Assembly: GCA_964017235.1 (NCBI GenBank) | Contig: OZ024936.1 | Coordinates: 59,633,028 to 59,697,027 of the forward strand | DNA from: Sabellastarte sp. h YS-2021 | Taxonomy: Eukaryota; Annelida; Polychaeta; Sabellida; Sabellidae | Reading direction: 5' to 3' | DNA: 64,000 nt | Program-made: the position numbers and the translations under genes | The notes under the pieces: model-generated | The model's input: only the letters and a program-made list of their open reading frames with translations | The model's database searches: none | What the model was told of the DNA's origin: nothing | In this document: piece by piece, positions 1-64,000 of the stretch | Position numbering within the stretch: the stretch's first letter is position 1 | Layout: each line of letters begins with the position of its first letter

Positions 1-2
1 TT

Positions 3-548
3 AGTCACCCTTGGGGTCGGGCTGTTAATGATCATATCTCAAATGAAGTTTATGATGATGTACCGTACATCTTGAAATATCCATCTGTTGAGGATATAGT
101 TGACGCTGTTGATCATTTGGGGGGTGATGTTATGTTGTCGAAAATTGACGTATCAAGAGCGTTCCGTAACTTGCGCGTCGACCCTTTAGACTATGACTTG
201 TTAGGTCTCAAGTGGAGAGGAAACTCGTATCTGGACGTTAGCGTTCCCATGGGGATGCGTACGGGCAGTGCTCTGTGCCAGCGTACGACAGACGTCATTC
301 GGTACGTCATGGCGTCAAAGGGCGTCATAGTTCGGAACTATATAGATGACGTCATAGCGATTCATCCGCGTCACCAGGCTGACCAAGAATTCGACACCTT
401 GTATTCTTTATTCGAGTTTCTTGGGGTTCCAATAAACCCCAAGAAGGTTGTCCCCCCCACCAGGGTTTTAACTTGTATGGGTATCTGTGTAGATGTTGAC
501 GCACGTCAACTTACTATTCCACATGAAAAAAATACTGGAAATTGTTGA
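3..548 (+). pseudogene. Reverse transcriptase, N-terminal part, frameshifted at its end
   Basis: The frame is open from the window edge, so the true start lies to the left. The palm domain is clear: an LSKIDVSRAFRN segment carries the first catalytic aspartate, and YIDDV carries the catalytic aspartate pair. A VPMGMRTGSALCQ segment lies between them. The frame ends at a stop near 548, just after a run of seven A at about 524-530, while the protein continues in another frame that opens at 493. A one-base length change in the A run explains this best, so this copy would not make full-length RT. Confidence 0.8.
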
Positions 549-1248
549 CACTTGTAGATTGTTCTTAACTAGATCATATGTCACTAAGAGACAATTGCAA
601 AGTCTATTGGGAAGGCTATTGTATATCCACCGCTGTGTGCATGCTGCAAGAATTTTTGTGAATAGATTACTGAACAATCTTAGAAAAGCTACTGGACGTA
701 TTGTTCTTAATGATGAAATGAAGCAGGATCTCTCTTGGTTTGTCCAATTTTTGACTAAGGCCAATGGCAGGGTCATGTTCAATGACGCTAGAAATAAGCT
801 TGACGTGTTTGTTGACGCGTCCCTCTCTGGCATGGGTTTGTACTGGGATAATAACGTCTATGCTGTTTCAAGGCATGTCTTGGCCACCCAAGGTCTCAGT
901 ATCACCCAGCTGGAATTTTTAAATGTATTGATAGCCATTAGAACCTTTGCCAAGAATTGGACGGGCCAGTGCATACGGTTACATGTTGACAACAAGGCTG
1001 TAGTATATGCACTGCAGAATGCCAGAATTAGAGACAGTTACATGCAGCAAGTAGCCAGATCCATCTGGCTACTTTTAGCTACTTATGACATAAAAGTGGA
1101 ATGTACTCACATTCCAGGTAAAGACAATGTTAAGGCGGACATTTTGTCCAGAGTTTTTGAAAGGGGTGTCATTAATGATCAGTTGTTTCACCATTGCACT
1201 TGGTGGCCTGTCAATGGTTGCCACTTCTACCCAAATGTGTTTCTTTAA
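493..1248 (+). pseudogene. RT C-terminal part and RNase H of the DIRS-type element
   Basis: This frame continues the RT thumb region after the shift at the A run and then gives an RNase H domain. DVFVDASLSGMGLYW carries the first acidic residue, the LEFLNVLIAIR helix the glutamate, and LHVDNKAVVYAL the second aspartate. The segment HIPGKDNVKADILSR near the C-terminus carries the last aspartate, as in other DIRS RNase H domains. The frame ends at 1248 and overlaps the recombinase frame. The part before about 531 duplicates the end of the upstream frame and is probably not native coding. Confidence 0.8.
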
Positions 1249-2213
1249 TTTCAGGTCCAGCTAGATCACTGGTGGAGGCAGCCTATGTCAGAATATCATC
1301 TGGCCTTAGACCACGCACCTCTCAGGCCTACATGGACAAATTTTCCCTGTTTTTGGCCTTCACTTCCTACTGCCAAATCCCAATCCAGGAGCTAGACTCA
1401 ATTCTGGCTTTTATGGAGTTTTTGGTTCGTAATGGTTCCAGAGCTCAAGCTTTAAACTCGTATGTGTCCGTATTGCGTCATTACTTCCGTCTGCTTGACG
1501 TTCCGTACGCCCCCTTGTCTCACAGAAAGGTTCATTTGTTCATCAAGTCTGTAGCTATGAATGCCCCCTATACTCCCAAGTTTAAAGCCAACTTTTCTGT
1601 CCCTATTCTCCTAAACCTGGTCAAAGCATGTGACTCCTTCCCATCTGGTTTCATTTACAAATCCATCTTCCTTCTTGCTTATTTTGCATTCCTTCGCCTT
1701 TCTAATCTGGCCCCCTCCTCCTCAAGAAAATTTGACCCCACACGCAATTTTACACGGGGTGATATTATTTTTGGCCCCCCAGGGGCCCATGTGATTGTAA
1801 AGTGGGCTAAATCCATGCAATCCTCGTCCAAACACCAGGTTGTCCAAATTCCATCCCTCCCATCCTCCCCCCTGTGCCCAGTGTCTGCATTCAAGGTCCT
1901 CCTTGCCTCCACCCCTGGACCCTCCTCTTCCCCCCTTTTTGTCTCCCCTCCCTCCTTTTCCCCTATCTCCGCCCCCATGGTTAGTGCCACACTGTCCAGA
2001 ATTCTCACCTCCCTGAATTTAGACCCCTCCCACTATGGGTTCCACGCCTTTAGAAGATCTGCTGTATCATGGGCTGCTGACCATGACGTCCCTTTGCAAA
2101 ATTTAAAGGCCCATGGGGGTTGGTCCTCCAATGCCATCCATGCCTACCTTAAATTTACCCCAAAAGCTTCCTCAACAGTGGCCACTACCTTTCAACAACA
2201 TCTCCCTACATAA
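1194..2213 (+). CDS. Tyrosine recombinase (YR) of the DIRS-type element
   Basis: Counting from the first codon of this frame, the tyrosine-recombinase catalytic set is visible. Arg168 lies in FLRLSNL, His284 and Arg287 in HAFRRSAV, His307 in AHGGWSS and Tyr318 in IHAYLKF. An N-terminal SAM-like core-binding region lies at about residues 35-120. These enzymes integrate the circular cDNA of DIRS elements. The frame overlaps the RNase H frame and has no good ATG near its start. A pyrimidine-rich stretch ending in AG at 1254 looks like a splice acceptor, so the recombinase may be reached by splicing or frameshifting. The frame is open to its natural end. Confidence 0.87.
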   Translation: MHLVACQWLPLLPKCVSLISGPARSLVEAAYVRISSGLRPRTSQAYMDKFSLFLAFTSYCQIPIQELDSILAFMEFLVRNGSRAQALNSYVSVLRHYFRLLDVPYAPLSHRKVHLFIKSVAMNAPYTPKFKANFSVPILLNLVKACDSFPSGFIYKSIFLLAYFAFLRLSNLAPSSSRKFDPTRNFTRGDIIFGPPGAHVIVKWAKSMQSSSKHQVVQIPSLPSSPLCPVSAFKVLLASTPGPSSSPLFVSPPSFSPISAPMVSATLSRILTSLNLDPSHYGFHAFRRSAVSWAADHDVPLQNLKAHGGWSSNAIHAYLKFTPKASSTVATTFQQHLPT

Positions 2214-2297
2214 TGGGCTTGGGTCCTTTTTATGTCTATTTTATGTATTGTGGGTAATATACTAACATAGCAAGTGTCATTAGTCTGTCAAGTGTCA

Positions 2298-2303
2298 AAT
2301 AAA
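2298..2303 (+). terminator. Polyadenylation signal of the DIRS-type element
   Basis: AATAAA lies about 85 bases past the recombinase stop and is followed by T-rich sequence. It is the best 3'-end signal on this strand. Confidence 0.5.
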
Positions 2304-3200
2304 AGGACTCAGTTGTCCCAAAAGTTCATATTATGCCTATTTATTGTTTTATTATCCATGGTTACTTATTTCTCTCCTTCTAACTTCTGCCATGTCGACT
2401 GAAGTCTTTTATTGCGTTTTGGGGATGATACTTTATAGGTTTGTATACAAAGTGATTAATTTAATCATAATTTTCAACTGTTTAATGTTAAGTTCTTAAA
2501 TGGACATTTACCCATATAACCTAATGGAAAACACCAATTTTATATGCCATGTGTATTTTATCATTTTTTATCAATTTTATGCATCAGTGTGTGTTTGACT
2601 AAATTCATCAAATTAACTTGTTTAGATTTAATTGTATTTTCAAATTAATTAGTGTAACTGAGCTCCAAAGATAAAGCACTTTATAAATCCTGTTAAAATG
2701 CTGTTTTTAATATGACAAAAAGGAATTTTATAATTCTTTGTTAAACTTGAAATATCATGGGTTTGATAGAAGTAAGCCTCATTATATTTAGAGATTACTT
2801 TGATGTTGATTTGTTTCACTTTATGATTTGGGGTATTCCTTATTGTGTACTTTCCCCACCCCAAGTGAAACAAGTCAACATCAATAGAATGTTGAAACAA
2901 TAACCACAAATCCTATTAAGAAATCATTGCAACGACAGACAAAAATGAAATAGACATCAAAGGAATACTTTAATGCTTTCAAGGCTCCGGAAACATAATT
3001 CATTTTAGTTTCTGCAATTAGATACTTTTAGTTGAGGTTAGATAAGTTAAACATAGTTATATAAAATAAAAAAGAACTACAAAGTACCTCTGTACAAGGG
3101 ACAGTTAAGTTTATCAATGTCATCTGTTTCATAAAAAAATAATTTCCTTGTAAATAGTTTATATTATATTCCACAAAAAATCATTCTTGAATTTTATTAT

Positions 3201-3330
3201 CTTAAGTTGGGCTGATATGTTCTAGCCCATCTCAAGATGGGCTGGCCCATCTTAAGATGGGCTACCCAACTTAGGATCCTAAGTTGGGCTATAGCCCATC
3301 TTAAGATGGGCTGACTCCTAAGTTCGGCTC
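3201..3330. repeat. Palindromic foldback block
   Basis: The block is built from inverted copies of AGCCCATCTTAAGATGGGCT (a perfect 20-bp palindrome at 3293-3312) and of ACCCAACTTAGG/CCTAAGTTGGG. Nearly all of it can fold back on itself. Confidence 0.75.
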
Positions 3331-4319
3331 CAACAGCGATAACAAAATCTGTTCACAAACGAGCTAAGGAGCCTTAAAACTCTGGAGAAATATATATGAT
3401 GAAAGTTTACAATTTCTTCAGGTTAATGATTTGTTTTCTAGTTTTCTTACTTCTTACTCTTTGTGATCCTTGGAATCGATCAAGTTGAATTTTTTTGTGG
3501 GTTTCAGTATTTTAATGGTCTCAATGTTGAGATATGGGTGTTACTAATCTATCCATAATGTGAAAATGGTATATTTAGATAATAACGACCGGGAGTTCAA
3601 TCATTGCCTTGATTTTCAACTGAAGGAAGTCAAGCAACAGCACCCAGAGAGTATTTACACCCACCAAGGCCTAACATCTCCAATTTTGATTATGAATGCA
3701 ATGATTAAAAATCATTTAAAAATTCCTGGATCAAAACAGTAATCAGGATCATAGCCAAATTTAATCATCTGTTATTTGTGCCACTGTCAACTTTTCCTCA
3801 AAGTTTCATCAAAATCTAACCATAACGTTTTGACAAAACATCTGTTTTCAATTACTTCTGTCTTTCTCTTGATGTGAGAGGCTATGACAACTGCAATATT
3901 AGAAAACAACAATTGTGATTTGCGGCTACAACTGTTTAGTGATAACTGCACACCCATTATCTGAGACGATTTCATATATATCACATGAATTAGTATGAAT
4001 AAAATAGAATAATTTTGACAGGTTTTTTTTCAAAGAGGGGTATGAACATATAAAAACTGATCCTTCTCCTGTTGATTTTGTCTGGCTTGTCATTTCAGAG
4101 ATTCAATTATTGCATAATGTTAGAGCAGTCTACCTGTAGCGCTTATACAAAAAGTTTTCACTTACTTTTTTTGCTTACCAAATTATTTACATGAGACAAT
4201 TAATGATACAGTCACACATTAACACATGTCCATATTTATGGTAAAAAGAAACTCACAGCAAAACTAAAGAAGGGATATTTAATTCAAAAGAAGATTGTGA
4301 CTGTTGCCATTGCTTTTTA

Positions 4320-4377
4320 GGTAGATAGGTTGGTAGGTTGGTTGGTTAAGTGAGTGGGTGAGTGAGTGAGTGAGTGA
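4320..4377 (+). repeat. Tetranucleotide-type simple repeat
   Basis: Runs of GGTTGGTAGG-like and then GTGA-like units sit back to back. Confidence 0.7.
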
Positions 4378-6138
4378 AACTGCATTGAAAACCACAAGGA
4401 ATGTGCAAGAACCTACCACTTTAGGTGGGAGGTGCATGTGTTACAATGTTAACAGAGAAATTCAATTGTGAAGAGGGCCACGTTAAATATATGAGCCATA
4501 ATGGATCATATTATTTAAAAACTTTGTAAATTCTATTATTCGCTCCAAGTAGATTAATATTGTGAATTATATGATTCAATTTATAGATCTGTAATATTCT
4601 GAGGAAATATCAACCGTTGAAAGGGTGTTTCTTTCAAGATCTGGTTCTGCAAAGTGACATGTGTTTTTTACACTCGCTTTTATCACGACCAAACAAAAGT
4701 CAGGGACATTTAGTATTCCTTTAACAGCACTACTTACTTTATGTTACATTACCATTTTGTAGCACTTATTAAAGTAAATGCTTTACAGTATGGACTATAT
4801 AAGCAAAAAGTCTATCAATTATATTCTGATCTAAATAGATACATTTTGAATTTATTTTCAAAACCAGGGTGGCATTAATACTTCAAGGTAAGCTGTTCCA
4901 TAGTCGTGGTGCGGTTTTTGAGACTTGAACCCATCCATGACACCACGACCATCTAGCATTGTTGTAAAACATGGTAAATCCCCAATTTAGTCAACCCCTT
5001 TTCAGGAGACTTCTGTAAGTTTTAACCAGAAGAAAGTTCCCAGGCTCTCTCAATGATATTTACTCTGGTATTGTTATGTGGAAATCTTGATAAAGTTGAA
5101 GAATCCTTTGGGTCTCTTTATAAAAGAAGTTATTTCATGATGAAAGATGTTCAGAAAAGAAGCCCCCCAGTTTCAAAATCGGGGTGGATCCTGGACAAAA
5201 TCACAAGGTTTGAAAAAAGAAGTCTAGCAAATACAAATATATCCTGACTATTGTGATTATACTAGGAATGACCCAACGGTCCCAGAACTGATCCAGACCA
5301 ATTCTGACTGAACTTGGAATCATCAGTACTTTTGGACCCTGACCTAAACTATTCCAGTGTGATTACAATATGGTTAAACACAGCACCTGTGTGATCAGAT
5401 TGATTACCCCAAAATTGGATGTAGTGGCAATGTGATATGATGTGTCCAGATTCCAGACTATCAAGGACTTCTCAATGGTGTCGGCAATAAAATTGAGGGG
5501 CCAGACTGCTATGATAACCATTTTATGACCAATATATACATTTTGTGAATCCAGTTTTTTATATCAAAAACACTTTCATATGTAAATACAATAAAATCAT
5601 TTGATTAGCGTAATTTTTAAGGGATCTTAAGGAGATATTTTTTTAGACATATATCTCCTATTCTCATTACAGGGAAGACAGGCACTCAACCAGATTAGAC
5701 ACAGCAGTGTTTCTACTGTGCAGAAAATTTTAGTTACACAAAACAGCATTGGTGGCTCAGGTGTATGAACTTTTACAAGGTATTCTCATTTGAAAGTTCT
5801 TTCAAGGATTAAAAAAACAAACACTGTAACAATATCCAAAATTATGGGATTTGCAAGCTAAAATTAACATTGGTAGTGTCAACAGATACTCTTAGCCTTG
5901 CTTGCCCAAGAGGAGATTAATTACCAGTGACCACTTTTTAGGGAAATGGGTATGCATCAACTCACACAAAACCAGATATTGGAAAAAATAAATTTCCTTT
6001 GCAGTGAATCAGGCGCAAGTATCAATTTCCTATTAGTTTTCTTGTATGAAAGTGAGCAGTAAGATTTTATGGCTAGACAACAGATAGATCTTTACTAGTC
6101 TCTTTAGCAAGAAAAGAAGAATGATGCACGATACAACA

Positions 6139-6178
6139 CTATCTAATCTAATCTAATCTCATATAATCTAATCTAATA
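6139..6178 (+). repeat. ATCTA pentanucleotide repeat
   Basis: About seven slightly imperfect copies of ATCTA or AATCT lie in a row. Confidence 0.75.
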
Positions 6179-6389
6179 CTTTGCAGCTAAAATATCTTCT
6201 ACACATGGAAAAACTCAGAAAGAAATGGAGAACACATCATTTGCAGACAGAAAACTTTCTTTGTAAAGAAAGCTAGAAACGACAAAGATTATGTCGTAGA
6301 AATTTTCTGGCCTCTTCACATGCATGCCAGGTGGTAGGACATAAGACACAGCAGTTTCACAGGGAGATTGTTCTTTTTATAAACAGGAA

Positions 6390-6640
6390 CTCTAGTGAGG
6401 TTTGTGCTTCTAGAGATCACTATTTTTCGTGTTTTTTTGTCTTTGGACTTTCATTAACTGTGGTGTATGGCAACGAGTATCTGTATCTTCACTGAAGTTA
6501 AGCAGCAACGGGCTACGTTAGTAATGGGATGGGCTACACCCTTCAGTGCACTACTCGTGTCTCTGATAGCTTTTTGTCTCACACTAGTAGATTGAAACCC
6601 CTTTTGGCCTTGTCTTTTTTCTTGAAACAATTTATGAAGC
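6390..6640 (+). repeat. Dispersed repeat with an embedded 5S rRNA-like segment
   Basis: About 6470-6540 resembles the middle of eukaryotic 5S rRNA. The string CACTGAAGTTAAGCAGC and then a GTTAGTAATGGGATGGG segment match the internal-promoter part (A box, intermediate element, C box) with several differences. The flanks match a repeat copy at about 60190-60340, which lacks the 5S-like segment. It could be a 5S-derived SINE or a 5S pseudogene inserted in another repeat. It is too short and too diverged to be a working 5S gene. Confidence 0.55.
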
Positions 6641-7072
6641 ATACGAACTAACATACCATCGTAACATTTTTAGCCCAAGTAAGTAAAACTTATTACCATG
6701 CAACAGACACAGGACTCCGACCTCTGCAAGATAATGACATGCATTAAAGGTAAAGGTACAGTCATTCTTTGGTCCTAGAGGTCTATATGAGTACTGTTTA
6801 CTTCTGGGTTCCTTGCTATGAAGTCAATCAGAAAATTTCTGTTCCTCTGAATAGGATGTTAGCCTATCAAAGGTTTACCTTCATCCAATGCTTTCCATTT
6901 GAATTCCCAGATGAAAGGGGACACACCATGTCTGTACCTTGATATTTCCGTACCTTTTCCAAGGGTACGATATTAATGATCCCTAACAAGACTCAAACCC
7001 CAAACGTTCCACTCTGGAGTCCAATACCCTTATCAGCAGGAAGTAGAAACCATAATGAGAATGCAAACTTAC

Positions 7073-7245
7073 CAAATAACACCCCGGCCTCGCCAGCTGT
7101 CAGAGAAAATTGAACTTCAACATATTTTGGTCCAAAGACTGTGAATCCTGAGAGAATGGCCATGTCACAACAAACAAACAACGTCAAGAATATAAAAGAC
7201 CAGTTGGTGAAGAGATCCTTCAGATACCTTGGAACATCCTTCAAT
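7073..7245 (-). CDS. SLCO: OATP copy B exon 5
   Basis: This is a 173-bp exon encoding LKDVPRYLKDLFTNWSFIFL and a membrane segment ending GEAGVLFG. The acceptor is CCTGCAG and the donor GTAAGT. It is the last recognisable exon of copy B in the window. Confidence 0.88.
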
Positions 7246-10200
7246 CTGCAGGAAAGGTATAGAGACATGTTCATGTGATGCCCAAACCACACTACATGCA
7301 TGTATGTTCGTGTGGTTTTTAAATGAAAAGACAAGTACAGGTGGAAAGCTGCACCTTTTGTTAAATCCAGCAACACTCCTCCAGCTACAGTTTGGCTACA
7401 GGTAAATATGAGAATTAAGGAGGACACTGGCCATGATGTTACAGACAAACGAATACAGAAAAGGTACTGTACATAAAGGGCAACTAAATAATTAACTTCT
7501 TATGATACACTATAAAACAAATGAATAACATGATCCTCTGTTTGGTGTATAGAATCTATCACCAGGTCTGTAGCTTTATATGTAAGCTACTAAAAACTAC
7601 AAGTCAAATCGCTCCATAAACCGGTAATAGTAAGTAATTGTACCCAAAGTCTATCTTCAGTTTATTTACTGTGTCATCTTTTTCTGTGCCATAAGCCTCG
7701 TTCTTTTTCTTCAATCTCACTTCCTCTGCCCCTGAAAAAATAGGATATTTAAATCTGATTTTTTACAAGTAAATGCAGTATAAAAAAACAACGTTGTTGC
7801 TTGCGGTTGGACATTTTTGGTTTTCAGTACTGCTTTACATTTAATATGGACAGAATTACTATTTTGAAGAAATGATATTTTAAAGGTATTACTTAGTGTC
7901 TTGCGGAAATGACTTGCTATCTTCGGGGGAGGGGGGGGGGGGTGCGCAAAGACTTGGTATCTTCAAGCTAAGGCTGATTAGCTTGAGAGAACAGCCTACT
8001 CTCTTGGTGCAATGAAGTGGTATCTTTAGAGAATGACTTACTATTTTGAGGGGATTCCATAATACCTGGAGGGATTGAGATAAGATCCTGTGGTAACGAC
8101 CAGTTCTATTGTTATAACTGAATCATGTACAAAACGTCAAGCCATTTTCTGTCACTTTAGGAGCACTGCATGTGATAAAACATTATTTTATATTCTCTGT
8201 ATTTATAGTCAAAATAAATCTAAGTCTATTTTCACAAGATGTTTGTGTTATATTTACTGACCATTACACAAGTAGAGTCACTGATGTATATAATATAATA
8301 AAGCATTCGTTGAACTTTCAACTTGATTGTGGGGATAGTTTAGCAATAAAAAACCTGGCAAATCTCTAGGGTATCCAGTCATAGGTAGAGTGCTGAGCAT
8401 CAAACCAAACCCAGCAATGATATAACCTAGCCACCACGCACCAACCCATCTTGGGTCATTGGCATCAAAATCCAAGCTGAAAAAAAAGGACAATTATTTC
8501 TTTTATATACTTTCTTATTTTTAGTTTTGTAAAAATTTTGAGGGTTGGCATTCCCGGTCAGTATCATGATAAATAAAAAATGTGCCAGAGTGTTATTCTT
8601 CAAATCCTTACAAGAGTACTCAGAGAGCGCATAGCGCCACCAAGGCATGTGTAATAAGTATATGGGAGATTCAAGATTTTTTATCCAGACGGTGATCTAG
8701 ATTACTTTGAAAACTTAATGGGGTCTAAGTTGAACCAAGACCCATCTGACTTTTTTTCCAGGAATATTTAACCAGTAGTATACGCATAAAAGAGAACCAA
8801 ACAAACGGTCATGTAAATAATACCTTCTTGGCAGAAGTAATAAGATAAATAAATTAAACTTTATTCACTTGCACAACAGAAGATACTGTAGTAACCAAAT
8901 ACTACCCCGTGGAATTTAATGGCGGTTCATTTACAAAGCAGCCTCAGTAGAGGAAGAAGACCAATAAGGTGCAAGTAGGAGCAGTTTGTTTCTATTACAA
9001 AACAGTCTTCAATGTTATATTTGTGGATTAATGCTTTGTGGGACTATAGCATAATTTGTGGTCAGGCCAAGTTCATGGATATGTAAACACCAGATTATGT
9101 TTTGGGGAGTATACATTTGTGTGTTTATCTGTTATTTTTTTTCTAATAAATAACTCCAAAAGTATAATCAGATCCTTCTGAAATGATTACATTATGGGGA
9201 AGATCCTGATCATATTCTGAATACAAAAATCCCCACCTTTCAAAGGTGTAATTTTCATTGACTTTGCTTTTCTGGGTGACATTACTCTGACAGTATAGTT
9301 GAATTTTCACATTTTTATGTGGGAAGGGCCCAGCAAAAGGAGGACGTGGTTACATTTCTGGAAAGATATGGATTATTTTCTGGATACACAAAGATAGTGG
9401 TGGAGGTTGGCACTCTTTAAGTGCTTTCATATTTGTAAATTTGAGTGCTTGGAAATAAAGTCTTAATGAGGCATGAATGCAAATACTGTATCACGTACAA
9501 AGTGTTGCTTTCTGACATATCTGATAATCAGAGTAGAAACATGTATTTAAGTTTTTCACAAAAAAGCATGATTGAATCTAACCTCACGCTGTGAATATAC
9601 AATAAATGACTTCTAAGTACATGTGTTTGATAAGAAAAAGTAATTATCCGGAGCACGAAAAGAGGCTGCATTCTTTTCACCCAGTCTCGAAACTTCACTA
9701 AATGTACTTGTTGCTAGCATTGTCTATAACATGACCTATTTTTTCAAGAGAGAGAGAGAGAATCAAAGCAAGAGGACTTTACAGTAGAAATGCATCCTGT
9801 GGACTTCTAGAACAATAGGACATTTGGACATCAATTAGACTTAATTTCTCTGGCAGTGTTGTTGTTACTGTATTCGACATGAATATCACCTCCCCCTTTC
9901 TTAAAGAATTCCGAGGGTACTTTATAGAAGAATTGTATCCTGTGGATTTAATTGACACCTTGTCTTTATTTCTCCCTCTCCTTCAGGAATGGAGCAAACA
10001 CATACACAGGAAGTCATTAACAGTCTAAGCACTAAACCCATAGAGAGACCGGTGGTTTGAACAGATCACACACACAAAACAAAAGATTTCAAAATTGTCA
10101 TGGAATAGTACAAACATGAGTCCAGCCCAAATGAATTGTGTTTAGGACAATCTTCATGCATAATTAGGTAAAATATCCTTATTTATAAACAGAGCTAGCA

Positions 10201-13200
10201 TTTAGTTAGACTTTCTTCAAGTATTATTTTGATTTGGTTGTTTATCAAAGCTCGTGCATTTCCGCGTACCATATAAGGTATTTTACCTAAAATCATTGAT
10301 TCTGTCCGATGACATGTCTAATCCTTTGCTAACTTCATTCTCGTCCCCTGCCTGTTTAAGGCTTAATCCACTGAATGCTAGACTTGCTCCAAGTCTTTGC
10401 ATTTCTCATTGCAAAAAAAATCTGACATACATGAAATCATTAAGAATCCACTGGATGAGTGCAAAAGCTTCTCTCTGCTGAAATACAGAAAATGCCAGCC
10501 CCACATTCTGATAGAAAAAGTCATTCAGTCCTCATATAATACCTAAGACAAAAGGACTTGAGGAAAGTCTAAAATTGAAGGGAATTATGGCAGTATTCAC
10601 TGAAAGCGATCATATGGAGTAACACTGTTTGCGTTAGTACTGTCAGACCAATTTACTGCTGGGCCAGTGAAACTCCTCACCAAATGAAATTCATCACTTG
10701 TGTTTTATGCCACTTATAAACTTCTTGGCATTGAACCTTCAGCATACAACTATACATTGATGCTGCAAGCACTTGTTCTATTATTTATTTGTAAATATTG
10801 CTTCACCTCTAAGAAGCAGATGGCCACTGTGGCCTAATGGGTACGACACTTGCCTGCGGACACAGAAGACCCGGGACAGACACCAGGAACAAGCAGATAT
10901 ACGATGACCCCCTAAAACAGCTGTTCTCTGTTATTAAGTCATGTCTCTCGTGTAAGGCTAAAGAAGCCCAGGGACACTGATAAATGGTCATCCCTTAGGT
11001 TCTGTCTTTTAGTCAGGGGGATTCCAGTCTCTAGAGAGTTTGGCTGTACACCAAGGCATACCCCACCTTAGTCTTAATCACCCCTTGAGTTTTTTGTGAT
11101 GGTTGACCTCTTTTCTGTCCCTGGATACTGAAATTGGTTGACTGTTTTTGGTTCTATTGCGCCTTAGATTCCCATTTCAATAGGGGAAATTAAGCACTAT
11201 AAAAGTCCAATTAGAATTTGGATTACTTCTGTAGTTGGGTTGTGTCAAACAGTGCTTTGAGTCCTGCAGTAAAGGAGATATTGAACAGAGTATAAATATA
11301 CATTACAGGTGTTAAACTTCAGATGGCGACAAACATCACTGGCTGAGCACTACTGGGTCATTGACTTTTATTTCTGTTAACTTTGTTAACCCCATTCCAT
11401 TTTCACAAGTTATTATAAGATTTTTAAGCCGCATGCATGTGTACATACACTATGGCCACTATTTTTTACAGTCCTGACCTTTGAAAATACAAAACTCCTA
11501 TCCCTGAAATTGTTTTACAGTCCTGACCTTTGGCAGTGTTTTTGGGAGGCAATCTGATAACAGTGAAACAAACCAAGCCAGTCCAGTCCATTTTTGGCGA
11601 AAAATATTTTTGAACATATTTATCTCTGCCTACATTTTTTGATAGATTTATATAATACTATTATATTGTGGCAGCACTGGCAGAAAAAAGGCTTCATCAC
11701 TTCCTTAATATGATAACCACTACACTATAAAATCCATACCAAATTACCAAAAAATAAAGCTATGACTAATACCATACATTATCCTTTTATATCCTGTAGT
11801 AGGATTTGCCAAGCTCACCCCTTAAGGTTTTTTACTGATCGAATTTTTTACCATTATGAAAATTAGTGAATAAAATTGCTAAAACAGACACACACACAGA
11901 CACACTGAAGTAAACATAATTTCTATATATTTTATTTGCCATACTTACTCTTCACTGTCCACCGAAAAAAAGTCTGTATATAAACCGAGTGACAAACCAC
12001 CCACAATAAAACCCAGGGCTGGACCAACTACTCCCCCTAAGGCCAACATGGCTGAAAAGAAAGGAAAACAAATGATAAAGCTGTTGGAATGTTTTTCAAC
12101 ATACGTTGGGGTATTAAATCACCATTGGTCATCATTTACTACAGTTAACTATGTTGGGCAGATTAGTTACTTGGCATATTGACTGAATTAAATCAGCAAA
12201 TGATTTACTCTTACATTAATAGATAATTGCTGTCAAACAGTTGAGGTCTTGAGTATTAAATATGCTTTTCATACTGTTGTATCATACCACCTGTGTGAAT
12301 GTAGGCTGAACAATATTAACATTACAAAAAATAACAGAAAGGGTTTTTTCTGTCAATGTCCTAACCAGACTAAGATTCAGCCCATGTTTACTAAATTTCC
12401 ATGGGTTCTATCATACAACCACTGAATGAGAAGGCTGAGGCTAGGAATCAAGCAACCCCAGAGGAGAAAGTTAGTTCTTGCTCAGTGGTAGTTTGTAAAT
12501 GATGTTGTGGAAACTTAGCTAACTTGCATGTACTGTTTTTCTTCATCTTCTAAACTATTCCATGTGATATGACACAGGCAATCTGCAAATGCACAAACCC
12601 ATGTGCATAAATGTGTTCTGCAGCATGCTTGCAACAGAAATTGTTCCTTGTGGGCAACGTACAGATATGGCATGCATGAATTTTTGAGTACGGATGGAAT
12701 TTCGTTGCATCCGCAAGCTCCGGCAAGCAAGACTAGGCATATGTTTTTAAAATATCTTTGTTGTTTCTTGGTGCCAATATTTTCATCTCAGTCAACTTAA
12801 AACAATGGTGAAACACTGATCTACAAATGATAAAGTTATTTTTATTTTAACATATATCTGTCCTAATATGATGCTGGCTGTTGGACATGACGTAAAACCC
12901 CAACCTTGACCTACAAAAATATGTTTTACCTATGTTAGTTTATTAACTGCCAAAATATGAACAAATCAATTGCACAATCGGCATCCGCAGGTCAGATCCA
13001 CAGGCTGTACCAATGGAAACATACATACACAGCTAGTGTTAAAGCAAATCAATCCACTTACATGTGTACAAAGAAAACTTGTCCCTCGTGAGTGAATCAT
13101 CCAGGTAGATCACGGCAAAGTTGTACAGCCCAGACCCTCCAAAACTTAGACCAATCCTCCCGAGGATGAAGACAAAGATATAATACTGTAAGTTAGAGCT

Positions 13201-13737
13201 TTCTTCATTCTCATCGCAATTATTGTCCTCTCCAGTTCTGTTTCTGCACATATTTTCTGGTCCTTCGGTACCCCCTCCCTCACCCTCAGGCAGGTACACG
13301 TCAGTGGTGAAATGGGGCAGGGCGTATAAGAAACAGCCCAGTACAGAGATGAACAGGAATCCACAGGTCCATCTGGGTCTATGGCAACCAATCGTTCCAA
13401 TGTACATGACATAGATTGCCAATGGAACGGTGGCGATCTCATAGGCGATGATAATCCAAGAACTTTGCGTGGATGTGAGTTCGAATCGCCTTTCAATGGA
13501 AGACTGTACAGCCCCCATCAAACCATTGGTAGTGCCACTTTGGAAGATATTGGTAAGGGTGATAAGAAATGTAAAGAATGTGGCATTATTGATAACCTGT
13601 AGGCATTTGGGGTTGATGTTGAACCAGCCATAAGAGCCGCCTTTAGTTGTATCTTGGAAGTCTTCATAGACTGTTCCATTGCATTCTTTTGTGGATTGTG
13701 TTGCAGGGGATATTTTATTTTCTTTGCTGTATTCCAT
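7073..13737 (-). CDS. SLCO: Organic anion transporting polypeptide (OATP/SLCO), copy B, exons 1-5 only
   Basis: This is a solute carrier of the SLCO/OATP family, a twelve-helix plasma-membrane carrier that takes up organic anions. Five coding exons are visible on the minus strand: 13062-13737, 11949-12051, 8355-8476, 7644-7731 and 7073-7245. Their lengths (676, 103, 122, 88, 173) and phases equal those of copy A exactly. The OATP signature around DPRWVGAWWLGY is intact in exon 3. Exons corresponding to copy A exons 6-10 (the Kazal-like loop and the C-terminal helices) were not found between 1 and 7072. Either they lie beyond the left edge, after a long intron holding the DIRS-type element, or the copy is truncated. 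Exon 3 has a poor donor (GTTTTT), which also hints at decay. No stop or frameshift is seen inside the five exons. Confidence 0.85.
7644..7731 (-). CDS. SLCO: OATP copy B exon 4
   Basis: This is an 88-bp exon encoding a charged cytoplasmic loop (AEEVRLKKKNEAYG... KLKIDFG). It sits between a TTTTTTCAG acceptor and a GTACAA donor and is homologous to copy A exon 4. Confidence 0.85.
8355..8476 (-). CDS. SLCO: OATP copy B exon 3 with weak donor
   Basis: It carries the family signature DPRWVGAWWLGY and ends in GYPRDLPG. The acceptor has a strong pyrimidine tract. The donor reads G|GTTTTT, far from consensus, where copy A has GTACAT. Splicing here may be inefficient. Confidence 0.85.
10380..10570 (+). 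repeat. Dispersed repeat, copy 1
   Basis: It resembles 60660-60845, sharing CTTGCTCCAAGTC at the start and TCCTCATATAATACCTAAGA near the end. The ORF of 75 residues at 10254-10481 overlaps it and is not supported as a gene. Confidence 0.6.
10814..10990 (+). repeat. tRNA-derived SINE, third family
   Basis: The head GGCCACTGTGGCCTAATGGG resembles a tRNA A-box region. The B-box region is degraded. The same head occurs inverted at about 15120-15205. Confidence 0.5.
11949..12051 (-). CDS. SLCO: OATP copy B exon 2
   Basis: The acceptor CAG precedes a segment beginning MLALGGVVGPALGF, a conserved OATP helix. The donor is GTAAGT. The 103-bp length and phase match copy A. Confidence 0.9.
13062..13737 (-). 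CDS. SLCO: OATP copy B exon 1
   Basis: It starts with ATG (MEYSKENK) and codes 225 residues plus one base. Helix 1 (about TFFTFLITLTNIFQ), helix 2 (SSWIIIAYEIATVPLAIYV), helix 3 (FISVLGCFLYALPHF) and helix 4 (YYIFVFILGRIGLSFGG) are visible. An extracellular loop with a glycosylation sequon (NRTGED) is shared with copy A. The donor is GTAAGT at 13056-13061. Confidence 0.9.
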
Positions 13738-15480
13738 GGCTTGTTTCTTTATAGTTTATAAATGCTGAAATTAAGGCTTTCGACACACTAAAAATGCATG
13801 GCCTTTAAGACAAGCTTTGACACCATTAAAAGGATAATAGCTCATAAAAGCTATGGTTTTTAATGCAGTTTTCATATAACGTGTCCCACTGTACATTTGA
13901 CATCAGTCTTGTGTATGTAATTGGTCATATTAATATCATAGCGTGTCTGTTACATTATCAATATTTGGTTTATACATGAATATAAAATAAATAAAACATG
14001 GAATATTTTTAATCCAATAATATATAACACACAGTCTGTTAGAAGTGACTTATTAACGTCTTACTACCCGAGATGGCTGACCATTTTCTAACAGCTACAA
14101 ACTGATACACAAATAAGCTATTCCAGTGTTGACACAATAATGAATCTCTCAAATGCGATGTTTAAATTTTTATACACAAAAAATAAATGCACTTAAAGTG
14201 TATTGATTCCACCTTGTCAGTAGGGATGATTCTTATCTATTTTGTTGTGTGTGCTTTGTTAAAATTATCATTTCTTTCTGAATATCAGTCAGAACTATTA
14301 GAAGTATTATCGTATTCTTAACCTACATTATATGTTAATATTATTTTTATATATAGCTTCCCATGTGAATACGTATTAATACTTTGTTATGTAAGAAGTT
14401 ATACTGGCTACTTGGTGTGTGATAAACATTATCAGTATAGAAAAGCACTTGGAAGAAAGCCTCCCAATTCAAACTCTAAAGATCAGGATTTTGTATGTGG
14501 TCTTACAAGATTGTATCTAGCCTGTGTTTATTGTCTACTTATACATGCTACTTGCTTAAAATAGATAATGTTTATCCAAACAACATAGCAAAGCCTGTAA
14601 CTGTAGATTAATATTCTGACCAACGCTATTATTATTATTACCACAATATGGACTGCTTACAAGTATTTTGGTATTATTTTACAGTTGAATATTGTAGCAT
14701 TCTCTTCATACATGTGATTTCAACTATTATTTAATGCTACAGTAAGGTGACTCAAAGAAAACACATTTTCTGATGCCGTTGATGTTTTTGTCATATATTA
14801 AATAGGAAAGTATAACAACATTATAATCTAAAGGTCAGTTCAAAGAACTAATTGTATCTTACTGTATTCATGCAAGTTGTTTAAATGTCAAGTGTAACAT
14901 AATGAATTGTGATATTCTTCGCATAATAATTAATTGTATAACAAAAATGAAATATGTTGAGTTTATGTTGACATTCTTGCATCAACACCTTTTGTATGTC
15001 TTTGGAGTTCAAAAGGTTCATACCAATATCACCAGCCTTGGGTTTTAAAATTTTGTCCCAGATTTTGTTATAAGCCCCAGACTCCTTTCGAAGCATCAGG
15101 GGCCGTATTCTACAGCCCCTATGCATCTGCCTGTACCTGGAATCGAACTCACGTCCCCTGTGTTGTTAGACAAGTCGGTTTCCAACTAGGCCACAGTGGT
15201 AGATGTGGCCTCTCACCACCAAACAACTAAGCAAACCCTGTGCTGATAAACATGAGTCAATTCATAAGAACTATATAAGGCATACAGTTGATAGTTAGCA
15301 GTAGTTGTCTAATTTCAACCAATGCATATTACAATTGTATTCCGAATACTCATGCTCAGATTGTCACCAACCATAGCAGAAACACCAGGGCTACCCCAGC
15401 CAATATAATGTCCACTGATTACCTGTTAGATACCACAGTATGTTTAAGGTGGCTACACTCATCTAAAAGGAGTGGTTATT
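13738..15480. other. 5' flank of OATP copy B, no gene seen
   Basis: AT-rich sequence lies upstream of the copy B ATG and should hold its promoter, but no motif decides a start site. A tRNA-like SINE lies near its right part. Confidence 0.5.
15095..15205 (-). repeat. tRNA-derived SINE fragment, third family
   Basis: On the minus strand a head with GTGGCCTAGTTGG (A box) is followed by GAGTTCGATTCC (B box). At its end lies GGGGCCGTATTCTACAG, a motif that also begins an inverted-repeat element at 59899. Confidence 0.55.
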
Positions 15481-15499
15481 CCAGCTAGACCATTTATGA

Positions 15500-15740
15500 T
15501 CCCATGTAGCACCAAATACAACACAAGATAAGGAAGACTGAATAGAAGGTTCCTGGAGGTTCCTCATTTTAGTTCATCCTTGCACAAATCAAACAAGCAA
15601 TTTGGTAATAGTTTAAATGTTGATGCTCCTACAATCTGGAATCAATTGCCTGATGATGTCTGTTCAGCTTCCTTTGTCGCATCCTCTACGAAGAGGCTCA
15701 ATTATGTTCATTCTCCAAGGCTCTTCCAACATTGTTTGTT
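15500..15740 (+). pseudogene. Fragment of a LINE C-terminal region
   Basis: The frame reads FGNSLNVDAPTIWNQLPDDV followed by an SASFVAS segment. This matches the conserved end of jockey/CR1-type LINE proteins (pattern F.. .AP..WN.LP..V...S....F). Stops interrupt the frame upstream and no RT domain is present, so it is a decayed 3' end of a non-LTR element. Confidence 0.7.
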
Positions 15741-17010
15741 ATTCAGCCAGTGTCTCTGCAGTAACAACCATTACTATAACTATTGGACTGATAAAAATTT
15801 TGAAATACTCTATGATTGTTGTGCCTTAGAGTCTGTTTAATTGGAGAGGTTAACTCTATACACATCCAGAATAGAATGCAAAATTATCATACACATTGAA
15901 CACACCATCTGTATTTTTCATATGTTGACATGAGCTGGACCACAGCTATCAAATCTGAGAAGACAAAACAAGTTTTGACAACATTATTTTTTTATAAACG
16001 GAGATAAATTATTAAAGATGCTTCCTAAATTTGACAAGCACTTCAGAAGCAAGGCCTCACACAGCTTACCAATTAATTAAACAGGCACACAATGAAGTGA
16101 GCACAATCTCTCTATGTATGTATTTTATTTATCAAACCAACTTTCATCATCTTAATTCAAACCTCGGTCACTAGTATAAGACCCAGGTGATCATTTGCCA
16201 AACCTGATAATTGCACAACCATCAATGCCAAAGTCAAAGCAGTGGTTTGATGCCCCTTGCAACGGGCAAGGTCATGACTGGCCCACTTTGAATCCCTTAT
16301 TTTGTCCTATTTGTGTTTCTGGAGAGTGGATGTGAATTTTCTCTGACATGATAATGTTAACATGAAGGACTGTGGAACATCCACCAGCATTCCCCCTTTG
16401 TCTCAGTAATATGGTCTTTTTAACGCCTTCAACTGAATGAGTAGCTCTTCTTTGTAGAAAGGACAGGCAGGTAAAAATGTAATTAATACAAGAAATCTAA
16501 AACAAGACGGATTTCTACATGAAAACGTACCCTTGTCTAGGACCAATAACTTATTGACAAAAGAGTCAGAGTTGGGGACTTATGTTCTTTCAACAGTAAA
16601 TTCATGTCTGGACTGGCCTTTAGAGCATGCGTCATGTTATCATGGGGTGGATTTAAGTACTGAGGAGCTTGGCAAAGAAAAGGTCAACGTAGTGGGTCAA
16701 TTTAGGGGCACTATTTCAGTTTCAACAAGCATGGTCATATGTGGACAAGTTCACAGTACACACACCTGTTGAACTAAACTGGAGACCCGGAGAAATGAAA
16801 TCCTCTGATAATGATAAAGCTACTGAAACACTATGTACATACTCTAACCAGTGACAGCAATCTCAGTAACATAATACTATCATCAACAGAGCCCATCCTT
16901 GAGGGTGTTTTCTGGTCAACTCTTGATAATACTCCTATTTCTAATCTTAAAATGGAATGCTGAATAGCTATGGACTGTCTTTTATCTTCCACAACACTGC
17001 ACTGAATGAA
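15741..17010. other. Unassigned intergenic sequence
   Basis: No exon, tRNA or clear repeat boundary is seen. The short ORFs here have no recognisable domains. Confidence 0.5.
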
Positions 17011-19450
17011 AAAATAGGCCAAGGCCTGCTGCTTACTGGCGACCCGCATGTTTCCATTTTTGGCAAAAAACGAAAATTTAAAATGGCCGCTATTTCTGGG
17101 GAGGGGAAAATTTTTTTTAAATCGCCAAGAGTACATTCCTTTGATACCATGTGGGTCGAAAATTTCGACGAAATCTCCCACGGTTAAGGAGATAGAAGCA
17201 ATTTTGCGTTTTTCCATTTTTGGCAAAAATTTGAAAATTCATAATGGCCGCCATTTTTGGGGAGGGGAAAATTTAGAGTACATTCCTTTGATACCCTGTG
17301 GGTCGAAAATTTCGATGAAATCGCTCTATCTCGCACGGTTAGGAGATACAAGCAATTTTGTGTTTTTCCATTTTTGGCAAAAAATTGAAAAATCAAAATG
17401 GCAGCCATTTTTGGGGAGGGGAAAATTTTTTGAAAACTGCCAAGAGTACATTGCTGAGATACCCTGTGGGTCGAAAATTTCGACGAAATCGCTCTAACTC
17501 GCACGGTTAAGGAGATACAAGCAATTTTGTGTTTTTCCATTTTTGGCAAAAATTTGAAAATTCAAAATGGCTGCCATTTTTGGGGAGGGGAAAATTTTTT
17601 TTTAAATCGCCAAGGGTACATTGCTGACATACCCTGTGGGTCGAAAATTCAACGAAATTGCTCTATCTCGCACGGTTAAGGAGATACAAGCAATTTTGTG
17701 TTTTTCCATTTTTGGCAAAAAATCGAAAAATCAAAATGGCAGCCATTTTTGGGGAGGGGAAAATTTTTTGAAAATTGCCAAGAGTACATTCCTTTGATAC
17801 CCTGTGGGTCGAAAATTTCGACAAAATCGCTCTATCTCACACGGTTAGGGAGATAGAAGCAATTTTGCATTTTTCCATTTTTGGCAAAAATTCGAAAATT
17901 CAAAATGGCCGCCATTTTTTGAGAGGGAAAATTTTTTTTGAAAATTGCCAAGAGTACATTCCTTTGATACCCTGTGGGTCGAAAATTTCGACGAAATCGC
18001 TCTATCTCGCACGGTTAAGGAGATACAAGCAATTTTGTGTTTTTCCATTTTTGGCAAAAAAATAAAAAATTCAAAAAGGCCGCCATTTTTGGGGAGGGGA
18101 AAATTTTTGAAAATTGCCAAGAGTACAATCTTTTGATACCCTGTGGGTCGAAAATTTCAACGAAATTGCTCTATCTCGCACGGTTAAGGAGATACAAGCA
18201 ATTTTGCATTTTCCATTTTTGGCAAAAATTTGAAAATAGCCGCCATTTTTGGGGAGGGGAAAATTTTTTGAAAATTGCCAAGAGTACATTCCTTTACTAC
18301 CCTGTGGGTCGATAATTTCGACGAAATTGCTCTATCTCGCACAGTTAAGGAGATACAAGCAATTTTGCGTTTTTCCATTTTTGGCAAAAATTTGAAAATT
18401 CAAAATGGCCGCCATTTTTGGGGAGGGGAAAATTTTTTGAAAATTGCCAAGAGTACATTCCTTTGATACCCTGTGGGTCGAAAATTTCGACAAAATTGCT
18501 CTATCTCGCACGGTTAAGGAGATACAAGCAATTTTGCGTTTTTCCATTTTTGGCAAAAATTCAAAATGGCCGCCATTTTTGGGGAGGGGAAAATTTTTGA
18601 AAATTGCCAAGAGTACATTCCTTTGATACCCTGTGGGTCGAAAATTTCGACAACATCGCTCTATCTCACACGGTTAAGGAGATAGAAGCAATTTTGCGTT
18701 TTTCCATTTTTGGCAAAAATTCGAAAATTCAAAATAGCCGCCATTTTTGGGGAGGGGAAAATTTTTTGAAAATTGCCAAGAGTACATTCCTTTGATACCC
18801 TGTGGGTCGAAAATTTCGACGAAATCGCTCTATCTCGCACGGTTAAGGAGATACAAGCAATTTTGTGTTTTTCCATTTTTGGTAAAAAATCAAAAATTCA
18901 AAATGGCCGCCATTTTTGGAGAGGGGAACATTTTTTGAAAATTCCAAAGAGTATGCTCCTAAGAAACCCCGGGGGTCGAAAATTTCGACGAAATCGCTCT
19001 ATCTCGCACCGTTTCTGAGATAAATGCGTTTTTGTTTTTTCAGCGTTCAGAAAATTGAGACATTTAGTAAATCATTAATAAGTCGGCCATTTTGTATTGG
19101 ATCACTTCGAAAAGTTATCGATTTCCAGACATGTATATAACGAACCTACTTGCAAAATTTCATGTGAAAAGGTGAAGCACTTTTTAAGTTATCATCCAGA
19201 CAAGCACACCCTTTTGAAAAACATGTTTTTGGTCATGTGACCTTTTCTGATTGGTTGAAAAACATGCAATGAGGAAAAATGATAGTCCTTTACCCAAGGA
19301 AACTCCATACCAAATTTCAAAGAAATCGGTGCAGTAGTTTCTGAGGAGAAGAGGCTGGAAAAAAAATTGTTGACGACAACAACAACAACAACGAAGACGA
19401 TGCCAGGCCATGCCATTAGCTTACGGCCGTTGGCCAGTAAGCTAAAAAAC
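17011..19450. mobile_element. Inverted-repeat element with a satellite core
   Basis: A tandem array (17041-19020) is bounded on the left by GCTTACTGGC (17031-17040). On the right, the same sequence appears inverted inside a 9-bp hairpin (19416-19424 with 19437-19445). A unique 400-bp stretch lies between the array and the right hairpin. This architecture recalls the molluscan pearl/Helentron-like elements, which carry tandem repeats of similar length. That assignment is an inference, because no transposase is present and exact ends are not fixed. Confidence 0.5.
17041..19020. repeat. Satellite array, about 12 units of 165-170 bp
   Basis: Each unit holds three landmarks: ACCCTGTGGGTCGAAAATTT, then a CGCACGGTTAAGGAGATA segment, then AAAATGGCCGCCATTTTT followed by GGGGAGGGGAAAA. 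Units differ by point changes and small indels (one at 18209-18239 lacks about 9 bp). The many overlapping ORFs on both strands are translations of this repeat and not genes. Confidence 0.95.
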
Positions 19451-19510
19451 ACAATGTCCAATGCAGCTTTGTGCCACAGCTGAAAAATACACTGGAATAC
19501 TGGCCAGCTT

Positions 19511-19516
19511 TTTATT
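19511..19516 (-). terminator. Candidate polyadenylation signal of OATP copy A
   Basis: AATAAA on the minus strand lies about 380 bases past the copy A stop. It is a candidate only, because it abuts the satellite-bearing element. Confidence 0.35.
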
Positions 19517-19895
19517 GAGTAAACCATAATACATGTATGGACAAAGTATGGATACCACAGTACAGTATATCAATGATATGTAGATATGTGATATGCAGTA
19601 TAAAAGTTGCCCCGATATCTATAAGCTCTATTCAGATCTGCAAAAGTAAGAAGATATATGCAGGTAAAATATAGCATAAATGATGTACATCTGAAATAAG
19701 AATAACAATATACTGCTCAATTAAATTAATACTTAACCTATATAAATGCTGCACAGAATAAACAAGGGGTTAAATGATAGAAAGACTGCAAAAAGAACAT
19801 GAAAACAAAAAGTATGAGAATACCAGAGTCAACAGTAATGCACTTATCATTAGCAATTATAATCTACCTATATAAATGTCAATAAAAATAATATT

Positions 19896-20272
19896 CTAAA
19901 GTCTTGTTGATAAGTGTTCAGGGCTATTATGTACTGGTAACATATTTTGCACACTGTTGACCCCATTCAATCCATTCTTGTTAACCGCACTGTCAGAGTC
20001 TTCCACCTCTGTTACAGCTGTTTCTGAATTATTTGTGTCACTTATCTTCTCACTTTCTTCTGGTGTGGGCGGAGCTTTGTACAGTTTCCAGGCAAGGAAC
20101 ATGAATATGCATGAGCCTACTTTCAAACACCCAGTAGTCGCCATCATGTAGTATCCCAGGTGAGTGTTGTCATAGTGAAAGCAGCTCTTGCCCTTGTTAT
20201 TACAGGGAGTAAACCAGAGCAGACATGCAGCATCAAAGACTGATGCAAAGATCACTGGTCCTGGAATAGTTC
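19896..20272 (-). CDS. SLCO: OATP copy A exon 10 (last)
   Basis: It encodes the conserved GTIPGPVIFASVFDAACLLW segment, the last helix and a cytoplasmic tail rich in acidic residues and Asn. It ends at TAG (19896-19898). Confidence 0.93.
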
Positions 20273-23200
20273 CTACAAGCATCCATTGTATTCAGTCATT
20301 TATTTATTTGAAAAGGGAAACAGTTGATCAGTGGATCACAAGTTTCATATTTAATCCCTTGTTTCTCACCTCTGTGGAAGTGGGATAGATTCCAGTTAAT
20401 GATCACATGATGGCCTGCCCTGTTATGACCTTTGCTGTTAAAAGGGTCAAAGGTCAAAGTTGGGGTTTTACGTCCTGAGCAACAGCCACGATCATATTGG
20501 GACAGGTCCTCTGTATTGTCACTTGTGGGAATCTACCCCAAACAGAGGTGAAAGCCTGGGATTAGATGCCAAACTTGCTAACCTACTTGGCCACAAAGGA
20601 CCACTCTACTGAAAGGGACGCTGGTTTGTTACTTGTATATATTTGGTACATTTTCACCATTGTACTAATCAGCATTGACCAACATATGTAATTACTTCTC
20701 TTACTTAGGTTGGTGAATACCATTTGTTACTTCTAACTGAAAGGGAGTTTAACTCTTTAATATTAGTATACTTTTATACAAAAGCCAATGTAAATTACTG
20801 TTCATAGTGCAGCTTCCCTGACTTCATGCAAAGGATAATGCTTTCTTAATTGTTGGTAGAGTTTGATTTTTAGAGTTTGATAGTTACACTGGTGATTGAT
20901 TACTTTTGTATAACAAATCGCTTTTTACCTTTAAATATGAAAAAAAGAAAAAAAATACCTAAGAATCTGACTAAAATTCCTTCAACCATAATTCCAAAAT
21001 GTCTGTGACTGTTTGGCACAACCCTGTAAAGAAATACTTATATTTAATTCAGGAGTGCATTATAGCAACAATGCAAAAACCTGGTCTTCACTTGAAAAAT
21101 TTTACCTCTATCTTGAGAATAAATATTTGTGGTGAATAAACCGAAGTATGCATTAGAGTAGAATATACATGCACTTTAATGATGAAATTTAATTTGTGCA
21201 AAATATTCTAATTTTCATCTGATGTCTGATAAAGATTTGTTTATCTATTCTAAACTACAAAACAACATAAAATTTCTTTCTAGATTTTATATAAGTTTCA
21301 TGCATTTCTTCATGTATTTTGTCCCTGAAACCAATTTCACAAAGACATATGCCAATAAGAATAGAGAAAGAATGTTTTGCTTATTTAAAATTAATAAGTT
21401 GTATTTTTCAAAATAAAGAATATTTCTTTAAAATAAAGAGAAACACTGCCCATGAAGAATCTTTCACAATAATGAAATGCGAAAGCCAATCAACTTTCTT
21501 TTGTGCAGTCAAATCCCAAGTAGTAAAGTTCACAGTTGCCTGTAAATTATCAAATGTTCACACTGCGTTCACCTACACATATGCACTCCTTTCCTCCATC
21601 CTATCAACTCCCTGATATCACTTGCACAATGTGTCGTGAGTGACATAAAACCTAAATCAGTTAATCAAAGTACCTGATAGTAGAAGAGATGTTCATGGCT
21701 TCACACATGAAAAGTCCCACCATGGCTATGAAGATGACCACACTGAAGATGATGACCTCCTCTGTACAACCAGGGTTACTACATATACCTAAAGTGGCTT
21801 GTGGAGTGGAGTTAGTGTTTGATATGCAGCTACAGTTGTACAAATCCTGAAAAAGAAATCAAGTGAGATTTATTTTTATGGGGGGGATTTTATGTCGTTT
21901 TCAACACTGTACAGGTCATATGACGACAGGTAGTTTTATCAGAAGAGGAAACCAGTATGTACAATTGGTCAAGATTCTGTATTGTAAACCATCGGTAAGC
22001 AACTGCCAACTTTCCCACATAAGGTCTGGGGTTTGAACCTCTGAAATCACAGGTGGGAGGTGAGTGTGTTACTACTATCCACCGTGGCCCCTGAAGAAGA
22101 CGAAAAGCCCCCAATAATAAATATTAAATATTTTCTGAATCATGGATGTTTACTGGTAGAAATCCATCAAAGCAACAGAACTTAAGCTCAAAATATTGAC
22201 TTTGCTTATTCATTTGTAGATTGCCAGTACTGTACACATGTACTGCTTAGCACAAATCTCTTCTTGGCACAAAACAGAAGAAAGAATATTTATTGTTATA
22301 TGATTGCCATCGGTAAAACTCGTGCACTTTCGCATACCAAATAAGGAAGTAGATGTGACAATAGCAATAAATGAAATATATTCAGTACTTTCCATATGCA
22401 AATTTTGCCATGTTGGAGCACTGATTTCTGCCAAATTATATAATAATAAATAAAACTGGAAAATATGGATTATTTTTTTCTGTATCCAGATAAGACCCAT
22501 CTTCTGATTTTTAAGGAAGATCCAATCATTCATATTTGAATAATCCTGCCAAGAAACAAACAGACAAACAGATAAATGGACAGAGAAACAGACAGACAAA
22601 TGGTCATAAACATAATACCTGAATATGAAGCAGTAAGCATCACAAGGTAACAACTAGATATATCTTACTGTGGATTCAGTCTCTATGTAATCTACACAGC
22701 CGGCGTGACAAGCAGAAAAGTACTGGACTTCGTCATGACTGCACACTGGACTGAATGGCACGTCTTCACACATACACTCAAGACTGCAAACATCAGTTAA
22801 CTCTATTTGGGTGCTGCAAAACAAAATTTGTTTTCAAGTTTAGAGGAGAGCACTGCAGAACATAACAATAGCAAAGCAGAATATATGTGTTGCTAAAAAG
22901 TCTAGCTTTAAAAATGCATGACAATACTTTCACTTTGAATAATACTTTTGCTACTTCGCCCACTGAGTTCCCCATTGTGGGGAAGATACACAAAGCCATA
23001 GATTAGATTATTAGATGACAAATGTGGTAATAAAGTTTCAATAAATATGACTATATTTTGAATGTTCCTTTATCCCATTAATGGTATGGATACTAGCGAT
23101 AGTAATAATAGTCATTGTGAAACAGTTTTATGACAGAGGTGTGAATTTCCGGACGGACAGAATTGGATCATATTTGTAGCCACTAGATACAAAAAGCTGA

Positions 23201-26200
23201 AAGCACTGTACTTTACGGAAACTGAGAGTATATTGAGGAACACCTTTTTGGTAATTGATGTTTTATAACAAATTATGTTGTGCTAATATAATACTCTATT
23301 TTTTTTCAAAACATGACCTTAGGATTACCTATTGTTAATCATCAGTGAACAAGGCATCACATGAAAGCATCTGTGTGTAAATGGAAATAGACAAAAACAA
23401 TCTAAACTAGACTTGTGCCTCTCGCTTTATTGCGAGCCAGCGGTGTATACCCAAACATAGGAAACATGTAGAAGCAATAATAAAAGACATAGAGGCTGAG
23501 GATTCCTGAGGTTAAAGCATTTTTAAGTTTGGCTGTCCTCATTTGACCTTGAAGGAGTGGTCCAAGGTCAAATCTGACCACTTCAAAAGATTCCCAACCC
23601 ATGATTATCTATATATTGGTTTCACATTGCAAACCTCTAGGATCAATGATAAGCGAGTTGTAAGCACTTTTAAATTTGGCTGTCCTCATTTGACCTTGAA
23701 GGAGGTGCTGAAGGTCAAATCTGACCACATGAGAAGATACCCAGTCCATGACTTCCTATAAGTTGGTTTCACACTGCAAACCTCTAGGACCAATAATAAG
23801 TGAGTTATAAGCACTTTAAGCTTTGGCTATCCTCGTTTGACCTCGAAGGAGGGGTCCTAGGTCAAATCTGACCACATTGGAAGATTCATAGCCCATAATT
23901 TCCTATAGGTTGGTTTCACACTTCAAACCTCTAGGACCAATAGTAAACGAGTTATAAGTACTTTTAAATTTGCCTTTCCTTGTTTGACCTTGAAGGAGGG
24001 GCCCCAAGGCCAAATTTGACCACATCAGAAGATTTCCAACCCATGATTTCTTATAAGATGGTTTCACATTGCAAACCTCTAGGACCAATAATAAGCGAGT
24101 TATAAGCACTTTAAAATTTGGCTATCCTTGTTTGGCCTTAAAGGAGGGGCCCGAGGTTAAATCTGACCACATCAGAAGATTCCTAGCCTATGATTACCTA
24201 CAGGTTGTTTTCACATTGCAAACCTCTAGGACCAACAATAAGCGAGTTGTAAGCACTTTTAAGTTTGGCTATCCTCATTTGACCTTCAAGGAGGGGCCCA
24301 CGGTCAAATCGGACCACATCAGAAGATTCCTAGCATATGATTTCCTATACGTTGGTTTCACATTGCAAACCTGTAGGACCAATATCAAGCAAGTTATAAG
24401 CACTTTGGCAATAGTTTTCAAGTTACAACTGATTTACTGAACAATGAGAATGTCAAAGTAGCTATTACTCCGCTATGCAATGAGCTACAGGTATGAAATT
24501 TTACTATGTTATAGCTGACCCAAAAGTAGCTCAATAACATATTTAAACAAACTTCTCTAAATACAATAGTTTTCAAGTTACAAGTCAAATTTTTTTAGGT
24601 TTTTGACTCACCAGAGCATAATTTTCACTCCTAGGCTTAAAATAGCTATTGTACACTTGATTTTGATCCCAGGCCTACAAAAAACATGGGGTGGTGAGAT
24701 GTTATACCCACCAATTCATGCACTAAATATAAAACAAATCTGCCCTACTGCTTGAACACAAGCAATAGTCAAAATTTGACATTTTTGACTCCCCAGAGCA
24801 AAATGTTGTCTTCTGGGCTACCAAAATAATATGGTCGCCAGAACTCTGCCATAGCAAGCCACTTGCAAAGTTTAAAAGAAATCCCAAAAGAAATGTGGCT
24901 TGCTGAACACAAGAAAATCGCTGTGGACGCGGCTGTGGATGCGTACGCAGAAGAAGACTATGACCGTGCATGATCCATAGTATCCCCGCTTTTCAGGGAT
25001 ACAATAATACAAATTTAGGTGTTCTACACAAGGCATGTATTTATAATTGTTTGATTTTTGACCTTATAACCTTACCGGCTGTTGTAGCCAACATTTACTC
25101 CAGCAAACCGTATCTGATCGCAATGGACCAGAAAGATAAATGCTGTACAGCTGACAACCACTGAGATGACAAACTGAATTATGACAATTCTCTGATATGT
25201 TAACTTCAAGCGTTCGACAAGGACTCCACCAGTAACAGCACCGATTGCACCAGCAGGAACCACCAGGGCACCTGAGAAGTTAAAATTATATTTTATGAAA
25301 ACAACAAATTACTACAGGATAGGCACAGTTGTGTCAGAACCTATGTAGCATATGCCAAGGAGAATGAACACCTGAAGAAAAATATCGCAACAGTCTGTTG
25401 CTGCTCTGCAGATTAACTGAAACACTTCTCATTATTTTAGGAGAATACAAAAGAATCTGGTTACCTGCTTAGGTACTAATTTGAAAATCTCCATATTTCC
25501 TCAACAAAGTGAGGTTAAAAACTTGAATATCATACAGATGTTATCTTTGCACACTTTGTAAATATAATGGCTCATGTAATTGAAGTTGACAGTATACATG
25601 ATGTGTCACAAATATTTACAATATGACATGCAATATAATGTCACAAAACATGTGCATACTAATACCAAGAGACCATAACCATTACGAAAAAACCTTACCA
25701 AATAAGATGCCCCCTTCAGCAGCAGTCAGTGAAAACTGGACTTCTGCATATTTGGGTCCAAAGACTCCAAATCCTGAGAGAATGGCCATGTCACAGCATA
25801 CAAACAACGTCAAGAAAATAAATGACCAGTTCGTTAAGAGATCCTTCAGATACCTTGGAACATCTTTCAGTCTGAAAAAGACATATATTTATGCTTGCTA
25901 GAACTTAAACTAGCCATAAGCAAAATTAGAAATACTGCGCATACACATTGCAAGTCCACGAAAGTGCCATACAAAATTTGCAATTTCAGATATACTATTT
26001 GGAATTTTGAATATGTATTTTAAATTCCAAATATACATTTACAATTACAAATAGCATAACACTATTTGGAACTTTGAATATGTATTTGGAATTCCAAGTA
26101 GTATGTTTCAAATTTTGAATTTGGATGGCAGTTCCCAGATTTCACACAATTCTAAACCTTTAGCTACATTTAACATTATTAAGATCTATATAACAGTGTT

Positions 26201-28370
26201 AAACTGCATAGTTAAGGAACCTAGATAACCTAGAACACATTTTTTGCATTAGTAGGTAGCTAACAATACCCAAAGTCTATCTTTAGCTGGTTCATTGTCT
26301 CATCAGTTACAGTGCCTGAGGCTTCATTCTGTTTCTTTAGTCTCATTTCTTCTGCTCCTGAGGGTTAACAGAAAGCCAGTTGAACTGGTTAAAGAACAGG
26401 TACTCTCTTGCAGTGTGTCAAATGATTGGTTACAAATAATAACAGTCAGGTTTGTACCAGTGTAAACAATTGGTGCATAATTTATTGTAAAATACATTGA
26501 CAGAAAGCAATTACTTTACATATACCTAGATGGGTAAATGAACACCCCATGGCTGAAATGTGTGTGAGTGAAGGCTTTTGCAATTAAGTTGTCATTAGGT
26601 GGCATGTTAATGATATAATACAGTGTGCACAAATTTATGTACCTGGTAAATCTCTAGGGTATCCAGTAATAGGTAGAGTGGTTACGAGCAGACCAATTCC
26701 AGCAATGATATAACCTAGCCACCACGCACCAACCCACCTGGGATCATCTTCATCAAATTCCAATCTGACAATCGAATATATATTTTTCTTTCATTTACGA
26801 AACATTATTTGAACATAATTGTACATAAAGTAGACGATTGTTAAAAATTAGATTGTGTTTAGAAGGTCTAGATGTGGCGTATCACATGGCATTCCTTAAA
26901 CATATAAGGTTTAGTAGTTAAGAAAAGACTAAATTGTGCAAAAAATGTTGATAGTGCCTTCATATTACTATTGATACATTTATTTATTTATTTGGGGTTT
27001 ACGTCGCTTTCAACACTGTACAGGTCATATCACAACGGGTAGTTGGAAGGGCAGAGGAAACCAGTACATACAGTTCGTTAGGGTTCTGTAATGTAAACTG
27101 CCGACCAACGGCAAGCAACTACCAGCTTTCCCACTTCAGGCCGTGACGGGGATCAAACCCCGGCCTCAGAGGTGGGAGGCGAGAGTGTTACCACTCGGCC
27201 ACCGTGGCCCCTTACTATTGATATATGACATACAAAACAAGATCAGTAAATCAGAAATATTATATCCTTTACTTACTCTTTGCTGTCTACAGAACTGAAG
27301 TCTGTGTACAAAGTGAGTGAAAGTCCACCTAACACAAAACCCAGGGCTGGACCGATCACTCCACCCAGAGCTAACATTGCTAAACACAGAATTTTGCACA
27401 CTGAACAGTTTACCTTATATGACATTGAGTGTTTGAACAGTAACATGTGCTAAAAAGTGAAATATATGTCTATTATCCTAACTTTCAGTATTTATATTTG
27501 AAAGTTTAAAATAGGACCAAGTATTATACCTGGGCCCCTGGTAATGTAGTGAATGTATAAATTTTGACCTCATCCACCTACCCACCAATGTACACAAAGA
27601 TAAATGTAGGCTAGAAGTAATAATTATATCTTACTTATGATTTTTGTCAATACACATCAAATAATACCATCTTAAATATGAAAGTGGCACTTACATGTGT
27701 ACAAAGCAAATTTGTCCCTGGTCACACTATCATCCAAATATATGACACTGAAAGTGTATAACCCTATCCCACCAAAGGTCATACCGACTCTCCCGAGGAT
27801 GAAGACAATGATATAATACTGCAAGTTAGATTCTCCTTCAGTCTCATCACAATTACTGTCTTCTCCAGTTCTGTTTCTGCACATGTTTGTTGGGCCGTCA
27901 GTACCCCGTCCCTCCCCTTCCGGTAGGTAGACGTCGGTGGTGAAATGCGGCAGAGCATAGAGAAGGCATCCAAGAACAGACACGAACAGGAATCCACTTG
28001 CCCATCTGGGTCTGTGGCAGCCTTTGGTACCTACGTATGTTACCACGATAGACAGAAGAGTATAGGCTATCTCATACACAATGATGATCCAGGTAGTTTC
28101 AGTGGAAGAGAGCAAGAATCGTCTCTCTATAGAAGACTGGGCCGCACCCATCAGACCATTGGTGGTGCCGCTTTGGAAGATATTGGTCACGGTAATGAGA
28201 ATCATAAAAGACAAGGCGTTATTGAAGACTTGCAAGCATTTTGGGTTGCAGCTAAACCATCCATATTGCCCTTCATCTGTAGAAGTCTGCTTACAATCAG
28301 GTGTTGAACATTCATTTACCCTGGAGGCAGATTCAGATACAGAAAGTCCATTTTCATTTTGATGTTCCAT
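19896..28370 (-). CDS. SLCO: Organic anion transporting polypeptide (OATP/SLCO), copy A, complete, ten exons
   Basis: This is a complete SLCO-family carrier gene for sodium-independent uptake of organic anions at the plasma membrane. The exons (minus strand) are 27695-28370, 27277-27379, 26643-26764, 26270-26357, 25699-25871, 25076-25271, 22669-22813, 21674-21846, 20959-21023 and 19896-20272. All introns are GT-AG and all phases agree. The CDS is 2118 bp, or 705 residues plus stop, normal for the family. The signature DPRWVGAWWLGY, a cysteine-rich Kazal-like extracellular loop (SPVC, CHAGC) and the C-terminal IPGPVIFASVFDAACLLW helix are present. The C-terminal tail is acidic and ends in TRL, which resembles a PDZ-binding end. 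The paralogue within the SLCO family cannot be named. Copy B lies downstream in the same orientation. Confidence 0.95.
20452..20602 (-). repeat. tRNA-derived SINE, family 2
   Basis: The copy reads from a tRNA-like head near 20602 (GGCCAAGTAGGTTAGCAAGT, A box) through a B-box region. Its tail is GTAAAACCCCAACTTTGACC. It lies in intron 9 region downstream of the last splice, outside coding sequence. Confidence 0.7.
20959..21023 (-). CDS. SLCO: OATP copy A exon 9
   Basis: This short 65-bp exon encodes RVVPNSHRHFGIMVEGILVR and FLG, matching the family's R-VP-E-R-A-G-Q pattern loosely. Both splice sites are canonical and phase is kept. Confidence 0.88.
21674..21846 (-). CDS. SLCO: OATP copy A exon 8
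   Basis: It encodes the end of the cysteine-rich loop (DLYNCSC... GICSNPGC) and a helix (VIIFSVVIFIAMVGLFMCEA). The donor GTACTT follows ATCAG. Confidence 0.92.
21885..22091 (-). repeat. tRNA-derived SINE, family 1
   Basis: The minus-strand head GGGGCCACGGTGG is followed by a B-box-like GGTTCAAACCCC and a shared body (TACAGTGTTGAAAACGAC). It is diverged and lies in intron 7 of OATP copy A. Confidence 0.75.
22669..22813 (-). CDS. SLCO: OATP copy A exon 7, Kazal-like loop
   Basis: It encodes the cysteine-rich extracellular loop 9-10 (C-S-L-E-C-M-C, then FSPVCSHDEVQYFSACHAGC). These cysteines pair in the family and are needed for surface expression. Confidence 0.93.
23530..24420 (+). repeat. 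Tandem repeat, about six units of 147 bp, in OATP copy A intron 6
   Basis: The landmark AAACCTCTAGGACCAATA recurs at 23631, 23779, 23926, 24074, 24221 and 24368, giving 146-148-bp steps. Units also share TTTGACCTTGAAGGAGGGG and CAAATCTGACCACAT. The flanks to about 23410 and 24975 are not tandem and may belong to the same mobile unit. ORFs read through it are repeat translations. Confidence 0.9.
25076..25271 (-). CDS. SLCO: OATP copy A exon 6
   Basis: It encodes GALVVPAGAIGAVTGGVLVE and a following hydrophobic helix ending FIFLVHCDQIRF. It has no counterpart in the visible part of copy B. Confidence 0.93.
25699..25871 (-). CDS. SLCO: OATP copy A exon 5
   Basis: It begins LKDVPRYLKDLLTNWSFIFL (helix 7) and ends AAEGGILFG. 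The acceptor is TTTTTCAG and the donor GTAAGG. Confidence 0.93.
25930..26130. repeat. AT-rich inverted-repeat (foldback) segment in intron 4 of copy A
   Basis: AGTGCCATACAAAATTTGC at the left pairs loosely with AAATTTTGAATTTGGATGGC at the right. The interior repeats ATTTGGAATTTTGAATATGT in both orientations. It could be a small MITE. Confidence 0.5.
26270..26357 (-). CDS. SLCO: OATP copy A exon 4
   Basis: It encodes the large cytoplasmic loop between helices 6 and 7 (AEEMRLKKQNEASG... KIDFG). The acceptor is CCCTCAG and the donor GTATTG. Confidence 0.9.
26643..26764 (-). CDS. SLCO: OATP copy A exon 3, family signature
   Basis: It holds DPRWVGAWWLGYIIAG, the OATP superfamily signature in helix 6. 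It ends in YPRDLPG with donor GTACAT. Confidence 0.93.
26977..27211 (-). repeat. tRNA-derived SINE, family 1, with target duplication
   Basis: This is a full-length copy of about 235 bp with the head at 27211 (GGGGCCACGGTGGCCGAGTG). TTACTATTGATA flanks it at 26965-26976 and 27212-27223, a 12-bp target-site duplication. It is in intron 2 of OATP copy A. Confidence 0.9.
27277..27379 (-). CDS. SLCO: OATP copy A exon 2
   Basis: It encodes MLALGGVIGPALGFVLGGL, a transmembrane helix, between a TTTAG acceptor and a GTAAGT donor. Phase runs 1 in, 2 out. Confidence 0.92.
27695..28370 (-). CDS. SLCO: OATP copy A exon 1
   Basis: It starts at ATG (MEHQNENG) and codes 225 residues plus one base, covering the cytoplasmic N-terminus and helices 1-4. 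It shares YGWF.NPKCLQV, the NIFQSGTTNGLMGA segment and the TTDVYLPEGEG loop with copy B. The donor is GTAAGT at 27689-27694. Confidence 0.95.
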
Positions 28371-29136
28371 ACTGGAACAAGATGTTCGCGGAATGTTTGC
28401 TAATTCTGCTGGAACTACAAATATACTGTAGAGTTACATATCTTATTCATCTGTATGCGTTTTCTGTTCTGTTTGTAATTTGCAGAAACGTGTAGATAAT
28501 GTATTTAATATCCTAACTGGTAAAAGTTTTATCTTATGGTGTATATCTCACAGACAGATACAACAGTTAATTTCTCTACAACACATTTTACTTTCAATAC
28601 TTTTCCAGTATCAGTTTTACATTCGGTTCAAAACAGTAATGGATTCAAATATGAATAAATAGTGGAAACTCGTTGGTAGTAAAAGGTACAGCAGTATATT
28701 GTGAATGCCATATTATTTCAATGGCCTTGGCGGGTGTAAACAATTATAGCAATGAAGTGCATCATAAATCTGAAAGTCTTTAACATGGTATGAAGTTAGG
28801 GAGCCATACGCATGCACGAAATCGAGCCTTGCTAAGGACTTAAAATTTATATCAAAAGCATTCTAAAATGTGCACGCGAAGGCTTGGTATAGTACTTTTA
28901 ATATGGTCCAGTCACACTATAGGGGGTACTGATCAACTACTCAAGTTCGTCACCTGCCTTACAACTGTTAAAGACATGCAACATTGATACTGAAATAAAT
29001 AAATCAGTTACTAATAAAGATGATGTACAACTGTACAATGAAAGACAATTGTGAATAAGTTTTAATATTATCCCAAAATGCAAGTGAAGAACTTGGGTAG
29101 GTGACGAACTTGGGTAGCTGGGCTGTACGTCTCACG
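28371..29136. other. 5' flank of OATP copy A
   Basis: About 770 bp lie between the copy A ATG and the nested repeat block. It must hold the 5' UTR and proximal promoter unless there is an upstream non-coding exon. I see no decisive core-promoter motif. Confidence 0.45.
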
Positions 29137-29925
29137 GATACAGGTATACTCAAAGTCAAAGTTGGGGTTTTACGTCCCGTTCAACATCCAGGGTCATATT
29201 GGGACAGGTCCTCAGAATTGCCACTTGTGGGACTCGAACCCACAGAGGTGACAGCATATATGATTACACCCGGTAACAGTGGATCGGAACGCTTTATTGA
29301 TTTTTACGTAACGTCAGTACTAAACTAAACCTGTTATTTAAACCTTTGTGTAGTAAAATGGAGATACATATTTTACCTTAATATATATAATATTTCAGTT
29401 TTATTTGGCCAATCGTTTGTGTACTTAAGTGCTGAATAACACAAGTACCTACTCAGTGGTTCACGTCAGTAAACTGGACAGTGAAACGGAACGGCAATTT
29501 AACAACAATATTGAGACAATAGACAGCTTGGGCAGGATTCTCCAGTGGTTGGATGATAATTTATTATTTCATAAATAAAATTGAGTGGGCCATTGGGACA
29601 CTTGTGCTATGTATGAGGCAGTAGTAAACCCATACCATTGTATAAAATGGAGACACATTTTATTTAAAATCAAAATATTTATAATGGTTCCTACTTAATT
29701 TACTCCGTCATTAGTTTTTTGGAATACTGATTGACTAAAGTACCAGAAATTAAATATGTGCTTGTTGGGTCTTTGCATTAATTTCTAATTTCTTGTATGA
29801 CTTTTATAGAGCTTAATCTCCATAAAAAGACAGACTTTAAGGCTCAACCAAGAAACAAATCCAAAGAATTGAATTGATTTACTTCCACTTTGGTTACCAC
29901 AGTGGTGGTAAATGAAATTCAATGA

Positions 29926-30157
29926 TGTATTTATTTAATTATTTGGATTTAATCGTCACTTTTAACATTGTATCATATCAGGTTGGGTAGTTTGATGGAC
30001 AGAGGAAACCAGTACATACAGTCGGTCAAGGTTCTGTACTGTAAACTGCTGACAATCAGAAAGTAGCTACCAACTTTCCCATATTCAGTTCAGGGTTTGA
30101 ACCGCAGACCTCAGAGGTGGGAGGGGAAGGTGTTACCCACTGTGTCACCGTGCCCTC
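29926..30157 (-). repeat. tRNA-derived SINE, family 1, diverged
   Basis: The body matches the copy at 26977-27211 (GAGGAAACCAGTACATACAG shared) and the head has a degraded A box. It lies inside the 4.7-kb transposon. Confidence 0.7.
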
Positions 30158-32053
30158 CCAGTGGTTTCTATTTAGTAAAGCTAGCAGCATAATTATTTGG
30201 AAACCAGTGCAATTGAAGCAACTGCCTTTGGAGGTGGAAAATATGTGCATATTATTTGAGTTACTTTTACCTCTAAAGCAAAAAGTAAAATTATTTTTCT
30301 AGCTTTTACAAATGTTGGCTAATTTGGGATGAAATTCATTAACTTTCAAGCATCTGGTGACAATCAAACATTGACTATTTAAGCATTTACAATTCAAGTC
30401 ATTTTATTCGACTGACTTTCAATGGAATCAACATCAAGAACATCACACAAATCATTTGCATTAGAGCTAAGTAACTTTGACAGAGACATTGCATATGTGA
30501 CATATTGTTACAGATGTTACAATTATGATATTTGCTATTAATGTTTTACACCATTTCATTGTAGTTTATAAAACTTTTTACTTGATCAAAGTTTCTTGGG
30601 TATTGCCAAAGATATTTATAAGGTTAATAACCCATAAATCAGGTATGTGTCAATTATATCATCCATGAAATAAGCAAATGAGAAGATAATAAATAAGCAA
30701 TAAATAAAAATGAAACAAATAGAGATACATGTTGACCTTTGTCAAACTGTCAAAATTTACTTTTATCTTGTGTTAAAATTCATTACAGACAAATAATTAT
30801 CAAAATATTATCTGGTAAAACAATCCTCAAGACATTTGTCATTGATCCCCCACTCAGGCTCTGTGTGTGTCTCTCAACACTCATTCACACTATGTACTAA
30901 AACTTCTTGATCCCTTCCCCCAAGGAACTCGATCAGGATCTACTAAAATCACCATATTATTGATACCTTACAGTGGACTCTCTCAATCTGCACACTAATA
31001 TTTGAGAATAGTTGATCCCCAACCTCAGCCTTCACTCAATTCACAGTCCCTCATCAAAGTTGTTTGTGTGCAAGTCTGATAATTTTGACACCATTTGCAT
31101 AGTGATTTTTAGAATTATTTCCTATTATATGAACATCTATTTAAAAACTTTATGATTACTAAATGCAGTCTCATATACATTATACAATTATTAAGAAGTC
31201 ACAAGCAAATTGAAGATCTTGGAAGAAATTTCATTTGTAGATTTATGTAGCTTTGAGACTTTTCAGCCTTCTCTACAAAGGCTAACAATATACCTAACTT
31301 GTTGCTTCTAGAAAATTTATGTTCTGTCATGCATTAATGACACTTTCAATATATATGATAGACACTGGAATCTTTAACTTTACTAATTTCTAAGTATATA
31401 ACATATTTCCAAAGCTTCTGAATGCAATTAGAACAATTTTTTTCTCCATGCATTTTGTTTGTATTACTATTTCACATAAAAAACTGTGAATGTATGCTGG
31501 TTAAACTGTTCATGATGTACCTTGGCTTCATATTGTCATTGTGATATGACCTGTTCAATGTATTCCACTGCCATCTACCTCCTTTGATATGACCTGTACA
31601 CTGTTTTACAGTGTTTTCCCCACAACTCCCAACCCAAAATACTGCAACTGATATGACCTACCAAATGTTTTGCACTGTTTTCCCCACAACACCGTACCCA
31701 GTTTGATACAAGTGATATGATCTACTTTATGATTCTGACTGACTTCTTGTATTTATAGTGAAATTCTGAAAATAATTTACCTAGAAATTCCTCAGAGCAA
31801 TGAAAAATTAAAGCAATTCCAAGATACATGTTGCATTCTTTTTATAGGAGTCAAAGACAAATTGAGGATTAAAATAAGTAGCAACTGACAACAGAAGATA
31901 GCTATATAGAATACCTTATTGAAGTTTTATTATCAATTAAAATCATTGTAAAATCATTCATATATTTGATGAGAGAACATACTTTGACTATACTTTTAGG
32001 GGAAATGAATTTGCAGAAACTCAATGTTAACAAAGTTTTGAGGCTATTAATAA

Positions 32054-32824
32054 CCCAGATAGCAAGACCCTAGTGGGCCACCATTGGCTATGGGTGGCAA
32101 AATATAGCTAGTGGGCCACCACTGAGCCACTGCTGGACCACTGACTGCATTTTTTTTCAAAATTTTTAAAGCATTATAAACAACTTCATAAGCAACCTCA
32201 ACTATTGTTTTCTGACATACTATTTAACAATATTCAACATTAATATTTCAAAATCTAAATATTTTGTGTGGGCCACTGTTGGCCCACCAACTACCAAGGT
32301 CAGTGGCTGCATCTCAGGGACCAGCCTACACCCACTGGTGTAAAATTCTGGAGAAAATTAGGTAAAATGTGCATTTTCTTTCACTTAACATAAGACTTGG
32401 TTAATGTCATGTATATAAACAAACTTATTTGGTTGTCCTTCATTTTGCTCAGTCAGACTTTCCTCCACTTTATTACTTCATATATTACTTGCCTATATAT
32501 TTACCCCAGGTGGTCCATCAATGGTCCACCCACTACATAAGTAGTAAAGGACCCATGATGGGCACCCAGTGGGCCACTGGTGGCAAATATTTTATTTTTA
32601 GTAAAGGTTAAAGATGAAGATAATCCCTGGTGGACTAATAGAAAAGCTTATCATTGGCTGCCAACAGTGGGCCACTGATGAACCACCAGTAAACCTTATT
32701 GTCGGCTGACAATGGTGGACCACTGTTTAACAGCTGGTCGCGCCAATGGCTAGCCACCAGCTACAGCCAATATCGGACCGACCTGGTGGGCCAGTGGTGG
32801 CCCTACAGCGTCTTGCTATCTGGG
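32054..32824. mobile_element. Terminal-inverted-repeat element with TGGGCCACC repeats
   Basis: CCCAGATAGCAAGAC begins the element and GTCTTGCTATCTGGG is found at its end (with one change, CGTCTTGCTATCTGGG). The near-terminal regions are filled with variants of GTGGGCCACCA in both orientations. No coding capacity is seen. The flanking duplication is unclear (AA at most). Confidence 0.8.
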
Positions 32825-32928
32825 AAGGGTACAATATGATACTTTCACCATTTTAATGAAGAATATTGTTGGTTCTGACACTCAAAATCTTATAATCCCA
32901 AGTACCCTTTGATGTCTCACTAGATGGT

Positions 32929-33550
32929 GGGCCATTTGGTCCCAATTGGAATTATTGATTTAACTACTGACTATAATTTCCGAAAAGAAAAAAAATCATT
33001 GCAATAGATTCAGTTTTGATTGCATATAGGTGCACAAATGGGTGAGATAAAGCAACAAGGTAAATGTTTATACTATTATACTTTATAATAATATATAATT
33101 TTACATGAGAAATAAGTGTCAAAATTTATTACAAAGCCCAGTTACAACCTGCTCAGAAAGTACTTTGGAACATAAATAACAAGAGTAGTGCACACTATTT
33201 CTGTGCACAGGCCTAAGTGAATGAGGGGTACAGGCCATTTGGGCCATTTGGTCCCAATTGGAATCATTGATTTAACTACTGACTATAATTTCCGAAAAGA
33301 AAAAAAATCATTGCAATAGATTCAGTTTTGATTGCATATAGGTGCACAAATGAGTGAGATAAAGCAACAAGGTAAATGTTTATACTATTATACTTTATAA
33401 TAATATATAATTTTACATGAGAAATAAGTGTCAAAATTTATTACAAAGCCCAGTTACAACCTGCTCAGAAAGTACTTTGGAACATAAATAACAAGAGTAG
33501 TGCATACTATTTCTGTGCACAGGCCTAAGTGAATGAGGGGTACAGGCCCA
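32929..33550. repeat. Tandem duplication of a 312-bp unit
   Basis: The unit starting GGGCCATTTGGTCCCAATTG at 32929 starts again at 33241. The two copies differ at only a few positions, so the duplication is young. Confidence 0.92.
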
Positions 33551-34013
33551 CTGAATAAAACATTGAGGAGCTCAGGATTCCATTTACAGGTTATAAAGGT
33601 GTTGAACAGATTCTGTAGAACACATATTGAGAATACTGTTCACAGTTTTAATATAAAATTTGCTTGATGAAAAACTGTATGCTCATTAAAACAGTGCAGT
33701 ACATGGGCCAGGTGCCGACTCTTTAATCCTCATTTCAGTGCTGAACCCCTTTCTCATGGAAACCACGCAAGCAACAGACCCCCCCCCCCCTATTAGGAAA
33801 AGCTTTTATTGTCCGTCAGTGTAGAAATGGGTTAAAATATATAAAATAATGATACAAATATCAATAGGTAGGTATGAATGTGCTTTCAATGTCGATTGTT
33901 TACAATTTATATTTGCGTTCCGTTTCACTGTCCCGTTCCGATGACTGTTACCGGGTGTAGATGCCAAACTTGCTAACCACTAGACCACTGAGGACCTCTG
34001 ATACAGGTATACT

Positions 34014-35694
34014 CGGCGGCGGAACCGTCTCCAATGATGCATCATATCTGTCGAGATTTGGTGTCTCCAATTCACATTACAGGCTGTACTGTGTCACACG
34101 CTCGCATGCAGTACGTCAGACGGCAATTGAAGGACTGGCAGTTTTGACGAACGCCTACTGTCGCGTGACGTAACGCCTGTACTGCTATTGGGGTAATGTG
34201 TCAACAGATATAAGCTCACCACACGGCAGAGTATCCGTCTTTGTAGTGCCTTGATCTAACAGCCCGTATTTGTAGGAGTACATTATGTCCAATATATATG
34301 AAGTTTTTCCCAGCAAGCAACACCAGCAAACATAAATCGAGTGTGCACTTTTAGTTACTGGTTAACGGCTCTTGTTAACTGTTATGATTTAATACTTGTG
34401 TTTGATCAGGGGGAAAGTACGTACGTTAGATAAAATACATACAGTATACTCTGGTTTATTTGTTCAACTGACTGGGGGGGGGGGGGGGGGGGGGGTCTCT
34501 GTCCGGCTGGGAAACTATTTAGAAAAAGATTTGCATGGTCTTTTTACTGGTGTGGTCGAAAGCTCAACCGTGCGCATGCGCGAGCTGTTTTTCCTGAGAT
34601 TTTTTTGGCAATCAAAAACTTTATAAAAGTATTAATACTGCAAATAAAAAAATTTAAAAAAATCTTTTAGAAAAGACATACCAAATCTGCAGTTCTATTT
34701 TCCTCGATCTTCAATTATAGTTGCATATTGTCAAACCAGACGCCGACTGGAAACTTGAGGTTCTCGTAAAGTGTGCATTATTTTCCCAGTAAGGCAACTT
34801 TTTCATACTTTACCTATCACAACAAGGCACACTATTGATTTTCCACAAGGCGCAAACTTTCTATTCCAAAGATAATCCCTTCACTGAGTACTGTAATGTT
34901 TACAGAATTATGATAATAAGAAGAATAAGAATAATTATCCTGAAGCATATATGAAATCCCACACTGCTTGTTATTGGGTTAAGAGAACACAATGAGAGTA
35001 CACGGGTAGTCACAATTATGTCCGGCTCATAATTGTGTCCTTTAATTATTTCTTCACTAAATGTGAATGTACTCGGTTTGGGAGTTTGGTTCAATTTTTA
35101 AAATTTTTAGTAAATAAAATTGATCTCAAAGGGAATAATTTTTTAAAAATATTCAAAATTCTGGTTGTAACATTTTAAAAGAGAAACTCCAATAAAAATC
35201 GGACATAATTATGAACCGGACACAATTGTGACCACCCGTGTACACGTATACATTTTGTGTAACATGAAGATACTTTTTACAGGTTAATTTGTTATATTAC
35301 ACCCTCAGTATAAGAACTGAGGAAGTATGCAGTATATTATTGGGACTCTCCCTAATTTCGTAAATTGATGTAGTGTACATCAAAGCAGAAAACCAAAACA
35401 CATAAAGTTCAGTGTATTCAGTGCATATGCATGAAATTAATAAACATACATCCACGCATCACGATCAATACTTTCTTACCATAATACCATATAGAAACTA
35501 TATAAAGTATGCATATCTTAATGACAAAATGCTTCAAATGACACGAGTGAATTTTTGGGCGTTCCCGGGGGGGGGGGGGGGGGGAAATGACTACCAATGA
35601 CCAGTTATTTTGTTGTGATCACCAGATGTTGTGGTGGTCACCACTTATCCCCCCTATCCCCCCCCCCCCCCCCCCCCCGCTGACTAGATGATAT
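34014..35694. other. Unassigned sequence left of the LTR element
   Basis: No gene is supported. It contains a 22-base G run (34474-34495), an 18-base G run (35567-35584) and a C run of about 21 bases (35658-35678). Confidence 0.55.
34474..34495 (+). repeat. Poly-G tract
   Basis: Twenty-two consecutive G. Length in such tracts is prone to sequencing error and it could form a G-quadruplex. Confidence 0.85.
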
Positions 35695-35891
35695 TGAAGA
35701 AAGAACTTCTTACCATAAACTGCTTCTCTGTAAATGGTAGCCCTCTTGCAATGGCTGAAGTGATGTTCACAGATTTCTACATTCTACTTGTTTCTAGCTA
35801 GAGCTCTACAGGAAGTCACTTTAAATCTCCATCCGGGCATCCCAAATACCGAATCACCACTTCCCGCGGGGACACGCTAGTTGCCGTCACA
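35695..35891 (-). repeat. 3' LTR (197 bp)
   Basis: It is a 197-bp direct repeat of 48499-48695 with only a few differences. On the minus strand it begins TGTGACGGC and ends TTCTTTCTTCA. The differences show the element is not brand new. Confidence 0.95.
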
Positions 35892-35914
35892 ATATTCCCC
35901 CCTGTTTTCTTTAA
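35892..35914 (-). promoter_or_regulatory. Polypurine tract
   Basis: On the minus strand AAAGAAAACAGGGGGGAA lies a few bases before the 3' LTR. This is where plus-strand DNA synthesis is primed. Confidence 0.8.
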
Positions 35915-36231
35915 GCCTCCAAGCTACTCCTTAACTCACACATGCTTCCCTTGTAGTTCCCATTAGTGACACATTTACTTCTTATTCAATAGCTCCTTTG
36001 CTGAATGCTGGGGATGGTGACAATTCAATACTGCAGAACAATGTCAAAAATTTCCTTTGGTTCACACTGAGCAACATACATGCTGATGTGCTAAATATAG
36101 AACATAATATGGTTTGGATATGATGACGTCCTCATAATCCACAATAGTCCCACTGCTAAATTATGGAAGGTTATAGATCTCTTTAGCGTTCTCATTGGCG
36201 ATCTCAAGTAACCTTCGCAAAGACACTCCCC

Positions 36232-37060
36232 TCAGCTCGGCAACTTTTCGCGTTGTTCGGCATGAGATGGCAGCTTGAGATATGGTGAATCTGTCTCCAG
36301 GAGGATTCGCCTGTCATCTAGGGTTTTGACTACATCGTCTACCTGAGAATGCTTGTTCTTTCCCAACAGGAGAGCGGTAAACCCAAATCTAATCCTGGGG
36401 AAAGTGCTCGTCCAATGCCTCATCTCGTTCAATCCATTGTTAAAACAGTGCAGATGTAAGGTTACTGAATTCTTGTCGAATGCAGGGACTTCTTCTGACA
36501 GGACCTTTCGGCACAGTATTGCTGCGTCATTTGATCCTGGTCCATCACGGCAGTGTAATACTATTGTCTTATTATACAATTTCTGGCCGGCATAAAATTT
36601 GACCATGTCTCTCAATAGTGTTTCCTGCTCACTCTTGTGGTTCTTAAAGTTACCAGAAAAATCAAAACCTATTTCGCCAATTCCGACACACCTTTCATCA
36701 CTGCATATGGCATTTTTTACTCTAACAATTTCCTCGCGAGACACCTCATGAGCTCTTTTTGGATGAATGCCATGGGTTCTAAAAATTCTTTCATCACCAT
36801 TTCTTTTGACATCCTTGGCAGACACTCCGTGACAAAAATTAGCTACAACAGCCTCCACGTGAACTTGAATGTCAGGCTGTGCACCCTTCTTAAGCATTTC
36901 AGTGAGATCTTGGCAACCACTGTACGCTTTCAGTTTGTCAAGATTCATGTGAGAATCGATGTAGCTCACCGTATCAGCGCTAACTGCAATGGACGGACTC
37001 CCTAGCAACACAGATGACAACGATACTCCCAGGACTAACTTCGTCAGCTGAGGCGAGTAG
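36232..37060 (-). pseudogene. ORF3 C-terminal part: TatD-family metal-dependent nuclease domain
   Basis: The sequence matches the TatD DNase / TATDN family, a TIM-barrel metal-dependent hydrolase. In the frame ending at 36232 these landmarks occur in order: DSHMNLD (residues 56-62), GIHP (118-121), GIGEIGFD (147-154, metal-ligand Glu150), LHCRDG with His190, LHLHCF with His225, and LLETDSPYL with Asp278. The usual HxH at the start reads H-M-N here, so one metal ligand is lost or replaced. The frame changes from the preceding ORF at about 37000-37060; upstream residues of this frame are probably not native. It is a domain of the LTR element's third ORF and not a host TATDN gene, because it lies between integrase and the polypurine tract with no introns. 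Confidence 0.82.
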
Positions 37061-38470
37061 CAAAGACTCATCCAAGGGTGCAGGTGCAGCACCTGCACAC
37101 ACTTTAGATTCATCTTGAACAATGGTCTCTGTATCCATCTTTTCTTCCTCTCTCACTGGAGCTTCCTCCGGCTGTTCACTTGAGTCGTGCTCAGCAACTG
37201 GGAGTCTTGGCTGCTCATTTGAGTCATGCTCAGCAATGTTGACTTTCTCCTCACCAATATAATTAATAATGGTCGATACAACTCTCCAGTGAGCTAATGC
37301 AGCCTCACAACTGGGCGGATCTATTGTGGGTTGACTCAACAAATCCTGACCTGTTGACCACTTATGGAAGTTCTTTATAAAATCAATATCTTCCTCAGAT
37401 AACTGATATTTGGTGCCCTCTGGGAACCATTTCTCCCTCAAGACAAAAGACAATAGTTCTTCATGACTATCTAAATTAAGGAGACATTCTAGATGTTTCA
37501 ATGACCAGTTGATTGAAGACATTCTTTTCTCTTCTGGCATAGGTAACCATGAGGCAAAACTTCTAGACAAATGTTTGCCAGCTATATGTCTCTTTACATG
37601 AGTCATGGTAAGTTTACAGTTCTTCATATAACATTTAGGGCGTCTTAGCCTACGTTTCTTGATTGGGATGCCTGAGCTCACTCCAGTTTCAGATATCCTC
37701 TTCCTGATGCCTGAATCAATACTCTCTGCCTTCTTGACTATAGTTTCCCGTGGTTTCACTTCGCTTTTTGGTTGACCTTTGGAAATAGTTGAAGTGAACT
37801 TCGGAACAGATGTAGCACTGCTCGAGCAACCTGCAGCTTCTTCCAGCATTCGTCGAATCCTTCGGCTGCTAACCTCTAGAAGTAAACCCTGATTAAAAGG
37901 GTTGAGTGGTGCAGCACTGGCTGCAACTACATCCGATATGACCTGTCTGTCCACAAGAGTATAAAGTTGCTTCAACAAATTCACAACCTCTTCGCAGGCC
38001 TTCTCATTAGATCTCGCACTACGAGAATCTGATCCTTGTTTGGTGTGGCAAGGTGAAACTCTCGTTTCTCTTGATCTTTTCTTATCTGAAGAGGTTGAAA
38101 CAACAACAGATTTCACCTTCTGTTTCTTCGTTTCGGACACTGGATCCCTGTGCTCAACATAACATGCGTTGGATTCAACTCTAGCAGACCTGGATTGATC
38201 CGAAGCTTGTCGATCACTGTGTTTCACTATTGACACGCTAGTGGAATTATGTATGGTCTTGGGCACAGTAACTTGAAGCTGATGTTTCCGAGTAGTTCCT
38301 TCCGGTATAGTTACTCGGCATCCTTGCTCCTTTGGGTATTGGGGAGGCATTGAAGTAACTTGATGGGAGACCCTTTTAGTGGCCTTAGTGGCAACATTTG
38401 TAGACATATGTACAGTTCTTGAAGGTTCCGGGTAGGAAGCATGTTCGGACCTTGACTCTGCGGCCCCTTG
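36980..38470 (-). pseudogene. ORF3 middle part: Arg/Ser/Lys-rich region with possible zinc-binding motif
   Basis: This frame is open over about 500 residues, after a shift from the first ORF3 frame near 38450-38470. The N-terminal half is low-complexity and basic, with ETKKQKVKSVVVSTSSDKKR typical of it. It is followed by a basic segment (IPIKKRRLRRPKC) that looks like a nuclear localisation signal. A C-x4-C-x5-H-x3-H-x4-H cluster at about 37570-37650 may bind zinc. A helix-rich segment and an acidic, Glu-rich linker with two EHDSNEQP-like repeats precede the TatD domain. I recognise no family for this part. Confidence 0.65.
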
Positions 38471-38894
38471 ACTTAGAGTGTGTATGTGTCGCTGTACTTG
38501 AGCTCGTACCCTGGGCGTAACGTCTGCTGTAGGAGTGAGGAGCAGGTTGAGCATGTGAATGCTGACGTCTTGAATTTGACAGCTGAACAATAGATGGTGA
38601 GACATATGTAAAGTGTTCAAATGAATGAGGAGCTTGGGTAACCCGTGTTGAAGGTGTCTGTGGACGTTCAAATACATGGCGGGAGGGATTAGTGTTGGTC
38701 TGCTCCCTACGTGGAAGATGTACACCTGGTTCAGTGACATTGCGAGATCGACGGGGCTGGCGTGTCCTCGGGAACCTTTGGGGCCTCGGAGGGAGTAGGA
38801 ATTCCTCTTCATAAGAGCCAGCAAGCTCATAACCCCTATTCCCTCTGCTCCTTGCACCAGTCCTCAAAATGTAGGCATAGCTTCTTTGTGACAT
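38385..38894 (-). pseudogene. ORF3 N-terminal part, Arg-rich
   Basis: It starts with ATG at 38892-38894 (MSQRSYAYILRTGARSRGNR) directly after a splice-acceptor-like sequence. The residues are rich in Arg, Ser, Pro and His and are probably disordered and nucleic-acid binding. The native reading probably changes to the other frame near 38450-38470; past that, this frame soon stops. The overlapping frame that starts near 38857 looks like a shadow here. Confidence 0.6.
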
Positions 38895-38920
38895 CTGAAG
38901 AGAAAAGAGATTAGATCTTT
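38895..38920 (-). promoter_or_regulatory. Candidate 3' splice site for ORF3 mRNA
   Basis: A pyrimidine tract (CTCTTTTCTCTTCAG) ends exactly before the ORF3 ATG. This suggests ORF3 is made from a spliced subgenomic mRNA, as env is in errantiviruses. The matching donor was not identified. Confidence 0.5.
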
Positions 38921-39042
38921 AGTGTCACAAAGTCGCTGATTCCATAACCAATAATGACAAAATTAGTTACTTGACTAATCCATGCCTGTGCCGAACCAAC
39001 CAATCTTAACTATAGAAGAGTGCAGACATCACATTAAGAGAC

Positions 39043-39823
39043 TTAACTACAGTAATCCTGTAAATAGTTTGGGCGCCTCCTTTCCCTCCCATATCTGGTA
39101 GGCGGTAGATGTTGCGAATCTGGTTGAATAGAGGACTCCTCGTCCCCAGGTGCAATTGTAAATTCAAAATCCAATTTTTCTTCCGTAACATATTGCTCAA
39201 GGTTATATGGCTGCATTGTAGGTGACTCTACATGTTCTTCAAAAAGTCTATCCAGTTCAAGGTCTTCCCCCGGAAACAAGTGATCAACCCCCTCTATCTC
39301 CGCACCATTTAGGATATTATTCCTCTTTCGTCTCAACCAAAATGGAACATCCCTGTCTCCACAGGGTTTTAATCTATCGTGATGAAGGACGAAGGTTTTA
39401 TTCCTGCCAGCTACAACAAATAAAATTGGGGAGATAACTCTGGAGATAACATATGGACCCTTCCACACTGGTTGCAATTTTGGACTCACTCCCAGTTTCT
39501 TTGCCGAATCGATCACATAGACTAGATCCCCAACTTCATAAGAAACAACTTTAAGCTTCATGTCATAATCTCGCTTCTGCCGCATTTGACTAGAAAGCAG
39601 ATTTTCTCTAGCAAGAGTATGCACCTGCTTCATAATGTGTTGTAATTTATTCACATATTCAGCTGGAAACATCCTATCCTGTGTTTCAGATTCTCCAATC
39701 ATGAGATTCACGGGCAACAAAATTTCTCTACCAAGCATCATCAGATTTGGAGTGAACCCTGTAGTTCGATTTATGGTAGACCATATTGCACCAGCGAGCT
39801 GCTGTAAGTGCTCATCCCATGAT
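39043..39823 (-). pseudogene. Integrase C-terminal part with GPY/F module
   Basis: The frame resumes on the far side of the SINE and reads WDEHLQQLAGAIWSTINR, then a segment with MMLGREILLP, as in Gypsy integrases. The motif WKGPYVISRV (GPY/F module) and LHHDRLKPC follow. An acidic tail ends in GRERRRPNYLQDYCS. It is cut off from the catalytic core only by the SINE. Confidence 0.88.
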
Positions 39824-39837
39824 TTCTGATTACTTCT

Positions 39838-40072
39838 GTTGATTTGATGATTTGGGGTTTTACGTCGCTTTCAACACTGTACAGGTCATATCACGACGGG
39901 TAGTTGGAAGGGCAGAGGAAACCAGTACATATAGTTCGCTAGGGTTCTGTACTGTAAACTGCCGACCAACGGCAAGCAACCACCAGCTTTCCCACTTACG
40001 GCCATGATGGGGATCGAACCCCGGCCGCAGAGGTGGGAGGCGAGAGTGTTACCACTCTGCCACCGTGTCCCC
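39838..40072 (-). repeat. tRNA-derived SINE, family 1, inserted in integrase
   Basis: The head at 40072 has an A box (GGTGGCAGAGTGG) and the B box GGGGTTCGATCCCC. TTCTGATTACTTCT flanks it at 39824-39837 and 40073-40086, a perfect 14-bp target duplication. It closely resembles the copy at 26977-27211. Confidence 0.95.
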
Positions 40073-42288
40073 TTCTGATTACTTCTAAGGAAGCACCTGA
40101 TAAGTTGCAGCAAAGTACGGTTGTACCGTTCAACCTGTCCGTTAGAGCAAGGTCTGTAGGGGGTGGTCCTGGACTTAGAAATCTGCAGCAATTCACACAC
40201 TGATGCAAATAGATTGCCATCAAAGTTCCTTCCCTGGTCCGTATGAATTTCTATCGGACAGCCCAACCTGGAAATGAATCCATTCACCACACACTTTGCA
40301 GTTTCCTCTGCACTCTGACAAGGAAGTGGGAAGCACTCCAGCCACTTTGTGAACTGGTCCACTATCATCAGTACATACTGGTTTCCCTTATCACTTGGAG
40401 TGAATGGTCCCAAGATGTCTATATGCACACGTTCCATTGGAATTCTTGCATAATATTGTCCTAAACCTGCTTTTGCTTTAATGTTGGCTTTCTTGTTCCT
40501 ATTGTATATATTGCAAGATTTGACAAATAGTTCTACATCCTTGGCCATTCGATACCAAACGTAGTTCATACGGATACGCAATAACGTTTTTGCTATACCC
40601 ATGTGTCCCGTTAATGGCAAATCATGACTCAAAGACATAATCTCTTGCATCAAACTTTCTGGAACAATCAGTAACAAGCGATCCCTTGTACTGTCCTTCC
40701 ATAAATAAAAAAGAAGTCCATTTCCGTAAACCAATTGCTCCCTATTCAGATAGAAATATTTCACTGCAGGACCACATAGGGCCAAATCCTTTTGTTTCAG
40801 CTCAATATCAGTAGAGATCCAACTGATTAACTTCTGTGTAGTAGAGTCTTGCAGTTGCAATTCGGATAGCTGTTCCTTGGTATAACCAGGGATCCATGAT
40901 TCTGGTTGGACGGAAACGGATCTAACAGCTAGGGGCACCACCTCATTCACATCGTCTTCAAACCTGGACCATTGCTGGTGAGCCCTTGTGCAAAATGAAC
41001 ATCCTTTGCAAGGCAGAGATTGCAATTCCATTCCTGCTCTGTAGCAGTCACAAAAGATCTCATTATCTGGAATTCTGGACAAGCCATCAGCGTTCCCATG
41101 CTTGCTTCCTGATCGATGCAATATGGTCATGTCAAACTGGCTCAACTCCTCCAACCATCTGGCTAGCTGTCCCTCTGTATACTTAAAACGCAGCAGCCAA
41201 GTTAAACTATTATGGTCCGTTCTGAGTAGAAACTTGCGTCCCAGAAGATAGTGTCGAAACTGTCTCGTGAAGCGGACAACAGCAAGTAGCTCCCTCCTGG
41301 TCACACAATATTTTCGCTGCTCCGGAGTCAGTACAAAGCTCCCATAACACACAACTCTCTCCTCTCCATCCTGGATTTGTGACAAAACCGCACCAATGGC
41401 AGTTCCTGAAGCATCAGTGTCCAATATGAAATTATTATCTGGACTAGGGTAAGTCAAAATCGGAGCATTAACTAGCTTTTCTTTAATGCTGTCGAATGCC
41501 ACCTGATGGACTTCATCCCAGACAAATGATGCGTTTTTTCCTGTGAGCTTGTACAACATGGCTGTGATCTCAGCATAGTTTTTAATATGGTCCCGATGAT
41601 AATTAGCAAAGCCAAGAAATCTCTCCATATCATTGACAGATCGCGGAATTGGCCATTTCTGTACTTTTTCTATATTTTCAGGATTCACAGCCACTCCTTT
41701 GGCACTCACTTCTCGCCCTAAAAAAGTGGTTTCAGTGTGGAACAAGTTGCACTTTTTCGGCTTCAATTTTAGGTTGTACTTTCTGAACCTTCCAAATGTC
41801 AATCTGAGGTTGGAAAGATGATCTGCAAAGTCTTTTCCCAGTACAATGACATCGTCCAGGTAAGCCAGAATCTTACTCCATGTTAAACCACGCAACACAA
41901 ATTGTATCACCCGCTGGAAAGTTGCTGGAGCATTGCACAGGCTAAAGGCCATTCGCTTGTGCTCAAAGAGACCATATTTGGTGATAAAAGCAGTTTTGTG
42001 CCGATCTTTCTCATCTATCTCAATCTGCCAATAGCCACTGGCCATGTCAAGAGTTGAGAAATACATATTGCCAGAAAGTTGATCCAAACATTGAGAAATT
42101 GAAGGCAATGGGAATAAATCTTTGATTGTTTTGGTATTGAGTGATCTGAAGTCAACACAATATCTCACGGTGCCATCTCTCTTTCTCACAAGAACAGGTG
42201 CTGAAGCCCAATCAGATGAGGATTCAGTGATAATCCCAATATCCAACATCAACTTAAGATTTTCTTCTTCTTCCCCTTCAAAGCCCAA
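40073..42288 (-). pseudogene. Pol: reverse transcriptase, RNase H and integrase core
   Basis: RT: YCVDFRSLN, first catalytic Asp81 in LDMASGYW, and YLDD at residues 143-146. RNase H: DTDASG (Asp292), Glu333 in RRELLAVV, Asp358 in RTDHNS and Asp401 in GNADGLSR. Integrase: the zinc-finger histidines (SHDLPLTGH) are present but the CxxC reads C-N-I-Y, so the last cysteine is lost. Catalytic residues lie in HIDILGPF, HTDQGRNF and NGQVERYN. The frame continues upstream into protease past an in-frame TGA, and downstream it is broken by the SINE. Confidence 0.93.
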
Positions 42289-42294
42289 AGGTGT

Positions 42295-43298
42295 TCATCG
42301 CATCGGATGCTTCACAGGTTTCTCTTCACCGGTGTTGATGGAATGTTTTATTTCAGTGAAACATCCCAAATCATGGCTACCCTTTGAGAATATATCCTGG
42401 AAATCTAATAGTAGCAAACAAACTTCTTGTGCTTCCTGTTCATTCAATGATTTAATTGAACGTTTCAGCAATCCCTCTAGATGGTCTGGAAAGGTTAATT
42501 TTTTGTTTTCTGTTGAAGCAAACGGTTCCTTTTGGTAGGACAGGACACCATCACACTCTACAGCATAGCCCAGAATGTGACCACACTGCAAAACTATGGT
42601 GTCATCTGTATCATTAACCAACTGAATTGGAACTATTTCTTCTGATTTCACCAGCATATTAGGTAACAACAGACCCTTGTTGTCCCCGGCTGAGGATATG
42701 ACCACATCGCCAGGTAGGATATCTGTTAACATGGCAGTAGACCTAAGTACACAGTTAGATGGAATCTCTAACCTCTCCTTGGCAACCACTTGGCAGGATG
42801 AATACACTTTCCCATCATCGGTCTGAAACATTGACAACCTTAACAGTGAATTATCCAAAGTAAGGGAACATTTGTCAAAGTCCATGACCGCTTTGAAATG
42901 GCAAAGGAAATCTATCCCTATGATGAGAGGTTCCACAATGTCAGCTACAAAAAAGTTCCACAGGAAATTCTTCTTGTCATTGAATGAGACTTTGACTCCT
43001 TCAAATAGCTTTGCTTCCAACTTGACATCTTGAATGATTCCCTCAAGTTTCAGTTTATCAGTCAATTTTGGCTGGTGATCAAGTTGCTGATACAGTTTTG
43101 CGCTCATGAGTGCAATTTGAGCTCCTGTGTCTATTAGAGCTTTTGTTTTTTGTCCCTGGATCACACAGTCAATTAAAACACTCAAATTTTTCAGATTCTT
43201 CTTCTGAAGCTTTCTGCAACGGAAATAACAACGTCCATGCGAAACCCCTTGTTTTTTCAATTGGGAAAAGGCGAGGGGTTGAAAAGCGCCTTCCCCTC
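42295..43298 (-). pseudogene. Pol N-terminal part: retropepsin-like aspartic protease
   Basis: The frame is entered by the -1 shift at 43302 and has no start of its own. The active site reads LIDTGAQIALMS, and the flap and C-terminal LIIGIDFLCHF segment fit retropepsins. A linker leads to RT in the same frame. The frame ends at TGA 42295-42297, exactly where other Gypsy elements read Arg-Arg-Thr-Pro. A C-to-T change in a CGA codon would explain it. Confidence 0.88.
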
Positions 43299-43308
43299 CT
43301 AGTTTAAA
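43264..43308 (-). promoter_or_regulatory. Programmed -1 frameshift site between gag and pol
   Basis: The slippery heptamer T-TTA-AAC (43302-43308) is in the gag frame and is followed at once by the gag stop TAG (43299-43301). Slipping back one base after AAC enters the protease frame exactly. A five-base spacer is followed by GGGGAAGGCG (43287-43296), which can pair with CGCCTTTTCC (43264-43273) in a ten-pair stem with two G-U pairs and a 13-base loop. Confidence 0.82.
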
Positions 43309-44440
43309 GACTTCTCAGAGTCTGCAAACTTCACATTTGACTTCTCTCCTTTTAGGTTAAATGAAGCTCCATTTTGGCTTTTAAAGTTCGGGGGAGATCT
43401 TGGTGGCGGTGGACTGCTGTATCTAGACTGTGGGCTAGGATCTCTCCAATCTGGGTTATCAGTTCGCTGAGGCAAAGGCCTGCAGTTTTCATTTGACCTA
43501 GGTTGAAGAAACCGTCGGTAGTCTTCATTTGGCCTAGGTTGAGGAATCGGTCTGTAGTCTTCAGTTGGCCTAAATTGATAATAGCTTTGGCCCCTGCTTC
43601 TTGGACTACCATAATGATAGCTTCCGCGAGGAGAAACTGGTCTGTGAGGAGAGTTTGGTGGAGTGTAAGGGTCTCGTCTATAAGCATCAGGGTATGGATA
43701 TGGATAGAAACCCCTACCATAATCACTTGGCCTATCCCTCCAGTCCACTCTGTCGCTCCTTGAAGGAGAATTCCTTCTGTCACCCGGATGACGCCTCCTC
43801 CTTGGACAATCCCTGAAAACATGCCCCGGTTCCCCACATTCATAACACTTGAGCCTACTTGGTGAAACCTGACCCTGCTCCCGTTCACCAACCCCGGCCA
43901 AGACCTTCCGTAAACAGGCAACCATCTGTTTGTTCGATACCTTGCCAGAATCCTTAGTCTTCTTTGTTTTGGTGCGTCTAATCCTGGTTTCTGAGAATGA
44001 AGACGCAGATGAATCGCTGTCCAAGAGTGAGCTGGAGTCGTTTGACTCAGCATGCGAAATTTTCTTCACACAGGCCCTCTTCCCCAGAATCACTCTTCTA
44101 AGTTGAACTGCATCAAGGACATGCTTGTAAGCTTCTTCCAAGGTAGAAGGGTGCTTATCTGCTGCACTCAACACAGCATCTTTATCCCGGCAACCTTTCA
44201 TGAAGGCATCCACAAAGAATGGATTACATGCCTCTCTTTTCTGTTCGTCAGGGAAAGATGCAACAATCATTTTTTGCAATCTAGCCAGGTACTTCTCTAG
44301 TGATTTGTCCACCCTTTGTTCTGTTTGAAGTAATTCCCAACGTAGAGCTGATGGAGACTCAGATTTCCCAAAGTGTCCCTGAAACTTCTTCACTAACCAA
44401 TCATAGTCAGTCTCTTCTATTGGACAAAATCCCGTAGTAC
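43299..44440 (-). pseudogene. Gag C-terminal part: capsid remainder and zinc knuckle
   Basis: This frame continues the capsid-like Retrotrans_gag region (KKFQGHFGKSESPSALRWEL ... LQKMIVASFP). A Ser-rich basic linker follows, then a CCHC zinc knuckle CYECGEPGHVFRDCP. The C-terminus is Arg/Pro/Tyr-rich with repeats of the type RPNEDYRRFLQPRSNENCR. It ends at TAG within the frameshift site. It is out of frame with the N-terminal gag part by a one-base change near 44420. Confidence 0.88.
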
Positions 44441-46581
44441 TCGGCAGCTTCCCTCTTTAAAGACATTGCAAAGTTGCGTATCTTCTCAGATCCTGACCAA
44501 TCACAATTCTTGGCTACTAACTCAAATTGTGCTATAAAGCCATTCCAATGTTCCCCCTCGAAAGACAGTTTTGGGATATGCATCTTCTTGCCTCTGTCCC
44601 TGTTCTGTCTCCTAGAACTGTTTCCGATATTTACACTCCTAGAACCACCCGTAGCCAAAACTTCACCATCCCCTTCTTCAGAAGAATTGTCAGAAGTGTC
44701 GTCAGACTTCTTTTGAGTCACAACATTCACCCTTGGTCCACTACGACAGTACACTCCATCTGGGCTTTTGTGTTGAATGGTCGCGGTCACACGTTGAATA
44801 CATTCGTCCTTGGGTGTGGAACAGTGACTAGCTGAATTCTGCACACTCCTTGGAACCGGAATATAAGGTGATGTTTTTGGTAATCCAGCTGGTGGCTCTG
44901 CTATTGTCACATTTTTCTTTGAGATGGTAGCTACCCTGTCAGACAATTCATCAGATGCTTTCAGGTCCAATCCTGTCCACTGGAACCCGTGCAAATTTGA
45001 TGGCAACTCGTATTCAATGTTGAAAGTGCCCTTCATCACCCGCAATTGTTGACCAATTTTACTCAAAACAGGCTGTCTCTTTGCTTTAAACACCTGACCT
45101 TGGACGTTGAGTACATGCTGGTGAGCATCCTCAATGTCAGCAAGACAAGGCCCATATGATCCCCTCTTCATTTCCCCCAATTGCTTTTCCTGTTCCCTCA
45201 GGGTCTGCTCATGCCTTTGAAGAACCGCTTCATTCTCAACTAAAAACTTGGAGAGTTCTTGAAATGAAGTGAAAAGGTCCCTCTCCATGGCTTGGTAAAC
45301 TGGATCCGTAGAAACAGCCACCTTGGGGTTCAAATCACCAGAATCTTTCTGCGTCACCACAGGTATCTTCTTCAAACTGTCAACCTCTTCCCTCATGGTG
45401 CGCACTTGCATTTGCACACCATCCAAGCTTACAGAAAGGTCGGTCACCTCATCCCTGTGCTGCTTCTGTTGCAGTTCAAGTGATGCCACTCGAGTTGAAC
45501 ACTGCTCCTGATCCCGCTCCATATTGATCCTACACACTTCCAAGCGATCCTGACTCTCTGATACCACCCGCAGCTCTCTATGGTATTTCTCATCCTGCTG
45601 ATTCAAGTCAGATTGAAGTCCCACAATATCGTTTCTCACAGAGTCAGAAACACCCTCCTGTTGAACCAGTTTATTCTGAAGATCAGCCACCCTGGACTCA
45701 ACAGCTTTTACACCATCTCTCCATTCTTGATAAGCTCCCTGGACCTCCTTACGCATATCACACTTGAACTGGTCATGTGATAGGAACAGCCCCTGTACTG
45801 AGGATTCAACAGCCTTTGCTTCCTCACTCAAGTCATCACAATGGGTATGCAATCCCTCAACAGCGGTAACTCGCTCATCAAGTCCCGTTACCATGGCTGC
45901 AAGTTTCAAATTACTGTCATTGGCAGCGCTCACCGAGACCTTAAGATTACCCACAGCTTCAGACAGCATGGACACTTTCTCCCCAGTAGAATCCTGAGAT
46001 TCACACAGAATCTGCAGTTTCTTATGTGTGCGCTTACTGGATCTCCTGATATCCCGCAAAATAGCAAACAGGTCCTTGGAATTCATTTCAGATCCGCTAT
46101 CACCACTGGCAAAACTTCCATCAGAGTCCGATTCTGTCTTTATCAACCCAGCGGAATGTTCTCCGTCATAAGCTCCTTGGAACTGATGCGGATTCATCGA
46201 CATCAAGTGATCTGTGTTGGAGCATACTTGATTTGCAGTAGTCCCGACTGTGGTCAACTGTAACTCAGACTGGGCCAAGGGTCCATTATCAGAACAAAGT
46301 TGACCCATCTGCGAAAACTGCGCTCCGTCTGAATACACTGAGACCTCCCCACTGAAGCGAATCAAGTTATTTGCAAAAATGTATTGTATCACTGAACCAC
46401 CTGTTAATCTTTCCTCTTGAAACTGGCTTCTCGTCAGCTGACCCCCATTCCTATCTCGGGCAGCCAAGATGTTTTTAGCCTTCCTTTCACCCACATCCTT
46501 GATTCTCATCAAGTCGGCTTTGCTGGCCAACTCTATGTCAATTGTCTCCATCACCGCCCCTGAATCCTGCTGATTGTTCAT
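44407..46581 (-). pseudogene. Gag N-terminal part: HhH-like segment, coiled coil, capsid start
   Basis: The likely start is ATG 46579-46581 (MNNQQDSG). Residues about 15-46 (ELASKADLMRIKDVGERKAK and on) resemble the helix-hairpin-helix of ComEA-like proteins. A long heptad-rich coiled coil covers the middle, roughly residues 200-420. The C-terminus (IPKLSFEGEHWNGFIAQFEL) begins the Retrotrans_gag domain. The frame then stops at TGA while the domain continues in the neighbouring frame, so gag is broken by one base. The protein would be far longer than usual Gypsy Gag. Confidence 0.85.
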
Positions 46582-48480
46582 CTTCAAAAAAAAACAATCT
46601 GAACAAAAACAAAATACAGACAAAAACACACAAATGCAAAGTCAAATTATCGAAATATTGCAAAGTTCAAAGTAAATAATTTTGAAAACTCAAAATTGAA
46701 AATTTCCACATCAGTATGTAAATCAAAAGCCACACTGATATGAATTAAAACAAAATTCACACCGTTACCAAAATTCAGATAAGTGTGAAAATTTCAAAAA
46801 TTGCACAAAGTTCACACAAGTACAAAAATTGACAAAGTATGAAATATTAAAAATTCAACAAGAGCAAATGCTAAATAGCAATTTCAAAACAAACTGCCAA
46901 AATGCTGAAATGGAAATAAATTAGTAACACAATATCAACAATGTCAATAAAAGTAAAATACAAAAATACAATAAAGACAATGAATACAATTAAGAAAATT
47001 GAATTAAATTGTAATTTCACAAAAATTTGGAAAAAATTCAAACTCACTTTTACTAAAAAATGTTATATCTATTTCCAACAACTACAAAATTATTCCAAAG
47101 TTACTTCCAAAATCAAAATATTTTCAAATTTGGTATAAAAATGCTAATGAGAATTTCAAATTACTGTCACTGAAACAAATTCAATTGCAAATCCCACGAC
47201 AAATCACCTATCACACCAGCTTTGTAAATAAATAAATAAATAACACACTCTCACCTCAATTCGTCCGTTCCAACAAAAATACAAACAAATATATCAATAT
47301 TGAATTTATAAATATGAACATATAATACAAAATGAATATACGGATCCGAACCAGTTATTCCATGCAATAAAAACCAGTTACTGTTCGTAATAAACAATCT
47401 GAGCAGAAATACCGGTTATTCTACACAATAAAAACTAGTTACTTTTCGCAATAAACAATTCACGCAAAAATACCGGTAGTTATTGTACGGATGTACGCAA
47501 TAAGTTATTTATGCAAAAGAAAAAAAAAATGTACTACAACTACGATAGACCTTAACTACCATGCACAAGACAATATTCACATGTACTTGAATACGTTAGT
47601 AAAGTACGATAATCAAGTTACAAATTTAAATCACTCTTCCAAAATTAATGCAATAATTTACTGATAAATTACACACAAAAGCTAATGAAAAGTTAAATAT
47701 TATTTCTCTGCAATTTACTATTTAAGATACAAGTTATCCTCACTAAATCAGTAACACTATCAGCAAATTAAAAGTTACTATTAAAAATTTACTAATACTG
47801 AATTGCAAAATTACATGTAAATTCTGCACTACATCCACCACTTTTATGGATTTTACTACCAAAATAACGTTAAATTTGTGAATACATCAGGCAGTAAATT
47901 TATTCACACAATAATTCACCGTATCGCCAATCACAAAGCGAATATTTTTAAATTATTGTGAATATTTATGTAACTGGACCTCGGCCGTACCGACAATCAA
48001 TCCCTTCCAGTTAATGAAGAGTAACCACAACTAGCAAATATTATGGTTTAATAATTATTTAAATTAAAATAGAAACTACACAACAAATAGTCAATGCAAA
48101 ATTAGGACAGCAATAACACCATCAAGGCCTGTGTCATCCACTTGCAGACTAAAAGTACTGTGTAATTTGATTACTAGAGTTGAAAACTGGTGCAAAATTA
48201 TCAACTTACATCAAAATTTACACCAAAATTACCGGAAATCACGCTAAGTTTTACCGGAAATCACGCTAAGTTTTACCGGTAAAAAGGGCATAAAACACAC
48301 CTGATATGTATTCACACCTGCACTCCTGATATGTATTCAAGTAACCAGATTAATATAGCAGTGGTGGTTTATGCTGACAATCGAAAATACCTGATATATT
48401 CAGACAAAAATGCAGCAATAAAAGAAGGAAAACAAACCCCCTTCAAAAGCACCAGAGAAGCAAAAATGCTAATCCTAGCA
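46582..48480 (-). other. Untranslated leader of the LTR element
   Basis: About 1.9 kb of strongly A-rich (plus strand) sequence lies between the primer-binding site and gag. I see no long ORF in it. It may hold the packaging signal, the splice donor for ORF3 or an internal entry site, but no motif proves this. Confidence 0.6.
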
Positions 48481-48497
48481 CCCCACTTCTGGTACCA
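48481..48497 (-). promoter_or_regulatory. Primer-binding site matching a leucine tRNA
   Basis: CCCCACTTCTGGTACCA on the plus strand equals the 3' end of a tRNA with CCA added. It fits tRNA-Leu(UAA) of animals, which ends CCCCACTCCTGGTA plus CCA, with one difference. It lies one base inside the 5' LTR. Confidence 0.8.
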
Positions 48498-48498
48498 A

Positions 48499-48695
48499 TG
48501 AAGAAAGAACTTCTTACCATAAATTGCTTCTCTGTAAATGGTAGCCCTCTTGCAATGGCTGAAGTGATGTTCACAGATTTCTACATTTTACTTGTTTCTA
48601 GCTAGAGCTCTACAGGAAGTCACTTTAAATCTCCATCCGGGCATCCCAAACACCGAATCGCCACTTCCCGCGGGGACACGCTAGTCGCCGTCACA
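48499..48695 (-). repeat. 5' LTR (197 bp)
   Basis: It is the partner of 35695-35891, with identical length and TG...CA ends. It is short for an LTR and should hold the promoter on the minus strand. Confidence 0.95.
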
Positions 48696-49290
48696 ATAAT
48701 ATGAAGAGTGCTGGATCCTCTGTTGTTAATGACATGATATAGTGATGACCAGAAAAAGAGTGGCGAGCATCACATCATCCGGTGATCACAAAACAATTAT
48801 AATTAGTGATCACCACATGATTTGGGGATGACTACAATATAACTAAGTCATTCTCACAATTAGATTTTCGGGGCAATTTCACTTTACCGGTTCGGTATCC
48901 GCCATATTTGATAATTACAGGTAATTGTCAAGGAAATGTGGAATTAAATTAACAGTTATAAATTGGGGCAAGCCCCCAACCTCCCATAAAAAAGGATTCT
49001 GGTATATTTCGATGTAAATAAAAGGATGGAATTGCTAAAACGTGGAATTATATTATTGTCCAACTCCCCCAATTACACTCAGAACTAATCATTGAGGGAG
49101 TCATTGCTTCAGCTTATTAAAAGTTAGTTCAAAGTCATACATATATTTGAAAATGTTATTTACGGGGAAAAATAAAGATAAACAATAAACACGTCCATAA
49201 TCATCACTTAAAACAATTGATATATTAATAAACATGCACAAATATACATGGGTACATATATCAATATTTAACAACATTGACATTGGCCAC
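48696..49290. other. Unassigned sequence right of the LTR element
   Basis: No gene is seen. GTGATCACC motifs occur here and also just left of the element (35615-35645), so the element may sit in an older repeat. Confidence 0.45.
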
Positions 49291-49293
49291 CTG

Positions 49294-49853
49294 GGGCCGA
49301 TTTCACAAAGAGACTTAGACTTAGCCAAGTTTTTGGCTAAGTCAGGGACTTAAATCAAAGACTTTGGTCTTAGCTGGCTCTGGGACTTAAATGGATTTCA
49401 CAAAAGGGTGACTTAGCTTAGCTAAGTCCAAGCTTATCAAATATCCACAGTGGTATTCTGTGTCATATGATCTTTTATATCCTTCATTTGATGCATTTTA
49501 TCTAAGGATAAGTGCTGTTTGGAAATAGAAAACCTTGTTACATCATATAAACTTCCGAAAGACTACTTCATTAAGGTGTTCTGTATAATTATACTTTATT
49601 TACAGCCATTTCAAAGTTTGAAGTGAAGAAAAGTTTATGGCGGCCATATTTAAGTCCTCTTCACAAAATTTAAGCCCATTACCTCCCTGACTTAAAGTTA
49701 AGTCCACTGAGTTAGCAATTTCATGGACTTAGCTGCTTTGTGAAATCCGCTTAGTCTAAGACCACAGACTTAACAATCTGTTGACAAAATTTAAGACCAA
49801 AGTCTTAAATTTAAGTCTAAATCTGGACTTAAGTCCCTATGTGAAATCGGCCC
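49294..49853. mobile_element. MITE with GGGCCGATTTCACA ends and CTG duplication
   Basis: GGGCCGATTTCACAAAGAG at the left is inverted at the right (CTATGTGAAATCGGCCC). CTG flanks both sides (49291-49293, 49854-49856). The interior is rich in ACTTAG/CTAAGT motifs. The structure resembles PIF/Harbinger-related MITEs. Confidence 0.85.
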
Positions 49854-49856
49854 CTG

Positions 49857-52580
49857 CTATATGGTTTTTTTCTGCCTCTTTGTTACAACTGGGGTTATAT
49901 ACTGGGTTTATAATACTGGGGTTATAATAACTAGCTAAATGTTATTCAAAGTAAATTTTACAAGAAGTCCATTCACCAAACCAAATGTTATACTTATTTT
50001 TAATACGATTTTACAAGATATTTAATGTCTATATTGATCACAGTATTCATTATTAAAAATATTAATGTAATAATAAAAATACATATTCTTTAGCACATAC
50101 ATATGTAGTAAACAACCAACAAACATGTGCTTTTATGACACTCAATTAATTGGAAAGTGGAGTGGGGGGTGATTAAGGGGGAGTCATAATCTTGCAGGGG
50201 GGGGGGGGGGGGGGCGTCAGAATATTTCAACCCCCTTGCAAGACGCTGACCCCCAGTCAGAAAGATCTTCTAGTGCACAGGGAATCTTCTGGTTATCACT
50301 ACACCACACAATAAGTGCTCAGGATAATTCTGGTCATCACCAATCAAAAAGTCGTGATTACGACTTATGACCAGTTAAAATAAAAATCACAATGTCCTGC
50401 CAAGGGCTCCATAGGTTTCTCATTCTGACTGTCACTTTATATTACACACATAAATATTAACAATTTATTGCAGGATATGCCAAAGCCTATGTGTTTCAAA
50501 TGTACCTTTTTTCTCGTTATTCTAAGAGTGTGAAGAGAGTAAACAAAATATAAGTAGAGACTCAATACACCAAGGATTTCTTTCATTATTAATATTTTAG
50601 AATATAAATAAGTAACTATAAACACTACTAAAAGGGCTCTCTAAATGTTACATATCTTAATATACATACAATGTATCTCACATAATGTCAGTTTTAGAAA
50701 ATAAATAAAAACTACACCTTTACTAATAGACAATGCCACTTTGCAATCACAAACTAAGGCTATCTCTTTGATCACAGCTTAAATAAGAGTAAAGGTCGCA
50801 GTTGGGGTCTTAGCGAAGGTCATATGAGGACAGGCCATGAACTAGTTTTGAACCTAGAGACGTAAAGGCCAAGTGATTGGATGTTAAACTTCTTTACAAC
50901 TTGATCTCCGAAGCCCCCTGTAATTTCAAGAAATGCATGTTATAATAACAAAATATTATTCTCTTGCAATTACAAGTAGGATACATTGATGAATAAAGTC
51001 ACACCAGGGTAGACCGATTAATCTGTCTCTCAGCCAATTTTTAAAAGATGGATGTATTGGCGAGAGACAGATGGCATTAGTATGCAAAAAACATAAACAT
51101 CCTGAAGGGCAACAAGTGGCACACGTCCTGACATTAAACATGTGCTAGGCTACCACCTTGAGTATCAAGGATGTGCCCCGCATTAAAAGAAATAAACTTT
51201 TTGCACAGTTAATGGATATATTTACCAAAATTTATTTCACTTGCCAAATTTTATCATTGTTTATACAAACAGGAAGTGCAGAAAAAGTGTCTATATTACT
51301 GCAAACACAGAAAATTGTGTTCCTGCATCTAAATGCTTTATACTGTTAATACATATAAGTGCATATTTTAAAGTTTAAAGGGACTGTAATTTTCTGATAT
51401 TGAAGTTTTTTGTGTAGCAAGGAACTCTGTCCCAAAATGCCATCCATCAGTTTTAAAAAGGCATATTTTGGGACAGAAAACTCGGTCTACACCAGGGTCC
51501 ACTTATAAACCTCAGAGAATGAGGTATATGTAATTGGCAATGTTTCTTTGTTTGTTAACTCGAAAATCTGTGGACAGATTGTTATGAATATTTCAGGAAA
51601 TGTCGACAATGGCACATGAAACAGAAGATTAAATGTTGGTGATGATCAGTAATCTGGATATAGGGTTTTTAGTCGAATCTTTGATTCGAGTTATGTACTG
51701 GGTTGTGGCCGTGATTTTAAATCGTCTGTTTAAGCCCTTAAATATCAAATTCTGAATAATATTTGTTCACATATCGGTACACTAAGGTGTATATTATACA
51801 CTCTGCCATTTTGAAGATTTTAATGCTTTTATTAAGTTATATTTTATGAAGTAAAAATCATGTCTGGCACTACGTCTGGCTTTCTATAAGGTCCCGTATG
51901 TCCTAGAACCTATTGTATTTCCATTGTGATTTTCTACTCGAACGAGTCTTTTTTAACCGTTTCGTCTGCTGGTTTCTAGACGAGAAACCCCAATTAATTT
52001 ATTTGTCTGCTGGTGTATCACACACTCACTGTTAATGTAAAATTGTTGTCTGCGCATCTACCAATTTGTCAAACAAATAAACCGAAAAGAAATTAATGAA
52101 TGAAGTGACGTCACGGTAGTACTATACATTTTTCGTTTAGCCAATCAAAATCGAGGACACCTGGCAGAGACAATGAAAGCACAACCCCGTAGTTCTACAT
52201 ACAACCACTCGAAGGCGCTTGGGGTTTCTATTTCCTAGAAGTTATCACGTGATTTCATTATTTCTTTCTGTCAATCCGTTTGTTATTTTAGAAGAAGTTG
52301 TCTTCCAAATTGATTTACAGTATATTTACAAAATAAACCAGTTCGCTAATCTTATTTTATTCTATATTCTAACATGACATGGGATGTGTCCTCGATTCAT
52401 CGGTAAAATACAGCATAATCTGTGTCTTCCTATTATCGCTCATTGTGGCTATCGTAATATTGTAGAAACAACACACGAATATTTTATTTAAATACTTACA
52501 ATTTGCTTCTGTAAAATATCCATATACAGTACTATATATCCACGCTTCAAAATTGAAATATGTCTTCTCATTTCAAAATC
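49857..52580. other. Unassigned AT-rich sequence
   Basis: No exon is supported. It holds a G run (50197-50214) and a diverged SINE at about 50793-50917. Confidence 0.5.
50793..50917 (-). repeat. tRNA-derived SINE, family 2, diverged
   Basis: It shares GTTGGGGTCTTA and the GACAGGCC segment with family 2, but its head is degraded. Confidence 0.5.
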
Positions 52581-52891
52581 AAATTTCAAACTGCAAGTCC
52601 GTGAACAGGAAATATGCTGGTACGTAGTTTTCGTCTTAAACCAGCCTTGTAAAATATTGTCACGAAATCCCCACAAAGAACTGCCGTGAGTGGGCATATT
52701 TGCTCATTAATATTAATGAGGCAAGTCCGCGAACAGGAAATATGCTGGTAGTTTTCATCTTAAACCAGCCTTGTAGAATATTGTTACGAAACCCCTCAAA
52801 GAACTGCCGTGATTGCGCATGTTTGCTCATTAATATTAATGAGGCAAGTCCGTGGACAGGAAATATGCTGGTAGTTTTCATCTTAAACCAG

Positions 52892-55286
52892 GGGCCGGAT
52901 TCACGAACGATACTTAGACCATTCCTAACTTAGATTTTAAGTATTACTTAGATTTCAAGTAAGAAATTATGAAACCTAATTCACGAACGTTCCTAACTCT
53001 AAGGTGACCTTAAAACCCATACTTAGATTTTAAGTTAAGTTGAAAGCTACCTTGAGAGGACACGATGTTAATATTACATGATTTAGTTTGTAAACATTGG
53101 GCAATAATAGTGTTGTATTTGGATGGGGAGGTTTATTTATCCACGTGGTTAGTGTATAAGTCAAAATTTTAGTAAGATGAAGTTTTACTAATTCTTCAGA
53201 AATAATTCCACTACCCAGCAGGCACGCGACTTTGAAATCTGGTTGATTCCAACGGTGAAATCTGGTTGAAATACGTGAAGATTTTGCAAACCGTTTTTAG
53301 TTGGATCCAACCGGTGAAATCATGTTGAATTCAACTGTTGAAATGTGGTTGAATTCAATGGGTGAAATCTGGTTGAAATACGTGTAGATTTTGCAAACCG
53401 TTTTTGGTTGGATCCAACCGGTGAAATCAGGTTGAATTCAATGGGTGAAATCAGGTTGAATTCAGTGGGTGAAATCTGGTTAAAATATGTGTAGATTTTG
53501 CAAACCGTTTTTGGTTGGATCCAACCGGTGAAATCAGGTTGAATTCAATGGGTGAAATCTGGTTGAAATACGTGTAGATTTTGCAAACTGTTTTTGGTTG
53601 AATCCAATGTAAGAAATAGGGTTGAATTCAATGGGTGAAATCAGGTGGTTTACACTGTCTTCTTTAGTTGAATCATTGTAGCTTGTGTTGCATAATTATA
53701 GCTTCTTAATAATATTATATCATAACTATCCATATACATATTTTACAATTTGGATACAACTTCAAAGTAATTAATTCTTTCCAAGAAGACATGTTTTCAT
53801 GAATCATTGTATATTCAATATTCTATTTCTGATGACGTTGTAATAACACATAATTTTTTAATCAGCTTTCAAATCTGCTGAAGATATGTAAATCCATATT
53901 TTCCAACTAGATATCCATTTTTATATTATTAATAGGACCGGTATTATTCATTGCCTTCAATTGAAATTCTTTTTGTGAAATTTTAAAATATTTTCTTTTC
54001 TTTGTAAATAACAAACAATTGTGACATTATTTATATCTTCAGTATTTTATCCAATCAGTTTCTTTTAAATGTTTTATTAAGTTGGCTATAATTATATGGT
54101 AATTATAAAGAAGCTATAATCATGTAGCAAAGCCACAATGCTCAGTTCAGATGCTTGTGTGTCATACAACTTTATCATATAAACTGAAAAAAAACACAAG
54201 AAAAGCCACATTTGAAGAACTCCACCCATTACTCCCCAACTTAATTAGTTGTCAGTGCTGACCACAAAAAAACAGACTTAAAGAAGTAAACACCATGCCT
54301 GCAACTGAGCAAGGGTAAACCCCCATCAGGAATTGCATTAATCAAAATATACCGGTAATTATAAATTATAAAAATTATATTTGGATGCATCAGTTAATTA
54401 ATAAGGAGAATGGAGAAAAGTACATGCACACATAATCTTTATCATCTTTATAATCTTTAAAAATTAGTCTTTGCTTTACAAATACCTACAAATTCAAAAA
54501 CAATTGCAATAATAGTTCTTTCAAAAAGTTAGACTTAATCACTAAATCACCCTCTAGAAAAAGAATTTTTAATCAACGATTACCAGTCATTCATTTCCCA
54601 ACATTCAACCTGTTTTCTGTTCAATAACATGACTAAGATTTCATGTCGAAAAACCTAACTTGATTTAGTGGTGATTTTTTTATGAAGTATCACTACTTTT
54701 TCCAGTCAGAAATGCAGCTTTGAAATAGTGTTGAAATTGTGTCAGTATCAGTTTTTCAACCAAAAATCACCATGATTTCTGGTCAAAATATCACTACTTT
54801 TTCATGTCAGAAAACTAACTTAGATTTAGTAGTTGGTAATGTTCTTTTCAACGTCAGGACCTGTTTTCAACTCTAAATCAATGACATTTCAAGGCGTGTG
54901 CCTGCTGGGTAATGGCTAGATTCTACTTGAAAGGAACAGATTAAAATTTTCACTAGGAATTAATTTTACTCTCCAAGCTCATCAGCTAAAATAATTAAAA
55001 ATCTCACTTTAATAAGCTGTGACTAAAATCTTTTGTAGAGGATCATTATCATAAACAATCCAATGTATAGACCAAAATTTTCCATACCACTTGGCCAATC
55101 AGATTCACTGACACAACTGTAACTAAAGAGTTAGGAGAGGTTTTTTCCTTACTTAAAATCTAAGGTAACCTTATCTAAGTATTGTTTCGTGAATACCAAT
55201 TCTAAGAAAAACTTAGTCAAGTGAAAAACCTTCCCTTACTTAGATCTAAGGTCACCTTATCTAAGTATTGTTCGTGAATCCGGGCC
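52892..55286. mobile_element. MITE with GGGCCGGATTCACGAAC ends and CAG duplication (outer)
   Basis: GGGCCGGATTCACGAAC at the left is inverted at the right (GTTCGTGAATCCGGGCC). CAG is duplicated (52889-52891, 55287-55289). Without its own insertion it is about 0.7 kb. Removing it restores a normal tandem unit. Confidence 0.88.
53214..54909. mobile_element. TA-flanked inverted-repeat element with internal repeats (inner)
   Basis: The left end CCCAGCAGGCACGCGAC is inverted at the right (GTGTGCCTGCTGGG). TA lies on both sides (53212-53213, 54910-54911). The left interior carries about four repeats of about 85-100 bp with GGTGAAATCTGGTTGAAATA and GTTTTTGGTTGGATCCAACC. No transposase is seen. Confidence 0.87.
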
Positions 55287-55639
55287 CAGCCTTGTAAAAT
55301 ATTGTTACGAAACCCCTCAAAGAACTGCCATGAGTGCGCATGTTTGCTCATTAATATTAATGAGGCAAGTCCGTGGACAGGAAATGTGCTGGTGGATTTC
55401 ATCTTAAACCAGCTTTGTAAAACTGCGCATCTACAGACCCTTTATATTTGTAAACAAATACTGTACCCATCTCGCGACACAAATCTGAAAACTTCAGTGA
55501 AAGCGGTTTCCAAATGCGGGCGATAATACAGAGTTTACAAATTTCAACACCCAGTCCTGTCCTAAGATTCGACTCTGTGGTTGGGTGAAAGCCAGCCACT
55601 GGACTCTAGTTTATCATTGCACTCTTAAGCTATAGTGGA

Positions 55640-56170
55640 GCTATTGAGCATTGGAGGAGGTTTGCACTCTCTGAGTGTTTTTCCAGTTATATTTTAGTGT
55701 GTTGTATTTAGATCATTACATGAAAGATATATACTTTATTTCTGTTTTTTTTTCGTGTACATCTCAGCTTTTGATGTTTGTTCTCTTGGACAATAACTTA
55801 TTTTTTCTTGAGTTACACTAAAAAGTCTTTACTAAAGTAAAGTAAGGCTAGGGCCCATTAAGCATTAATTAATGATGATGTGGTACAAAGGGTTTTCTGC
55901 TCATTCACGTCTCAAAGTCAGAGTTGTTGTTTTACGCCCTGTGAGAGGTGACAGCCTGCGATTAGATGCCAAACTTGCTAACCCACTAGGCACACTGAGG
56001 ACTACTCTGATGTCTGTCTTACAGGTTGCATACAGAGGTTGATGCAACTCTAATTACAATGACCACTGACCTGTGATAGTTGAGAAATCTCCGTCACTAC
56101 GTTGTATGCATACTGGATATTAATGCACTAAGCCCTCAACTCTGTTGTGTCGGGTACCAATCCAGCCAAT
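55640..56170. repeat. Long direct repeat, copy 1
   Basis: It matches 63424-64000 over its whole length (shared GTTTGCACTCTCTGAGTGTT at the start and GATGATGTGGTACAAAGGGT inside). It has a deletion inside the embedded SINE. Its partner runs off the right window edge. Confidence 0.9.
55912..56002 (-). repeat. tRNA-derived SINE, family 2, with internal deletion
   Basis: The head and tail are present but about 70 bp around the B box are missing compared with 63671-63829. Confidence 0.75.
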
Positions 56171-56744
56171 GGTAAGATGTAGGAAAAAACCTGAGGACCT
56201 CTCCTTATATGACTTAAGCTGTTCAAAGGATGAACAATTCCAACTTTGACCTTTGTGACAGTTGATGATTTTGTGTTTATGTTTATGATGTTGAGTCCAA
56301 CAATGGTAACAGCATTATACAAAAATGCCAAAATTGGTGAAGGTCTGAGCTGCCATGACTGATTATTCCTACTATTTTGTAATTCTAATGGACATTTTAT
56401 TAATGAATTTGATAAGATTATTGCATAATTTTTTTTTAATATTTGTAGGGCAAGCAAAGACTTGTTTTGGCTTTGTTAAGTTTTTCACGAAATAATTGTG
56501 TCTAATATTTGTACCTGAAGGTTTGCATTGGGGTGTGACAGACCTTGCTCTAAGACGTCATTTTTTGTTGACAAAATGTGCTACCATTTCGGTCATAATA
56601 GCCTGGAATTCAAGGCGCATGTTGAGTCTTTGTAATAATAATCCAATGTCAGCTGTATGTAAAACAACATAATACAACTCGCTGATATGTGATGTAGTAT
56701 GTCTTGAAATGGGAATACTTACTGACATGAATCTATTTAATGAT

Positions 56745-56941
56745 TTATGTCACGCCCAGTACCTTTCAATTGGTTAAATTGTCGTAGGTAGTTTGAAGGG
56801 TGGAGGAAACAAGTACATACAGTATGTCAAGATATTGTAAAGCAACGTAAAGTAACCAGCTTTATTACTTGAAGTCTGGCCAGTAATCGAACTCCCATCA
56901 CAGAGGTGGGAGGCGAGTGTGTTACCACTGCACCACTATGG
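56745..56941 (-). repeat. tRNA-derived SINE, family 1, diverged
   Basis: It shares GGAGGAAACAAGTACATACA and the head region CACTCGCCTCCCACCTCTG with the other family-1 copies. Confidence 0.7.
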
Positions 56942-57207
56942 GAAGAAAATTATAGTTAGTGAAGTGATAACTGGGAATGTCTCATATATAGTTGTAAGGG
57001 GAAACCTAAAAAGAATAACCCAAGAAAATGAAAAGTTCACCTCCTGATCAGCAGAAAGGCAAATTTCTAGTACATGCCAGAAGCTTCAGAGGATACAAAA
57101 TCGGTGTGTCCAAGTAAGTCCCTGCACTGATCAGTGAGCAGTGACAGGCACAGTTGTCTTTACTCTGCAATTTGAAAAAAATACACATGAGAAACAAGTA
57201 CATCTAT

Positions 57208-57415
57208 TTATTTTTGCTATTTTACGTCACACCTAGTTCCTCTGTATCTTTAAAATTCTGATGGCACTTGAAATGATAGAAGAAACCAATTTACACTATT
57301 CAAAGTTCTGTACTGTAAACCTTTAGCAAACAGCTAACATCAACTCGTTTTCCCCATTTGAGAGCCGTGTCGGGAATGAGAGTCTATTCTCAGAGGTGGG
57401 AGCTGAGTTACCCTG
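57208..57415 (-). repeat. tRNA-derived SINE, family 1, strongly diverged
   Basis: It keeps the order of family-1 landmarks (TTTTACGTCAC, TTCTGTACTGTAAAC, CAGAGGTGGGA) with many changes. Confidence 0.55.
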
Positions 57416-58409
57416 CTCCGACATGAGATAATATGAACATCTCTAAGACAAAATAAACTTTTCCATAATTGGTATAGACAACAAAGAGATTGTGTTGTTA
57501 GGGCTTGTTCAGGGTGTTCTGTATTGCAATATCAATATGTATTCAAATTATTGTAAATGATCTTGTATTTATTCTTTAGTATAGACTTCACTTATCAAGT
57601 TAAAAACTGAAAAAGTGACCAATGCCTGAAAATATTTCAGTGAGGCCCAAAAGGGCAGACATTTTCAATATTTTCCGGTAATGGCTTTTTTTAGAAGTCT
57701 GGGTGAGGAAACCCTTCTACATATCCTATTTGATGCCGGATCCCAAGATATATGATACTTTATCCCAAAATTCTATAACTTGTGTACTAACATGTAAATA
57801 AAATTGCCTCAAGGTGTTTCACTGTCTTCATATGTAGCATGTGTAAATCAGTTGTCATCACAGAGACGGGGTTCAAATCCACTTTCATCTTTGACCTCTG
57901 ACCTCTTGGGTTCACACCTCAATGACCTTGGGTTTCGACATCCCCTCAAAACTGTCTATATTAGGCTTTCAACTTTTATAGCACCATCTTGCTGGTCAGG
58001 GTTTGAATCTTCTCTGTCCCAGTTAACTGCATTAATTAGCCTCCAATTGTCATAAAGAGAAAGTATCCAGTACTGATTAGTATTGGGCATATCAGCCAGT
58101 AGTGAAAATCTACAAGTGGATTTTACATGGTAGTGTAGGTGTAAAAATGACCTGCTACATAAAGTGACACCACCCCTTTATCCCCCACCCCCCTGCATGT
58201 ACATTTTAGTTAGCGTGTGACAGTTTGTGGCACGTCGTTTCAAACATTTAAGAAGTCTGCCATGTGTTAAAAATGATGTCCATGTTTTGTCGGATGCATC
58301 TTACGTAAACCCGAACATCAACTTACACTTATTGCAACAAGCCAATACTACTTAAACTACACCATTTAAACTATATCACTGCTTGTTGATAACAATTAAT
58401 AAAGATTAA

Positions 58410-58871
58410 TTACCTCCGCCAAGGAGATTATGTTTTCGCCTGGGTTTGCCAGTCCGTCTGTTTCTTTGTGAACAAGATAACTAAAAAAAATTATTGACGG
58501 TTTTGGTAAAATTTTCAGAATATGTCCGAAATGGTAAAAGGAAGAAGTGCGTAGATTTTGGGAGTGATCCGGATCTTCTGGATCCATGAAATGTAATTTT
58601 TAAAGACAGATAACTAAAAAAGTTATGGACGGATTTTGATGAAATTTTCAGGATACGTCCTAAATGGGACAAGAAACGGGTGATTAGAATTTGGGAGTGA
58701 TCTGGATCACTGTCTGGATCCATGAAAAATAAATTGGGAGTGATCCGGATCACTATCAGCAAAAATATGAAATAGAGGGGGGGGAAAAAGCTATCATCAG
58801 TGCTAATGGTAGGTTTTGAAAGTCCAGGAATTGAGCTCCCGTGGCGGAGGTCTGCGCTGACCGAGTGCTCT
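58410..58871. mobile_element. Inverted-end dispersed element (CCTCCGCCAAGGAG / GGCGGAGGTCTGCGC)
   Basis: CCTCCGCCAAGGAG at the left pairs with GTGGCGGAGG at the right. The interior carries repeated TGATCCGGATC and TCTGGATCCATGAAA blocks. From memory, elements with these ends are common in many marine animal genomes. ORFs across it (minus strand) are not genes. Confidence 0.7.
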
Positions 58872-59898
58872 TTTTGAAATATTTTATCAGCAAAACAATC
58901 ATTTTTAAATATTTTTCCTTACAGTTTCTGTAATAGAATAGCAAATAAACAAATAAGTATATAGTAGCATATGAAAATATGGTGTCAAAAACTGGGTGAA
59001 AATGAAACCATAAAGCTAGAGGAATTGTGGACTCCTGCTGAAAAATTCACTTGAAAACTTAGTAGTAATAAACAGTTTAGTCTTTCTAATTTTGCACACA
59101 GTGTGCAGATGGTTCTACTAATAGTGCAGTATTATTAATCTTTAAATTTAAATTGCCTATTATTCCAAGCCCTGGGTATATCAGTCCACAAGACCTCCAC
59201 ATTGTGAAAGGTATGTGGGAATGATAACGCTTAGCTTTGACATGTGGCTCATATAAATTTAAGAATTTTTGGTCATATTTGGAGCTTGTTAGATGCAGTT
59301 TGACATATGTTAGTTATTTATTTCTGTTCTATCTGTAGCCCGCAAGTTTGAAAAAAAAAACATTTTTAGTACTTAACTAATAAAACCCATTTTGAATGCT
59401 ACGATAGTGGTAAGGGATTCAGTCCTGAATGCAGAAGTAAAAGTTCTTGTTTCTGTGTTTTTTTATTATTGTAAATAAGTCCAAAGAAAGCTAAGTATTA
59501 ACATGAGTAACAAAAATGGCAAATACACTATACTCAGTCCATAGTGCGACAATAACACTCAGTTCTCAACTATCAACACATCTGATATAAATAACACATT
59601 GTCTTTGTGTGTCATTCAGGAATTTAAAAACTGGGTCTTTAACATAGGTCAGATTTACAACAACCATTGTTTCAAGCCAGGAATTATATGATGTTACTTG
59701 AAAACACCGAGTAAACCAACCAATGGCTTATTAATTCTAATTATTAATTGTTACTCTTTGGGGTAACTGTGCCCACTCATGCCAATAGTTTGTGGTTAAT
59801 TGGTCAGCATCTTGACCAACTGCCCTGCACTGATTTTTTCCACTGACTAACATTATCCAAAGTGTTTTCACACACCTTTCAAAAATAGGTCATATCAG

Positions 59899-60083
59899 GG
59901 GCCGTATTCTACAACAATACCTAGATAAGGCTACCATATAGATCTAAGTAAGGGAAGGATATTTCACTTAAGTTTTCCTTGCACTTGTACTCAACAAACA
60001 AAAGTTAGGAATGTTCAGTTTCATCATTTCTTACTTGAAATCTAAGTTAGAAATGATCTAAGTATTGTTGTTGAATAAGGCTC
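59899..60083. mobile_element. Short MITE with GGGCCGTATTC ends
   Basis: GGGCCGTATTCTACAACAAT at the left pairs with ATTGTTGTTGAATAAGGCTC at the right. The flanks are CAG and AAG, so the duplication is imperfect. It is a relative of the elements at 49294 and 52892. Confidence 0.7.
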
Positions 60084-60189
60084 AAGGAAAGGTGTTCAGT
60101 GTATACCACTAGCCAGACGTTGTGCCATGGCAACACATATGAAGGCCAAATTTATCAACCACTTGGTCACTAAGAACTTACTAAGCACG

Positions 60190-60340
60190 AGCTCTACCGA
60201 GGCTCATGCTTTCTAGAGATCCTTATTTTTGTGTCGCCGGACTTTCATCAATTCCAGTGCATTACTCCTATCTCTGAAGGATATGCAGATCGAGCACTTA
60301 GACTGAAACACTTTTTGCCCTTGTTTTACCATGTAACTGC
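60190..60340 (+). repeat. Dispersed repeat related to 6390-6640, without the 5S-like part
   Basis: It shares TTCTAGAGATC and GACTTTCAT on one side and GACTGAAAC with a TTTTGCC segment on the other. It lacks the 5S-like segment present in the other copy. Confidence 0.6.
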
Positions 60341-60659
60341 TGACATTTTATGACAAAGTCAATAAATTGCAACAAAACTGAAAGTCTGAAATATGCCAAT
60401 AGATGAGACACTACCAATATGTGTACTGAAAATCAATACACAAATTTAGCTTCTTCATTTAAAAGCCCAACCCCTATACATTCCATAATATATGCATATG
60501 AAGAAGCATATTAAAATACAACATCTGAGAAATATATATTCACTTATTTCTTAGCAAAAGGACATTCACTCATTCACTCAGATTCTAGATATATAGTGTA
60601 AAACATTACAGACTACAATAAAAGGTTAAATCTTACAAAACCTACGCAATAATGTAAAC

Positions 60660-60845
60660 TTGCTCCAAGTCATTGTATTTCTTATTCCACCAAATCTGAT
60701 ATATATAGAATCATTATGAATCCATTCAGATGGTGGGAATCCTATTGTCCGATGAAATACAACTTTTGTCAGAACCAAATTCTTGAAAAAAGTCATTGAG
60801 TCCTCATATAATACCTAAGACAAAGGACTTGAGGAATGTCTACAA
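60660..60845 (+). repeat. Dispersed repeat, copy 2
   Basis: It is the partner of 10380-10570; both end in TCCTCATATAATACCTAAGA followed by CTTGAGGAA. Confidence 0.6.
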
Positions 60846-60905
60846 TAATGTAATGCACATCAAATTTGTTTCATGGTGTTAACGCTATTCAATATGTAGT
60901 TGTTA

Positions 60906-61637
60906 CTTGCCGTTTTGAAACCTTTGGCCGTTTCGAAAAGACCATGGCTTTTTCGAAACGGGCAAATAAATCTGATGGCCCTTTCAAAATCATCTAACTG
61001 GTCTTAACCATGTAGTGTTTTCATTACTGTTTTAAAGTAGATGACCTCAATTGCTATGATTTTGTAGTGGCACTAATATATAATTACTGGTATACTTTTT
61101 ATGATCTTTATCATACAATGCTGATGTCCAGCTTTAAAAAGCTCTACAATTGAAGGTGTGGTAAAGGCAGTCTTAATCCTACCCAGTTTATTCTTTGCTA
61201 TAGTTATAGGTATTTTCTGTGATTTTCTAATACCAGGGGAAATCCAATCCAGTAATTACTTTAAGAGTTATTAACAAATCACCATTATAAGGCATAACAA
61301 CTTTTAAGAAGACACAGGGTCGGGGGAATCCATTCCTTTCAAATGACTAGTTTTGAGGTGTAAATGTTGATTGCACTTGATTTCTATTATTCTATGGTCA
61401 AAGGTGAATCACATATTCAGGGCCCAATTAAAGACCATAGTTTAACTGTCACTGCTGAAGTCACTAATTGCCTGCTTATTAAATAATTTCTAGTCAAAGG
61501 GCCCTATTAAAGATCATAGCTTGAGTTACTCTGTTCAGTTAGGTTTTAAAATGGCCAAGCCGTTTTGGAACCAAGTGAAGTTTTCAAACGGCAAAATTAT
61601 TTCGAAAGGGCCATTGGCCATTTTGAAATGGGCAAGA
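60906..61637. mobile_element. Candidate inverted-repeat element with TTTCGAAA motifs
   Basis: CTTGCCGTTTTGAAAC...TGGCCGTTTCGAAA at the left pairs loosely with TTTCGAAAGGGCCATTGGCC...TTTTGAAATGGGCAAG at the right. Two internal blocks (AATTAAAGACCATAG and TATTAAAGATCATAG) repeat each other. No ORF is present. Confidence 0.5.
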
Positions 61638-61795
61638 ACATAGTTAATAAAACTCTCTGTAAGACTTTCCTCAACAATTGTTACAGCTTTACCATTGAGC
61701 CAAACTGTTTTACAATTGATATATATTACTAAAGCTTAGTGTCAAGGAATACGTCTTTCTGTTTTCAAATCTTACTGGACATATAGATTCTCTAC

Positions 61796-62862
61796 TCAGG
61801 AGATATCTTCATAAGTGGGTGATTCATTTCCATTGAGATTTACATTTGTTTCTGAAATATCCTTCTTCTGGAAAATCTGAAATAGAAATTCATGTTTAAG
61901 CAACCAGTGAAAGAAATGCGCCATTTATAGCGGATAGTTAAACCACAGGTACGGGTGAGTGATAAAAAGTCAAACTTAGTATTTTCCTTTGAGTTAAACA
62001 GCCACAGTGTCATATTGGGACAGGGCCTCAGTAGGGTGGAAATTGCACGAAGGTGACAGCCTGTGATCACGTGCCAAACTAGCTAACCACTGGGCCACTG
62101 AGGACCTCCACAGGACAGAGATTATTTATAAGTTGAAAATAAGTAAATATGTTACCAAACTTTTAATGTCCTATCGATCCCACACCCATTTTAATTTTAA
62201 ATTTCATCCCACATTTTAAAATCAATATATCTGTGTTTTGTTGCAATATGTATAGCTGAAAAACTAAGGAAACCTGAATAGATCAAATTGAAGAGCCATT
62301 TTTATTGTAATTTCCTAATTACAAGACGATGATATATCGTAATTATCAGATTGTGATAATTGTGATGAAATGATAGATAAATCTTGTACTAAAATGATTA
62401 TCTTAGTTTTTCATGTATCCAAAGGATTAGTATCAAAATATGTAGATTTAGCAAGTACTAATTACTGCTGACTACTAATAACAAGGCAGTATTATCTTGT
62501 AATTACTAGATAGCCCTATGTCTAAATTAGAAGTTATATGCAACTGTATGATTTAATTTGTTTATTACTCGAAACATAGAAAACATTTTACATTGGCCCT
62601 ACATGAGCTTCAGCAAAATTCTTTTTACCATATGCTACAAAACTTTACTTGGAGTAAGCTTTTCTTAAGAGGACCATGTGTGTATAATTACCTTGCCATC
62701 TGGTTTTCTCACGTTTAAATCTTCATACTGTGGGACTGGTTCCTGTGAACATCTACCCTTCAAATCTTCATAAACCTTCCCACTGGCATCAGTAACAGCA
62801 ACATTGTCATATACGTTTGAAGTTGATGACTTCTTGCATTCTTTTTGTTCTTTGCACTCCAT
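61796..62862 (-). CDS. Last two exons of a gene with a tyrosine-motif tail
   Basis: Exon 62692-62862 (171 bp, phase 0) follows a TATCTTTAG acceptor and ends in a GTAATT donor. Exon 61796-61867 (72 bp) follows a TTTTCCAG acceptor and ends at TGA. Together they code 80 residues with four tyrosine motifs: VYDNV, VYEDL, QYEDL and TYEDIS (the last at the C-terminus). Such YxxL/I/V motifs recall cytoplasmic tails of signalling or phagocytic receptors that bind SH2 domains or adaptors. No membrane segment or ectodomain is in the window; it would lie to the right on the minus strand. A stop directly precedes the ATG-like codon in frame, so a short 80-residue protein starting there is the alternative. 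Confidence 0.6.
61966..62107 (-). repeat. tRNA-derived SINE, family 2, diverged
   Basis: The head CAGTGGCCCAGTGGTTAGCT at about 62104 is well kept. It lies in the intron between the two tyrosine-tail exons. Confidence 0.7.
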
Positions 62863-63104
62863 CTAAAGATACAAATGCTTATGTTATTTTTTGTGGTTGT
62901 GCTATTTTTAAGGAAAACACTTCATATTTGTACGTGGGCCCCGGGGATGGCCAGTCATATAAAGGGGTGGTTTTAAATGGTGGTTTTAACCTGGTAAACC
63001 CGTCCTAGTCAATACTGGTCAGCTGAACAAAACTTTTTATTTTTTATTTACTTGAAAACTACGGATCCCAGGAAGAGACATAGAACTGTTTTCCTGGTCC
63101 TTTT

Positions 63105-63424
63105 CTCTCGTTACCACGAGATAGTAAGTCGTTCCCACAAGATAGGAAGTCATTACCACAAGATAGAAAGCTGTTACCACAAGATACAAAGTTGTTCGCA
63201 CAAGTTAGCAAGCCGTTACCATGTTAGCAAGTTGTTACCACAAGATAGAAAGTCGTTACCACAAGATACTAAGTCATTCCCACAAGTTAGCAAGTTGTTG
63301 CCACAAGTTAGCAGGTTGTTACCACAAGTTAGCAAGTCGTTCCCACAAGATAGTAAGTTGGTCACACAAGTTAGAAAGTCATTCCCACAAGATAGAAAGT
63401 CGTTCCCACAAGATACTAAGTCAG
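63105..63424. repeat. Minisatellite of about 21-bp units
   Basis: About fifteen units of the type GTTACCACAAGATAGAAAGTC vary mainly at GTTACC/GTTCCC and GATAG/GTTAG. The 129-residue ORF reading through it is a repeat translation. Confidence 0.9.
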
Positions 63425-64000
63425 AGGTTTGCACTCTCTGAGTGTTTTTCCAGTTATATTTTAGTGTGTTGTATTTAAATCATTACTTGGAAGATAGATT
63501 TTTAAATTTTTTCATGTACATCTCAGCAGTTGGTGTCTGTTCTTTTGGACAATAACTTATCTTCTCTTGAGTTTCACAAAAAAGGCTTTATTAAAGTTAG
63601 GTAAGGCTGGGGCCCATTAAGCATTAATTAAGGATGATGTGGTACAAAGGGTTTTCCTGCTCATTAACGTCTCAAAGTCAGAGTTGTTGTTTTACGTCCT
63701 GTTCAACTACCAGGGTCCTATTGGGACAGGTCCTCAGCATTGTCACTTGTGGGAGTCGAAAACCCACACGAAGGTGATAGCCTGCGATTAGATGCCAAAC
63801 TTGCTAACCCACTAGGCACACTGAGGACCCCACTGATGTCTGACTTACAGGTTGCATACAGGGGTTGATGCAAGTCTAATTACAATGACCATTGAACCTG
63901 TGATAGTTGGGAAATCTCGGTCACTATGTTGTTTGCATATTGGATATTTATGTACTGAGCCCTCAACTCTGTGGTGTCGGGTTTGAATCACGCCAATGGC
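63424..64000. repeat. Long direct repeat, copy 2
   Basis: It is the partner of 55640-56170. It begins GAGGTTTGCACTCTCTGAGT, which resembles the end motif of the element at 58410-58871. Confidence 0.9.
63671..63829 (-). repeat. tRNA-derived SINE, family 2, near full length
   Basis: The head TGTGCCTAGTGGGTTAGCAA (A box) is followed by GTGGGTTTTCGACTCCCAC (B box with an extra base). The tail is GTAAAACAACAACTCTGACT. It is the most complete family-2 copy here. Confidence 0.85.

What the first reader, a model, noticed from the sequence alone, without database searches (positions are those of the whole stretch)
36232..38894. Ty3/Gypsy element carrying a third ORF with a TatD-family nuclease domain
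Between integrase and the polypurine tract, where env-like genes lie in some elements, this LTR element encodes a basic region, a Cys/His cluster and a TatD-type hydrolase with recognisable GEIGFD, LHCRDG, LHLHCF and ETDSPYL motifs. TatD enzymes act on DNA ends or as 3'-5' exonucleases. A retroelement-borne copy could process cDNA ends, trim target DNA or counter host defence. The domain fit is seen in the sequence and the role is inference. I do not know whether this family has been described.
Basis: partly seen in the sequence, partly recalled or inferred. Interest (0 to 1): 0.87.

Follow-up and report, generated by a model that had tools for sequence, protein, structure and literature searches.

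The report
Jumping genes carrying a TatD nuclease
A lineage of retrovirus-like jumping genes in this animal genome carries, besides the usual genes, its own TatD-type DNA/RNA-cutting enzyme that selection has kept in shape, which points to an overlooked step in how such elements copy or protect themselves.

Summary
The minus-strand element (LTRs 35695-35894 and 48499-48698; gag, PR, RT-RNaseH-IN) has after integrase an ORF3 ending in a TatD domain (PF01026, 106.7 bits, E 1.7e-30). The window copy is broken: ORF3 lies in several frames and one metal-binding His is Asn. It is no one-off capture. The unnamed 1.79-Gb genome holds at least 140 such TatD places. Of 103 related RTs scored, 98 were examined: 96 have TatD downstream on the same strand, mostly 3.4-4.3 kb away; in two ORF3 is interrupted. 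Three places with pol only 54-60% identical carry it too. Metal ligands are intact in 74 of 75 sequences. TatD dN/dS is 0.31 and 0.18 in two families. A splice-acceptor-like site sits at the ORF3 start (rank 1 of about 500 AGs in 5 of 8 elements), suggesting a spliced message. No membrane segment was seen. Best reading: an old, selected class II TatD accessory nuclease acting on replication intermediates or RNA; substrate untested. Ten paper searches, judged from listings, showed no description.

The parts
48499..48698 (-). 5' LTR (about 197-200 bp), with a donor-like ATG|GTAAGA at about 48520-48512 near its 3' end
48480..48497 (-). primer-binding-site-like TGGTACCAGAAGTGGGGT, 1 nt after the LTR (tRNA identity not tested; looks tRNA-Leu-like from recall)
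   Evidence: by eye
44407..46629 (-). Gag N-terminal part with helix-hairpin-helix motif (about 46548-46414) and coiled-coil-like stretch
   Evidence: HHH_3 E 1e-6, 29.1 bits (cut-off 27); weak SMC/Rad50-type matches
43299..44393 (-). Gag C-terminal part with CCHC zinc knuckle (about 43850-43803)
   Evidence: zf-CCHC E 5.6e-6
42295..43260 (-). aspartic protease region
   Evidence: gag-asp_proteas E 4.5e-7
39886..42288 (-). reverse transcriptase, RNase H, integrase zinc-binding and core domains (RT-RH-IN order)
   Evidence: RVT_1 5.8e-25, RT_RNaseH 2.3e-32, Integrase_H2C2 1.9e-16, rve 2.1e-13
39043..39741 (-). integrase C-terminal part after the insert
   Evidence: Integrase_p58_C 1.5e-5 (below Pfam cut-off); 42-83% identical to the integrase ends of other copies
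38895..38915 (-). 3' splice-acceptor-like ctaatctcttttctcttcag directly before the ORF3 ATG
   Evidence: best-scoring of 512 AGs in the 6.5-kb stretch
38385..38894 (-). ORF3, N-terminal basic part from its ATG (first frame)
   Evidence: P0122 reads on from here in one frame
36980..38857 (-). ORF3, middle part (second frame; its coding part starts inside this span): basic region, KKRRLRR, zinc finger about 37633-37564, helical module to about 37255
36232..37059 (-). ORF3, TatD nuclease domain (third frame)
   Evidence: PF01026 106.7 bits
36164..36244 (-). C-terminal end of the TatD domain (VAELRGVSLRRLLE...IYNLP), in another frame than the rest of the domain
35895..35915 (-). polypurine tract (AAAACAGGGGGGAA) before the 3' LTR
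   Evidence: by eye
35695..35894 (-). 3' LTR

Best explanation
The window holds one decayed copy of an LTR retrotransposon from an old Ty3/gypsy lineage whose third gene encodes a zinc-finger protein ending in a TatD nuclease. Shown by sequence: the gene stays downstream of pol in diverged families of the lineage in this genome, is under purifying selection in the two families tested, keeps the full metal-binding set of class II TatD enzymes, has basic runs, lacks predicted membrane segments in the five proteins tested, and in most elements tested starts at a strong splice-acceptor-like site. Inferred: it is translated from a spliced subgenomic mRNA (donor near the end of the LTR), as env is in retroviruses, but yields a soluble nucleic-acid-binding nuclease instead of an envelope. 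Inferred, most likely role: it trims 3' ends or RNA-DNA hybrids of the element's replication intermediates (primer remnants, overhanging cDNA ends) before or during integration, with the zinc finger and helical module giving substrate or chromatin binding. Rough odds: active nuclease 0.85; spliced expression 0.8; acts on replication intermediates 0.4, against RNA-based host defence 0.25, on nuclear R-loops of the element 0.15, other 0.2.
For: TatD domain. 140 scored places, of which 79 have an open frame of 600 or more residues (5 of 15, 43 of 82 and 31 of 43 in three identity bands). Linkage to pol: 59 of 103 RTs at once, 0 on the opposite strand within 15 kb; then 18 of 20 fetched, 15 of the remaining 24 from the tables, and 4 of 4 fetched. 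LTR pairs enclose it. Two diverged families E and F, three places, at 54-60% identity to the window's pol, and a tandem unit with IN plus ORF3. dN/dS: TatD 0.31 (A, 7 copies) and 0.18 (C, 9 copies); zinc finger plus helical module 0.06 (4 copies) and 0.10 (9 copies). Metal ligands H,H,E,H,H,D in 74 of 75. Acceptor. Donor-like GTAAG near the LTR end in families A and C. No membrane segment. Recent movement in family C: 1 difference in 6,707 nt between L017 and L022, with different flanks. Class II enzymes (TATDN2/3) carry HxH: PMC10085689, passages. TATDN2 as RNA nuclease on R-loops: PMC12709183, passages, citing other work.
Against: No expression, splicing or enzyme data. The metal-ligand test used a motif filter that favours the first two His. 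The dN/dS used only open copies, so stops were excluded beforehand, and covers two of the families. Families C, E and F have weaker acceptors (ranks 28, 31 and 13), and for B copy L012 the first ATG of the open frame has none (its N-terminal part is probably in another frame). N-terminal parts evolve almost freely (dN/dS 0.40-0.53); the N-terminal part of P0164 is not basic (pI 6.6). The tree does not show a single origin of the ORF3 TatDs: family E sits next to the bacterial/TATDN3 branch with weak support. The element's own RNase H could already remove hybrids. Five RTs were not examined.
Confidence: 0.8

Rival explanations
1. ORF3 is a counter-defence factor: a 3'-5' RNA/DNA exonuclease that degrades piRNA/siRNA or defence transcripts so that the element escapes silencing. 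It would act in trans in the nucleus or in germ granules.
For: TatD enzymes cut ssDNA (and, for E. coli TatD and TATDN2, RNA) from 3' ends. Likely separate spliced expression fits a trans-acting protein, and basic runs fit a nuclear site. Accessory ORFs of viruses often do this (general knowledge).
Against: Stable association with one pol lineage and strong conservation of the zinc finger/helical module also fit a replication role. No fast-evolving catalytic face was tested for.
Confidence: 0.25
2. One-off retrocopy: a host TATDN mRNA was captured into a single element copy by template switching, with no function.
For: Other LTR elements have captured host-like enzymes (bdelloid DEDDy and GDSL ORFs, PMC5408684, passages). 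The window copy is broken.
Against: 140 scored places, 96 of 98 examined RTs followed by it, diverged families, purifying selection.
Confidence: 0.01
3. Env-like gene: ORF3 is an envelope-derived protein and the TatD match is incidental.
For: Position after pol and a splice-acceptor-like site at its ATG, as for env.
Against: Pfam TatD E 1.7e-30 for the window (213 of 253 positions) and 3e-37 to 4.5e-47 for six longer ORF3-type proteins, intact metal ligands, no membrane segment (highest Kyte-Doolittle 19-residue mean 1.43 among 5 proteins).
Confidence: 0.02
4. Host TATDN2-like genes that happen to lie near gypsy elements, or elements that inserted beside a multigene TATDN2 family.
For: The database lists one such protein as an ordinary gene (Crassostrea angulata LOC128171088), and tandem arrays exist.
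Against: Tight same-strand spacing to RT, position inside LTR pairs, open frames up to 978 residues without introns, and the one tandem unit read carries IN as well.
Confidence: 0.03
5. Repeated capture: different families of the lineage took up TatD genes independently instead of inheriting one.
For: The tree does not unite the ORF3 TatDs; family E branches next to the bacterial/TATDN3 group (88/75) and F is unplaced.
Against: Finger-helical-TatD order is shared: P0160 aligns across finger, helical module and TatD with family E, and copies of families A-D match the finger/helical profile; nearest neighbours agree between pol and TatD for A-D.
Confidence: 0.15

Closest known systems
Bdelloid rotifer LTR retrotransposons with enzymatic ORF3 (Juno/Vesta; DEDDy exonuclease, GDSL esterase), PMC5408684 (abstract and passages seen)
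   Same: Extra ORF after pol encodes a 3'-5' exonuclease-type enzyme, without membrane segments; the authors suggest auxiliary replication roles.
   Different: Different nuclease fold (DEDDy, not TatD). In rotifers the ORF is missing from early branches and was gained at least twice; here it follows pol in 96 of 98 examined RTs of the lineage in one genome, with a zinc finger/helical module and an acceptor-like site at its ATG.
Cellular class II TatD nucleases TATDN2 and TATDN3 / E. coli YcfH (PMC10085689, PMC12709183, passages)
   Same: HxH motif and the other metal ligands; TATDN2 also has an extended, disordered N-terminal region.
   Different: Retroelement-borne, with a C2H2-like finger and helical module not mentioned for the host enzymes in the passages seen. 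In the tree TATDN3 groups with bacteria (99/97), away from ORF3.
Ty3/gypsy (Metaviridae) elements of molluscs (C-clade, MolGy clades; PMC6238403, passages)
   Same: gag, PR, RT-RH-IN order, LTRs, abundance in molluscs.
   Different: No word beginning with 'ORF' or 'nuclease' occurs in that paper's main text; the clade of this lineage was not determined.
QatD, TatD nuclease of the bacterial Qat anti-phage system (NCBIfam NF041926)
   Same: TatD family; below-cut-off match.
   Different: 43.6-63.5 bits for the window, P0001, P0126 and P0173 against a cut-off of 230; a defence gene, not a transposon gene.

Membership tests
Ty3/gypsy LTR retrotransposon | Two near-identical LTRs flanking the element | tested here: met
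   5 differences in 200
Ty3/gypsy LTR retrotransposon | PR, then RT, RNase H, integrase in this order | tested here: met
Ty3/gypsy LTR retrotransposon | 4-6 bp target-site duplication | tested here: inconclusive
   flanks allow ATAT only if the LTR starts TATTGTG
Ty3/gypsy LTR retrotransposon | placement inside Ty3/gypsy in an RT tree with reference elements | not tested
   no reference element sequences fetched
TatD nuclease family (PF01026) | profile match above curated cut-off | tested here: met
   window 106.7 bits, cut-off 27; P0126, P0164, P0173, P0176, P0178 and L017 128.8-161 bits, P0186 118.1, P0229 84.2, partial P0199 53
TatD nuclease family, class II | HxH plus E, H, H, D metal ligands | tested here: met
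   74 of 75; the exception is the window copy itself
TatD nuclease family | nuclease activity | not testable with these tools
   bench assay needed
TATDN2 orthologue | groups with animal TATDN2 in a tree | tested here: inconclusive
   only a nematode protein named after Y37H2A.1 available (that this is TATDN2 is from recall); it pairs with P0178 (90/87) on a long branch
TATDN3 / bacterial YcfH clade | groups inside that clade | tested here: not met
   TATDN3 (two pieces) plus 8 bacterial rows form their own starred branch, 99/97
env-like third gene | splice acceptor before the ORF | tested here: met
   acceptor-like site, rank 1 in 5 of 8 chosen elements, ranks 13, 28, 31 in the others; splicing itself not observed
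env-like third gene | signal/transmembrane segment | tested here: not met
   highest 19-residue mean 1.43 in 5 proteins; signal peptides not scanned
bdelloid-type DEDDy ORF3 | DEDDy exonuclease domain | tested here: not met
   TatD is the only Pfam family above cut-off in the ORF3 proteins scanned; other matches are below cut-off

The most novel reading that the evidence does not exclude
A TatD nuclease is a core, ancestral gene of a large mollusc-wide Ty3/gypsy lineage, expressed env-style from a spliced mRNA, and carries out a maturation step on cDNA or RNA-DNA hybrids that other LTR elements leave to the host. Many invertebrate genes annotated 'TATDN2-like' or 'TatD hydrolase' would then be this retroelement gene, and some could be domesticated.
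Probability: 0.45. Interest if true: 0.88.

Novelty: new variant of a known kind. Interest (0 to 1): 0.8.

Why it matters
LTR retrotransposons are usually described with gag and pol, and env as the usual extra. A nuclease gene kept by selection while pol diverged implies a replication or defence step that is not on the standard map. It is directly testable: look for the LTR-ORF3 splice junction in existing RNA-seq, and assay the purified domain. It also warns annotators: such ORFs are filed as an ordinary gene in Crassostrea angulata, and in bacterial symbiont bins as 'TatD family hydrolase'.

Tried and rejected
Rejected: one-off retrocopy, env, chance match, neighbouring host gene (see rivals). 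An integrase query that I cut was out of frame, so the 35% integrase identities in that output are an error and are not used; one search gives the right comparison. Scans of viral contigs gave no relative or four weak matches, of which I read one, L036: a bacterial TatD gene next to phage-like genes; the other three were not read. The ARAGORN scan of the integrase insert found no tRNA. Host TATDN genes: a search with the nematode protein listed 99 places, many of them with long open frames or at known element copies; no host TATDN gene was recognised, and I did not check each place. Rows listed for the tree but dropped by the motif or length filter: P0003, P0114, P0212, P0220, P0228. L028 was listed for dN/dS but not picked up by the filter. 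The donor pattern scan over the whole window was uninformative (3 matches, 6.9 expected). Structure prediction and fold search were not possible. A search of the genome with the family C TatD piece did not complete.
Full report
What is in the window. On the minus strand, between LTRs at 48499-48698 and 35695-35894 (5 differences in 200), lies an LTR retrotransposon with gag (helix-hairpin-helix, CCHC knuckle), aspartic protease and RT-RNase H-integrase in Ty3/gypsy order. A primer-binding-like TGGTACCAGAAGTGGGGT follows the 5' LTR and a polypurine tract precedes the 3' LTR (by eye). After integrase comes ORF3: a basic N-terminal part, a C2H2-like finger, a helical module and a TatD domain (PF01026, 106.7 bits, E 1.7e-30). 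In this copy the parts are in different frames, the end of TatD is in another frame than the rest of the domain, and one metal-binding His is Asn, so this copy is decayed. Database proteins P0122 (680 aa, from the N-terminal end into the start of TatD) and P0001 (336 aa, from the linker to the end of TatD) each read across frame changes of the window copy, and copies in the same genome have one open frame from the basic part to the end of TatD.

The gene belongs to the element lineage. Searching the window's own, unnamed, 1.786-Gb genome with the TatD piece gave 140 scored places (702 first-look candidates): 15 at 88-100% identity including the window itself, the rest at 41-50%. In bands of 80% and more, 44-60% and under 44%, open frames of 600 or more residues are seen in 5 of 15, 43 of 82 and 31 of 43; the window's own family is thus mostly broken. 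The RT piece gave 103 scored places (21,985 first-look candidates), all at 78% or more. In 59 of 103 a scored TatD place lies downstream on the same strand within 9.1 kb, most at 3.4-4.3 kb, and in none on the opposite strand within 15 kb. Of the 44 others I fetched 20: 18 have TatD downstream (in L010 and some others it is broken). Of the remaining 24, 15 have TatD in the tables, and 4 more were fetched and all have it. So 96 of 98 examined RTs have it. In the two others (L009, L015) ORF3 is interrupted; comparing coordinates, a same-strand TatD place lies 23.5 and 15.1 kb further on, for L009 inside the same LTR pair; for L015 I cannot say that it is the same element. Five RTs were not examined. 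More distant RTs were not scored, so how far the association extends is not known.

LTRs. A DNA search with the window LTR gave 33 places. Reading that table by eye I pair them into 13 LTR pairs, leaving aside a third LTR next to one pair and single LTRs. Twelve enclose a TatD place. The thirteenth (C6:119.68 Mb) has ORF3 with most of TatD deleted.

Depth. Between families A-D pol (RT to integrase) identity is mostly about 70-79% in the comparisons (lower with the decayed L010 and over the integrase end), and TatD identity is about 40-51%, with the same nearest neighbours (A with B, C with D). Three further places (L033 and L034, family E; L035, family F) have pol 54-60% identical to the window's; gag or protease parts precede it (by eye) and ORF3 with finger, helical module and TatD follows, in L035 in two frames and with a weaker match of the front part. 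One unit of a tandem array (L131, 62% pol identity to L017) carries integrase followed by ORF3. A protein from another source (P0199) reads from a gag-type helix-hairpin-helix start (matches below Pfam's cut-off) into a TatD end, as an internally deleted element of this kind would. A profile search of the protein database gave 332 proteins among the 8,000 candidates scored, the best 120 listed, bacterial TatD enzymes among them. Named sources include Crassostrea angulata and Elysia chlorotica, and bins named Candidatus Thiodiazotropha and Sedimenticola, probably host DNA. For these proteins the genomic context was not seen.

Selection and catalysis. Pairwise dN/dS (NG86, open copies only): family A TatD 0.31 (7 copies), finger plus helical 0.06 (4), N-terminal 0.40 (4); family C TatD 0.18 (9), finger plus helical 0.10 (9), N-terminal 0.53 (8). 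The six metal ligands are complete in 74 of 75 sequences (22 own, 53 database, the nematode protein included); the single exception is the window copy. The filter that picked sequences favours the first two His; the other four were not selected for. HxH puts the enzymes in class II with TATDN2/TATDN3, not with TATDN1 (PMC10085689, passages). In a tree of 35 rows, TATDN3 (two pieces) and 8 bacterial rows form one branch (99/97) and all ORF3 rows lie outside it. Other relations are weaker: 16 of 32 inner branches are well supported, family E stands next to the bacterial branch at 88/75, and a nematode protein named after Y37H2A.1 pairs with P0178 (90/87) on a long branch. A single origin of the ORF3 TatDs and a TATDN2 affinity are therefore possible but not shown.

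Expression. Directly or shortly before the ORF3 ATG lies a polypyrimidine-AG. I scored eight elements chosen to cover the families. In families A, D, B (L011 and L013, 8 nt before the ATG) and the L131 family it is the best-scoring of 468-519 AGs in the stretch; in C, E and F it ranks 28, 31 and 13. For L011, L013, L033 and L035 the best AG within 80 nt was taken. L012, a further B copy, has none before the first ATG of its open frame, its front part probably being in another frame. For comparison, 4-8% of all ATGs in six of these stretches have a top-6% AG within 10 nt. Near the end of the LTRs of families A and C, whose sequences differ, sits a donor-like GTAAG. I infer a spliced, env-style message; no transcript was seen. 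ORF3 shows no membrane segment (highest 19-residue hydropathy mean 1.43 among 5 proteins) and has basic runs; the part before TatD has pI 8.9-9.8 in four of the five and 6.6 in P0164. Two family C copies differ at 1 of 6,707 positions and have different flanks, so that family moved recently.

Mechanism. TATDN1 and TATDN3 are 3' exonucleases, mainly on ssDNA, and AP endonucleases (PMC10085689), and TATDN2 is reported as an RNA nuclease that resolves R-loops (PMC12709183, citing other work). Obvious substrates of such activities in an LTR element's life are 3' ends of cDNA and RNA-DNA hybrids, so I favour trimming of replication intermediates; attack on host small RNAs is the main rival. Neither is tested.

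Known or new. Enzymatic third ORFs are known from bdelloid rotifers, including a DEDDy exonuclease (PMC5408684, abstract and passages). Ten paper searches, judged from their listings, showed no paper that describes TatD in a retroelement; I opened passages of seven papers. The library lacks most subscription papers, and Repbase was not searched. I rate it a new variant of a known kind: an LTR element with a captured nuclease gene, new in the nuclease family, in its retention across the lineage examined, and in its likely spliced expression.

Noticed in passing
window 46548-46414 (minus strand); L035; P0199: Gag of this element begins with a helix-hairpin-helix motif (ComEA-like HHH_3, E 1e-6, above cut-off), which I find unusual for a Gag; a similar start is seen by eye in the L035 gag and, below cut-off, in P0199.
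   Followed up: partly
window about 39830-40070: A roughly 240-bp repeat-like insert breaks integrase; a 67-residue stretch of the frame across it matches an antisense stretch in the flank of L017 at 69%, so it is probably a dispersed repeat. It looks tRNA-derived by eye, but ARAGORN finds no tRNA.
   Followed up: partly
G000:C11:99804132-99831363; G000:C2:3520280-3536059; G000:C19:30984935-31064259: Tandem arrays of TatD matches at about 5.4, 3.85 and 26.2 kb spacing. The one C11 unit read holds integrase and ORF3; how the arrays arose is unknown.
   Followed up: partly
P0144, P0159, P0160, P0163: Proteins named 'TatD family hydrolase' in MAGs of Candidatus Thiodiazotropha and Sedimenticola belong to this eukaryotic ORF3 family; probably bivalve host DNA in symbiont bins (inference).
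   Followed up: no
giant squid Hox cluster, PMC6962438: The figure legend lists a putative TATDN2 among the non-Hox genes of the cluster, along with a pogo transposable-element gene; it may be such an ORF3 (inference).
   Followed up: no
P0186, P0190: TatD proteins with another, coiled-coil-looking N-terminal part and no match to the zinc finger/helical profile; possibly another element type.
   Followed up: no
window about 35567-35584 and 35662-35679: Long G and C homopolymer runs just outside the 3' LTR.
   Followed up: no
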